This document shows, one piece after another, positions 1 through 64,000 of a DNA stretch of 64,000 nucleotides. Origin of the DNA: Syncephalis plumigaleata. Its lineage: Eukaryota; Zoopagomycota; Zoopagomycetes; Zoopagales; Piptocephalidaceae. The DNA lies in the NCBI GenBank assembly GCA_025201365.1, contig JAIXMF010000001.1:1426001-1490000 (forward strand). Direction: 5' to 3'. The translations under genes and the position numbers were made by a program. How positions within the stretch are numbered: the first letter of the stretch is position 1; each line of letters begins with the position of its first letter. A model generated the notes under the pieces. It was not told the origin of the DNA. It was given only the letters and a program-made list of their open reading frames with translations, and did not search any database.

Positions 1-71
1 TCATTACTAGGCCGCGATACAAGGTTAATGGAGTAGTCATGCGACTGATCTAACCAGCATACTCACTCTAG

Positions 72-1903
72 GATCGACTCACCTTTTCGATTCTTGAGAA
101 TGACTGGGGCGCCGACGAAGAACTGCTATTTATGGAGGGTCTAAAGACCTGCGGTATGGGTAATTGGGCCTCGATCGGCGACCATATAGGCACGAAGACC
201 AAGGAACAGTGTGAATCTCACTATTTAAACGTGTTCGTTAACTCGCCTAACTGGCCCTTACCCGTAAGTGGTATAGTACTACTACTACTGCTGCTACTAC
301 TGCTATAATGAATGTCATCGGGTAGTATTTGCTAATCATAGAAATGCTGCTCATGATAGACATCGCTAGTGGATGGAGACACATCCATGGATACGAATGC
401 ATCGAAAAAACGCGTTCATGCACCATCTCGAGATGATGGTAAGTGTGTAATAATAACAATGTCGTAGATATATCATGCTAATAGAGATTAATCGTTATTA
501 TTATTACTTGCTAGCTACTACGATGAAAGTAAGTGCTCTGATAGAGTAGTAATAGTAGCAGTGTATGTATGTAATGGATAGATTAACGAAATGATACAAT
601 TAGAGTCAACCGTCCAATCATGAGATTGTAGGATACATGCCGGGTCGATTAGAATTCGAACAGGAATACGAGAATGAAGCGGAAAACTCGATCAAGGATC
701 TCGTATTCTATGAAGATGATGCCGATGAAGATATGGGTAAGTAGAAGAAACAATTTCTATACTAGTTTGATATGCTTGATACTAATGACATAGGATAGAA
801 TTGAAAATAACACTGTTACACATATATAATGCAAAGTTGGATCGAAGAGAAGCAAAGAAGAAGCTAATTTTCGAGCGTGGCCTACTGGAATATCGTAAAG
901 TACGTAATATAGCATGGTATCTGTTGTAGTAAACGTGTATACTAATCATGATCATGTCTATGATTAGAATCAAGCCAATGAGAGAAAACTCGCCAAAGAG
1001 GATCGTGATCTACTCAACCGATGTAAAGTATTTGCTAAAATGATGACTAAAGAGGATTTCGATGAATTTGTCAATGGATTAATTAGTGAGTGACATGCGT
1101 AATAGTTGATTAGTTGATCGATCAGTATTGACTAATAATGAACTATATAGACGAGAGACGTATTCGACGTCGTATTGCCGAATTGCAAGAGTATCGTCAA
1201 AATGGTATTCGTACAGAAAGTGCAGCAGCAGCTTATGAACGACAAAAGGAACAGCGTGTAAGTGACACATTGATTGTATGGAATAACGAGGATTGCCCTA
1301 GCTAACCATTGATGTACACATGTATATTTTATAGTTATCGGCAACAAAGTTTATGATGGCTCGAGATACGTACGCCTACACTGATCGTACATCTCGACCA
1401 AGTGCACGTCACACTAGAGAGGTAGGAAGCTACGCACCAGTATTACGAATACTATCCAGACTAACCTACGAACAAACACTGCTTGTACTTCTTTATGCAA
1501 TAGTCTACACCACCACCTGTTACATCACAGAAGAGTATGGGTCGTAAACCAGGTAATTTAATCATTAATCAATTGATGTCAAATGCTTTACTATATAGAA
1601 CTAATCACTGAACTTGATTTATACGCGTTGTTGTTATATATAGCCAATCCATTGGATATCACGGAAGCTGATGGTATTCATTTATTGTCAATCGACGAGC
1701 AAGAGTTGTGTTCCGCTTTACGTATTCTGCCCAAACCGTATCTGGTCATTAAGGAGACCATTCTCAATGAGTATACACGTCGTGGCACGTTACGACGTCG
1801 ACAAGCACGAGAGCTTATAAAAATCGATGTCAATAAGACAAGTCGTATTTATGATTTCTTTATGAAAATGGGCTGGATTCGCGCACCCATTAAGGATCCA
1901 TAA
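72..1903 (+). CDS. ADA2: Transcriptional adaptor ADA2 (SAGA subunit), 5' end outside window
   Basis: Adaptor subunit of the SAGA-type histone acetyltransferase module, which partners Gcn5 in the nucleus. Exons that keep frame are 72-270, 370-438, 632-736, 799-899, 968-1085, 1151-1257, 1335-1421, 1504-1552 and 1599-1903. The first visible exon is the SANT/Myb domain ([34 protein letters not shown]). It is followed by the ADA2 signature [18 protein letters not shown], the helical segment with [14 protein letters not shown] and LLEYRK, and a C-terminal SWIRM domain ([33 protein letters not shown]). The N-terminal ZZ finger lies upstream of the window. Splice phases match at all eight junctions, so the gene looks functional. 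The weakest border is the 270/370 intron, chosen because only GTATAG at 271 keeps frame. Confidence 0.93.
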
Positions 1904-2188
1904 TCATGGCATTACTATTTACATTGCTCGTCGTATGTTGTATAAATAAAAGCGAACTATAAACACTATAATAATAATAATCATGATGACCATACCATTC
2001 ACTCATGTCATGTCATTCAGTAATCAAACCACATTTATACAATTCGATAAGCAAACATTATAATAACACGCAACAATTAATGTAACTAAAATAAATGGTC
2101 AGAATATCGTAGTGTATTGTAGCTCTGTATACGAAACGATAATGTGAAAGAAATAAGCACAAATCCTAAATATAAGAGGAGAAAGGAT
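1904..2188. other. Convergent 3' intergenic spacer (ADA2 / RPS11)
   Basis: AT-rich spacer between two convergent genes. AATAAA-like polyadenylation motifs occur shortly after the ADA2 stop. No further gene was seen. Confidence 0.6.
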
Positions 2189-3101
2189 TTAGAACTTGGT
2201 GAATTGCTTGGCACCCTTGACGTTCTGCTTCTGGACCTTGAGTACGTTGAAGCGAACAGTCTTTGAGAGTGGGCTAGAGTTTACAAATAATAATCATCGG
2301 TTAGTATCAATAATACACAACTATAATAATTCTCCTCAACCAAATGAATGACTACTTACCGGCACTGACCAACAGTGACGAGATCACCGCTCTTAACATC
2401 GATGAAAGCTGGCGACAAGTGAGCAGCTACGTTCTTGTGACGCTTCTCGTAACGGTTGTACTTCTTGATGTAGTGCAAGTAGTCACGACGCAAGATGACG
2501 GTACGCTTCATTTTAGTGGAGACAACGACACCCGACAAGATACGACCGCGGATGGAGACGTTGCCGGTGAATGGGCACTTCTTGTCGATGTAGTGGCCGT
2601 GGATAGCCTCCTTTGGTGTCTTGAAGCCAAGACCAACATCTTTGTACCAGCGTTGGTTCTTGCCCTTCTTGGCAGCCAACTTGGAGTTTAGGAAAACACC
2701 CTGTTGCTTTTGGAAAGCTTTCTCAACCTAGATATAACAGAATGATAAGAGGTGAGTATAAGAAGCAAAAAGTATTGCTACTGCCACCAGTAGAAATAGC
2801 CATGATGTATAAAGACAAGTGCATCAATATTGACAAAGCAAGCAAAGCAACAGTAGATATAGCTATCAATCTATCGCTTAATGGCAACAGCACTAATAGT
2901 GCTATAGCATATATAGATAGATAGGAGATCATACAAGTCTAAATCTCAATCGCTAATCTTTTCTTTTTTCTTTTGCATATATGAGCTTTAATTGACCGTT
3001 TCTTCTATCGTTACTTTGTCGCCTGTACAAGCTAGCTTTGTCTATATCGACGACACTGTGAATATACGGCTACCATATTGATTACTTACCTGCTCGGACA
3101 T
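2189..3101 (-). CDS. RPS11: 40S ribosomal protein S11 (uS17)
   Basis: Cytosolic small-subunit ribosomal protein uS17. Three exons on the minus strand, 3101-3090, 2727-2360 and 2273-2189, give 154 residues, the usual length. The first exon is only 12 nt (Met-Ser-Glu-Gln) and ends at a GTAAGT donor, an arrangement typical of ribosomal protein genes. The body carries the family sequence [34 protein letters not shown] and the [15 protein letters not shown] tail. The frame is unbroken. The first intron (3089-2728, about 360 nt) is much longer than the local norm and may hold regulatory sequence, as first introns of ribosomal protein genes often do. A pyrimidine-rich start region upstream of 3101 on the coding strand would suit ribosomal-protein regulation, but that is inference. 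Confidence 0.96.
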
Positions 3102-4045
3102 GTTGGCTGGTGATCTGCACACTGTTCTTCACAGACGCGTGATTCAGTGAGGAGTAAAAGAGGAGGAAAAAAAGGAGCCAGATGCAGAATGGCGGCACTT
3201 CATTTTCCAGTTGTGCAAAAAGTGTTAAACTGTCTTTTCCTCTTTTCTTCCTGAAAACTAGCAAAATTATTTGTACCCTTGTCGTGAATGTTTATTTGTC
3301 GTATCGTATCGTATCGTATCGTATACATTAACAAGTATTAGCGCGTAATAGAACTACGATGACTGTGTGCGAATATTCTATTTACTAGTAGATTGACATT
3401 CTACTAAGCTGAATGAATAATAAAATAACTATAGTTTATAGATGAATGGAAATGAGACACTGTTTATTGCCAATATGATATACAATTATTTGTACTAGTG
3501 TACCATCGCATCAATTCATAAGGAAACAAAGCAACTCTAATGGATAGTCTAAGGCAGAGTAATAATAATAACAATCATAGTAGATGACCATGAAACATCA
3601 GACCATGGCTACTATTCAGTATAATATAGTTGTACTAAATGAATATGAAACTATCCATATTGTTAATGGAATACTCCATTTGTTCGGAAGAATTATCCGT
3701 CTAACACTGATTGACTGAATGGAATGGGATGAACAACGATGATGCTGCCCATATATTCTATGTTTGCCTTGACCACCACCAACCACGCACAATTAAACCA
3801 CGAGTAATCGCCAAGAATTCCTACCTCCGTTAGTAATCGTGTCCTCGTTCTCCCTCGCCTATTCCCCTTTTTAGTTGTGTTATATAAAAGCCTGGTAGTA
3901 TTCCAAGTGTATTTCACGGTACTATTCCATTATACTCTTCTACTTCGCCGTAATCTATACCACCACTACAACACTCGAGTCTATTCCGCTTATTAGAAGC
4001 TTATCCGCTTATTATTGTTACGCTTTCTTCTGCAATCATAATACT
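3102..4045. promoter_or_regulatory. Divergent promoter region between RPS11 and the DUF2015 gene
   Basis: About 0.94 kb between divergent genes, so it should hold both promoters. It contains a (CGTAT)5 microsatellite at 3300-3324. A reading frame at 3693-3917 on the minus strand has no recognisable features and was not called. Confidence 0.5.
3300..3324 (+). repeat. (CGTAT)5 pentanucleotide microsatellite
   Basis: Five perfect copies of CGTAT in the RPS11/DUF2015 promoter region. It is not a known telomere unit. Confidence 0.85.
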
Positions 4046-4491
4046 ATGGAGGATCTACACTATTGGGGACTTGTTGCCGTTGTGGCCACTGTACTAGGTA
4101 AGCGCTGACGTAGTATCGTCGAATACTAGTGTTGTGCATTTATTGCCGTGGTCTATCAATCGTTATTAACGATATCGACATGTGTATAGGTGTACTTGCT
4201 TATCGTCGACTAAAAGAACGACAAGGATACTTGCGTGTTGGCAATAATAGTACGTTCCAGCAGGATATAGAAGATGGTCTTACTAGTAGTAACTTTGATC
4301 TGAATGCCAATGTCCTCGATGGAGATACACGTCCTGGTCTCGATGCCGATGAGATTCGTCGTATTATGAAGGATGAAGGCTGCTCGTTCGACGAGGCTCG
4401 TTTACTTCGTCAACAGCGAATTCTCCTGCGTCATAACATTGATCCGCGCACTGGTTTGCCGCGTGATCCTAAATTAGTGACTTTCGGTTAA
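4046..4491 (+). CDS. DUF2015 small membrane-anchored fungal protein
   Basis: Two exons, 4046-4097 and 4190-4491, joined by a GTAAGC...TAG intron at phase 1, give 117 residues. Residues about 7-22 form a hydrophobic segment (WGLVAVVATVLGVLAY), likely a membrane anchor. The remainder matches the fungal family DUF2015: FQQDIEDGLTSSNFDL, GDTRPGLD, FDEARLLRQQ and the invariant-looking end GLPRDPKLVTFG. The biochemical role of this family is not established, so none is claimed. It is transcribed divergently from RPS11 and converges on the MATE gene. The ATG at 4046 was chosen because it opens directly before the hydrophobic segment and keeps frame across the intron. Confidence 0.85.
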
Positions 4492-4852
4492 GCGAACGTA
4501 AGCACATCAGTATACATATATAGCGCCATTTGTCCCTTTAGAGATGATGGATCGCTAGCTTATAATCTATAGGTCTACACCTATTCTAGTATATATATAT
4601 ATCCACCTATTTACATAGCATCAATTTATAACCTTGAATCCTTAGCCAATTCTTTTCGGCACCATCATCTGTTTACTGTTATTATAGTCTTAGCAACCAC
4701 TATTCTCTATGCACATATTAAATTCATCTGCTATTGTTGTTACATTTATGCTTTACCAGCCATTTCTTTTATCAAAAATAAAATTTATAGAAAACCCCAA
4801 GAATGTTCAGTTAATACCTGTAGAATATAAATGATAAATAGTATGGGTATGA
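4492..4852. other. Convergent 3' spacer (DUF2015 / MATE)
   Basis: About 360 nt of AT-rich DNA between two convergent stop codons, with several AATAAA-like motifs near 4776. No gene seen. Confidence 0.6.
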
Positions 4853-6821
4853 TCATGTCTCGCTAATGATTGGAAATTCTAGACTATTGACAAGTGTAGT
4901 TGACTCGGATGGCGACGATGGCGGCGATGGCGGCGATGATGCTACAGTTGGTTCTACCACTATCGTCTGATTCAGTTTTGCCTCAGCACGACGTACATCT
5001 TGCTGCGAAGTAATCGATATTTGTTCCCAGTTACACTTTGCAATTAGAACAATCTCCGAGACTACCGTCAATAATACGGCACTTATGAAGGCTAGCCAAA
5101 GTCCAGCCAGACGAAGTTCCGTGTGAATGCTCAATAGAATTGCCAATGGTAGGCCAACTAGGTAGAATGTCACGATTCGAATGGTGGCACCATAGGATTG
5201 TTGACCTTGACCGCGAAGAATCGCGTCACATACCACACCTATTGCGACAATCACATGGAAGAAGGCACCGATTGGTAATAGTTCTCCCACGAGGCGTATA
5301 ACCTCCTCGTCATTAGTGTAGAATGACCCCATCTTTTTACGGAATATAAACACTAGTGCCGCATAGGTACATGCAAGTAGTACAACGATAGTAAATGACG
5401 TCCATGCGTTGACTCGTGCCAAGATGGATTTACCGGCTCCAAGCAGATTGCCTATTCGGTTGCTCGCGGCAATGGCTACACCTATCACAATGTAGCAGCT
5501 TTAGTATGGCTCATCATTCGGGTATCATCTCTTATGTGTGTACACATACCTAAATGAATAAGCAGGCTTACCATGGCACATTGAATGGTGATCGCTTGCA
5601 CGGTCACGGCTATCGGACCGAAATACGACGCGATTAGTGTAAGGATCTCGACTATCCAGAGTTCGTTGCAACCCAAGAAAATACCAGAGATTGCTAGTAA
5701 CAATAAACGATGACATCACATTTAGTATCAAGCATTGCATTTCTATCGATTACAAGTGGAATTATTTAGTTTAAGGAATGGTTTCCAGCCTGAAAACGCG
5801 GCATATGTCCATGGAGACCAAGTGGGCTGGGACACTGCCTTGTACACAATAAGGATGGCACCTAATGTATTGGAAACGAGTGAGGCAACGGGTGCACCGA
5901 TAAAACCGATCGAGTCTCGACATACAATAATTAGAATGTAATTAAGTATGGCACCGATTGGACCAGTTATACATAGAATACGTGCTCCTGTCTTCATATC
6001 ACCTAACACGAGATACAAATGATTAGATATGCTATAATGAATATGCTACTATGACATTAAATTACCTTGACCTTGGAAGAAACGACGAAACACGTCTATC
6101 ACGATAAATCCAGGTATATGTAATAGCAACCAGAAAACATACTTGCCCGATAATCGTGCAACCTCCGGATCTTGACCCAGATATAGGAGGACAGACTCGG
6201 CGTTCAAGCATAGGCAGGCCATGGGTATGAAGCATAATAGAAGGACCACGAGTGCTCGCTGGATGTGCAGACTAAGTAGTTTGCTATTCCGCGAACCAGC
6301 GGTAAATGTCTGGGAGCATAGCGTATCCAGAGCCGTCACCATTCCTAATAGCCAAGAGGTACATGATAATGTGATGAATGCACCGGATATAGCAGCAGCA
6401 GCCAGATCTATACATAATCATGAATGTTAAGCGGTTGCTATTCAATCAGTAAATGGAGGGAAATAGGGTATGATAAACATGATCATCAACAATACTTACA
6501 GCTTGGGCCCTAGAATATTGATTGATTGATTGATTGATTGGTTAATTAGTTATTAATAAAGATCAATGTGCTATCCATTCTATTTACCAAATGGCCAATG
6601 CACATGACAGCAGAGATGTTGGTCGATGCTTGAAGAAGCAGCGTAAGTGATATGGGTGAACCATTACGCAATAGCCAGAGTGACTCCTTCTTGACTTCGT
6701 GTAGCGACACGTTTCGCGACTCGAGTCCTATCGAAGACGTCGTGTCATTTAAGTTGACCAATAGCGACGTCTCCTCAGTTGGTCTAACAGGCTTATGGCG
6801 TGCATTATTATTATTGACCAT
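4853..6821 (-). CDS. MATE-family efflux transporter
   Basis: Multidrug/toxin extrusion (MATE) cation antiporter of about 535 residues, with six minus-strand exons: 6821-6588, 6509-6500, 6407-6066, 6002-5754, 5693-5550 and 5481-4853. Family sequence includes GHLGPSYLAAAAI, LDTLCSQTFTAG, FRRFFQGQG, ELWIVEILTLIASYFG and ASNRIGNLLGAG, spread over about 12 hydrophobic helices. Exon 2 is a 10-nt microexon (6500-6509). It is needed to rebuild the conserved HLGPxxLAAA stretch and has proper AG and GTAAGT borders. The start at 6821 is the first ATG in frame. The nearest relatives should be fungal ERC1-like transporters. Substrate is unknown. The cytoplasmic tail is Ser/Pro-rich. Confidence 0.92.
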
Positions 6822-7976
6822 ATTTAACAAGTTGAAATGTCAATGTCATGAGAGTGAAAAACACGCAAGTTTGTATGGTGACTATTATGTATTGAAATGT
6901 ATGTGGGGATGGTAATGATGGTAATGATAATGATAATGATAGAATCAGATGACACACAATATCCTGTTTAAATAACGATTCGAGTAAAACATATCAACTA
7001 AACGATAGTGCCTAAATAAGCAAGCAAGCAAGCAAACAAGGCCTTATAGGAAGTATTCCTAAAAGTACTATCAGTGTGGCACAATTAATCATCGGATTTG
7101 ACATGTATAGTTGTTCCGTGATGCTATTGTGATGATATCCTGCATTACTAATCAGAGCTATTATTGTATAATGATAGGGAATAAATATACCGGAGGTTAC
7201 GCTTGATTGGATATGCGATGCCAAGGACAATGAAACTGATTACGTATCATTTGAACTGAGACCATTTCATCACAATCTAGTTGCCATTGCAAAACACCAG
7301 TTACATGGTAGTAGCGGATACCGTTTCATAAAGTGTCAACTAGCATCCAACCATTTGACGTGATGTACCATTTTCTAATCTAATCGATTCATCCAAGGCC
7401 TAGTATATATTTGATGCACTATTCAACCTAACGATTATTACTAGTCTAGCAACAATATCTGGCAGGATAGAGAACCAAGAAATAACTGCTGATTGCTATG
7501 AGCTATTAATAATAAATGACATGTCATTACATAGACTACTTAGTACAATAGGCTGTTTATCGTCATGCTTGTAATACGAGAGTTGCAAGAACCACACGTT
7601 GCAGTATTCAGTAGAGAGTAGCACGATATGTATGGCATAGCGCAGGATAATTGCAAGTCCATTTATCCGATACCGGATATGTTACACCAAAAATAATCTA
7701 GTTACGTTATTTGCCACTCCATTCAGATAGTTGCACTTTGCAAATAAATTTGCCAAGATTAACAAGAGCCCTTTAGGGTCAGGTAGCAATAATACACGTA
7801 TGTTAGAATATACAGAGACTTACAATTGTTCATATCAATAGGTATTGCCTCGTATTCTAACTGAGCACGCAATGGAAAATAAAAGTAGCGTAATTTATTC
7901 GATAATGTCAATGTCGTGTAACCGTATAAATATATTAAATATTCCTCAAATGTAAACTATCCCTCACCTCTATTAT
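6822..7976. other. Intergenic DNA upstream of MATE, downstream of the SUN gene
   Basis: About 1.15 kb with short ATG/AATG repeats near 6910-6950 and no reading frame with recognisable features. Confidence 0.5.
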
Positions 7977-9250
7977 TTATAGACGTAACTCTGACATGAG
8001 TATTGCCATCATATAATAGATGAGATAGACTATACGAATAGGAGCGAGAGAGCAAGTGGGATCATGTAGGTGGTGTATGTTAAAAGGAAAGGAATGCGAG
8101 AATTTGACCGAAGAACTTAGGCCTGATGTCGATGATGATGATGATGATGCGTTGTTTGACGTTGAAGATCTCCCCTCCACCATCGTTGTACCGTTCGTCA
8201 TCGTAATAGGCGCATCATCGTTATTTTCGTCATCGCTTTTAAGGGACACTTCGTTCGTATCTCCTAAAAGTAAAACGAACACAGTTAATAGGACCATTCT
8301 CTAAGGAGAGAAATGTCATCAACTACTATTACTGAGATGGATTACCAGAAACTTCGTGTACAGGAATGACTGGCGTGCTACTATCATGGAGGGATGGTGT
8401 ATAACCAATCGTATCCTTGCCATATAACACGAACGATGCCTTGCCACCCTTTCGAACAGCAATCGTGCATCCGTTCTCTTGAGTGCACTTGCCATTGGCA
8501 CACTGGCACGGAAGTCCGCTGCACTTGCTGGGATCCTCGCATTCAATGCGAACATTGTAGGCTTTCGACGTTTGTTGACCGGCTCGCTCATAGTCTGGAT
8601 TGTAGCGAACCGAAACAAACGTGACATCCTCCATTCCTTCACCGGCACCAAATACGAATGGTGCCCAGTTCCAACTGGCATCGATGCATTACCCCATCGA
8701 CACTGATCTTTATTGGTACCGGCAGGATTGATGTAATACTGCGCCGAGGTCTTTTGCCAATAAGCGGTCGATGGCACATTGATGGCCGCTTGTTTTCCAG
8801 ATGCCACCACGGTTGGAATAAGCATTTCCTCATTGCCGGGATACACGGTCTGACAAGCGGACACGCTCTTGGCAAGTTGTTGACAATATTGACGTTTTTC
8901 AGGCCAGCAACGCAATAAGGCTCGCTAGGGAATGGCTTTTGCAACGAGCCATTATCCTTGCAGATTAAACCGCCGTCCATGGTGTTTTCCTTTATCGTCG
9001 ACTGCGGATTCCATTGCCGCGAGAAGTAGCCGGGAGCACACGCGTATGGACAGTACATGCCTGGCTGCATTCCTGGTCGACAGACATGGCCCATCCTTGA
9101 TTTCTGGCATTCGGTGTGATGGGTACGATAAGTGGATCGTTTGGTAGTTTGCATCGAATGATGCTTGAACCATTGGGTACGGCGGATATTTGCACAGCAA
9201 ATGTGACCGCAATAGCTGCCGTGTGATGAGGATGTGAAAGAAAAGTGCAT
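7977..9250 (-). CDS. SUN-family (GH132-like) secreted cell-wall protein, frame-broken as assembled
   Basis: Homologous to the fungal SUN family (Sim1/Uth1/Nca3-like), secreted or wall-bound proteins linked to glucan remodelling and cell separation. From the ATG at 9250 there is a hydrophobic leader (AAIAVTFAV), then PNDPLIVPITPNARNQGWAM, CPYACAPGYFSRQW, QLAKSVSACQTVYPGNE, TSAQYYINPAGTNKDQCRWG, WNWAPFVFGAG, SGLPCQC and GCTIAVRKGGKASFVLY. These lie in three different frames of one continuous stretch. About four frame changes are needed (near 9215, 9095, 8883 and 8690), most of them equal to one missing base. A phase-matched intron (8345-8264) leads to a Ser-rich, acidic last exon (8263-7977) ending in a hydrophobic GPI-type tail. 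Either a decaying gene or a locally poor assembly; the family call itself is secure. Confidence 0.78.
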
Positions 9251-10927
9251 TTGGGGTAATAGTAGTGTAAGTTGCTAATAAAGCTGCGTTCTTATCTTTT
9301 ATATATATATGAGATGAAATTACACAAAGTGGAACGTTACTTTATGTCGATGAAGCAAGTCGGTGTAGGATACGGTCAAGTTCGTGATAAACCGCGTCAC
9401 AAGTGTCTTTAGACTGTATTACACTGGAATAGATGTAGACAAGGAGGTAGAGAGAGCGAGAAAGTAATAATGTCAAGTTGCGCGAGGCCATCGTGTCTTT
9501 TTATAATAAGCTGTTCGCGTATGTGACATTCAATGAGCATTTCAATCGGATGTAGAAACAACAAGGTCGATGGGTAATTTTCCTGAGCGCTAATTCAACT
9601 GAGTGTACTATCGGAACAAGTGCTAGCAATAGAACGAAGCGATAAGATCGGAATGCACCTGTGAACAATGATAGTGAATTTGTTCCGCTCGAAAACTAGC
9701 GAGAAATCAGTACTAATAATGGAGCAGTAGAATAGAAACATACCGGATGGGTACGCGTCTAGTTCGACCGGAAACACTAAGAGTGTAAGTCAAATCGTTC
9801 ACAATTGTAACAATGACTCAATTGCCCGTTGTTCCGCTAGGAAACTAGTGAGAGTAGTTTCGTTGCATGGTAATGGGATGTCATAAAGGGAAGATGATAT
9901 GATGATTGTTTAGGTAATCAGCTGCTTAGCTGCACATTATTGTAAATATTTAGTGGACTGCAAGGAGACGAAGCATACCATGGAAATAAACAAATATTAC
10001 TGCGGTAGAGAGAGAAAGAATGCGCTACGACTGCGTTGGCATTACTTGAATAATGAGATATGATGGACATGTATTGCAAATATGTTAGCAAAGACAAAGT
10101 AAACTATAGAAGTGCAACTACGCGGTTAGTGGCAATGAGTGGAATAAAACAATAAATTTCTTCATTTGACTAGTGGCCAAATCTGCCAGCTTGCTTGGAC
10201 TGGCTTCGCCGACTCGACTATTTGGCAGGAGAGAGCGCTGCAGAAACGCTCATACACGGTATTGCCACATCTACGCCAGTGCAACGTAAATGCAAGTCTC
10301 TCCTCCTCAAAGGATTGGCTATTCTAAAACTAATCTGTACTTCTATGTAAATAATGGGCCACATCCTAAACACACTCTACTAAGCGAATCAACTCTCATT
10401 GATGTGAAGTTGGCTGATCAACCTTGGTCATTAGTGACGGTGCAACTCCTCTATATAAGGTTGGCGACGTACGCACAAACCCCCTCTCATGGCCTTGAGG
10501 TCTTCCAGCTTACTTCTTACAAGATTGGCTTGTTGAATATCAGCCCAAACACTTCTTGGGGGCTGTACGATAGAAGTAAACGAAACAATATAATGAGCAT
10601 AGGCGATATCAAACTATTGCGGAGACAATACGTGACATGTAGACGATGACTTGTCAGTCGTGTCATCGTCTATCTAGACAGACACATACAGCCATGCTGT
10701 CTCCTGGTTACGCACTGACAAGTGCTTATTTATTTACGATGATGCACCTGCATTTATTAGACTATAAAATGGCGAGTAGTTTAGCCTGCTCAACTTACAA
10801 CGACATACAACTCACATCTATACCATTTGTTTCTTCCTTTGAACAACGCGACGTAGGATATCTACGTGAAAATACTCCACATAGCTACTTGACTATTCGA
10901 TCAAATACGTGTCAGCATTACAACATA
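9251..10927. promoter_or_regulatory. Shared divergent promoter region of SUN and chitinase genes
   Basis: About 1.7 kb separates two divergent wall genes. A long TATA tract (9297-9310) lies about 50 nt before the SUN start. TATAAAA at 10763-10769 lies about 160 nt before the chitinase start, and a second TATA-like site is at 10452-10460. A frame at 10290-10649 crosses a TATA site and has no domain signal, so it was not called. Confidence 0.45.
10763..10769 (+). promoter_or_regulatory. TATA box, chitinase promoter
   Basis: Sequence TATAAAA, 159 nt upstream of the chitinase ATG at 10928, leaving room for a leader of about 130 nt. Confidence 0.5.
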
Positions 10928-12350
10928 ATGCGTCAAATATAACATTCGGTGCTGGTATCGCGTTGATTGCCCTGATTTGCGCTACTGCAAGTTTAACGGC
11001 GATGCGTGCGATGACTACGAGGAGCAGCAACCAACGCAATAGCACAAGCGCCTGCTGCCGGTGCTGTCGCTGATGCGCCGGTGCACTACCAAGAACCGCC
11101 ACAATATCCCACGACAAAGCAGGGCGTAGCTCCTTCGGCTAAGCCAAAGGAAACGACGAATGACAAGAAGATCGTGGCTACTTCTCCGACTGGACAACTC
11201 GAGACATGCCGGCCGCGTCGATTCCATTCGATAAGATCACCCATCTCAATTATGGTAAGTTGATCTATTACTTTGTAACACACATGACACCCTTACTAAT
11301 AAACCTACTAGCTTTCGCCTTCTCGAGGATGGATCCTACAGGCCAGTTATCCAGACGGATGCGGTTCTGAAGGATGTGGTGACCAAGGCGCATGCAAAGG
11401 ACGTGAAGGTGGCCATCTCCATTGGTGGCTGGACTGGCTCCCGCTACTTTAGCCCGATGACGGCCACGGCACAAGGACGCAAGTCATTTATCGATGCCAC
11501 CGTGGCTTTCGCCAAAGAGTACAACTTGGACGGTATCGACATCGACTGGGAATACCCCGGTCGTGTAGGCATGGCTTGTAATGTATTCGACAAGGAGAAC
11601 GACACGAAGAACTTCCTTACTCTATTGGAAGAGTTGCGTGTAGCCCTGCCAAAGGATAAATACATCTCGTTGGCGGTACGCGTGCAACCGTTCGACGGTC
11701 CTAACGGCCCATTGGCCGATATTAGCAAATTCGCCAAACCCGTCGATTTCATCAACATAATGGCCTACGATATCAACGGTAGTTGGGGTACGACCACTGG
11801 TCCGAATGCACCATTCAAACACCCCACCGCTGGTGGCGACCCACTTAGTTTCACGCAATCGGCCAATGCCTGGATATCCGCCGGATTCCCCAAGGAGAAG
11901 ATTCTAATGGGATTGCCCTTCTACGGACGATCTGCACGCGCCACAGTCGCAGCAAGTGCCAACGCAAAAACCATGTATATGCCACAATTGAAGCCGGTGC
12001 CAAAGGGCGATCGTGACGACGCTCCATGGGCTGAGCCATGTCCCGGTGCGCCACAAGTCTTGTCGGGAATCTGGAAATGGAAGAATATGCGCGAGGAAGG
12101 CCTACTTACCACCGCATCGAAGGCGGGTGTCGGATGGGAACGTCACTGGGATAACGAGACAAAGACGCCATGGTTACTGAACAAGAGGGACGGCCACTTT
12201 ATCAGTTATGACGATCCTCAGAGTATCAAGCTCAAGACCGACTACGTACGTTGCAATGGCATGGGCGGTGTCATGATATGGGCACTTAACCAGGATAACG
12301 GCGAGCTTTTGGACGCCATTGATGCAGCAATGGACGGCGAGACTTGTTAA
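10928..12350 (+). CDS. Secreted GH18 chitinase (5' third carries apparent one-base breaks)
   Basis: Endochitinase hydrolysing beta-1,4-GlcNAc polymers. It is secreted, with likely use in wall remodelling or attack on other fungi. The main exon 11312-12350 holds the TIM barrel: VAISIGGW, the catalytic DGIDIDWEYPG (last Asp pair and Glu), MAYDINGSWG, GLPFYGRSA and GGVMIWALNQDNGELL. Exon 1 (10928-11254) encodes a hydrophobic leader (IALIALICATASLTA), a Pro-rich linker (EPPQYPTTKQGVAPSA) and the barrel start (GYFSDWTTRDMPAASIPFDK). In exon 1 and at the start of exon 2 the reading frame changes about five times (near 10942, 10999, 11035, 11176 and 11320). Each change is equal to one missing base. 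The 325-residue remainder is clean. There is no carbohydrate-binding module after the barrel. Confidence 0.85.
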
Positions 12351-13850
12351 GCGTGCATGATAATAATACGCTGGACATAATAGCGGAAATGATAACGCGG
12401 CAATGACATTATTATCATGGAGTATATATATATGTTAAAATTTTGAACGAGTACAATTTATAATAAAGAATACATTGGTGTACTTTATCTCTATTTTCGT
12501 GTAGTTTGTGCTGCATTAATGAACATGTTAAATAGTAAATGATAATTCATAAAAATATTTACAATAAATATTTATAATATTTATAATAATGATAATAATA
12601 ATAGTAATAATAATACAATATCTATGAACGCATGGTGCGTGGTCTACCAAGACGAACGATCTCTATGGGGATGTACGACGGGCGAAATGCGCAGGCATCA
12701 TTCCCAACATGAGCAACCGGTGCTCATGTACGCTGCTGAAAGATGTCGTACGCGCAAACATAAAAAATTGTAGCAGTTAGAGAGAATGAGAGTGAGAGTG
12801 AGAGTGAGATGTATGCGTGCGTTGTGCTTGCACAATAGTAAAATGCTTATATCAGGTACATTATTTTTGGCACCACGTGAAGATGTATAAATGATGGCGT
12901 TACATATGGTAGTTGTTGTCATTGTAATCATGTAAATGTAAAATTGACTACAATAAATAAAAGAATATGCTTGAATGTATGAATGCATGCATGCTTTGTT
13001 ATAAGTGTAATGTAAGGGGGAAAAACGTTAAACAGTTACAATAGTGTTATATATATGTATATAATAGTCGTATTAAAGCTAGAAATAATGCGGTATTAAT
13101 GAATAAAATGCAAGTGACGATGACAGTAGCAGTTACATGTTAGTGAGCTGCTTGAAAATATAATGCAAAATAACCGACCGGCGGTATTCCAAATAGTAAT
13201 CCTGGTTAACATCAGAACCGGCTGATAACTCGTATTGATTAACCGATCAAATGCGACAAAAAGGACGCACACGGCATTACGGCCATGATCATAGCATGGA
13301 AGTGGTGGGTTCAAAAACAGAAACAGCAAGAAAAGATAAACCACTAGAATGGCGCAACTGGCCACCTAGTAAAGGGATGGAAATGCAAATGTAATTATAA
13401 AAATGATACAACGACATCATTACCATTAGTCAGTACTCTTAATTAGCCATACTAATAGATGTTGTTTTTCTTCTTTGACGATTGATGTAAATCGTTCAAA
13501 CGTAGTATATATAAAAGCTAGAGTTAAACTATTGGCACTGTATCAATAGGAGATAAATGCGTGCGTGCATGCATGCATAAATGAATATGTGTATGATGTC
13601 AGCAATTGACTGACATCCAATGGGTGGTGAATAATGACGGACAAAGGGAATTAATAAACAATCGGCAAAATTGCAAAGAAAGAAAAAGAATAGGGAAGAA
13701 GCAAACGAAATAGGCAAGACAGGACGCAAATATTGGAGAGGAACTGTGAGGAAAAAAGGAAGCACCAAGTTACTTTATGGCATGGTGAACATGTAAAGAT
13801 GAGGGTATAAGGAAGGAGGGAGGAAGAGAGGATAGGCATCCTAGTGATTT
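12351..13850. other. Intergenic spacer, convergent 3' ends
   Basis: About 1.5 kb of AT-rich DNA with AAT and GAGAGT runs (12580-12610, 12781-12810) and purine-rich stretches on the plus strand at 13660-13840. No gene recognised. Confidence 0.5.
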
Positions 13851-15511
13851 CTAAGATGCTTGTCTACGAACGAACAAATCCCGTACGGCATCGAATCTCC
13901 AAAAGCCTTTGGAGGAATTCTGATGACGAGGGCTTCGTCTACGCTTCTTACTAGAGATGGAAATCGACGCGCAACAAAAGGCGTTCGACTTGAGTGCAGT
14001 GTGATTCAAGAGTGGCGATCGTTTCGAGAACAACGTCTTCTTGATTCTATTTGTCGAGAACAATTTCTGCGGCTTATCAACGACACTTGGATAATGAGCG
14101 GGTGGCTCTAAGGATTTGCCCTGCTGAGCGGGAACTAGTTCCGACATCTCAAACGTCTCGCCGTCCAAGTAGTAGTTGTCGAAGATGGCGCAGATATCGT
14201 TCACGTCGCAAGCATTAGTGTTGGGCTGCTTGTTGTACACGGGTGTCTCATGCTTCTCGACGTACGTATCGCCCGATTCGAATCCAGAGTCTCCTTGCTC
14301 GTCGATTTGATCAGGCCACTCGTATGCATATTGCTGTGACACGTTGGCGACATTCTTCACGAACATGTCGTTGTTCTCCTCTCTGCAGGTGACTGCATCT
14401 GCTGTAACAGTGTTGTTCTGCTGGGCAACTTGAACATTGACCTGCAGTGTCTTGTTGCTAGTAATGCGGCTGCACACGACCGGTACAGCATTGGAACAAG
14501 GCCGACGTAGTCGCTCGCACTTGAGCACGCTCTTGCAAAATTCCTGGACCGTGCAGCGTTTTGCCGCGTTCAACTCTAGTGCCCAGCAAACGCTCGCTTG
14601 CAACTCATCAGTGATGGGGAACATCTTGCCGAGGAATGACCTTGGTTCATGCTGGTAAAGCATGAATGCATTCTCATTGGGATGAGCATGTTTCCATGGA
14701 TTTTGTGCGGTAACCATGTTTAGAAGTAGAATGCCCAGTGACCATACATCGGCCATGGCAGAACCATATGGCATCGGCTTACCATTAGGCACGCCAATAC
14801 ATTCTAAAATATTCAATAGTGACATGCAATAAATTAGTCATATAATTCATCGTGATACTCGAGTGATCTCTTTACATAGTGTGCTGTAATCTACTTACCG
14901 GGAGACATGTAGAAAGAGCTGCCGCAACCGAAATCTTTCGTGTATTTCCTGTCGGTAGCCAGGCCGAAATCGGCTATCTTAAGTACAGGATGGACGACAC
15001 CGGTATTGACGTCCTTTTTCAGCCATACGAGCACGTTTTCAGGCTTCAAGTCACGATGATACACGCCGCGACTGTGACACCAAGCAATCCCGCTGCAAAT
15101 TTGTAGGAAGCCCTCTTTGACGATCTCCTCCTTTTTCGAAATGTCGCCGCCGAAAATACCGTCCGCATGGATGATGTGATGGAAGAGGTCGCCGCTTGGA
15201 CAATACTCGAGCACCACCCAGTATCCATGTCGGTCTTGATGCCAGCCGTACATGTGGACGACGTTCGGGTGTCCGTTACAAATATTGTGCAGCTCAATCT
15301 CACGAATTGCAGCATTCGTGAAAGGCAGTTGTTTCACTGCATAGCGTCGACCAAGTTGATCATCGGCCAGGTAGACACGTCCATAGGCACCCGTGCCAAT
15401 GAGCACTTTAAGCTCTAACCAAAGGCGTTCATCGAATGGATGAGGGATACGATGGTAGGGAACTTCTAGCTTCTCGTCTACCGCCGGTGTCATGGGTGAG
15501 TTGGAGGCCAT
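13851..15511 (-). CDS. Ran1/Sks1-type serine/threonine protein kinase (kinase 1)
   Basis: Protein kinase of 521 residues in two exons, 15511-14899 and 14803-13851. Catalytic elements are all present: glycine loop GTGAYGRVYLA, AVKQ lysine, C-helix Glu in AIREIEL, HRDLKPEN, DFGLATD, the activation segment GCGSSFYMSP|E and DVWSLGILLLNM. The GCGSxFYMSPE activation loop is typical of the fungal Ran1/Vhs1/Sks1 group, involved in nutrient and meiosis control in yeasts; the role here is inferred only. The intron falls in phase 1 inside the Glu codon of SPE, as in the two sister kinases of this window. The C-terminal 200 residues are Ser/Asp-rich, then basic. The 5' flank is strongly pyrimidine-rich on the coding strand. 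Confidence 0.93.
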
Positions 15512-17510
15512 ACTGCTAGTATTATTAGTGTTTATAATCTAAGAATGACTAGTGAATAAAAGAGAAAGTGTAAGTTAAAAAGGATTGTATAGAAAGTAAG
15601 TAAGGGAATAGCAATAGTAATAATAGTAATAGTAATAGTAATAATAATAAACAAATTTGTTTACGTTAGAATATATATTTTCGTGGTAACAGAAAGTAAA
15701 CAGACTAGTGTATGTATTCTAGCGTGTAAGAAGTGATATCGATTGATCAGTCTTTTCTCGTGTAGCGAGACTTTTATGAACAATACACTAGCGGAACACT
15801 AGTGGATCCGAATGGGATTTAGGGAAGAAAGACTATACAGATACAAAAAGCGATAAATGATAGACGATAGACGATAAATGATAGATGATGAGCACACTGC
15901 GCTATTAGAAATAATTCAAAGATTTACTGGAACAGTATTACAATAAGGGAGGAATGTATATCTATCTCTAATAAGCACAGTTTCGATTTGGGATTAAGGC
16001 CACATATAACGGGATGATAGTAATAAAGAGAGGTCTACACTTTTAGAAGCATAGACGTATATTGTCGCCAAGTCTTGTTGTGGGATACAAAAAGAAAAGA
16101 AAAGGTTAAGCTTCAATAATAACAACAATAATACTAATGATGTAATAATAAGGAGCCAGGAAGCAATGTGGACGAGTGGACAATATAGGGATATGGACAG
16201 CAAAAAAACGATAGAAATGATCGAGTGTAGTTAGTACTGAAGATGATGACAACAGTATATCAGCTATTGGTAAGCACTGAAGAAGAAGAAGAGGAAACCT
16301 AGCTTGGCGCTGGTTTATAAATGGTACTGAACAAACAGAGAGTTAATGATGGAAACCACAGAGGAAGGAAGAAGACGGAACAACGGTGAGTAGAGTACGG
16401 ATTTGACTGGGATAATTGATGGTCACAAATATATCGTATTGGCAAAGGTATGACCGCTAGATATATAACAGTTACGATCCACAAAACCGTGGCTGGTTTT
16501 CTTTTTTTCTTCGTTGACTATATCGCCTCCCTGTTCGTGCCGAATAGTCGAAAAGGGAGCTCGACAACAGTGATGTGGAGCATACCTATTACAGAGCCGC
16601 GGTAATATTAAGGAGAGCATATCTCTACCATTAGAGTAATGAATGTATTCGAATAATAATCACGAAGACGACCATAATGTACGCTGTTCACAACGAGCGA
16701 TAGTTGCAGAATGGGGTCGATGGCATTTGCCAAGGGGTGGCATTATGCAAGTACCATATATACGATATGGCCAGCCTGTATAGAATGAGTGGTATGTCGC
16801 TAGCTTCACGCCAATAACAAGCTGTGTGAATCTCAAACGAGAAAGAAAGAAAGAAAGAGAAAGAGAGAGAGAAAAGGGGAATGATGCTAGCGATGACTCG
16901 AAGGAGCTGTGATATAGGTATGATACATATATACATATACATACTACGCTGTAATGAATGAATGATGAGCGAAATGCCTATCTATCATCGAAATGGTAAT
17001 GCTGCACATTCTAACGGTCATTCAAGCCGAGTAATGTAGTCAAGTATTCTACATTCGAGATGTATGTACTACGTTTGCTATGGCAACGAGCAATGTAATA
17101 GCGTTACATAAAAAGGAGAGTACAAGGAGAGTACAAGATGCTGCCATCATCTTAGGCTTACTATGTTTGAATTAAGCCCCGAAAAAAGGAGATCATCATT
17201 GATGATGATGGCAATAAACAAGGGGGGAAACGATGATATTACCACGAATGGAAATAGTGTGCTCAATCACTTAATTCATCAATAACATAGCAGGACACTA
17301 AAGCAAACATAGCAATATACACTATTCGCATTTGCAATGATGAGGATCACTTACCTGCTGCAATATACGGGATTCTAGTAAAGAGAGTAACGGAGTAATT
17401 GGACTATAATAGCACACGCCGTAATAATTGAGTGTAAAAATGTAGTGGCAGCACAACCAGGTGGTACCAGCAACCACAACAAAAGCTATATAAATTAAGG
17501 GGAACTAGAG

Positions 17511-17524
17511 AGAGAGAGAGAGAG
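17511..17524 (+). repeat. (GA)n microsatellite
   Basis: Run of GA dinucleotides in the purine-rich desert. Confidence 0.7.
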
Positions 17525-18724
17525 ATAAGTGGATAATAGAGAAGCGGAGGGCAACAACGCAAATTTAATATCTGGAGAAAATACGATAATAATAATTCAT
17601 AAAATGGAGGAGAATTCCAGTGTTTAAATGTCTGTCTGTGCACAGACGGCTGCGCACTAAAATTAGGGCAAGGTGAGAATATGTACGCGCAGTACCAGGC
17701 ACTTTGTGTGTGAACCAAGTATGTACGACGCACGCACAGGAGAAACAAAAGAAGCAACACTTGCTTCTGTAACGGAGTAGTGGTAGCAGTGGTGGTAGTA
17801 GCAACCCCAACACCAGCAACAATAATAGTGATGGTGGCAATGGTGATGATTGAATCACAGTCGCGTGTAGCAATGGTGAACCAACTGAAACAAGCTACAA
17901 CCGAAACGGCCTAAACAGGCGATTAGGCTAATAATAAAACTTGCTGCACGTACGTGAGATTTAGTAACAATAGCAAGGGCAACAACAGAGTAATAGAGTA
18001 ATAGAGAAAGGATGGGGATGAGGACGAGGACGGGGATGATGATGGTGGTGGTGGTGGGATAAAACAATATAGGTTAAGAATAGAGGGGATAGTGATGGAC
18101 CGATGGACAACACGAAATAATAAACTGAACAGAAGGAAACACAAACAAGCACACGTATGTATTGATTGGGAACAGGGAAAGGACACAGGATTATTGATTG
18201 AATAGATGAATGAACGAACGAAGGAGGCAAGTAACGGTCGGCGATATATATAAAAGTTAGCAATGATGACAATCAGTGTAGATGAGCATGCCGTGTCACG
18301 AGAGGTGATGCAGACAGATTAGCATAGAAATGATGGCAACACTGATGATGATAATGATGATGATGTTGATGATGAGGGTGATACGGCAAAATGGATGGAC
18401 CCGATGACAAGCAATCAACCAAGCAAGCAAGTAGGAAAGAAGAAACCGCCTACCACATAGGACCCGTAGGATAGCGACAATGAGCACGCCAATTGCCTAA
18501 TGGCCATCAAACCTTTGACGACCGACTATTGAATAACCTCAGTTTTGCACGTAATCCGACTAGGAAAGCGTCATATGGCTTGCTACGTGAATTTGCCTCT
18601 TACTGGTAGTCAGGCGATAAATGATTAAACGAGAAAAAAGAAGGTCATCCACCAACCATATGGACCTTGTTTTCTCTGTGTATATCCTTCTTTTTTTCAG
18701 ATTCCCTAGTCTGTAAGTGCCGAT

Positions 18725-18835
18725 GAATATGTGTATATGTCTGTATATGTCTGTATGTGTGTATGTGTGTATGTGTGTATGTCTGTACGACTGTGTGTGT
18801 GTCTCGTGTTGTATGTGCGTGTGTGCGTACCGACA
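18725..18835 (+). repeat. Degenerate TG/TATG-rich minisatellite
   Basis: Imperfect TGTGTATG and TGTATATG units repeated over about 110 nt. It accounts for the His/Thr-repeat open frame read on the opposite strand. Confidence 0.7.
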
Positions 18836-21140
18836 CGAGTAGGTGGACAAGGCGTACCAACGTGTAGTGCGAATAGAGTGTACGCGTTGATGTGCATTTT
18901 CTGCTGCAGCATGATTACAAGTCTAGCAGTACTAGTCCGTAAAAAAGAAAACACACACACGGAGAGACAAATGAATGAATGAATGAATGATGAGAAATGG
19001 TCGTATCTATGGTGCATGCCATTTACCGACAGCATAGAAATGGTAATGTCACCAAGAACCATTAGAGTGTGGGAAGCAGGCAAGCTAATTATTTAGCTAG
19101 CTAGCTAGTTGGTCAGTTAGTTAGTTGATTAGCATTGAGGAGATAAAAGACGGAGAGGGAGAGATCCCGTTAACGAGGTCAAAAGATGATCGTCGTATGC
19201 ATCCGATGCACTTCAAAAGAAGAAAAAAGACCGAATGAGCATCATTTCTTCGAAACCATATACAGGAGGTCAATCCTAGGAGGATGGTCACTTGCTAACT
19301 TGTCAGGAATAGAGATTGTCTAAGACGTCAAAAGTGACAAAAATAAACCTAGCGACTACTCTGAAGCTTGGCGTATAACTCCGAAATATAGGGCAAAGGC
19401 CAACCGTATTGTACTACATCACCACGAGAGAGCGAGCGAGCAAGTGCGAGTGGGAAACTCGGATTACAGACGTGCATAAACCGACAAGGCCATAGCGAGC
19501 ACGATTAATTATGGAGTAAATGAGTAGCCGATGACGACAGAATAGAACGCGTGTTATTAATTATTGTTAATGGTTCATTGTCATTATTGATGTATACACG
19601 CGAACATATGTACGTAGATGTGTGTATGCGTATTTGTATATATATACGCTACGCGAATGAATGAATGAATGAACAAATGAACATGACAATGTGCTACTGC
19701 AAAGATATCAAGAGTAAATCCCAGGCACTACCGCAGTTAACGTTACATGTGTACCTGCTTATCTTCGCATATGCCGATAACTACGAGTGTATTGCTAGTA
19801 TGCCATGGATGAGTACATGAACGTGTCTATGTGCGTGTATGCGTGTATGTACGTGTGTATGTGTGTATGTATGTGTGCGTGACCCTTTGTTCTAGTATAC
19901 GTCTATATGCGCATGTGTATGTGTGGGAATTGGATTGGATTGTCGTAACGCTTGCTCGGTGAAGATACGGCACCGCACCTCATACAAGCCACTCGGCAGG
20001 AGTTTATTGTCGGAAGTAACGACCGATGTGCAGACTATGTGACATGTGTTATGGCACATGCAGCGTTCTACATGCTCCGTACTATGGTAAGCATGCGTGC
20101 TGCAAAGGATTGTCCATCAGAAATGTATACTTCAAAGTAACAGAACAATTGAATTGGCATTCTAGTATCAATTAAGAAATCGTAACATCAATACAATCAA
20201 TCATTACTTCATTGTAATAATGGACGCTAATGCCATACGACATTAATATTACAATCAATGGTTAGCTAATATATTATTTTCATAAACATGTGCAAATCTC
20301 ACATGGACTTTCTTGCATAATATGAATACGTGTTTTTACATATAGTAAGTAGTATAGCACATAATGGTGGAAATACTCGTTGATATCATTAAGTCAAGCT
20401 TTCTATCGTATGATCCCTGTAGTTTAACACGCACACTCGCACACACCCATACACATGTTGTCATGAGCAACCACAAGTGATACGTCTATGACAATGTATC
20501 CTTTGAAATAATACAAACCTTACTAGTTATCTCTCTTTACCTACTTGATTTAAATCAACTCCGAGATGCCACATGTGGCTGCCAAGCCCATTCCATTGAT
20601 TTGCTAAAAATGGATTCTAACAAACCATTGATCATAATCCAGACACTTCTTTACAAATTTAACCGTTTGTGTACACGTGTGCGTATACATATATCCGTGC
20701 TTGTTTCTGTGTTTATCCATATGTACGCGTGCGCGTGTGTATGTGTGTATACCACACAATATTACATTGCTATAGATCAAACAATGATTGCTACTTGTGC
20801 ATACCTATTCCTCAACGCGTGCATTTGCATAGATTGGCATGCTATACTGGTTTATTAGTGGTCACATTGAGCGACAACTGTTTTCCCGGTAATGGTCTAA
20901 CTTTCTAGACCGATGCCATGCCATCTACTATACTAGCAAGCAATTCTGGATTGGCACATTCGTCATTGCCAATGTGCCGAATATTATGCATTGTCGTTCA
21001 AGCCCATTGATTAATCCTACTAATCCACTATGACGACATTAATGCATAGCAAGTGTTGTGTCATTATCAAGCAAATAATAGCAATTTTTATCTAATTATA
21101 ATATTGTGTTCTTCACAAAAAATAACATCATTCACGTTCA

Positions 21141-23286
21141 TTATTGTCTCCAACTAAAGTGATAGTGGTAATAATAAAATAGAATACGTTAATTCCTATC
21201 AATATACTAATCGTATAACAATATTGCTACTTACAGTTTTAGTACTCGATCTTTGCCACCACTTGCCACGCGTTGACCATCTGGACTCCAATCCACCGTG
21301 TAGACCTATGATAGATCAAGTTAATTAGTGATCATGCGTATTACTGTTCAAATCACTTACTTCATCCGCATGACCAGGTAGATCAAGAAGAAGTTTACGT
21401 GTACGTAACTCCCAAACCTTCAATGTGCTATCCTTACTGCCACTAAGAATGAGTCGTGAATCGGCCGACCAACACACTTGGTAGACTGCACCGACATGAC
21501 CGCGTAATGAGGTGAGGAAATTACCGGTGCGTGCATCCCACAACTTTACAGAGTTGTCGAATGAGGCACTGGCCAATGTACGACCATCGGGCGAGAAACA
21601 GACTTGATTGACTAGTTTCTGATGTCCAGTCATACGCGTCAATGGTTTCTTTGATGTTTCCGGTTCCCATAAATACATGGTAAAGTCGTCTGATCCCGAT
21701 ACTAATCGTTCCTTTTGCCCGCCCAACGCATCTTCATATCGTTTCTGTGCCGCTAAACGAGCTATAAATATATTCGAATTAGAACTACTACTGCCATGAT
21801 TGCTATGATTATTACGTACCTTCCTCATCGTCAGTGGGACGTTGTCCATTATGATCGAATGGACCAATTCGCATTGCATAGTCGACATTCAACGCCATCG
21901 TATTAACCTAACACGATATAAGCCAGATTAATTGACATGCTTATTAGCATTCCATGTCCATATCTCACTTACCCAGTGTGCGTGGCCTTTAAGCACCTTG
22001 ACTAGCACACCTGTGTCGGCATTCCATACCATGATCGACTTATCCTGTGATCCGGTATAGATGAATCCACTGCCGCCCCATCGAACACACGTCACGGCAG
22101 CCGTATGACTGGACAAGGTGAATAGTGTTCGCTTGTTAATCACATCCCAAACGCGTACTGTCTTGTCCTTGGAAGCACTGGCCAAACGATTGCATTTCGT
22201 ATTCCTAGTTCAACAATAATTAGCAAGTCAATATCATCTCACCTAGCATTCAGCTATTATCCTGCATTCCTACTCACCGATGGAATGGCTCCCATGCCAG
22301 ACACGTAATCCACTTGGTGTGTCCTCTCAATGGTGCGCCCACTGCCTTTCCAGTAGTAGGATCCCAAATACGAATCTATTGCCATGATGCATGAATCATT
22401 CATAGTCGTGTCATCATCGCCAACTAAAATCATCAACCTACCGTTTTATCCATACTACCCGAGGCGAGCCATCGAGCATCAGGCGACCACGCCGTGTAGA
22501 GCACCCAGTTCTTGTGTTCAGTACCCGTGAAGTGTGGTGTTTCCGTATTCAAATCCCAAAAGCGTACAGTTGTATCGCCTAGTTTCGCACACCATCACTT
22601 CATTAATTATGGCCGAGTTATTCAACTATTTCTCGTCTGTAAAGCAGCTACCTGATCCACTTGCTAATTGACGACCATCTGGACTAAAACTGACATTTAA
22701 TACCGCTTCCGTGTGACCTAGTCAACAAGTCCATCTAGTCAGATAACAAGTAGGATACAATATATATATATATATACCAATGGCTAGTAATGGTCATACA
22801 TACCGGATAATGAGGAACTACAACGAGTGACGGCACGTACACGAAATACGGCCAATGGCTGATAAATCACTTCAATCGTGTCTTCCGTTGTACGCTTGCC
22901 TGGTCTTAGGATGTCCTGCCATAAATTATCTAGAATCTCGGTAGCTTCTACTCGAAAGGCATAGGGTGTTGCTTCCTCCTACGGCATTATCATGTTTATT
23001 ACGTGTTAGCCTACACTAGCAGAGTCATTGTAGTTATACTTACGTTTTGTAGTAATTCATTAAGCAACAACTCAAGCTGTTCCCGTGTCACACCGCAAGG
23101 AACGCTTAGTGGTGGCAGTGTCTTCTCGGTTGGCTGTTCAACTGCATCGCCGCCTTCTTCTGCTCCTTCTTTCGAATTCTCTATGGTAGTTGCATCGTGT
23201 GATTTCAAGTGAATAATCACGTTAGTGTCCTCTGGTGGATTGGCAGTTGCCTCATCGACTCGACGCTTCTTGTGAACTAACACCAT
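21141..23286 (-). CDS. RSA4: Notchless/RSA4 60S ribosome assembly factor (WD40)
   Basis: Nucleolar/nucleoplasmic pre-60S assembly factor, substrate of the AAA ATPase Rea1/Midasin. Ten minus-strand exons give 507 residues with consistent phases: 23286-23044, 22978-22804, 22717-22652, 22578-22442, 22375-22278, 22204-21973, 21907-21820, 21761-21361, 21305-21235 and 21153-21141. The N-terminal NLE domain (TREQLELLLNELLQN, IEVIYQPLAVFRVRAVTRC) is followed by an eight-bladed WD40 propeller, e.g. GHTEAVLNVSFSPDG, RLVSGSDDFTMYLWEPE and GHADE|VYTVDWSPDG. The last exon is only 13 nt and supplies the end LWRQ-stop, matching the family's terminal xxIWRR. Reading on past 21235 would instead give an early stop. 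The start at 23286 is preferred over an upstream one inside a hydrophobic stretch. Confidence 0.95.
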
Positions 23287-24870
23287 AGTAGTAATTACTG
23301 AAGCAATAAAGGAATAAAAGAGCTGCAAAGGATAATTCGAAAAAAAAGAAAAAAATACTGCGAATGATAATGATCCTTTTTGGTGTATGATTTGTCTGTA
23401 GTGTGCTACAAATCATTATGTTACCATCTTGCTAATGAAACAATAAACACTTAACACTCTTGCACTATTCAATGATAAATCATTGTAGAATTACTATAAT
23501 AAAAAGTCATTGTTATTGACACATCTATAGGAAGAATAGGATGGAATGAGTAGTAAGGAAATCATACTCGACGCACTGAACTATTCGATAATAAGAATGT
23601 CAAGAAACCAAAGAGAGGAAAAGAGCAAAGAAACTAAATACTAATAATAAGCAGCAGGATAAAGATAAAAGTGAATTAACATTGCCGCTTAAGTAATGCG
23701 CAACTCATTGTCGTATAGAAAAAAAGTACTAATCGACGACGAAGAAGAGCATACTAGAGTTGGTTAATCATATATGTATATATATAAGAGAGGGAGATGA
23801 TAAAAAGAGGAATAGTATAATCATAATAACAAAAAGGTTACTCGTATTGATCGATGACAATGGAGTGTATATGTACATCTTTCATAAAAGCAACGGAGCG
23901 GCAATGCAACAAGAAATACTACTACTACTCGCGGGTAATGGTGCCTGATTAAGCATCAAATAGTTTATACAAATCAGCACACCATCCCATATACCGCGAT
24001 GCGTACGTAAATATCCATTCGTTTGCAAGCATTACCAAGCCTAGAAAGGCTAAAGAGAAAAAAGGGTTAAGTTTAGCAGAATAAAATAATAGATAGTTGT
24101 GTATCAAGTAGAAGTAATAATAATAATAATAATAGATAATAAAAGTCGTCATGTGTCTTAAATAGAGGACAGAGCATCCTCTAAACGTATTAGCATACAC
24201 ATACATATGCGATATATATACATGTGTGCGTGTTACCAGACACTAAAAAAAGATAATTAATTACGTATTAGAAAATGAACGGTATAAGGAACCGTACACT
24301 TTCACGCATTATACAATTGACGACGAGATACGTGTCTTATATCTCAAAAGATGAAAAGTAGAGGTGAGTGAGTGTGAGTGAGTGAAAGGGGAAGCAATGA
24401 TGCTATGCGATATAGTGTGATATGCAAATGGTAGAAGATAAATAGAATTAAATAAATCTGAACTGTACAATAAAGGCAAATAGATAACAGATATAGTCGA
24501 ATGGATAGCTGGTATATAAGTGCGTGATGGATACTACCAAACGTAAAGTGTTTGGGAAAAGAGCCCACTATTATAATAATAATAACCAGGCTACTATTAC
24601 AGTGCAGATAAAATAGACGAGGACGACGTCGATGTTGGTTATCGTCGTTATCGTCAAACGTGGTTCCAGAGCATGATGACAAGTAGGCAGAGTCGATATG
24701 CTTCATGTATCGTAATGGAGGGCAGTCATCAGTTAAAGAAGAAAGAGGAGAAGAGTGGAGGAGTAAATACAGTTGGAACCAAAAAAGTACGACATCTTCT
24801 AAGCTGGCTGACCAACTGCATCCATTCCAATATGGTAAATTACGAAAAGAAAGAGGCCAATCTTGATTAT
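23287..24870. other. Intergenic spacer between NLE1 and kinase 2
   Basis: 1.6 kb, AT-rich with AAT and AC runs. An open frame on the minus strand at 24344-24937 overlaps the kinase 2 tail in another frame and encodes a random-looking hydrophobic string. No gene called. Confidence 0.5.
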
Positions 24871-26875
24871 CTACTGAGCCAAACCAATCGCCGAAATAAT
24901 ATCGGCCCTTAACACTCGAGATAGAGTGTCGGACCAACGAGCTGGCAATATACGATCGAATGCACTGCCGTTATTATTATTGGTGGTGGCGGTGGCGTCA
25001 TTAGTAGTAACCGTAATCGATCGTTGTTCCGCTGATTCCGTAGGCATTTGCTGCGGTAGATCGATGGTAGGGGTTTGGCTTCGTTCACGTTGATAACGGT
25101 CTTTCTTTTGCAATTTAGCAAGCTCCTCGACTGCTTGTAAAGCCGATGGTATAACACGGGGCATATACTCGACAAGCGTGTCATCGTGGTTAGCCTTCGT
25201 GGGATCGCAGCTGGCTCTACCTGGATTGACCATCATCGTCAAGTCGAGTTGGCCATTCTTAGCAGGCGTGATATACTGCTGCTGATGCTCAGCGTCGGCC
25301 GAATGATGATTGATACAGGATAGATCGGTGGAGGACGTGCCGGGTGTCGGTGTCGAGTGAATCTCGTCGTCGCTCTCAACTTCGGTCGAGTCATCCAACG
25401 TGCTCTCCTCAAGCGATGGTGTCGGTGATGGTGGCATCACATCGTCGTCACTACCATTGCTCACGGCAGCGGCTTGACAGTCGATCGTGATAGCATGATG
25501 ATGTTCCGGCGATTGCTTCACCTCATCGTGCGCACTAATCACCGAGGCCACATCTTCACATACCACGTCGGACCAAAAGTTAACACACGACGTACCGATT
25601 CATACAGCTCATTCAGGGTGCAGCGTGTATGAGGATTTGGATCGAGTGCTCGGCGTAGAATACGATGCACATCTTCCGTAACGGGTAGGATACGAGCGAG
25701 GGCACGATGTGGATCACGTAGATAGTAAGCGTAGGCTTGATCCGACATATCTGCTCGTCGCCATGGATTACGACGACTTGTTAGATTACAAAGCAGAATA
25801 CCTAATGACCAGACATCGCTGGCCGACGTACTATAGGCATGAGGAGCGGGTAAGACAAAGCCATCGTCGTCGTCCTCTTCATCTTCACTCTGGCTGTGGA
25901 AACCATAACGATAGGGGATGGAATCGTTGAGCTCGTCATTATCCGAGTCCGAGTCGTATCCGTGGATCCTACGCGCAATAAACATTCTAATGGAAAAGGA
26001 GTCATGTCACACACATAAATATGTAAACAAATCATTTGTTAGCATGGTGACACCACTGATAGTACAACACACACCACCGCAAACACACCGAGAGGAATAA
26101 CTCAAGTGATGTTTGCTATATCCCACAAAAAGTCAAAGTTAATTACCTGGACTCATGTAGAAAGGCGAGCCACATCCACGTTCAGTGCTCCAGGCATGCT
26201 CGGTCGCTAGACCAAAATCGCCCAGGCAAACGTGTAAACGACCATCACGGCCACGTTGGACCAATAGATTCTCGGGCTTAATGTCACGATGATAAACGCC
26301 TACACGATGGCAATGGGAGACCGCTTGGCAGGCTTCGAGGAAGAGACGTCTCGCCTCACGCTCACCACCACGTAGACCCACGTCACAAATAAGGGAGAAG
26401 AGATCACCCTCTGGACAGTAGTCAAGGACTAGGTAAGCGCCGAATGCATTGTAGGCTGCATCGTGTAACGACAGGACGCGCGGATGATTGGAGCAACGAG
26501 AATGCAGCGTTGCTTCGAACCGATGCTGTACGGATGGTACCTGTGGTGCGGCCGGCATATCACGCAATTTGCAGCGTAGGACGTCTTTGCTATAGGTGGC
26601 CAAATGGTTTAGCTGACTATCGTTTGGCATATGCTTGACGGCATAGCACTGACGACTTGTTCCTCGATGGCTTCATAGACGGTACCGCTGGCACCACTGT
26701 TAAGGACACGGGTCAAGCGAAGACGGAATCGTTCGGTCTTGAGGGTTTGCCCCAATAGTGGAGCTTCGGGCGTGGGTTCAGCGGTGGGTAAAGGCGGCAG
26801 TTGTTGCTGATCCGACAATGACGACATCTGAGCGGAACCTGCTTCGTTCATGCGATGACGAGTGCAATGTGCCAT
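24871..26875 (-). CDS. Ran1/Sks1-type protein kinase (kinase 2), apparent frame breaks
   Basis: Second Ran1-like kinase. From the ATG at 26875: Pro/Gln-rich start, glycine loop NSGASGTVYEAI, CYAVKHM lysine, LDYCPEGDLFSLI, YHRDIKPENLL, LGDFGLATEH, GCGSPFYMSP|E(C), SDVWSLGILLCNL and a 230-residue Asp/Ser/Thr-rich tail to 24871. The intron (26146-25987) lies at the same phase-1 point in the SPE codon as in kinases 1 and 3. The frame changes near 26648 (before the catalytic Lys), near 25975 (just after SPEC) and probably near 25585 (end of kinase domain). Each is equal to one missing base. Catalytic motifs are otherwise intact, so assembly error and recent decay are both possible. Confidence 0.8.
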
Positions 26876-28228
26876 GATTACTGCAATGGTAATGGTGGCA
26901 ATAATAGTAACAATGGTTATTGTCGTAATAAAATAATACAATGATGATGATATGAGCTATCAATCAGTCAATGGGATACACAATACCGAGATAGGTAGAA
27001 TCCAAGTAGAAAGATGATTGGTGACAACAAAACAATTTGTAGTCACACAACAGGAGATACCGCCCACAAGCGATAAGTGGAAGGCTCAAATAGGCGTACA
27101 CACACACGCGCGTGGCAGTTGGGAACACGGATCGTAGTAGATGGGTGTGTGCGAATGGAAATAAAGAGGAGGGACGTCCTTACAATCGAGAGACGTTTAT
27201 AATAAAATACAGCAAGGATATAGGAGGAACACAGTTGTCGTCAACAACAATGGTGAGGACAGCAAATTTTGTATGAAATGATACGAGGTGTGTTAACGTA
27301 TAATACAAACACACACAACACCACGTAAGAATATACAACAAGTACTGTTAGAAAAAATAAATAGAATAAAGATCGTTAATAGTTAAACAGAGCTACAAGG
27401 CGACTAGCCGTAAAGGTAAGAGGGTACACGTAAGAGAAAATAAGGGCGGTCTAGTCTCGTTGATCGATAGGTAAAACAAAGTAGTGTTTACCACAATAAA
27501 TGAATGAATGAATGAATGATGTTATAAAAGCTAGGTGTAGTGAAAGAAAAGGATGAATGCAACTAGCAAGTGGAGGGCAATATACAAGCAATGATGTGTA
27601 CACGCTCCAACACCTAAGAAATCCTTAGTAAAAAAAAGACAACACACGGTCACAATTAACAGACCGACAACGACAATCACGGTAGAGAGAATGAGTGAGT
27701 GAGAAAGAGGATGGATTGCCACGTAAAACAAGGAAATGATGCCGAGTACGTAACCGATCAAAAAGGTACCAGACGACTCGACGGCAACACAGTATCAATG
27801 ATAAATAAAATGAATATAAAAAAGAAAAGGATACACTCAATGACAATGGCTTGAGAACGAGTGAGTGAGTGAGTAAGTAAGTGAGTAAGTAAGAGGATAA
27901 TGATGACGATGGTGATGACGATGATTGTGACAGCGACAGTTAAAAAAAGAGAAAGATAAAAGGATATCGAAGGTGATAATGATAAGCGTGTACAAGAGTG
28001 AGAAAGAATAAGATGATGAAAAGACAACGAAAAAGGTCGTTGAAGAAAGGCGCGATTGAAGCAGCCAACTAATGAAGAGTAGAAGTTAAAGAAACTGGGG
28101 CGGTTAACGCGACGTAGCACGTTCTTTTATGGATAGCGTCGATGTTGCTAATAATAATAATGATGATGATTGTGATGTGAGGCATGGCTATGCCGCGTGG
28201 ATGAGCGGGGTGATGATGACAGACTTTG

Positions 28229-28230
<2 letters not shown>

Positions 28231-28262
<32 letters not shown>
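28231..28262 (+). repeat. (GT)n dinucleotide microsatellite
   Basis: About 15-16 uninterrupted GT units followed by degenerate TATG units. Confidence 0.85.
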
Positions 28263-28273
<11 letters not shown>

Positions 28274-31178
28274 CGTGTGTATGTGACAATGATAGAGAGG
28301 ATGGTCATAGTAGTGGTGGTAAGAATAGTAGTACTACTTGTAATGGTAGGAACAGTAGTAAAGTGGCGATGATTGTGTAGCACTCAATCACTTAGAGAGA
28401 CATCGTGTCATTCTCTTCTTTAGTGACTGCATGGGCGAATGGTTCATTGAGTAAGGGGATACAGATAAAATGGCACACTGGTCCTACACAATAGGAACTG
28501 CATTAGCAGAAACAGGAACAAAGATGCATGGAATACAAGTAGGAAAGAAAGGATGAGCGAACAAGCCAGTAGAATGCCCGGAAAAGGGGCGAAAGGGCGT
28601 ACAGAAAAATGCGTGCAAAGGGTGAGAATGGAAGGACGATACAATCAACAGAGAGAAAGAAGAGAGAGAGGAAAGAGAGGAGGGAAGAGACACACACCAA
28701 GTATAGTAGTAATTGTGTATTCGTGGCGATTGTAGTTTCTCACTACGCTTTCTACGAAAGAACAGCCATCCAGTAAATTCAACTCCGTTTATTCGTTAAA
28801 CCCATTTGTACATTTGTACGTGTGTATATGTGTGAGTGCGTACGTACGTGCGTAGGCCAAATACTACCACATCTGTACTGTCACTTTGTCAATGGTCCAC
28901 CACTCCACTGGCCCCGTTCTGCTCAATTCGTCCAGTGCTGTTCACTGTCATCGTGCACGTACCAGCCTGATTGTGACGGCATTCTCATTCAAACCTCGAC
29001 TTGATAGTCGACATGCATCAATGTCAAAATGCGGGGAATGCCATTGTGACGGTGATATTCAGCATAGCGTAAATGTATGCAACCACCACAGCTTAGAATG
29101 ATGATGATGAGAAAGCCAATAAACATGAAGCTATCGTAGAACAACAACAACAACAACAATAGCATGATGATGCATGTTTATTGATGCTACCACTGTCAAC
29201 CTATGCTCAATCATCGTTGGTGTAGTAGCAGTCAATCAAGTCATGTCGCCTTTGTACTCGTTGACTAACTGGTTTATGGACTGGTACTAGATGTTTAGAT
29301 TTCTAGATATCTAAATGTCCATTCATCAGTACATAAGTGGTATGAATATCAATAACATATGGGAAAGTGACATCAATCATGATGTCAATGTAGTATCATT
29401 TAGGTGACGTAGATGCTAAACACATATTAGCACGAATACGACAATCAAGGCATCGTCTCCGTTAGCTTCCATACCATTCTAATAATGTTCGGAAGATGGT
29501 AATACGTTGTGGTGAAACAAGCTTCCAACACTAATGCGTACAAAGGATCAGGACTCATCGAATCTATCCAGCCTTTCTACTGAGACCTGACTTGACCTGA
29601 CTTGACATATCCGCGCGTTAATAGGTGCATCATTACAGATGTGTCGTTTTCCTTCTTTTTTCTGTTACTTTTGATTCTTACAGAATGGAACAACTACGAG
29701 TAGACATGTCTTCTGATTAACGATTGGTTATTACATGTCTATTGAAATGCATTCTGCAGTCAAGCAGGTTGGTTTTGCTTTATGACATGAGAGTGCATAT
29801 TTGATCATGCAGTCAAATGTTTCGACTTTGACGTCAAGAAAAAAAGAATGTAGTCATCGTCGACGTTTACCCCCCCCTTACTTGGGATGGCTACTGCTAC
29901 TGCGGTCATTGTACCAATTGCTGTTCTATCTGCTAACTGCAACGACTTTTCTCGTGTAGCGAGGATGCCAACCATTCGTTCCTTACCAGTTGATATTGCT
30001 TTGCTCCCAGCTATTCTTTGGAACTGCGCCATATCACCATTTGGCTTGTTCGTTATTCTACTAGTGTCGTGTGCCGTGCGTCGTGTGCCGTGCGTCGTGT
30101 CGTGTCTCTTTCTCTACGCTATTACCATCGATCATTTGGCCGAGTGCGGACAAGCACACGGTAGTACAACGGAGTATGAAAGAATAACAATGCGGTTATT
30201 CTAAACTATGGACTCACACGTTAGATTATGAAGACCGTTTGGTGAGGGAACGATGAACCAGGCTGGCCAGAACACTACAAGCAAGTACATGTTCAGCGCT
30301 TGGCTTAATCGCTCATTTTGTCTGCTTGGAAGCACAACGGGATAAACTATTCAGTCATGTTTTCTTATTTGCATTAACCGGATTAGAAGCATAATAACTT
30401 TCTAAAGTGGATTTTAGCTGGTTATAGTCTGTGATTAGTGCTGCTGCTGCTGCTACTGCTGCTACAGGATGCAGATAATGGAATAAACTTTCTAGAGATT
30501 GGTTATTTCAATTAATATGGATATGCCATTACTATACATTTTAGCAAATGATTAATGTATGAATATGTAGTTATTCGTTTATTGCAATGATGATTACAGC
30601 AAGTATACATCATAGACAAAATCTAAGGATAAAAGTCCATGCAAGCAAGTCTGTCATCTGTGTACACACAAACACACGCACACACACAGAGAGAGAGAGA
30701 CATGCGCGTGTTTTCGTCTGGGGTACAGATGATACCTGTCCCAGTTACAACTACGATTACTTCTTGACGCCATTCCTATCCAATCATCTAAGCAATGGTC
30801 GCGCAGCTAAGCGGCCAACATTCGGACAGGTAGAAATATGGCCTTGAACATCCAAACGGCTACGCAACCATAAGCACCAATAAAGTACATGATACTATTA
30901 TTGGTTAATTTTCTTATTGAAACTAGGGACATAGAAGATAGAAGAATATAGAAAGCATCACGAATGGAACCTATCCTTTTTCTTATCTCTACCACCACCA
31001 TAGCGGTAATGGTCATGTTATGGAATAAATGTTGATCCATCATTACTTGTCAATGGCCGGTAGAGGCAATAAATCGTGAATAGATAGGCTGCCTTCGCGT
31101 AACGTGACTAGTGTCTAAATCAATTTATCGCTATCAATGCGTATCTCTTTATGGTTGATGCCATTATAGCAAAATAAT

Positions 31179-31180
<2 letters not shown>

Positions 31181-31209
<29 letters not shown>
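31181..31209 (+). repeat. (ACT)n trinucleotide microsatellite
   Basis: About nine ACT units in noncoding DNA. Confidence 0.8.
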
Positions 31210-31210
<1 letters not shown>

Positions 31211-32145
31211 TCTCATTCTTATTATTAGTACTGTCTGTGCTAAAAGTAGTACAGTGTAACACAACTAAGAAAGGAAGGATATAGCCGAAAAGAAAATGAT
31301 GCCAGTCTCTCTCTCTCTCTATCCACTTCTCTATCTCTAATCAGCAACCATAATTGGCACCAAAGGGAAATAAATCCGAGTACGAAAGGCGTGGCATCGA
31401 CTCGATGGAGCGTACACACACAATACCACTAAAAGCACCATTACACAGGGCGTTTGCCTGCACACCACCGTACTGTAAGCGGTAGCACACTAGTCCTGCA
31501 TTCACTTAAATAGAAACACCACTAGCATCGGGACAAACAGGGATGGGAATGGCAACTGTTGTGGCAACTGTTGTGACATGGAGAACGAACAACGCAAAGT
31601 CGAAGAAGCTTGGCGGATAATCACAACAATAGCGAAGGGAAAAAAGGACGCGTCCAGTTGTGATGCTTGTCAGACAGGCTGGTCTATTCGGCGATGGGTG
31701 TACTAGACAATGGTTACTGTGGTTGGCGTTGCCATTGAGTGACAGAAATAAGCGAATAAGCAGGTAGTAGGACAGATGTACGATACGAATCACATGCTAT
31801 TACAGATATCGATCGCGTATTATGTACAATATTGGTTGAGAAATGTGATAGGCTCGGTAAACGCCAAATAGATCGTTTCATACAATGGCAGGAATAGTAA
31901 TGCATCGTGGAACAAGAGGAGACTGTCACTACACTCAAGTCGAAATGATAGAACCCGTTGTACTGACATAAACAAATAGCATCAAGTTAAGTGTTAGTTA
32001 CGCATTGTGCTGTATTGGATTGGCAATGGTCCATTATCTCCAAGAGGATTGTTTGTTTTCTCCCTTCCCTCTCTCTCCTTCTCTCTCTCTCCTTCTCTCT
32101 CTCTCTTTCGGTATTACTTGATATTGATTGGTCGTATATAGGAAA

Positions 32146-32823
32146 ATGCCTGTACACTCTCGATGGAAATCACTTCAAGTTGGACCGACTCATTTAGTAG
32201 GACTACGCGTGTTATGGTCGGATGACACGGTGGAGGCATTGGAACAATCAAATGCAAATGATATTTTCGACGGAGATAATGGTGCTTTATTCAATGTAGG
32301 CGTAAAATGAATACATGGTGAATTCAATGGTTAATAATGCATATGTGTTCATCTTCTTTCCGCAGCAAGTACTCGATGTAATCAATCCAGTGATATGGCA
32401 AGAACTTGATGGATTGGCAATGCCACGTACGGCATCCTATTGGCAACAAGATGATGGACAAAGTGGCTTGTATAGTGGAGGTAAAGCAAGGAGGAAACAA
32501 ATGACGCGTATTCCACTTATATGTTATGCACTTTTAGAACGATTTGTACTCGATTACCGCTGGGTGGAAGAACCGATGCACACTACCGTGTATATGGTTC
32601 ATGTAAGTGTAGACAATCGTGTTGATTAGAAATGAATGAATGCTGTCCTCCTAACAGTATGGCAATCATTGATTGATGACACTCGTAGAATACGCGTACT
32701 ACATCCTCTGTCGACTATCGCACACGATCATTATGGCCGCGCACACTCTGGATTACTCTGCTGCCTACATCGAGTAAACAAGCTTTAACCAAAGAGGATA
32801 TACGCGTTTATCTCGAACATTAA
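32146..32823 (+). CDS. Unrecognised conserved-looking small protein, four exons
   Basis: I do not recognise this family. Four exons, 32146-32295, 32366-32480, 32538-32602 and 32689-32823, all with consensus GT..AG borders and matching phases, give 154 residues. It starts with MPVHSRWKSLQVGPTHLVG, has a central DVINPVIWQELDGLAM and FVLDYRWVEEP, and ends with SLWPRTLWITLLP and TKEDIRVYLEH. The high Trp content, even coding texture and frame-keeping across three short introns argue for a real gene. There is no signal peptide, membrane helix or zinc-binding pattern. A CT-rich tract lies directly upstream. The last acceptor (TAG at 32686-32688) was chosen over the nearer CAG because only it avoids an immediate stop. 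Confidence 0.72.
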
Positions 32824-32922
32824 ATAGTAGCGTTTAAATATAATATCATATTTGTTTATTTAGTGCTTATAAATTGATCATGTAATCTTGTTCATCGTTC
32901 TCCATATTATCACGTCTATCTA

Positions 32923-33384
32923 TTAGATAAAGAATTTCTTCCATTTTTTGTTGCGGCGTTGCACCTGTTTCTTTGTCAAGTGTGCACGCTTCGCTTTCTT
33001 ATTCTCTGGTTGCTTGGATGTATCTTGCATCATTGCATCATCTAAGGATCAATAGAGAGAGAGAGAGAGAAAGAGAGATGCATTAATTTCCATATGTTTA
33101 TCACTAATTGCTATATACATCTCACTTGTTTGTCATAACTTACCATTGTCAGTGTTACTATTGGCAAGCTTGGATTCCTTCGCTGCTTTAGCTAAACCTG
33201 TATTCTGCACGTCCATAGTATTCTCTTGCTCTTCTTTGGCTTCCTTTACGTATTCGGCTTCCTTTAGCTTGGCCTGTTTGACCGCTAAACGCTCCACTCG
33301 TTCCGTCTCCACTTTACCGAATAGATTGTCACGTTTGATAGCGCGAAAACGCCGTTTTGACTTTGAACGAATTGACTTGGCCAT
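32923..33384 (-). CDS. LLPH/UPF0642-family nucleolar basic protein
   Basis: Small, highly basic protein of 119 residues with two minus-strand exons, 33384-33144 and 33041-32923. The start MAKSIRSKSKRRFRAIKR is the hallmark of the UPF0642/LLPH family (yeast YBL028C, human LLPH), nucleolar proteins associated with pre-60S particles. The middle is a Lys/Glu/Ala-rich helix (ERLAVKQAKLKEAEYVKEA) and the C-terminus returns to a basic motif (QVQRRNKKWKKFF). The start is fixed by the conserved MAKS. It is convergent with the four-exon gene to its left and divergent from USP5 to its right. Confidence 0.88.
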
Positions 33385-33842
33385 GGCTGCACAATAGAAG
33401 ATAGTCGTAGCAAGCAAGTGGAATCAGACAATAGTAATACAAAGCAACAATTAAAAAAATAAAAACTAAAAAATAGCAGATAGTTGTGTGCGCACTATGA
33501 GGGCAAATGAAAATGAACGATGGTAAGAAGAAAAAAAGTAAAAAAATATTAACTAAGCATGTTGATCTGTTATCGATGTTTATCATCATTTGAGGTAAAG
33601 TGGAGATGTCAGTCATTTAACGTTTATGCTCTCTCCCCTTTGCATTTGTATTCTTGACGTAAACACTTGGTCACTCTTAACTACTACTGTTACTACTACT
33701 ACTGTTACTACGCTATTGCCAATCAAAGTCAATTCTTGCTATTCCTAGGATAACACTGACATTTACTGTTTCTACTCAGCTAATACTTGGATTCCCTTCT
33801 AGAATAGACGAGCGTCTATAGTATAGTTTATTACACTTCAGT
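33385..33842. promoter_or_regulatory. Divergent promoter region of LLPH and USP5 genes
   Basis: About 460 nt, AT-rich, with T/A tracts and ACT runs (33680-33710). It must carry both promoters. No distinct TATA box identified. Confidence 0.4.
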
Positions 33843-36800
33843 ATGGCATCAGTTGCTACTTGCCCGCATTTGGAGAGTCAAAAGCTGACACCACCATCTG
33901 CATACACGCTAGTCTATCGTGAAGAGTGTACGCAATGCTTCGATACCGTGGTAAGTAGCCATGGATTACGTCTTAGTGGTAGGGTGGCGAGAGCACTAAC
34001 GGGTACGCGTTGAACATAGGATACCGAGGAAGGACTCGATGTTTGTCTATCGTGTTTTAACGGTGGCTGCACACATTCAGACCGTGCTCATGCGCGTAAA
34101 CATGCCGAGAAGAGACAGCATCCAATCGTGTTGAATATTCGTCGTCGTCCTAAAGTAGGCCGTGTAAGTAGAATATCGTGATGATGCTATATGAACTTAC
34201 CTGCTTGCTTGTTTGCTTGTTATTAATCAATCGTCCACTCACTATAAATAGGATGATGAACCACCTCAGAAGATAACTCGTCTAGCCATCGTGGAGGAGA
34301 GAGAATCCGATAAATACACGTATGACACGCGTGTCCGATGCTTATTCTGTCCGGATCAATCTCTAGAGATGACACCACAGGTAATGCATACATATATACA
34401 GATGCAATTATAGAGTGCGAGTAAACTGATCATTGTAATTCATTGCGCTGCATTCTAGCTAAACACGGTGGTTGAAGGAGTAATGTCCGCGTTAACAGCG
34501 AGTAAACAATCAGAAGTCAAAGCATGGGAGGCTGAGATTGTTCCATGCGAGCATATTCATCAGTTAGTACAAGTCGAGCGAGTTGCATTAAGCGAGCAAA
34601 GTAAGATGCGTCTATACGCTTTGACAATCATCAATGATGATATTAACCAATCGAACTCCTATGAATGTAGCACTTGCTCATTGCAGCCAATGCGAGCTAG
34701 ACAAGAATCTATGGCTTTGTCTTACTTGCGGCAATCTAGGCTGTGGTCGTCGTCAATACGATGGCAGCGGTGGCAACGGACATGGCTTGGAACATTTCAC
34801 GCAAACTGGACATGCATTATCGTGTAAACTTGGTACAATCACGCCAGAAGGCACCGCCGATGTCTACTGCTATCTGTGCGACGATGAACGTCTAGATCCG
34901 GATATCGCGCAACATTTGGGTCATTTTGGTATTCAGATTGACTCGCAACAGAAAACAGAGAAAAGCATGGCAGAATTGGTAAGAGCATATCCACTCTTCC
35001 TCTCACTCGATAGAATGACTCATATGTGCATGTACATTGCTCTCATTAGCAATTGGAACAAAATCTTAAATTCGATTTTAGTATGACTACAGAAGATGGA
35101 CGTCAATTAACACCACTATTTGGATCTGGTCTCACCGGATTGAAGAATCTCGGTAATAGGTAAGCATGAAGCAATATTATACTAGTATTTACTGGTAATA
35201 GACATGACACATTAATACAAATGAATCATTATCTAGTTGTTATATGGCTTCTGTAATTCAATCATTATTTGCTTTACCCGCTTATCAACAACGGTAAGTT
35301 ACAGAAATGTAATATTTACTGAATGCCTCATTAACAGAATGTGATAGTTACAATACACAGGATAAAGTATTGCATGAAGCGCAATGTGATAAATCACCGG
35401 CACAATGTTTCCATTGTCAAATGTATAAAATGGCCGATGGTCTATGGAGTGGTCGTTATTCAGTGCCTAGTACATTGAAGGAAAGCAATCAACAAGGAAC
35501 TACTGCCAATAATAATAATGATGAACATCGTGGTCAACATGGTATTGCACCATTCATGTTTAAATCGTTAATTGGCAAGGATCATCAAGAGTTCTCGACT
35601 ATGCGTCAACAGGTAGTGACATGGCCATATTGTTAATTGCTATACGCTAATCTTGCTATATCGTATGTCTAGGATGCATTTGAATTCTTCCAACATTGGA
35701 TCAAGATAACTGAACAGCAGGAACGTGTCACCGGACAGGATCCTACGAAATGTTTCCAGTTCGAATTAGAAGAGCGTCTACAATGTTTAAAGTGTAAACG
35801 AGTACGCTACACTAGACAGCCTACAACGTGTCTTCAATTGCCAGTACCTAAGCAGCCATCATCGGAGAATAAGGATGAATATGCACCGGTTCCGTTGGAG
35901 CAATGTTTCACGGCATTCAAGACTGAAGAGTATTTGAACTGGAAGTGCTCCGAATGTCAAGAGACGACAACGATTACCAAGTAATAATGAGTGTACATTC
36001 TAGCGATGTTAGTTGATTATTAACTTGTGTGTACCTTTGATATTCTAGATCAACACGACTAGCTTCATTCCCATCTGTACTCGTTGTTTGTCTACGTCGA
36101 TTCGAGTTTCGTAACTGGGTCCCGATCAAACTGAGTAAGTAGCGTATCACTTATTACTATTACTAGTGTCTAATGCGTCATTAGGTGTACCGGTTGTCTT
36201 GCCGGAAAAGACATTTAGCTTGGAGAGTATACAAGGTCATGGTAAACAGCCAGATGAAGAACTATTACCAGAAAGCAATGGTAATCTTATACTATGATAT
36301 CAATGATGTAGTATTGACAACAAGTATTCTAGATAAAGTGGAACAAAAGGTGGATGAGAATCTACTAGCCATGATGTTATCGATGGGATTGCCCGAATCA
36401 CATTGTCGTGCCGGTCTATTGGCCACTGGTAATAACAGTGCAGAATTAGCATTAGCATGGTGTTTCGAGAATCCCGAACAATCAAGTACAGGTGCGTGTA
36501 TTGATAGGGAAACAAATGAAATATATATATATACAATTTAACTTACTATCACTATTACTATTGCTATGGTAGATGCATCATCTGCTGATGTTCCTATGGA
36601 ATCAGTAGTGATGTTGATGGATATGGGTTTTACAGAGGCTCAAGCTCGAAAGGCACTACGTGAGACAGTAAGTAACATATTTGAATGGTAATAGTCATAG
36701 TAATAATCATCATTATAATGAATGTAGGATAACAATATGGAACGAGCTGTTGAATGGCTGTTTAGTCATCCGGAAGAGACAGGCGATGACACTGCACCAG

Positions 36801-37111
36801 CTGTATCATCTGGCAAGTATTGATATATGATCTAGTTTATACTAGGCTGACTATATTAATTGATGAATTACGATATAGATATGACTGAGGATGGCAATAA
36901 TACGACAAATGTCTATCATGGATCCACCAACTATCGCGTAACGAGTATTGTATCGCATCGAGGTACATCCGTTCATTGTGGTCATTATGTAGCACATATC
37001 AATAAGGATAACAACTGGGTGCTATTTAATGATAACAAAGTGGTAGAAGCGGGTGCACTACCTGAATCTGACATGTACGTTCTTGTATTGGAGCGTGTCG
37101 ATAATGCGTAA
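33843..37111 (+). CDS. UBP14: Ubiquitin carboxyl-terminal hydrolase 5/13 (UBP14) family
   Basis: Deubiquitinase that disassembles free ubiquitin chains. Fifteen exons (33843-33950 through 36879-37111) give about 774 residues, close to yeast Ubp14. Domain order: variant zinc finger (CTQCFDTV, CLSCFNGGCTHSDRAHARKH), canonical ZnF-UBP (CSQCELDKNLWLCLTCG, GHGLEHFTQTGHAL, YCYLCDDE), catalytic Cys box GLKNLGNSCYM, UBA1 (MMLSMGLPESHCRAGLLATG), UBA2 (LMDMGFTEAQARKAL) and catalytic His box HRGTSVHCGHYVAHI, followed by WVLFND. All phases agree. The exon starting at 35348 was set by frame (CGT-TAC-AAT after the TAG). The last intron, 36813-36878, has a GC donor (GCAAGT). There are no signs of decay. Confidence 0.95.
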
Positions 37112-38784
37112 TAAATACAGTGTTTTTCCATCCAAATTGCGCATTTATCCTTTAACATTTGCCGTTTATTAATAAACTTGCATAATTAAACACCATTATC
37201 ACCATAGAAATGCCAATTGATACAGCATGATAATAATAACAATTCAGTATTTGGTAATGGATCCTATATTGATAGCGATAACTATCATCATCAATTCTAT
37301 AAGGTAGATGATACAAGTGTACTAGTATAGTTGGATATTGCCATGTCATGTACCTACAAGTAGTAATAAACTAGTATGATAGATAAATTATGATGATAGT
37401 GCTTACAATTGAGTGCATCGAGAGCAACGAGTGAACAAATAGAATACACGATAAACAATGTAATAAACAAGCAGTAACTAGTAGAATGACTGAGTTGTCA
37501 CAAACGAGCAAGGAATGAGCGAGGAAGGGTGCATGAACACGTAGGTCAGTTTATTGGAAGAAGCAGTGTATGCTTGTAGATAGATAGAGTATGTAGATGG
37601 CAGTAAACAAATGAAAATACAAATAAAAGCATGACGTAAGGGTGGCATACAAACAGATGACGGAAAAGAGTGGTAAAAGTAAAAGGTACATATTACAACG
37701 AGAGTAGTGAACGCTTAAACATTGATAAATAAGCAGGACAGTGATAGAAAACAAAAGACTAGAACGAACAATAAACAAGGCTTATTGGTATAGTAATAAT
37801 AATAACGACAAGTGAGCATGTAGATAGGATAGAGGAAGAGGAAAACAAAGAGATAAATAAACGACATAGAGATAGTATGGCAGAATAGCTGCTATTGGGA
37901 ATGTGTATGTTAAAGTGAAAGAGGAAGTAAGTGGAATGTGAATGACACGAAGAAGACGCGTATTACTGAGAAAGTAAAAGGAATAACTAGCATATAGTTA
38001 AGAAGAAGTGGACGCGTATTGTTTACTGACAAGTGGAATGTAGTTGACACAAAGAAGTGTGTTACTGAATGACAAGGGAAGTGAGATTAGCACGAAGAAG
38101 ACAGCATTGGTAAAGAGAGAGAAAGAGAAAGAATGCTTTCATTGACTAATAAAGAAAATTAAGAGTTTATACATCAGTCGATAATGAGGAATGAAAATAT
38201 ATTGTCATTGGTAACGAAGTAAAGGAGGAGGAAATAATGTAGATAATGAAGTAAAGGGAAAGGGGAAAGAGAAGCAACAATGAGATGGATACTTGGAAGT
38301 GGATTGGTAAAGCACTAACAACAGTTAGTAAAGTGTTAACAAATAGTTAAGGAGAGATTGCTAATGGAGGCATTAGTAGAAGTTAATAAATCTATTAGCA
38401 CCCATTACAAGACTCTGTTCATTTATTAATAACGAATCTTTCATTAATAAAGTGTTAACAAGTTCATTAGTACTTATTAATGCTTATTGATTGCTGTGTT
38501 CTAAGCGGCGTTATACCATTGCTACAATGACACTAGATGATACAAATCTTACTGTGTTGCGCTGTAAATGATACTACTTACCATAATAGATTCACCCTTT
38601 CTGTATGTGTCTGCACGAGCGTTTCACCCCTACGTCATCAGGTCCGCGCAGTTAGTACTACCAACACGCCACGTATATAAAGAAGCGTCTATACTACAAT
38701 AAAATAAAAGATTAATTAACCCTTCATATTGTAACTGTGCTTGTTTTAACATACTGCTTCTATATTGATTACTATCCATTTTTC
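37112..38784. other. 5' flank of the Fanzor gene, with imperfect repeats
   Basis: 1.67 kb without a gene. It is purine-rich from 37.8 to 38.3 kb. It holds imperfect copies of a phrase like AAGTGGAATGT..TGACAC.AAGAAG at about 37929, 38031 and 38079, and two copies of AAAGTGTTAACAA at about 38329-38341 and 38449-38461. A TATA box sits at 38674. Confidence 0.5.
38674..38681 (+). promoter_or_regulatory. TATA box of the Fanzor gene
   Basis: TATATAAA about 110 nt upstream of the ATG at 38785, so the gene carries its own host-like promoter signal. Confidence 0.55.
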
Positions 38785-41014
38785 ATGGCGTCACAGCCAG
38801 GCACTAATGGCTCGTCTACTTCTGCCAACAGTGGACGAGTTCTGGCTGTGAAGTCTTCTATCTCCGGCATTGGTTGGAAGAAGGAGCGTCGCGGTGCTTT
38901 ACGCGACTTTGTAAACATCGTGCACACCACGACCTTCCATGCTTATGCCTTCGCAAAATATATATTCCTTAAAGAACATAATAAGCGAAACTTTAAGTTC
39001 GAAAATTATATTCGTGAAGACTTCTTCAAACAAGTATGGCTTTCCTTAATCAAGCGTACGGAAAAAGGCACGACCAAAGAAAAAACGGTTCGACATCGCA
39101 AATTCATCAAGAAGCATCTCAAAGACTACCTTAAACTTACTGGCTATCAACCGCCGGTTTTAGCCTATGCCGATCAGTCAGCTACTTATGAGGCAACGAA
39201 GATGTACGTTGCTTACACCAACAACGTCAGATTGCGTTTTGGCGAGTTCCTTCGGCGTGCTATTAACAAGTTTTTCGATGTCAAGGAGAAGCTAAAAGAT
39301 ATGAGGAAGGAGATGCTAAAGGATATGAAGAAGGAATTGCCCGAGGATGTAAAAGCTGATGAGCTTCGCGCGAGAACCAGTGCTATCACTGCTCCAGCAA
39401 GAACATTCAAGCACGAAATAGCACATCGAGGGGGGATTGAAGCGTTGGCTAAAAAGGATCGCGCATTTACCAGAGCATTCAGCAAATTCAAAAATGTTTT
39501 AAATGCTTACGATAAACGTTACGACTTTGGTAAAAACGGCCTTTATTACGACTGTAAAGAAAACCCGGTGAAGCACTTTAAGGCGTTCTTTGAGCTTGCG
39601 CGCGTGTTCCCTCGCATCCATTTGAAGGCTTTCAACTGCTTCCCCCTGCGTCGTTCGTTTTCGCCATGCTACGTCCATATCGACACAGTTATTCTTTGCC
39701 ACAACATATTAGGACGCAAGTTTGAGAATATGGACCATATGAGGGAATATTGGAACGATGCCGTGAACCTTAAGTCAAAGCCACTTAGAAAGCAAAAGGG
39801 TGGTGAACTCAAGTTTTCTGGCTCGATTGAGACCGATGGCGTTGGTGTCACGGTCATCAAAAAGGGCATCGAGAAGGTCACCGAGGAAGGGGGAGCGAAA
39901 TCAGCAAAGGATCCCTTCCCGTATATCAGTAAATTAAAAGCTGATGATCACAAGGCAATCGACGGCAAATGCGTGGCGGTGGACCCGGGAAGAAGGAACT
40001 TACTGTTTTGTGTACACGAAAACTCGACAGTGGAAGAGAAGCGCAAATATCGGTACACGAAACTACATCAAGACAAGATGCGGAGGACGAAGAAATACCG
40101 CAAGATTCGCGAGGACTGCAAGAAGGGGAACAAGGCGGTGCAGGATGCCGAGGCAGCTCTTTCAAAAGCCCAGGGCAACACTGTATCACTGGTGAATTAT
40201 AAGAAATATCTGAAGTATCGAGCACAGCACACAGATGTTCTCACCAGCTTTTACAAAGATACTCTCACCCTCCCCTCCGACCATTCTGCCCAACATCCTC
40301 TCTTCAGGAAGTTGAAATTGTCAGCCTACATCAGCAAGCAGCAAAGTGATCAAAAGCTGATTGATGACTTAAGGGAGAAATTCGGTGGGGATGCAGCATT
40401 TGTGATGGGGAACTGGTCCGCTCCTCACACCAAATACCACGAGCCCATACGTGGTATTGGCTTTAGAAGGCTTTTGAAACGACACGGGTTTAAAGTCTTT
40501 CTAATCGACGAGCACAAGACCAGCAAGTGCTGCCCAGCCTGCAACAATCCCACCCTCGAGAAATTCAAGCCAGTCGCGAATCCTCGGTCGAAGCAACATG
40601 AAGACAGCCATAAAATTATCTGTCATGGTCTTTTAAGGTAAGTACAATTTATTACACTTTGCTATTTATCATGATATATTAATTAATTATTTTATTAGAT
40701 GCACACATCAAACTTGTAATAAAGCCATGAAAGATATAAAGGCTAAGAAGGAGCGAGAGGGCAAGCTGGAGGTGGATTATAAAGAGGATCCGGAATTTAA
40801 CAGATTCGAGTATCGTTTATGGAATCGGGATATGGCTGCATGTCTGAATTTTATTCAGATTATTCGCAGTGTTCGTAAGGACAACCTTATTCCAACACAA
40901 TTCCAACGAAGTGCCGTTTCTCCTTCTGATCATGGTACATCCGCAAAGCATTCACTAAATGAAGATCAAGATGGACAAGATCAAGAGGGATCCAAACAAC
41001 AAATTACAAATTAA
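38785..41014 (+). CDS. Fanzor RNA-guided RuvC nuclease (eukaryotic TnpB relative)
   Basis: Intact 722-residue Fanzor in two exons, 38785-40637 and 40699-41014, joined by a 61-nt GTAAGT...TTAG intron (phase 2). Fanzors are eukaryotic TnpB homologues that cut DNA guided by an RNA encoded at the 3' side. The RuvC-like nuclease shows D400 in CVAVDPGRRN, the segment GNWSAPHTKYHEP (542-554), E576 in LIDEHKTSKCC and D662 in RDMAACLN. The Glu lies in the DExxTS motif, the relocated position known for Fanzors, not the classic RuvC-II place. The zinc ribbon has C583/C586 and C619/C624 and is split by the intron. The N-terminal 370 residues are basic and helical, fitting the wedge/recognition part. An upstream GTG at 38737 in the same frame is not used. 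No transposase lies beside it. Confidence 0.93.
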
Positions 41015-41288
41015 CCAGGTTGTATCGTCAACCGCCACACTGTCGCCCAAACGACAATGGCACCCAAAATACGGAGTAGTAATACTTGTAAGTGTTAAAT
41101 ATCATTTATTCGTAAAAACAGAAGGCTAACTACGCAAATTGGATGGACAAAGCCTGTACATAAGCAATTTTATTATGAATAAATAATTGTCGTGTTTTTT
41201 ACCTTTTATTTCCCTATTTATTTATATATTTCTAAACGCGATTGGTTTCGTATTTCGTTATTCATTGAACACGGAATCTAGTTTGACC
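41015..41288 (+). ncRNA. Candidate Fanzor guide RNA (omega/fRNA) region and MSH2 promoter
   Basis: Noncoding DNA from the Fanzor stop to the MSH2 start. In characterised Fanzors the guide RNA derives from the sequence overlapping or following the 3' end of the gene. Here a perfect 5-bp stem with 6-nt loop (TGTCG-CCCAAA-CGACA, 41041-41056) lies 27 nt after the stop, in a stretch richer in GC than its surroundings. The extent, strand and function are inferred only. The same 274 nt must also include the MSH2 promoter. Confidence 0.35.
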
Positions 41289-41593
41289 ATGAACATAGAA
41301 AAGCCGGAACTTGAACTTGGTAAGTATGCTCTGTACCGAGTATATGAGAATAGACTGTGAGTAGAAGAAGCAAGCGTGCTAATACAACGATAGACCAATC
41401 TACAACTCAGGGATTTTGTCAACAGTACCGACAATTACCACAGGTAAGCAACGTGACAGAATAGATCTATTGGCTTACCTAATAACATGATTGATGTATA
41501 GAAACCTGAACATACTATTCGGTTCTTTGAACGTAACAATGGTGTAAGTTACTATGTTACTAGTATATATATATATTACATGCGAGCAATATC

Positions 41594-41625
<32 letters not shown>

Positions 41626-44600
41626 GGATTTCTATAGTGTCCATGGTGAGGATGCACTCTACGTGGCCGATACACTTTATAAAACTACCGGTGTACTCAA
41701 ATATCTAGGTGGTAAGTGGCTAGTGAATAGAAGGGGATAACAGATGATTGACGAAGGCATAGGTAATATAACCACGGGTATTCCTAGCTGTACGCTATCT
41801 AAAGTCACTGCCGAATCATTTTTACGCGATCTTCTGACGAGACTTCAATATCGCGTTGAAATATGGGCAACTGAATCGAAGAAGAATCAATCGTGGTATT
41901 TGTCGAAACAGGTATGACACACTGATGATTGATGTCTATGAATAGATGATTAAACATGTAACTAGGCATCACCGGGCAATCTACAAGCGGTAGAAGACAT
42001 GTTATTCAATAATGCAGAAGTGACATCTCCACCGGTAGTCATGTCTATTTGGCTCAATAAGGATGCTAATAATCAATTGGTAAGTAATATATACTGCTGT
42101 TATTGTTATTAATTGATTCTTTAGCATGTTGGTGTTTGCTTTGTCGATACCACGCAACGTACACTTGGTGTATGTGAATGGATTGACAATATACTCTTTA
42201 CCAATGTAGAGGTAAGTGTAAACAATATAATAATATTCATAATAATAACATAATAATAACATAATCTATATGTACACGATTAGGCACTAGTTATTCAGTT
42301 AGGTGTAAAGGAATGTGTTCTACCCAAGACAGAAGCAGGCAAACAATATGAACTTGGCAAATTACGCGCGGTACTTGATAGAAATGGCGTTTTACTTACG
42401 GATTTATCACAAAGTATTTCATTTGCATAGTGGCAGTAATGATGAATACTAACAATCAACTTACACTGCTTCTACTCTCATTAGGTGCATTCCGTACTAC
42501 ACATGTTGACCAAGATCTACAACGATTATTAGGCGATACCTATCAGATTAGTCAAAGTAATGAGCAGTCATTGTTGATTTATTTAGATATACTAAGTGTG
42601 TGTGTGTGTCTATTCTATAGATGATATGGAAATGAAGTCAGCATTGGCAGCCACGGCTAGTCTAATTCATTATTTGGAGGCAAGTGTCGAGATAATAGCA
42701 AACTAATATTTTAATATAGTTACTGGCAGATGAAACCAACTACGGCTATTATTTACTACGACGACATGAACTATCGCAATTCATGCGGTTAGACAGTGCT
42801 GCCGTTCGTGCCTTGAACCTCATGCCATCAGCTGGTCAAACAAGTAGGAATAGATAGATAGATAGATATAGATGAACAGTGATCTGTTAATGAACTAATG
42901 AGGTAATCAATAGATCAAGCAGTCGTCAGTAGTGTATTTGGTCTACTGAATCGATGTCGCACTGCACAGGGTACACGACTATTGGCACAATGGCTAATGC
43001 AACCATTACTTGATATTAAGGAGATAGGTAAGCAATCTAGTAGATGACAAGTTGAATAATGGAATAATATGAATACTGCTTATTATTATTACTATGTAGA
43101 GAAACGACATACTCTAGTGGAGTTATTCGTCAATAATACTACATGTCGACAAACATTACAGGTAATTGAGAATGTTAAATTGGCTATATTTACACTAATG
43201 ATTGATTCATTGATGTAATAAATAGGATTTACACTTGAAACGAATGCCTGATTTACATCGTTTATCGAAACGACTACAACGAGGCACGGCCACTCTTCAG
43301 GTAATTCAAATAAATAAATAGAAGAGATAACATTCGATAACTGATTATTACTCATTGAATACAGGATGTAGTACGTGTCTATCAGGTACTCATACAATTG
43401 CCGTTGATGTTGGAAGCGTTAAGGGAAGTCGAGTATCCATCGGAGGAACATCAAACACTCGTTGAAGTCACGTATATTCAACATCTAGAGGCAAGTATTC
43501 CATAATAGATCATTGATCATAGATAATAACCCGGTCAATTAGAGTTACCACGATCAATTGTCTAAGCTAAAGGAAATGATCGAGTTGACTATTGATCTCG
43601 AACAAGCCGATTATCATCAATACGTGATTCGTGCCAACTTCGATGAAGGATTACAAGGTAATAAGATGATCAGTTATGTAATAGAATAGCTAGTATTGAC
43701 AAACAATGATAGAATGCAAGGATAGATCAGATGGACTATTCAAAGAGATGCAAGACGAGTATAGACAGGTAAGCTATGCTATGCGGTATAGTTTAATGGC
43801 ATACAAGAAGATTAATGATGATGATGATTACTAGATGGCGCATCAATTACATATGGAGGAGGATAAAAAGATCAAGCTAGAAAAGTCAAATATATACGGA
43901 TACTGTTTCCGTATTACTAGAACTGTACGTTATCTCTAGTCATTCTATGTAGTGTAATAGTAACAATGACGATATCAATAGGAAGCTGGTGGACTAAGTA
44001 AGGCCAAGACTAAAGTGATTGAATTGGCAACACAAAAGGCGGGTCTCTACTTTACAACACCTCAATTGAAGCAATTAAGCGAAGCGTACACTGATACACA
44101 AGCGGAATATCAGCGTATTCAGTCAACATTGGTCAAGCAAGTCATTGAAATTGTTGGTAAGTTGCTTAGCAGTAATACTAGACGTGATGATATTGATAAC
44201 ACTTTGATTAGCCACCTACTGTCCTATTATGGAGAATCTAAACGGATTACTGGCTCATTTGGATGTGATTGTGTCGTAAGTGTATACGATAATGTAATAG
44301 TGTACGATATCTAACGGGTAATGACTATTGACAGATATGCTTACGTGGCAGTGCATGCACCCATACCGTATATTCGACCTGAAATGCATCCTAAAGGTAA
44401 ATCTATAAAGATTGGATAGATAGATAGATAGATAGATGGAATATCTGGCTAATGATGAGTAGACTATGGCAAAGTATCATTGGAGGATGCGCGACATCCA
44501 TGTCTCGAAGCATTAGATGGAATGACGGTCATTCCAAATGATATAGAATTACAACAAGGTACGCTATCAATGTCGATGATGATGATGATAGTAGTAGCTT

Positions 44601-45827
44601 ATATAAATGTATGTATATATAGGAAAACGAGACTTGCTACTTGTTACAGGTCCAAATATGGGTGGTAAAAGTACCTTTATTCGACAAGTAAGTGGAAATG
44701 AGATGTAGCAACTGAAGGCAATCATATACTAAATGGCAACTAGTTGGGTGTCATTGCTTTGATGGCACAAGCAGGTTCATTTGTGCCTTGTCGAAAGGCC
44801 ACACTAACAGTATTCGATGCAGTACTCGCTCGAGTGGGAGCAAGTGATAGTCAGTTGAAGGTAGTATATATATATATGATGGCAGATAAATCACTAGCTA
44901 GTGACTAATAGAGTGAACATCAAGGGTGTATCCACATTCATGGCAGAAATGCTTGAGACGGCAGCTATTCTACGAGTAAGTAAAAGTAGATAGGAATGAA
45001 TGAGTGAAATAATAATCAATGATGAATTAGGCTGCTACTCCTCATTCGTTAGTGATTATAGATGAGCTAGGTCGAGGTACAAGTACATTTGATGGATTCG
45101 GTTTAGCATGGGCTATCTCAGAGTAAGCAGTATACTAATCTCTAATGTAATGATGGTATGTTCTAACATACTACTGTACTATTAAATAGATTTATTGCCA
45201 AAGAGATTCGTTGCTGTTGTTTATTTGCTACGCATTTCCATGAATTGACACAGCTTGCTGATGAACTGCCCAATGTCGATAACTTACATGTCACCGCTCA
45301 TGCAGACGATAAAGGGCAAGGCATTACGCTATTATATAAAGTGAAACCAGGTAATTGATAGGGCCGCATGCTGACTACCACGACATGCTAACCATTCGAT
45401 TCATTAGGTGTATGTGATCAAAGTTTCGGTATTCATGTTGCTGAATGGGCCAACTTTCCATCATTAGTAGTTGATGTAAGTCCATTGCATGCCTATATAA
45501 TTATATAGGTTACTAATGATCATGATATCATGACTATTAGACGGCTCGTCGTAAAGCGATAGAACTTGAACAGACGGCAACGCATGATGGCACAACTACT
45601 CAGACAATTCTACCTGTAAGTATGGCTGTTAGTAAAAATGACACTCGATAGATTACTAAATATGAGTAATGCGCAATTAACTAATATGGTATCACTATTT
45701 CCAGATGTCGGAGCAACAAGCATGGCAAAAGATGCAAGCAATTATGGCCATTGATGATGTGGATTCGCTGTCGGATCAAGTATTACGCCAGCGTTTAGAG
45801 CAAGCGTTGAACTCGACCGCTTCTTGA
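41289..45827 (+). CDS. MSH2: DNA mismatch repair ATPase MSH2
   Basis: MutS homologue forming MutS-alpha/beta with MSH6/MSH3 in nuclear mismatch repair. I could thread 30 exons with matching phases, first 41289-41319 and last 45705-45827, for about 909 residues. Landmarks: domain I ([29 protein letters not shown]), lever/clamp ([33 protein letters not shown]), Walker [14 protein letters not shown], Walker [36 protein letters not shown] and [17 protein letters not shown]. Two introns start with GC (42680-42719, only 40 nt, and 43491-43542). One intron carries an AAT microsatellite. The reading frame is unbroken, in contrast to the frame-broken genes to the left. The stop lies only 117 nt before the next gene. 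Confidence 0.96.
41594..41626 (+). repeat. (AAT)n microsatellite inside an MSH2 intron
   Basis: About ten AAT units ending at the TAG acceptor of the fourth MSH2 exon (41627). Length changes here would move the branch site relative to the acceptor. Confidence 0.85.
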
Positions 45828-45839
45828 ACTTGTCCTGCT

Positions 45840-45881
45840 TCCTTTCTCTCTCTTTCTTTCTCTCTTTCTTTCTTTCTTCTT
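45840..45881 (+). repeat. Pyrimidine (CTTT/CT) tract between MSH2 and the F-box-like gene
   Basis: Continuous C/T tract in the 117-nt gap between the MSH2 stop and the next ATG. It probably belongs to the downstream promoter or the MSH2 3' UTR. Confidence 0.6.
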
Positions 45882-45944
45882 ATTGATTATTAAATTCTAC
45901 TTGCACTGTAGCACATTCCCCTCATTAGTATATTCTATGTAACA

Positions 45945-47606
45945 ATGACTGTTCAGGAACTATGGGCACGCTTACCCAATGAACTACTTCGCCGTGTACT
46001 ATTCTGCACGGATATTAAAACGGCAATTCGTTGTTTCGCTACTTGTCGGCGAATGTCCCTGTTCCTCGAGGATAATCAGCTATGGCGTCAGCTTTACTGG
46101 AACACCTTTAGTCATCATCCCTTGTATGAACATGAATGGCTCGCCGTTTATCAGCCGTATTATGAACAAGCGGGGCAAACAACTACCAAGCTTGCTATTC
46201 AATGGCGTCTAGCTACTAAGCATCGATTGTTAACGGAAGCGAATTGGTATCATAAACGTTACGTTGAATACCAGCATAAAGTGGAGATTGATACTACGAC
46301 GTTCGCGCGTAATGTCTATCTTTATACCGGTTCATCGGGTGCACTGCTCTATATATTGCCTTTGAAAAAGTTACAATTTGTTAGTCCAACACGGAATAAC
46401 CATGTCATGCCACTCTACTTTAGCGAGGGACACGATGACACACTGCCCGTGACTACACCCGGTTACTTGCGTGCCATGCTAGGTGCAAAGTATATCGTTG
46501 TAGCGTGTAGCGATAGAAGTACGGGGATAACTCAGTTGTTCGTGTGGCGAGCAGGCCAGCAAGTGCCGCTAATGTCAACCTATGTATCGCCCTATATTGC
46601 ACTTGATCAACTGGTGGATCGTTGGCTACTAACCTCAGTGGATGTCCGACGTATTAAAGGTACAACGAGTGAAATGCTTGACATCTACAGTCCTATGGTA
46701 AATGAACGCGAACCGCTCATGCCAATTGATGTCATGTCGGATAAAACGAGCGATTTATTCTTTGAGGTTTCGGTGATTAACGTGGAGACAGGCGATCTTA
46801 TCTATCAATTTCGACATGTAACATCGTTGTCTGTCCATTTGCAACTTGTAGACAATGCATTAAGACTGTTTCGTATTTGCAGATTATCATCATCATCACC
46901 ATCATCGACAACAACAGCTAGTGAAGCAGATACCGCAGAGCCAACCTATTGGCAATGGGAATCATGGCGATATGATGGCAAGCGTAGGAATGAATGTCGC
47001 GCAAAGGGTACCATTGAATTGTCGCATCATTATAATGAGCAAGTTTGCTCGCGTGATCTTACCGAGAATCGCGTACTACTTACTCGTGCACCATTTCCTG
47101 TGGGCAGTGACGACACTTATTCCGTACTGGAGATTGACGAGAATCAACAAAGCTCGACATCGACAGGTACTGGACAACGATTATGGACGGTAGCCGCACG
47201 AAATTACGATTTGGCATTACCGTTCGCTAATCGATTAGTAACATTTGGACGCGGTGAGGATTGTTGTCTTATCGACATTGAGACGGGTGAGATTAGGGAG
47301 ACCTACGCGGCAGGTTCCATCGATTGTATGGATTATGCCGTCGCTTCGTTATGTGTCGCGCAAGAGGGTGCCTCGCTAGCCATAATTGACGCGAAAACCG
47401 GCGAGAAAACAATGCTCGTCGAGAATTTGTACGATCCACGCGGTGGTTGGGGAACCCTTAAAAGTTGCGTTTACTACTGGCATCAAGGATCGACCGAGTT
47501 ACGTATTTTGGATTTTAACGCTAATCCACCATTAGGCAGTGAAATGGACAAAGTGAATACAGCACCTGATGAGTTGATGGTTCATGATTCATCGTGTATA
47601 GGGTAA
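45945..47606 (+). CDS. F-box-like protein with beta-propeller-like C-terminus
   Basis: Intronless 553-residue protein. Residues about 4-50 (LWARLPNELLRRVLFCTD, CFATCRRMS, NQLWRQLYWNTF) fit an F-box, the Skp1-binding motif of SCF ubiquitin ligases. The following 450 residues are rich in beta-strand-like repeats and may form a propeller or similar substrate-binding fold, but no canonical WD or Kelch signature is clear. A Ser/Pro/Thr low-complexity insert lies near residues 314-330. A substrate cannot be predicted. The gene follows MSH2 at 117 nt on the same strand. Having no introns next to a 30-exon gene is notable and could reflect a different gene history. Confidence 0.75.
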   Translation: MTVQELWARLPNELLRRVLFCTDIKTAIRCFATCRRMSLFLEDNQLWRQLYWNTFSHHPLYEHEWLAVYQPYYEQAGQTTTKLAIQWRLATKHRLLTEANWYHKRYVEYQHKVEIDTTTFARNVYLYTGSSGALLYILPLKKLQFVSPTRNNHVMPLYFSEGHDDTLPVTTPGYLRAMLGAKYIVVACSDRSTGITQLFVWRAGQQVPLMSTYVSPYIALDQLVDRWLLTSVDVRRIKGTTSEMLDIYSPMVNEREPLMPIDVMSDKTSDLFFEVSVINVETGDLIYQFRHVTSLSVHLQLVDNALRLFRICRLSSSSPSSTTTASEADTAEPTYWQWESWRYDGKRRNECRAKGTIELSHHYNEQVCSRDLTENRVLLTRAPFPVGSDDTYSVLEIDENQQSSTSTGTGQRLWTVAARNYDLALPFANRLVTFGRGEDCCLIDIETGEIRETYAAGSIDCMDYAVASLCVAQEGASLAIIDAKTGEKTMLVENLYDPRGGWGTLKSCVYYWHQGSTELRILDFNANPPLGSEMDKVNTAPDELMVHDSSCIG

Positions 47607-47739
47607 TAAGCGCGTCTTTCGATTTATCGAATGATCAACACAAATGAACTCATTAATAAATTACATAATTCATAATGCAACGTTTAGATAAGCAATAGAA
47701 AAAAGCTATCATTGACTTTATTTCATCCTGTTGTAGTAA

Positions 47740-49696
47740 CTAATGACTACAGATTTCCTCGAAATCACACTTGGACAAATTGCGCTGCATTACCGAGTAG
47801 AACTTACTCCACGGGCAGAGTGGACCATCCCCTGGACAACCAGGTATTTGTATGGGGCGCTCGTTAAGTAGAACACGTACAAAATATCCAGGATCTTCTT
47901 CATCTGCTTCTTCTTCATCGACACAGGCTAGCACTTCAAAGTGTAGATTGGCCGCAAACGGAATGAGTTGCGACATTCGGAATAGACGATGCCGATTGAA
48001 CGTTGGCGTCTCGTCGTAAAGTCCCTATTATTTTATTTGTTAACATCCATCATTAGTGTGTCGAATTAGATAAGCAATGAATAATGACAACAACTTACCA
48101 TAAACGTTAATAGCATAATGATTGTATAATGTTGCGTGAAGCCTAGCTGCCATGGCCGCTTCAACTGACCAAGTATAGCTCGTCTCATATTGCTTACCAA
48201 CTCGTACATGGCCATCGTGCCATAACAGCGATTATCCCTGTGACCTGCTCCAACCCTACGATAGGTCAGTACGTCACCGACATAATCGGACAATTCCATT
48301 ATATTGGGATCGGGCCCGTAGGCACCGGGTGCATCATCGTACGGCACTTCCTCCGAGTCTACATCGTCCAGTTCACTAGGGAATGCCTCTAGCAATTCAC
48401 ACCATTGATTTGTTCGATTATACGTGACGTAGTCGTTGATGCACAAACGTGCCATATTCCTACCATCAGCGTAAGTGACATCGTAGCCTAGATAATCACT
48501 CAATTGCTGATGAATACTAGGGTAATATTGCTTGACGGGCAGCTTCGCTACTGTGCTATCGGCATTTAGCGCGTTCCACCTTGTTAGCCATGCGGGACAG
48601 GTGTAAAGCGCGTCAAGCTTATAATCTTGTCCCTATTAGCAAGTGAAGTCATAGTAGCAAACGCTACTCTATCAATGATGCATCCCTGTGGTTGCTTTTT
48701 ATTACTGCTACTTTACCAATGGTGCTACGGAAATATCGTTTTTATCTATTTCCTCGCCTGAAAATACGGAAGCATAGGCTAGTGCCGATGCCATACATCT
48801 GCCAATGACAATTATATTGTATCAATACAACTAGTTGCTTATTGACGTGTGTTAACGTACCTTGGTGCATTTGCACTTGTATACTCCAATAGATTACGTC
48901 GTACATTAATATCACGCTTGTTCGCAGTGGAACGTGGATGATCGTTATGCTTGCCATGCTTGCCATGCTTGCCATGTTTGCCATGCTTGATCATTGCGTT
49001 CTTGTAACGGCAAATATCACGATGGGCCAGCTGTTGCATGTCCCGTTTGCCTTGTTCGGTTAGCTCGTTGGCCTGCGCTAAAGCAAGTGGATTACGCCAC
49101 TCCCTCAGCCAGTCGGGCCATTCCGGATCGTTGATCAAGTGTAGCTTCTTCTCCAATTTCTTCCATGCTCGAATGGTCGCCTCTTTCGGATGATCGGTGC
49201 CATGTCGCGCGAACAACTGTAGATGTACGAGTTTGCACATATCGGGAACACGTCCGGGGTCTTGCTCGTCCGATGCACACGTGTCATTAGTCGCCTGACT
49301 GGTAATTTCCGGCAATGGATGTTTATAAGGTGTATAAATATTCAACAGGTTCTTCACCGGCTCATGATGATGCTGGCCACGCTCCTGTTCCTCGCCGGGT
49401 AACGGCACCGACGAATCATCACGAATACTGAGCAGTATCTCCACCAGTATCGTGAGCAGCACCAGTAGCCCGACCAGGAGGAATCTGCCACTTCGTCGAC
49501 GAAACAGCGGCAATCTTTCATCCTCGTCTTTCGGCCACAAATAGCGTACTAGGAAGGGCTGACGCTCCTCTTGTCTTAGATCGAAATCAGCTTCATCGTC
49601 AGTATAAGGGTTCTCCACTGGTATTCTCCTTTCCGCGAGTCTCTCCGGTAAAGATGTCACTCGCGTCGCGTGTATGTGGGCTGCCGTACTTGTCAT
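47740..49696 (-). CDS. Membrane-anchored histidine-phosphatase (MINPP-like) relative, altered catalytic motifs
   Basis: Four minus-strand exons, 49696-48861, 48798-48717, 48632-48099 and 48024-47740, give 578 residues. A cytoplasmic N-terminus is followed by one membrane helix (FLLVGLLVLLTILVEILL, about residues 93-110), so the rest is lumenal or extracellular. The fold matches the branch-2 histidine acid phosphatases of the MINPP/phytase group: LVHLQLFARHGTDHP, a Cys-rich middle (YTCPAWLTRWN), LGFTQHYTIIMLLTFMGLYD and LIPFAANLHFEVLAC. The usual RHGxRxP is RHGTDHP (Arg to Asp), and the usual HAE acid motif reads HYT. Inositol-phosphate hydrolysis is therefore doubtful and a binding or regulatory role is possible. 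A (KHG)n His-rich repeat lies just before the first intron. Confidence 0.8.
48947..48985 (-). repeat. 9-bp tandem repeat coding HGK units in the MINPP-like gene
   Basis: Four to five near-identical TGCCATGCT units encode HGKHGKHGKHGKHNDH. Such His-rich strings can bind metal ions. The array is young, since units differ by single bases only. Confidence 0.85.
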
Positions 49697-50916
49697 TGTA
49701 AAAGAGATAAATGATATTGTGCCAGTTGCGTCAATTGCAAGTATATATCTAATACACAATGGTACACGTAAGCTAGGTGGTACCAACTACGCAATACCTT
49801 TCGACACCTGCTCTATTCATTCGTTTACCCGCTCGTTCGCTCATTCAGCCACGCATACCTCGATGATAACCATGGATGATTGCCTGTGTTATTATTCCTA
49901 CGAGATAACAGGCATGCGTCATCGTTATCATCACATATAACTATAATCTTAGTAGTGTAGTGTATAGATCTCATTAAACGTAGTACGAAGCATGTCAATG
50001 TAACCTGTACGCTATCCCACAATTAATCGTGAAAATCCTGGATTTCATTGTGAAAGTGCCCGACGCCTCATCTATTGGTTCGTTGTTATCATACTTGCAA
50101 CGAACGAGCATATACATTAGCGCGATCATCTTTCCTCAGCGATTCGTGCTTATCGTTTGCTGCATAGAATAATACTCGCTCCCCGCAGAGCAACGACTTT
50201 ATTTCACATTTGAAGTCAATTGTTTTGAAGGGGAGCAACATCTCATCTCCTTCTCTCCGTACTAGATGGATGCCTCCCTACTCCACACAATGTTACAATG
50301 TTGTATGCTCTTTGAAACATGAAAAAAACTGCAAATTCTATACAAGCTACATTGTAGCCTGATTTTGCAACACAATAAAGCAATAGCACGCAATACGATG
50401 CTACTGCTACTTTTACTCTTTGCCATAAGCCGACCATCTATAGCTGATATTAGCGAATATACACTGATGTACACTTGTGGTTTGCCATTCTTTTTTCCTT
50501 AGAAAGCGTGAATTAATCCAGTTTAATGACTTGTCCTAACCATGCATGTGTCTTCAGTAATAATGGTTAGAAAGAGGACAAGAAAAGCCACACCTAAATG
50601 TGCATGCACGCGCACATTCTTAGATTTATATAGCAGCTCCATCGGTTTTTACTTGCACACGTGGCTTTTGACTCCTTTTCCATAAAGGGCACGCCCATCT
50701 TCTCCGTCCAGTTAACATTAACCCTTTTGTTCCGCGGTATACTTGTCGGCGATTTTTCTCCTACTTATTTGCCGTCTTCCTTTTTTTTGGTTGATCCAAA
50801 ATATTTCACAATAGCCTAGTTTACGAAGAAGATATACAAGCGCGCAAATCAACTCTGATGTTGAGATGCTTTGCTTACTGCTTGCCATTTACGATTATTA
50901 GCATACTATTAGAGAC
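49697..50916. promoter_or_regulatory. Divergent promoter region (MINPP-like / 7TM-RGS)
   Basis: 1.2 kb between divergent starts. A TATATA run at 49742-49748 lies about 45 nt before the minus-strand gene. No other gene recognised. Confidence 0.4.
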
Positions 50917-52347
50917 ATGACACAAGAAGAAAACAGCATGATATGGTCGCAGTTTGCGCCGATTTACTTGACATTCGCCAGTATCTGGCTACTAATACTT
51001 TTAATGACATCAATTTTGATTATACAACTTCGCAAGTTGCCGGAGATTCAGCATCGGTCTGTTTGGATGGCTCTGCTTAGTAATGTGGTCTGCGCCACCA
51101 TGGTCTTGCATTTCACGCTTGATCTATCGACTCTCGTGGGCTATCCGTGTGCATTCGTCCTATGGCTTCCCTCGATTATCTATCCGTTATGGGTGAATAT
51201 CGCATGGTGTCGTGGTGTAAAACTGATCGAACTCTACCATTCCAACAAGGCCGCCCTAGACACTGCGGCTTATGACAACGTCGGCTGCTCCACATTTCCG
51301 AACAATCGCAGTCATGTATCGCTAAAACAATCAATGCCTCTAGTGACGGATGCAGGATCGAACGGATGGCAAACTAGATTTGTTATGCGATATCATTATT
51401 TATTTACGGATCGTGCCCTATTTATCACCATACTCATTATCTTGGCCGTGTGTACGTTGTCCACATTGTTGGTGTACATCCATACGGACATCTACACCAT
51501 GACCAGTAGCATAAATTGCGACGGACGATGGGAACTCTTGCCAATGTACACAATCTTAGGTATTGGTATCTTAATGATTATCGTCACACTACTACCACTG
51601 CTCAAGGGTGTTGACGATGCCTATGGCCTGCGCACTGAGCTTGTTATCCTACTAAGCATCGGTATTGGTGCATTTCTCATTTCCATATCGCTCGATATCA
51701 TACCATCGGAACTGATGCCGAACTGGTTTAACGCTGTGCGGGCTGGCCTCATTAGCATGCTAGCCATGTGTATTATCCAATTCCTCACGGTTATCCTGCC
51801 CGTAATACGAACGTGGTGGTGGTGGAGGAAACGAGACAATGAGGCCGAACATAGACGCACAGCCACTATGTCGACCGTTTATCTCGACACGCTGTGCGGC
51901 GACTCCGTTTGGATGGCTAATCTACGCCAGTTCTCGGTTAAGGAATTCTCGGCGGGCAATGTACTATTCCTCGAACGATACGCGCGATTCCACAATCGAT
52001 TCCTATGCGATCAAAAGACGGCCATCTGCGACTTTGCCGCAATTCTAACTGAGCTCGAGATCATTTATGACAACTTCTTTTCGTCCAGGGCAAATGTGCG
52101 TATTGACATTTCGGAGGAGACACGCCACGAGCTGGATCGTCAATTCATGACACGTCAACTTGATACTAGTGTTTTCGAGCGCGCTTACCAGGAGGTTTGG
52201 CATGCCGTCGCCCTACGTACAATACCGCGCTATCAACAACATATATCGGCGACAAATGATATCGCCCTATCTAGATTACGAGGAGCATGCGACTTGATCG
52301 AATGTAACTGTGCAGACAACGTTAGTACGGGTCACTGCCACAACTAA
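50917..52347 (+). CDS. Seven-transmembrane receptor fused to an RGS domain
   Basis: Intronless 476-residue membrane protein. Seven hydrophobic helices (about residues 12-37, 46-68, 76-98, 170-190, 212-230, 242-262 and 275-298) are followed by a cytoplasmic RGS domain at about 330-460: VKEFSAGNVLFLERYARF, ILTELEIIYDNFFS and VFERAYQEVW. RGS domains accelerate GTP hydrolysis by G-alpha subunits. This order recalls plant AtRGS1 and fungal GprK-type receptors, so the protein may couple an extracellular cue to G-protein shut-off. The ligand is unknown. The loop after helix 3 is long and polar, and a Trp cluster (TWWWWRK) caps the last helix. The start at 50917 is the first ATG in a short leader. 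Confidence 0.85.
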   Translation: MTQEENSMIWSQFAPIYLTFASIWLLILLMTSILIIQLRKLPEIQHRSVWMALLSNVVCATMVLHFTLDLSTLVGYPCAFVLWLPSIIYPLWVNIAWCRGVKLIELYHSNKAALDTAAYDNVGCSTFPNNRSHVSLKQSMPLVTDAGSNGWQTRFVMRYHYLFTDRALFITILIILAVCTLSTLLVYIHTDIYTMTSSINCDGRWELLPMYTILGIGILMIIVTLLPLLKGVDDAYGLRTELVILLSIGIGAFLISISLDIIPSELMPNWFNAVRAGLISMLAMCIIQFLTVILPVIRTWWWWRKRDNEAEHRRTATMSTVYLDTLCGDSVWMANLRQFSVKEFSAGNVLFLERYARFHNRFLCDQKTAICDFAAILTELEIIYDNFFSSRANVRIDISEETRHELDRQFMTRQLDTSVFERAYQEVWHAVALRTIPRYQQHISATNDIALSRLRGACDLIECNCADNVSTGHCHN

Positions 52348-52613
52348 TATATACATTGCTCACTATTTTCCCCTATTATTGAGCCTCCTTCTATATTATC
52401 ATATATACCATTATATCCATTAATAACAACTCTAAACTGTAATAAACTATTACATGATACAGCTAGACAATGCAATCCACATGAGCCGATCCTTATTTAT
52501 ACTGTAGTAGTAATACAAGTTATATGAGCTAATAACAATTATATTGCCATGTTTATATATGTGCTTAGGAAATGATGGAGAATCAGTTGAATGTCAATCG
52601 ATGAACGAATAAA
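52348..52613. other. Convergent 3' spacer
   Basis: 266 nt of AT-rich DNA between the 7TM-RGS and acyl-CoA ligase stops. No gene seen. Confidence 0.6.
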
Positions 52614-54430
52614 CTACAATTTCGCCGAAACCTTCTTCTCGTCATTAGCTTGGCTGCGTAGTAGTTTACGCAGAATCTTTCCCGAAGGTGATCTCGGAAC
52701 CACGTCCAAGAATTCTACACCACCTCGCAGTTGTTTGTGCGGTGCAACACGCTTCGCTACATAGTCTGCCACCTCGCTTGCTGTAATGCTGCCTATATGG
52801 GTCGCCTTAAGCGCAACATACGCTTTTGGCAATTCAGTGGCTAATTCCTCGCTCACCACGGGAATTACAGCTGCATCAGCTATTGCCTCGTGGGTTTGCA
52901 GGATAGCCTCCAGTTCAGCCGGCGGCACCTGGTATCCCTTATACTTTATCAACTCCTTTATACGATCCACGATGTAAAAGTCGCCGATCTCATCGACTTG
53001 CACAACATCGCCCGTGTGAAGGAAACCATCAGCATCGATCATGTTCCTGGTTGCTTCGGGATTGTTCAAGTAGCCCTTCATTATATTAGGACCTTTGACA
53101 CACAATTCACCGGTACCATTACCAGATACTTCTATAGTTCATTAAGTAAATAAAACGTATATATGCAGTTTGTATTAATTATTGTGCTTATATCATGTTC
53201 GCTCTCATGATCATCCTACGTACCATTTCCATTCTCGTCGATGACCTTAGCAATGATGTTCGGCAATAATTTACCAACACTGCCGTCGGCCACTCGATTG
53301 GCCGGTTGTGCCACAATAATCGGTGATGTCTCGCTCATTCCGCTGGCCTGTCGAATAATGGTATTAAGACGAAGTCTGACTGTAGCAGCCAACTCCGCTC
53401 CCAATGGTGCCGCACCACTAATCACCTCCCGCAGACTTGAAATGTCGTGCTTATCCACTAGCGGATCCTTGGCGAGTGCCAAACAAACAGGCGGTGCCAC
53501 ATAGGCGATAGTGATCTTGTACCTTTCAATATGCTGTAGGAAGGTATCAAACTGAAATCGACGCATTACCACCACAGGCGCACGTCGATGAATGGATATG
53601 TGGACTAGCACGGTAAGACCGTAGATATGATAGAACGGTAGGAATCCCGCAACGACATCATTCGATGGAAGTCGACTCCAGTGCTCATTCTCGAATGCCG
53701 AGAACTGAAATATATTGGCCAGAATATTCTTGTGTGTAAGCTCGACACCTTTCGGGTTTCCCGTTGTGCCCGAGGAATAGCACAGATAGGCCGTTTGATG
53801 ATTCGCATCATGTGCGGTGAGAGAAACGGGCTCCACCTCCGATGAGGTTCCCAAGAATGAATAAACGGTGTGGTAGCCTTGATGGCGTCGTGCACGCGCT
53901 GACTCGTCGATAATGCCCGTCACAATAATATGCTGACGTGGGATGCCAACCTTGTTTGCTGCTTCCACCGCAGTATCAAGTGCTTCGTAATCCGCCACCA
54001 AAAACGAGGCTGATGAGTCTTTTAGCTGGAATGCTAGTTCATTAGCAGTATAGGCAGCATTAGCAGTTGTTACCGCAAGTCCAGCAGCCAATGCACCGAA
54101 TGTCACCACTGGATAATCTATCTGAATTGATGCAAGCCATATGGATGTTAATACGAATTGTCAGTCATCAATCGGATTTACACGTACCGAGTTTGGCGAG
54201 TACAAGGCTAATACTTGACCGCGCTTTGCGTTAAATGTCGATTGTAGAGCACCGGCAAATCGTTTTGTCAATTGGCGTAATCCACTAAAGGTATGGCCAA
54301 TACCCGTGGTGCCATCAATAAATAGTGGCTTATCATCTGTAGTGGGATTAATCGGTTTCTCCTCGAATAAAACATGATAGATATTCTGTTCAGGAATGTG
54401 GATATCAGGAATAGGTGAATGGTAAACCAT
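52614..54430 (-). CDS. 4-coumarate-CoA-ligase-like acyl-CoA synthetase, peroxisomal signal
   Basis: ANL-superfamily adenylate-forming enzyme activating a carboxylic acid to its CoA thioester. Three minus-strand exons, 54430-54188, 54121-53224 and 53131-52614, give 552 residues. AMP-binding motif YLCYSSGTTGNPKGVELTH, FLPFYHIYG, GMSETSP, HTGDV, VDRIKELIKYKGYQVPPAELE and the catalytic-Lys region SPSGKILRKLL are all present. The protein ends in SAKL, a PTS1-type tripeptide (AKL), suggesting peroxisomal import. The likely substrate is a fatty or aromatic acid; which one cannot be told. The start at 54430 is the first ATG giving the usual N-terminal length. Fungal 4CL-like genes often serve beta-oxidation. 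Confidence 0.93.
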
Positions 54431-55902
54431 GATGTGTGATGTGTGGATATTGATGTCAATAGAATAAACAATAGAACAAGAGATGTTGATTGATAATATT
54501 GATGACAATGAATGTAGATGAATGGTTATTTATAGCCGGACAAAGGTGAGATTTCCAAGTACACGTATGATATGACGTGCTCGGCGGGGATAACCATTTA
54601 TTGAAATTCAGTCTATGAAATCACGTTAACACTCCAAAAGAAAAAGCATCTCGGAGTTACGCCAGTCACACACACATATACGCATAAACACACGTATACG
54701 CGTGCCCCATTCAATGAGTGTGTGCTACATTTCCCCAACTTGTCTGTGCCTAATCAATGGGAAGTCAAGGGAAAAGGCCAGACAACAACAACTACTACTA
54801 CTACTGATAATCATACCGTTAAGCCGAACATTTGTCGTTGTGGTAATACGCGTAACTGCTGCAGTGCCACAATAATGCTTTATATCTCTTTCTTGATATC
54901 GACCATATGGTTATGGTACAAGTTTGCATATAAATAAATAAGTTGCATGCCTCGTATCCGCCTTTTTACTGATAGCACAATGGCAAATCATTGTCTAGTA
55001 GAGTCGACGATCATCAAGCCTATCAAACAACAACAGCTGCAGTGCAGCAATAGAGTGTGTCTGTTGCACGCTATTCTTTCCCGCATATCATCCAAGGCAC
55101 TCGACGCTTGTTTAGAACCTAACCAAGTAATATGAATTGTTTATTAGTTCAGAATGATATGCCACTGTTTCACTATTGGGAATTGTAATGGATTGCAGTT
55201 AGCATGACTAGCCTGATAGTGCAACAGTACAAGACCACGCATGTAAGTAATACATCCTCCATCATTGCTGTTTGTCATGCGAGATGCTCATCCTTTGCAG
55301 TAGCAGATTTGACAATCGTTCATATACATATATATGTACATATATTAAATAAGCGATGAAAATATAAGCACACAAACAAAGTGGTGTATATATATATATA
55401 ATTTGTAGCTCTATTATTAGCAAAGAGTTTAATAATGGAATAACAACGCGTAATACTCGTCACACTAGTGCGTAACAATCAAATTGCACGTCTTGTTATC
55501 CGGCCATTGAACGCCTTTGTCTTGATGTGGCCAATTATATTCCCAGATTAGTGGCTTTTGCTCCTTTGCGCTCCTTACCATCATTGTGCACATCCCTGCA
55601 TCTCAATGTGAGCGCTCTATGTTTGTCATAATTGTCGCTCGTTGTCGTTGTAAACTAGGTAGCACACACACGCACACACATACGTATGCCATAGTTATAT
55701 CCTATTTTATAACAGTCTACATAAGTAATAAAAATGAACAACTAGCTCCTAAGCTTCGGCACACCCGATTTATCTCTTCTCTCCTTACCTCACCTCTCCA
55801 TTTCCGTATAAATCTCGTAGTTTAATAGTGGTATAAGCATCCCACTTATCTCCCCTTCTCATAAGCAAACCATCAAACATTTAGTCCACCATTTATTTAT
55901 TT
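54431..55902. promoter_or_regulatory. Divergent intergenic region (acyl-CoA ligase / kinase 3)
   Basis: 1.5 kb with ACT, AC and TATATA runs and pyrimidine-rich stretches just before kinase 3. Short open frames here show no domain signal. Confidence 0.45.
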
Positions 55903-58227
55903 ATGGATGCAGCAACTATCCCCGCTCTTTTCGATGGCGATAAAACGCCAAACAATCCAAATAGCACCGCTCATTCAGAGGAGCATGCTAGAACGCCATC
56001 TGTGAAATATCAAAAGAAACCATTTGATCATGATACGTTTTCATTGTACGCGCGACAACCTCCAGAGGCACATTTCCTGGGACGCTACATAAACACAGAC
56101 ACTTATAGCCTGACATTGGATCGATTTCTGGGTCGTGGTGCTTACGGCGAGGTATACCGTGCACGCTGCCTCAGTACAGGCCAAATGTTCGCGGTGAAAG
56201 CCATGAAAGCAAGCGTGCTAACACCAGGCGTGAAGCGTCAGGTGGAGCGAGAGGTTCATCTGCAATACCAATGCGCCGATCATCCCGGTGTACTAAAGGT
56301 GTACGGTCTGGTTATTGTTTCCGAATCATGTAATTATAGCGACAACGGCAAGCAACTTATCAACAAATGCTCATCCTCTCATTTAGCTCTACCGCAAAAG
56401 GTAGCAACATCAATGGCACCGTCAGATGTATCATTTATGGAATCGTATCCATTCCCAACTTATACAGCAACGGATGCTTCAGTTAGCAGTGGCTGGTACA
56501 TTCTACTGGAATACTGCGACGGCGGTGATCTGTTTAGCTATATCACACGCAATACCGTTACCGCGCGACCCGATAGAGAAGACTCGGCGTACAATGTCGA
56601 TAATGGCATGTTGTCAGAAACGGTATCGAGACGAATATTTGTGGCGGTACTAGAGGCAATACAGTGGTGTCATCAACGAGGCATCGCACATCGCGACCTT
56701 AAGCCGGAAAACATTCTGCTGAAGCGTCGTCATAGATCGGCTACACCGGTTGAAAAGACAGTTTACGTTAATACGGATTTTCACGAATCGCCTATTATTG
56801 ATTTCGATTATTGGAATGACATGTCGGACACTAGTCATGGAGCGCCATTCGATATCGATGAATGGGAGGTCAAAATAGCGGATTTCGGATTGGCCACCGA
56901 TCAAGAGTATTCCAACGAACTCGGCTGCGGATCAATGTTCTACATGAGTCCTGGTATGTAAAAGCGTGAACGGCGACCAATTGCTAAACTAACGTACACC
57001 TTCATAGAATGTCATCCCAGCTCTGACAATTGGCCATATTCCACGCAAGCATGCGATGTATGGTCGGCCGGCATCCTGCTGATCAACCTTCTTCGTCAAG
57101 TCAATCCTTGGCGTCGTGCGCATAAAAACGACGCGGGATACAAGTATTATATCACACATCCGCACAAGGCATTGCGTGTACTTACGGGTATATCACGCGA
57201 GGTGAATACGCTACTTATTCACGCGCTACATCCAGATGCTACGTGTCGATGCAGTATCAACGATCTGATCATACTGACGCACGATATATGGCCGTCCTAT
57301 TCAAACGGACATTACCTGGTTCCGAGTGTGACTACAGCGGAGCAGCAGGGATCTGTCGCGCATGAGCATGACGGCGTTAAGCAAATGGCGGAAGAAACAA
57401 GGAATGGATCGCGTCCATCATTTCGTTTGCCGCGTGAACATTTGCCATCAGACGTGGAAGCGAAGCCCTCCGATTCTAGTCATCACGTACAAGCTAGCGT
57501 TGAGAAGCGTGTCGTTGAAGTGTCGCATAAGAAATGCGTCACCACTTTGGCCGGTAGCGGGAAAAGTCGTGTTCAATGCGACGAGGCGTTGACGTCTGTG
57601 CAGAATAACGATAAGTCATCGATGCGAGATCCCATTCCCAATATCCACACGACATTCCATAATACACAAGTTGCGCAAACAATGCATTTGCAGCAGATTT
57701 GTCGTCTATCTTTCATAAGCGAAGTGTCTCACGAGTCATCGTCGACCCTGGTAGTTGTGCAAGCATTGCAGGCCAATCAGCCGCGTAAGCCAGAGGAGAA
57801 AGTAGTGCCCACACCAGTGAAGGATACAATTGTCAACAAGAATCGATCGCTTCATCCGCAGCATATATTTAAACCGAAACCAATCGAGAAACAAGTGCAT
57901 CATCATGTAGGCATGCTTGACAAGGAGAAGACCAGCCATGCGTTATCTATTTCGAAAAAGATAGCATCGAAAAAGTCTCGTGTATTCTTCTTCAGAAACA
58001 ACAACATCAACGACACGACAGCGGGAGTGGGCAAGCCATCCATGACGCATGGATCTATGCACACGTCAAACACTAGCAAGAAGGCGTATCATAGTCGTGT
58101 GCCCGTTATAGAACTGCTTAATCCGTCGAATATCTTGCGGCGTATCTTCAGGAGAAAGATCAAATACGGTAATCCTTCGCAAAAGATGATAGAAAGCAGA
58201 TCATCGTCCAATAATTCCAGTAAGTAG
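55903..58227 (+). CDS. Ran1/Sks1-type protein kinase (kinase 3), long C-terminal tail
   Basis: 756-residue kinase in two exons, 55903-56953 and 57008-58227. Glycine loop LGRGAYGEVYRA, FAVKAMK lysine, QVEREVHL Glu, LEYCDGGDLFSYI, AHRDLKPENILLKR, IADFGLATDQ, GCGSMFYMSP|E, CDVWSAGILLINL. Compared with its two sisters it has insertions of about 60 residues before the hinge (near residues 148-185) and about 45 residues between HRD and DFG. The last 340 residues are basic and Ser/His-rich without a domain. The intron splits the SPE codon in phase 1, exactly as in kinases 1 and 2, which points to paralogues with a shared ancestral intron. The frame is clean, and all catalytic residues are present. 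Confidence 0.92.
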
Positions 58228-58676
58228 TCCACACAAATGCAAGATCATCCAACTAACTATAGTCATTAGGTTCCTATAGTACAAATATATGTATGGCACA
58301 AGTATAATATGGGCTTATTGTCGAGGAAATGTAAAACCTGCGGTGGAATGCAATCCGTCAACCATCCGAGATATGTGAATGTCATGTTGATTATGATCAA
58401 GATACATGGATAATCTTCTATACTCGCGTATTTATATAAAACTAATCATTATAACTTTACTGTATACTTATCATAGCATGCTCCATTAAAAGTGAGGAGC
58501 TGCTGAATAAAATATTAAATTTGAATTATACGTATATATATATATATATATATATATTAGTTCACCATCATGCCATTTATTGATGAGTATGTTTGTTGTA
58601 CAAGTGAATACGGAATAGTCGATCAAGTTGCTATTTTTGCTGATGATATCATGGAATGGATCCACACAACAACCAT
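58228..58676. other. Convergent 3' spacer with (TA)n tract
   Basis: About 450 nt between convergent kinase 3 and the Cys-rich gene, holding a (TA)n run at 58532-58558 and AATAAA motifs. No gene seen. Confidence 0.6.
58532..58558 (+). repeat. (TA)n microsatellite
   Basis: About 13 TA units in a 3' intergenic spacer. Confidence 0.8.
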
Positions 58677-59054
58677 CTACCCGAACAAGTTGACTTGAAT
58701 GTTATCGAAATCAATGACGGGACCATCATTTCCGGTGCATATCCCGTAAGGTTTATAGGACTGCATGCTGCAAACTAATCCAGGAGCACATTTAGCGTCT
58801 TCAATATTGCATGACTTGCCAACCGACGCTATGTAGATGCACGTCTTCTGGCTACGGCCCGGCATTGTCTCGCATTTCAGCGTATCGTAAACACAGCGGT
58901 AATTGCGACCATTGATGATACCGCATTTATTACCTGGTCCGACGATAACTTCATCATCGCTTTGTGGGAATGCCTCGCATTGATCAAGGTAAGCAAACAA
59001 GAGGGCAACAGTAGCAGCAGCAATGGTGCTAATGCGTAATATAAGATAATTCAT
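58677..59054 (-). CDS. Small cysteine-rich secreted protein
   Basis: Single-exon, 125-residue protein. An N-terminal hydrophobic leader (ISTIAAATVALLFAYL) ends at a plausible cleavage site near QCEA. The mature part has eight cysteines, with CAPGLVC and GIC spacings that recall disulfide-knotted secreted proteins (EB/colipase-like patterns). No known family is claimed. Size, secretion and cysteine content fit a fungal effector-type small secreted protein, or a wall-associated toxin-like or inhibitor-like peptide. The start at 59054 is preferred over a longer in-frame start at 59126 because it places the hydrophobic stretch at the usual distance. It sits between kinase 3 (convergent) and the Rax1-like gene (same strand). 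Confidence 0.75.
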   Translation of the reverse strand: MNYLILRISTIAAATVALLFAYLDQCEAFPQSDDEVIVGPGNKCGIINGRNYRCVYDTLKCETMPGRSQKTCIYIASVGKSCNIEDAKCAPGLVCSMQSYKPYGICTGNDGPVIDFDNIQVNLFG

Positions 59055-59581
59055 GCTTCTACAAGTAACCGCCACATGCAAGCGTAATAACAAACTTGAA
59101 AATGCAAAGATGCAAAAATATATCAATTCACTAGAGTATTAAGAAGAAGAAGAAGAAGAAGATTAGAATAAAGAAATGTTTACTGATAGTATTTCAACTT
59201 TGCAAAAGAGGCGGGACAGCATCGAGTGGGATTTATATCATACTTCATGGTTAATTGTCATGTCAACAAGCAAGTGTAACTGCTAGATACGGATAGTGGT
59301 TAGCATGACAACAAAGAGGCCTAAATGATGGAAAACGTGTTTCGTAAATAGCCAATACTGATTGATAGCCAACCTCAATGTAATAAAAGTCCTCATCGCG
59401 TATTCTCTATTGGTCAACATGACAAGAAATGCTACAGCAAATACCGGTTCAGCTGTGATGGTTATACAGCCATATCAAAGGCCTTCCACTATGTAGCAGA
59501 AATGGTTGGCAACATCACAACGTAGCCACTTTTGGTTCGGTTTTGAAAGGAAAATACTGGATTTATCTACGTTATTCTAAC

Positions 59582-59613
<32 letters not shown>

Positions 59614-59702
59614 GTGATGTAATGAGTATGCTGATACTGTTACTCTATTGTAATACGAAAGTAAACAATTAGTTATAGTAAGGTAGATATTTTATAATTA
59701 GA
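59055..59702. other. Intergenic spacer with AAG and CAA microsatellites
   Basis: (AAG)n at 59141-59161 just upstream of the Cys-rich gene and (CAA)n at 59580-59613. No gene seen. Confidence 0.6.
59580..59613 (+). repeat. (CAA)n microsatellite
   Basis: About ten CAA units downstream of the Rax1-like gene. Confidence 0.8.
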
Positions 59703-61205
59703 CTATGTAGTTTGAATAGGAATGGCAACGAGAATACAAAAAACTATAGCTGTAATAAGAAATGACACGGACATCATACGCATTAGAATACGAAGCTGCT
59801 GCCTTCTTAGCCAAGTGTCTACAGGTTCCAGGTCGAGTATTCCCGTAGACTGTTGTGTCACCACTTGCACTGAAGTATTTACGGGGGAAACAAGCTTGTT
59901 TGACGGCATATTCTGCGTGTACCCATCCGTCTTACTAGGACACATGCCAAATTCGCAGTTGCTGCCATTTTGCAGTTTTAACGACCCATTCCATGCTCTT
60001 AGCTTTGTCGTAGACAACGAGGAAGTTTCCACCTGATGCTCCTCTATGAATGACGAGATACCGGGTGTTGATGCGCGATGCTCGCTTAAAGAAGCATCAT
60101 CACTCATCTCGATTTCTGTGATAGGTGCCCGTTTACCGAGTAGCGTCAGAACAAGGCATATTCCCCCAGAACCCTGAATGATTGCCCACACACCCATAAA
60201 GCATGCTGGTGCCACAGACAATCGAATCCAACGGTTGGGTGCACAAAACAACATCCACAATGCTGCACTGAGTGATAATGCGACTAGCAGAATGCCGAAT
60301 GCAATTTGAAATCGACGAAGAACACGCGTGAGATTCCGAGCACCACCGTGCAGAAACTTCGGCATAACATCGGTGACGATAGCATAGTAGCAACGATGCA
60401 CGGCAATGGAGAAAAGAACTGGGTGAGTTGTGCGATCCAATAGGCGACGAATCTCGGAGCGTTGGCGTTTCGTCAATGGAAGCCTCTCGTCTGGCGCAAT
60501 AAAGTATGCATAGGCTTGCTCGCAGAATTGCCGATAAGGTTGGCGGATGGTAGCATTGTCGTCATCGCCAATATTCTCCTCGGACCCAGTGCCAAAAAAC
60601 GGATATTCGGCCCTGTGCTCAATTGCATAGTCCGAGTGATCGATCATTGGAATGTTGCTAAGATTCTCGGCCATATTGGCTAAGAGTTCACGCTCTCTAA
60701 GAAGGCGATCATGAAGCGACCCGTTCAACTCGTCGATAGCCGAAGGGGATGCCACGCCAACCAGGCCCAGGTAGACGAACCGATCCACGTTATTGTCCGC
60801 CTTCAATGCCGTACCAGCAATGAAACTATTGGCTTGTCCCATGCTAATTCGGCCGGCATTGCTTCTATTACTACCGTTGGAACTATTGTTGCTGTAGGGC
60901 GATTGCACTTGCTGGCAAATGTCATGTTTTTGTCGGAAGAAGCGGTGGGCGAATTCTTGATGCCATGATAGAAAATCAAGATGGGCCACATTAAGATTCT
61001 CGCGAATCATGTAGGCGCGTAGTGCGGAAAGTGTGAACGGTGGGCATGATGATCCATGAATTATACGTGTCAATAATTCTGCATACGTACTTTCCTTATC
61101 GAGTCTTGTTATAATGGATCGAAATTGACTGCTACGCTTATTATGCGTTTGTTGTAGTGCTGTCGGTAAGGTGGTGTCACTACTATTCAGCACCTTTAGT
61201 TTCAT
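59703..61205 (-). CDS. Rax1-like RGS-domain membrane protein
   Basis: Intronless 500-residue protein. An N-terminal RGS-like fold (TLSALRAYMIRENLNVAHLDFLSW, residues about 57-80, then YAYFIAPDERLPLTKRQRSEI) is interrupted by a polar insert. It is followed by CFPKFL-like VMPKFLHGGARN, two adjacent membrane helices (about 297-318 and 326-353) and a last helix near 480-496. This order matches fungal Rax1, a bud-site selection protein that acts with Rax2 at cell poles, and related RGS/TM proteins. In yeast it marks division sites; polar growth control here is inferred. The loop between helices 2 and 3 is about 125 residues and Ser/Thr-rich. It is the second RGS protein within 11 kb, but the two are not close paralogues. 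Confidence 0.78.
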   Translation of the reverse strand: MKLKVLNSSDTTLPTALQQTHNKRSSQFRSIITRLDKESTYAELLTRIIHGSSCPPFTLSALRAYMIRENLNVAHLDFLSWHQEFAHRFFRQKHDICQQVQSPYSNNSSNGSNRSNAGRISMGQANSFIAGTALKADNNVDRFVYLGLVGVASPSAIDELNGSLHDRLLRERELLANMAENLSNIPMIDHSDYAIEHRAEYPFFGTGSEENIGDDDNATIRQPYRQFCEQAYAYFIAPDERLPLTKRQRSEIRRLLDRTTHPVLFSIAVHRCYYAIVTDVMPKFLHGGARNLTRVLRRFQIAFGILLVALSLSAALWMLFCAPNRWIRLSVAPACFMGVWAIIQGSGGICLVLTLLGKRAPITEIEMSDDASLSEHRASTPGISSFIEEHQVETSSLSTTKLRAWNGSLKLQNGSNCEFGMCPSKTDGYTQNMPSNKLVSPVNTSVQVVTQQSTGILDLEPVDTWLRRQQLRILMRMMSVSFLITAIVFCILVAIPIQTT

Positions 61206-63109
61206 TTGTGTGTGTGAGGCGTGCTGTTCTTATTCTTATTCTTATTATCGTTGTTGTTGTTAATACACAAAGTACCCTTATACCTGTGCAAAAGGTGAGT
61301 GTTATGAATGAAACTAGGATGAAAGTGGCAAAGTTGACGTGAGCTTTTCCAATAGTAAATTATTTAATTATGATCAAGATTGTAAGGGATGGCGATGTCA
61401 ATAATATATAATAATAATGATGATGATGATGATGATGACAATGATTGGAGGCTGTTATACTCCCAGTAAGCCTATGTTTTGTGTATTATTTGGCAGTTTA
61501 CGTTATAGGAGTCGCCAGCATGATATTAGGCAAGAATTAAGAAAGGCTTTAGGTGGCTTGTGCCGAACACAAATTCAATCTCCAGTTGAAGACTAGCCAC
61601 TACTGATGTTATAATAAAGATGTAAAGCGAAAGCAGTATAATGCAAAGATAAAGAAGTTGAAGGAAAATAATAAAAGAAAAATGGGCCTACTACCGGTAT
61701 TGTCCTTTCTATATTGATAGTGTTAGTGCCATCATTGTTCTGAGGATAACATGGACGAAAATAACATCTCCACAACATGAGGTAGTAACCGGATCGGTAA
61801 TAATAACTTGTTTCTGTTTTTTCGTTTTGCAGACGGGAGGAAACACCGAATAAGGCGATGTTGGCACTGACTTCGGCTGTATCATTGTACGACAGGTAAA
61901 GAGAGAGAGAGAGAGAGACACAGAGACAGAAGGACAAAGAACATACCTTGACTAAGAGAGAGAGCGGGAGAGAGGGAGCACGCGCATATGAACAATGGCT
62001 CAGGTCAGTCTTACTGGTGGAACAACATACATCTCGGATTCTTCGATAAGCATTTATTTCCTTTGTTTTCCTTGCTACTACGTTAAGACTTAGAGTACAC
62101 GCTGTGTGAAGGATATAGCATGGCGTACGCTGGCACTTAAAGCCAACCAATGGATTACATCATAACGAGTGGTAAGTGGTGGAAACCGAAGAAACAGGTT
62201 ATGGCCAAGTCCACATACCAAACCATACCTCGTAACTATTGGTATTGTATGACACTATTGCACTATTCGATAGTTCGACTACAGGCTTGCTTAAGGATTG
62301 ATTTGTATGGTCATTATTCCAATGTGATGGGTTTGTCACAAGCATGCAGTATATGTGTTTAACCATTTGAACATGGAAATACAAAGAACTATGCTGAACA
62401 CATCAGGTAAAAGAGTATGAGACTGCTTTTATGATACATGATCGGTAAAAGAAGCACAAAAAGTGTACAGAACAAGAACTCCCATAATCGTCTAATTCGC
62501 CCATTCATTCCCCAGAGGCAAGTTTCCCGGGCCTGCCTGTTTTGCAAGTACTTTGGTATCTGCACTTTTATCTCGAGGCTGTTCTCGCTTTCTTAACAAG
62601 CACTTGCAACAGCAGTCTCGTAAACAGGTGACAGATAGGAAGGCAAAGCTGTAGTGTTGTGGTTTGAAGTTAATCCGTTTACTTTCACTTGTGGAGGTAA
62701 GCAGAAGCGCGGATAATCGCGCATTACAGTGACTGTTTCTGTACTACAGCCTTTCCTTGCTCTATAGGATTGCGCTGTATTGAAGGAAACCAACAACTAT
62801 TCTCTTATAGCAACAACAACAAAGATAATCTATTAATAATGTTTTTGAACTAAACAACGATGCTGATACTCGTACTTGTCATTATTACGCATTATAATAG
62901 AATAAATAATTTCATTATTTTGTAAGAGCATTATCATTATAAAGATACTTAGCTTAGCTTTATGATTTATTATATCAATATTAACATGTGTAGCTTGTTG
63001 ACTGTATGAAATGATCATATTACACGATCAATTATGGTGGATAGTAATCATTATTTTTTCTTTTTTTTCTTTTTTTCTTTTGTGCTTGAATTCTATACCT
63101 CACATCGTA
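61206..63109. other. 1.9 kb divergent intergenic region
   Basis: Contains ATG repeats (61410-61440), a (GA)n run (61900-61920) and T-rich DNA before CMS1. A 185-residue open frame on the minus strand (61593-62150) is Ser/Leu-rich, built partly on the GA repeat, and was not called. Confidence 0.5.
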
Positions 63110-64000
63110 ATGATGCACGCCGACAAACACATACTAGCCGCCGACGACCTTGACGACGACTTTGTACCCGATGATGAGTTTACAGGATGGGCGTCAGAAC
63201 TATCGGGTTCAGATGCCGAAATGGGCGATGTTGTAATTGGTGTAAAGCGTTCCGTTTCTGATCGGGAACAGGACTCGAACGAGGGAAAACCTAGCAAGAG
63301 TACTAAGCAAAAGAAGGTAAGTAATAGGTTTGATACATGCGTAACTGCACACTAAGTAGTATATTTTGACATTGACGCGCAAAAAGCGAAAGCGTGGTCG
63401 CCGTGGACTGTTGGAACGAAGCGAGGATACACCCATGACTGCGCGTGCACAAGCAGACTATCTATTGCGATGTATTCGGGAGGCAAGACGTGGTATATCA
63501 GAGATTGAAATCGAGGAGGTTGCTTTTCGACGTAAGTTAACAGTAATTGATATGTAAAGCAGATCGGGAATACTTAGTGCGCGCATGCTAACAAACAATA
63601 TTCAGCTGAACACTTCATGGATACAACGGAATTTGAAGGCGATCACAACGTTGTCGACATTGAACAGTTTTTATCGAGTGTGGCGCCTGATGTCTACAAG
63701 AAGTGTACAGCGCCACCAATGAGGAATAAAACGAACGGGCAGCCCATGTTGATCATAGTATCCAGTTCAGGAATACGATGCACCGATGTCATTCGGTAAG
63801 TGGTGCTTACACATTTGACATTTTCATTCGAGCACACTATATACTAATAACGCGTGTAGTGCAATGCCAGAGATTCATAAGCGATCCCGTGTTGCAAAGT
63901 TGTTTGCGAAACACTTTAAGATCCCGGAACAAGTGGAGTATCTAAGAACTAACGACTGTCGTGCTGCAGCCGGTACACCAAATCGATTGGTAAAATTGGC
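63110..64000 (+). CDS. CMS1: CMS1/CMSS1 ribosome-biogenesis protein, 3' end outside window
   Basis: Subunit of the 90S/U3 pre-ribosomal complex in yeast (Cms1), helicase-like fold without obvious ATPase motifs. Exons: 63110-63316; one beginning near 63359 or 63388 and ending near 63531; 63606-63798; and a last one from about 63860 that runs off the window. An acidic N-terminus (DDLDDDFVPDDEFTGW) and basic KKRKRGRRG linker lead to the conserved core: PMLIIVSSSGIRCTDVIR, RVAKLFAKHFKIPEQVEYL and AGTPNRLVKL. The 5' border of exon 2 is uncertain: a TAG and an AAG acceptor both keep frame. ATG 63110 is directly followed by a second ATG. Confidence 0.85.

Follow-up and report, generated by a model that had tools for sequence, protein, structure and literature searches.

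A Fanzor1 gene on a TA-inserting Tc1/mariner-like element family in Syncephalis plumigaleata, with left-junction footprints possibly related to RNA-guided homing

The locus described here raises the question of what a Fanzor nuclease gene does between two host genes of the fungus Syncephalis plumigaleata, and whether it serves the host, the element that carries it or neither. The biological role of Fanzor proteins is given as unknown in the available parts of Saito et al. 2023 (PMC10432273), in which transposon propagation was proposed, also in trans for ghost loci; a genome in which one family has filled sites, some of them with an empty counterpart, and possible traces of repair makes this proposal directly testable. 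The sequence analysed, hereafter the window, is a stretch of 64,000 bp (C1:1426001-1490000), and the genome searched comprises 32.6 Mb in 383 contigs. Coordinates without a contig number refer to the window.

Upstream, on the forward strand, the C-terminal part of a gene for a USP5/UBP14-like ubiquitin hydrolase occupies 34625..37111 and codes for zf-UBP, UBA and UCH domains (match to human USP5, 3ihp, E 1.6e-11). The downstream gene, also on the forward strand at 41289..45300 (end approximate), starts 130 bp past the mobile element described below and codes for a MutS homologue with Walker and FATHFHEL motifs, a MutS_IV match below the Pfam cut-off (E 0.0014) and no PDB match for this fragment; from the meaning of the motifs we take it to be probably MSH2. 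Downstream of it, at 45945-47606, a 553-aa F-box protein (PF12937) is encoded.

The gene between these two consists of two forward-strand exons. Exon 1 (38785..40637) codes for REC, WED, most of RuvC and the first half of the zinc ribbon, including D400 and E576, with the domain names taken from the alignment to PpFz1 and SpuFz1; it is followed by a 61-bp spliceosomal intron (40638..40698, +, GTAAGT...TTATTAG), recognised by its GT...AG borders and the reading frame and found in the relatives as well, and by exon 2 (40699..41014) with the second half of the zinc ribbon, D662 and the C-terminal tail. The spliced product of 722 aa, its coordinates and its motifs are as the first-pass annotation had given them (DPGRRN at 400, GNWSAP at 542 and NRDMAACLN, which contains D662, at 660), further motifs being DEHKTS at 575, with E576, and CCPAC at 582. 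The annotation had also reported no internal stop or frame break, which holds once the intron is removed but not for the unspliced gene, where there is a stop at 40639-40641. Out of 20 relatives, L017, L019, L021, L023 and L026 were left out, as their best-matching open frame had no window-like start; under the exon-intron model of the window, 15 of the 16 copies, namely the window and 14 relatives, give an uninterrupted product, the exception being L014, which is disrupted by an insertion. The uninterrupted copies (n = 15, window included) splice to 711-771 aa, and the longer products may contain a further intron. The window and all 15 relatives compared have the gene's own TATA box, TATATAAA (38674..38681, +, 111 bp upstream of the ATG), in agreement with what had been noted at first.

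A phmmer search of the PDB at E values up to 1 returned Fanzor1 chains only (PpFz1 1.9e-117 and SpuFz1 2.8e-44, both far above chance, and GtFz1 0.015), which supports the original identification as a Fanzor; Pfam gave two sub-threshold matches, one to Cas12f1-like TNB (E 0.0063), the other to Synaptobrevin over residues 162-210 (E 0.078). In the phmmer alignment, the three acidic residues singled out in the annotation, D400, E576 and D662, are paired with residues 777, 935 and 1000 of the SpuFz1 chain, which at a constant offset of 394 are the catalytic D383, E541 and D606 (numbering as in PMC11423790 and PMC10432273). The protein also contains the motif D-X(125,275)-[TS][TS]XX-[C4 zinc finger]-X(5,50)-RD given for Fanzor1 in PMC3627910, represented by D400, T579 S580, C583, C586, C619, C624 and R661 D662 with spacings of 178 and 36, as well as the RuvC triad with DPG and an alternative Glu position (D400/E576/D662) which a legend in PMC10711439 names as a Fanzor1 trait. 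An AlphaFold model of exon 1 only, with D662 outside it, had a mean pLDDT of 53.8 and values mostly below 50 in the RuvC part, and all seven Foldseek matches obtained with this low-confidence model at E <0.001 were Fanzor1 structures. The closest solved sequence is PpFz1 from Parasitella parasitica (PDB 9cf0-9cf3; PMC11423790), with which the motifs and the triad are held in common; according to the accessible text of that report, PpFz1 has an FRI insertion of ~100 residues in RuvC which binds cyclophilin, whereas the window protein has 14 residues between the aligned blocks (492-507) as against ~112 in PpFz1. Judged from sequence, the gene is an intact (spliced) Fanzor1, an ordinary member of this group and a relative of the solved protein without the FRI domain.

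The description of the gene as sitting alone between two housekeeping genes did not hold, since it is the cargo of an element bounded by terminal inverted repeats (TIRs) and has relatives in the same genome. The whole Tc1/mariner-like element spans 4043 bp from TA to TA (37116..41158, +) and is inserted 4 nt after the stop codon of the USP5-like gene, its borders being set by BLASTN, by reading of the ends and by sister empty sites. With window 34000-45000 as the BLASTN query and 20 Fanzor loci with flanks, homology starts at 37109-37116 in 16/20 copies (later in L009, L013, L020 and L022) and ends at 41158-41163 in 18/20, with L019 stopping at 40861 and L009 continuing into a common flank. 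The ends are imperfect inverted repeats, TA followed by CAGTGTTTTTCCATCC on the left and GGATGGAAAAAGCCTG followed by TA on the right; the left TIR (LE, 37118..37152, +) is CAGTGTTTTTCCATCCAAATTGCGCATTTATCCTT and the right TIR (RE, 41122..41156, -), in minus-strand reading, is CAGGCTTTGTCCATCCAATTTGCGTAGTTAGCCTT. LE and RE differ at fixed positions (GCATTTATCC versus GCAGTTAGCC), so that copies can be oriented. In some copies a terminus of the opposite type is present, TACAGGC (right type) at left ends or TACAGTG (left type) at right ends, which suggests conversion between the two ends.

A protein search of the genome gave at least 106 exon-level matches, which were grouped by hand into ~40 Fanzor loci, counting second copies on small contigs. 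The TIR core was found 488 + 484 times with up to two mismatches (972 copies; 0 for the reversed control pattern), which means that most elements have no Fanzor gene. Thirty complete elements were obtained from the fetched loci, of which 16 are at Fanzor loci and measure 3988-5874 bp; the remaining 14, with lengths of 228-1153 bp, retain both termini and the right-end stretch of the Fanzor copies and are hereafter called ghosts. No transposase gene was seen within the element, where the 5' 1.67 kb is non-coding and its longest open stretch is 78 aa. There are 31 DDE_3 matches in the genome, and no transposase with the TIR of the Fanzor element was found, with one of the 31 examined; that one is nested in L026 and its TIRs differ. 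The nested insert, a 1.66-kb Tc1-like transposon with the TIR TACAGTGAGGGAAAGAATTG and an intact 380-aa transposase frame, breaks the Fanzor gene of L026 (C1:567400-576900) between the positions matching window 39011 and 39014, and was rejected as the mobiliser because of its different TIR. The 4.2-kb element L059 (C1:1009500-1013800) was likewise rejected as an autonomous partner: it is a ghost split by an 1141-aa ORF and accompanied by an 18-bp duplication of ghost sequence, and the ORF, judged by eye, reads like a non-LTR retrotransposon with reverse transcriptase and RNase H.

Empty sites were sought by joining the flanks of the 30 elements through a single TA and searching the genome with the products. 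Five of the 30 match well across the join, all of them from Fanzor-locus copies, with four clear empty counterparts (L026 on C85, 99%; L024 on C43, 96%; L012 on C13, 93%; L028 on C136, 93%) and a weaker one (L020 on C223, 88% over 92 bases). A single TA remains at the empty sites L061, L062 and L064, and 4 nt are deleted at that point in L063; comparison with these counterparts reveals the TA target-site duplication of Tc1/mariner elements. The same places thus occur both filled and empty in one assembly, probably as haplotypes, given that small contigs repeat the flanks of large ones. As separate observations, the flanks of the L016 insertion (C362) recur on C179:19995-20693 ~580 bp apart, as if a ghost-sized element stood in place of the 4-kb one, and C95:9703-9954 and C112:759346-759925 have common flanks around a ghost of ~250 bp on one and ~580 bp on the other, as if these ghosts shrink or get replaced in place.

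In the relatives described in PMC10432273 and PMC11423790, the omega-RNA derives from the right end of the element, and the Fanzor1 loaded with it cuts DNA adjoining a target-adjacent motif (TAM). The omega-RNA scaffold is predicted here at 41091..41158 (+), the right-end stretch common to the Fanzor copies and the shortest Fanzor-less copies, with position and length set by analogy with SpuFz1 and PpFz1; the PpFz1 omega-RNA, reported as 75 nt (PMC11423790), is close in length to the conserved right end. The predicted guide, following the published omega-RNA layout, is the host flank CATAAGCAATTTTATT (41159..41174, +), and the predicted TAM is ATA (37115..37117, +), composed of the left flank and the TA duplication. 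The omega-RNA search in Rfam gave a single match, to a snoRNA and at chance level (E 0.86). The right end is predicted to form a 5-bp stem, AGGCU/AGCCU, with variants in one arm being G-U tolerant and those in the other breaking the stem, and no compensatory pair was detected in 30 aligned ends or among the matches listed (100 of 346).

The flanks were sampled among the matches listed, i.e. 100 of 261 exact left-end and 100 of 212 right-end matches, of which 91 and 88 were left after removal of near-identical flanks. Among these listed matches, A is found at -1 in 56/91 left flanks versus 26/88 right flanks (p = 2e-5) and at -2 to -4 an A excess is likewise confined to the left (p = 0.007, 0.004 and 0.001), the two sides being alike in A from -5 to -8. 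This one-sided A-rich flank agrees with the ATN TAM reported for PpFz1 (PMC11423790), which fits the A-TA left flank of the window family. A transposase acting on palindromic TA would be expected to leave no one-sided A bias, whereas a TAM read from one side would. C occupies -1 in 20% of the left flanks, and the AAC-TA class (13/91 among the matches listed) may represent a second TAM specificity or a Fanzor subfamily.

The left junctions of some copies are altered in a particular way. Contig C354 carries the MutS-side flank of the window at 96% together with its left flank and thus holds the other copy of the window insertion. At the left junction of this copy the sequence is ...AATTAATA-CATAAGCGA-CTTTCCATCC..., in which nine right-flank-like bases take the place of the eight terminal LE bases; the right flank used for comparison is AATAAGCGA on C354 and CATAAGCAA in the window. 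A 9-bp MuDR-type duplication was rejected as the cause of the anomaly, as empty sites in this family show TA alone and the altered copies have a truncated left terminus. In the same region (C354:21600-28390), the left end and the match to window 38168 are ~5.7 kb farther apart than in the window, which implies an insertion, and a further insert of ~270 bp is located ~60 bp past the right end.

Pattern searches for left ends without the usual fourth base (40 matches) and without the first two bases (8 matches) produced 10 rows with the terminus replaced over ~8 bases, corresponding to 9 loci, as C223:1602336 and C374:1804 have the same replacing bases after different preceding flanks and were counted once. 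For left and right ends alike, the patterns require an intact inner TIR and a first position other than G, so that the survey covers ends of that kind, and the footprints are rare (9 loci versus 972 TIR-core copies). Eight of the nine loci were compared with their own right flanks, C112:1356068 having no right end within 281 bases, and in six of the eight the first 8 replacing bases agree with that flank at 6-8 positions, namely at all 8 in C1:2672940, C1:2365985 and C223:1602336 (L068), at 7 in C354 and C112:1920485 (L067), and at 6 in C1:2962725; L020 (3 of 8) and L069 (4 of 8) do not match. For the three loci on C1, the two ends were paired from the listings by orientation and a spacing of ~0.5-1.1 kb. 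Cross-pairs among the eight loci reach 5 at most (0/56 at 6 or above), and a single one of the 40320 possible pairings, the true one, attains the observed sum of 51/64. The replacing bases of L020 match, at 8 of 8, a related empty place on C223 (L065) which is a candidate allele.

At four of the six matching loci, target and left end have at least two T in common and the joint falls within these, as expected of microhomology joining. In L068 (C223:1602110-1602390), the host-side left flank ends in AAAGCCTGTA, the last bases of a right end, and this footprint may be a remnant of a tandem copy rather than of empty-site repair; when it is set aside, 5/7 match. Shorter cases were also found: ATGTG in L028 and TTGTG in C95/C112:759891 are the first five bases of their own right flanks, C90:8440 agrees at 4/5, and C366:2951 does not match its own right flank.

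Taken as a whole, we consider it probable that this Fanzor1 is carried by a non-autonomous TA-inserting Tc1/mariner-like element and that, with an omega-RNA from the right end and a guide from the flank, it brings about cutting of empty sites and their repair with the filled copy as template. The protein, the element borders, the TA duplication with its empty counterparts, the copy number, the one-sided A-rich flank and the left junctions built of right-flank sequence are observed in the genome, and the expression of the omega-RNA, the cleavage and the copying-based repair are the steps that we infer. Transcription of the right end would yield the omega-RNA scaffold and run on into the host flank, which would supply the guide, and with the right flank as guide the target would be the site without the element. 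The ribonucleoprotein would recognise such an insertion-free site by the TAM A-TA on the left and the right-flank target, and its cut would leave TAM-TA-target on the left side of the break. With the filled homologue as template, copying would begin at the right flank, cross the element and normally end in the left flank, so that repair would restore or spread the element; copying halted in the left terminus, followed by end joining, would give footprints of the type observed. Moves to new sites would presumably depend on a transposase in trans. SpuFz1 is reported to cut after target positions 16-17 and 20-21 (PMC10432273), beyond the 8-11 nt that the footprints retain, which calls for the assumption of some trimming. 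The same predicted logic, with a guide that stores the site of insertion and a nuclease directed against element-free copies, applies to retention and gene drive by bacterial TnpB (PMC11870625), where, according to the available text, it was demonstrated by experiment in bacterial plasmids, whereas here it is proposed from genomic evidence in a eukaryote.

A wider suggestion, which we make tentatively and with somewhat less than even confidence, is that in a eukaryote a Fanzor serves its own transposon family as a homing nuclease, in trans and for the ghosts as well, leaving ~8-11 nt of target at the left junction where copying stops at the left terminus. The cut would be made inside the guide target, the element would be copied in from the right side and a short microhomology would seal the break; as C354 and Fanzor-less ghosts have the footprint, the nuclease would act in trans for the whole family. 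The left footprints made of right-flank sequence, which would fit RNA-guided cutting of empty sites and copying of the element, are possibly the new part, no description of such footprints having been found in the titles and abstract openings seen for open-literature papers on Fanzor or TnpB. In L061, the empty counterpart of L026, a perfect 16-nt target with ATA persists beside the filled locus, which indicates that cutting is not efficient or not constant. Target differences in the four empty sites are in excess, at 6/64 positions versus 11/384 (p = 0.023), but the sample is too small to carry weight.

It is rather unlikely, though by no means far-fetched, that Fanzor1 is a cargo without any role in homing, that an ordinary Tc1/mariner transposase moves the element, and that the footprints come from repair of transposase-made cuts off an empty homologue or from reduced tandem copies. 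The CAG start of the TIR is of Tc1/mariner type and is accompanied by the TA duplication, DDE_3 transposases are present in the genome, empty templates exist, and the left flank of L068 terminates in right-end-like sequence, all of which this explanation would account for. Template-switch repair after excision should, however, affect both ends, and the mirrored search revealed an eight-base replacement in 0/79 right ends read as against 9 left-end loci; the A-rich flank is one-sided as well. TACAG stands in 71/79 of those right ends, and the other 8 depart from it by 1-3 letters or a single inserted base; there were 9 further right-end matches, 6 of them at places with near-normal ends.

Cutting of empty sites by the Fanzor, the reading preferred here, is opposed in another way by the view that the Fanzor genes are decayed passengers which are turning into pseudogenes and no longer act, which seems improbable to us. 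Signs of decay do exist, including a dN/dS of 0.68 for the window/C354 pair, eight stops within the match of the C146 copy (L021), a K in place of the catalytic E in L020, and the disruption of L026 by another transposon. Despite that, dN/dS over 105 pairs, computed for the 15 uninterrupted copies only, has a median of 0.44 (range 0.30-0.68), D400 is invariant in 15/15 exon-1 sequences with the catalytic E retained in 14, and both the TATA box and the intron are conserved. The intact triad and this median are compatible with the window Fanzor being active, as far as sequence can tell. That it is a domesticated host gene, retained between the USP5-like gene and the MSH2-like one because it serves the host, is very improbable: the frame is intact and the insertion is common to C354, which has the MutS-side flank at 96%, but the TIRs remain and 14 more uninterrupted copies occur among the relatives read.

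The window family follows the pattern published for SPu-1/SpuFz1 from Spizellomyces punctatus (PMC3627910, PMC10432273), which, as far as the available text of these reports goes, is likewise a Fanzor1 in a TIR element with putative TA duplications, with tens of Fanzor loci and many Fanzor-less ghosts, and with no transposase found between the TIRs. The conserved bases left of the left end are CA in SPu-1 and A or AAC here (PMC3627910, PMC10432273), and SPu-1 is described as ~2.1 kb with a single ORF, whereas the window element measures 4.04 kb, of which 1.67 kb is non-coding 5' sequence, and its gene has an intron. The Mucorales Fanzor1 elements ROr-4, PBl-3 and MCi-4 (PMC3627910) are also fungal and, in the account given there, without their own transposase, as here, but they were assigned to MuDR with 9-bp duplications, unlike the 2-bp TA seen at the empty sites in this genome. 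As regards ghosts, 134 are reported for S. punctatus, compared to several hundred here as estimated from the 972 TIR-core copies.
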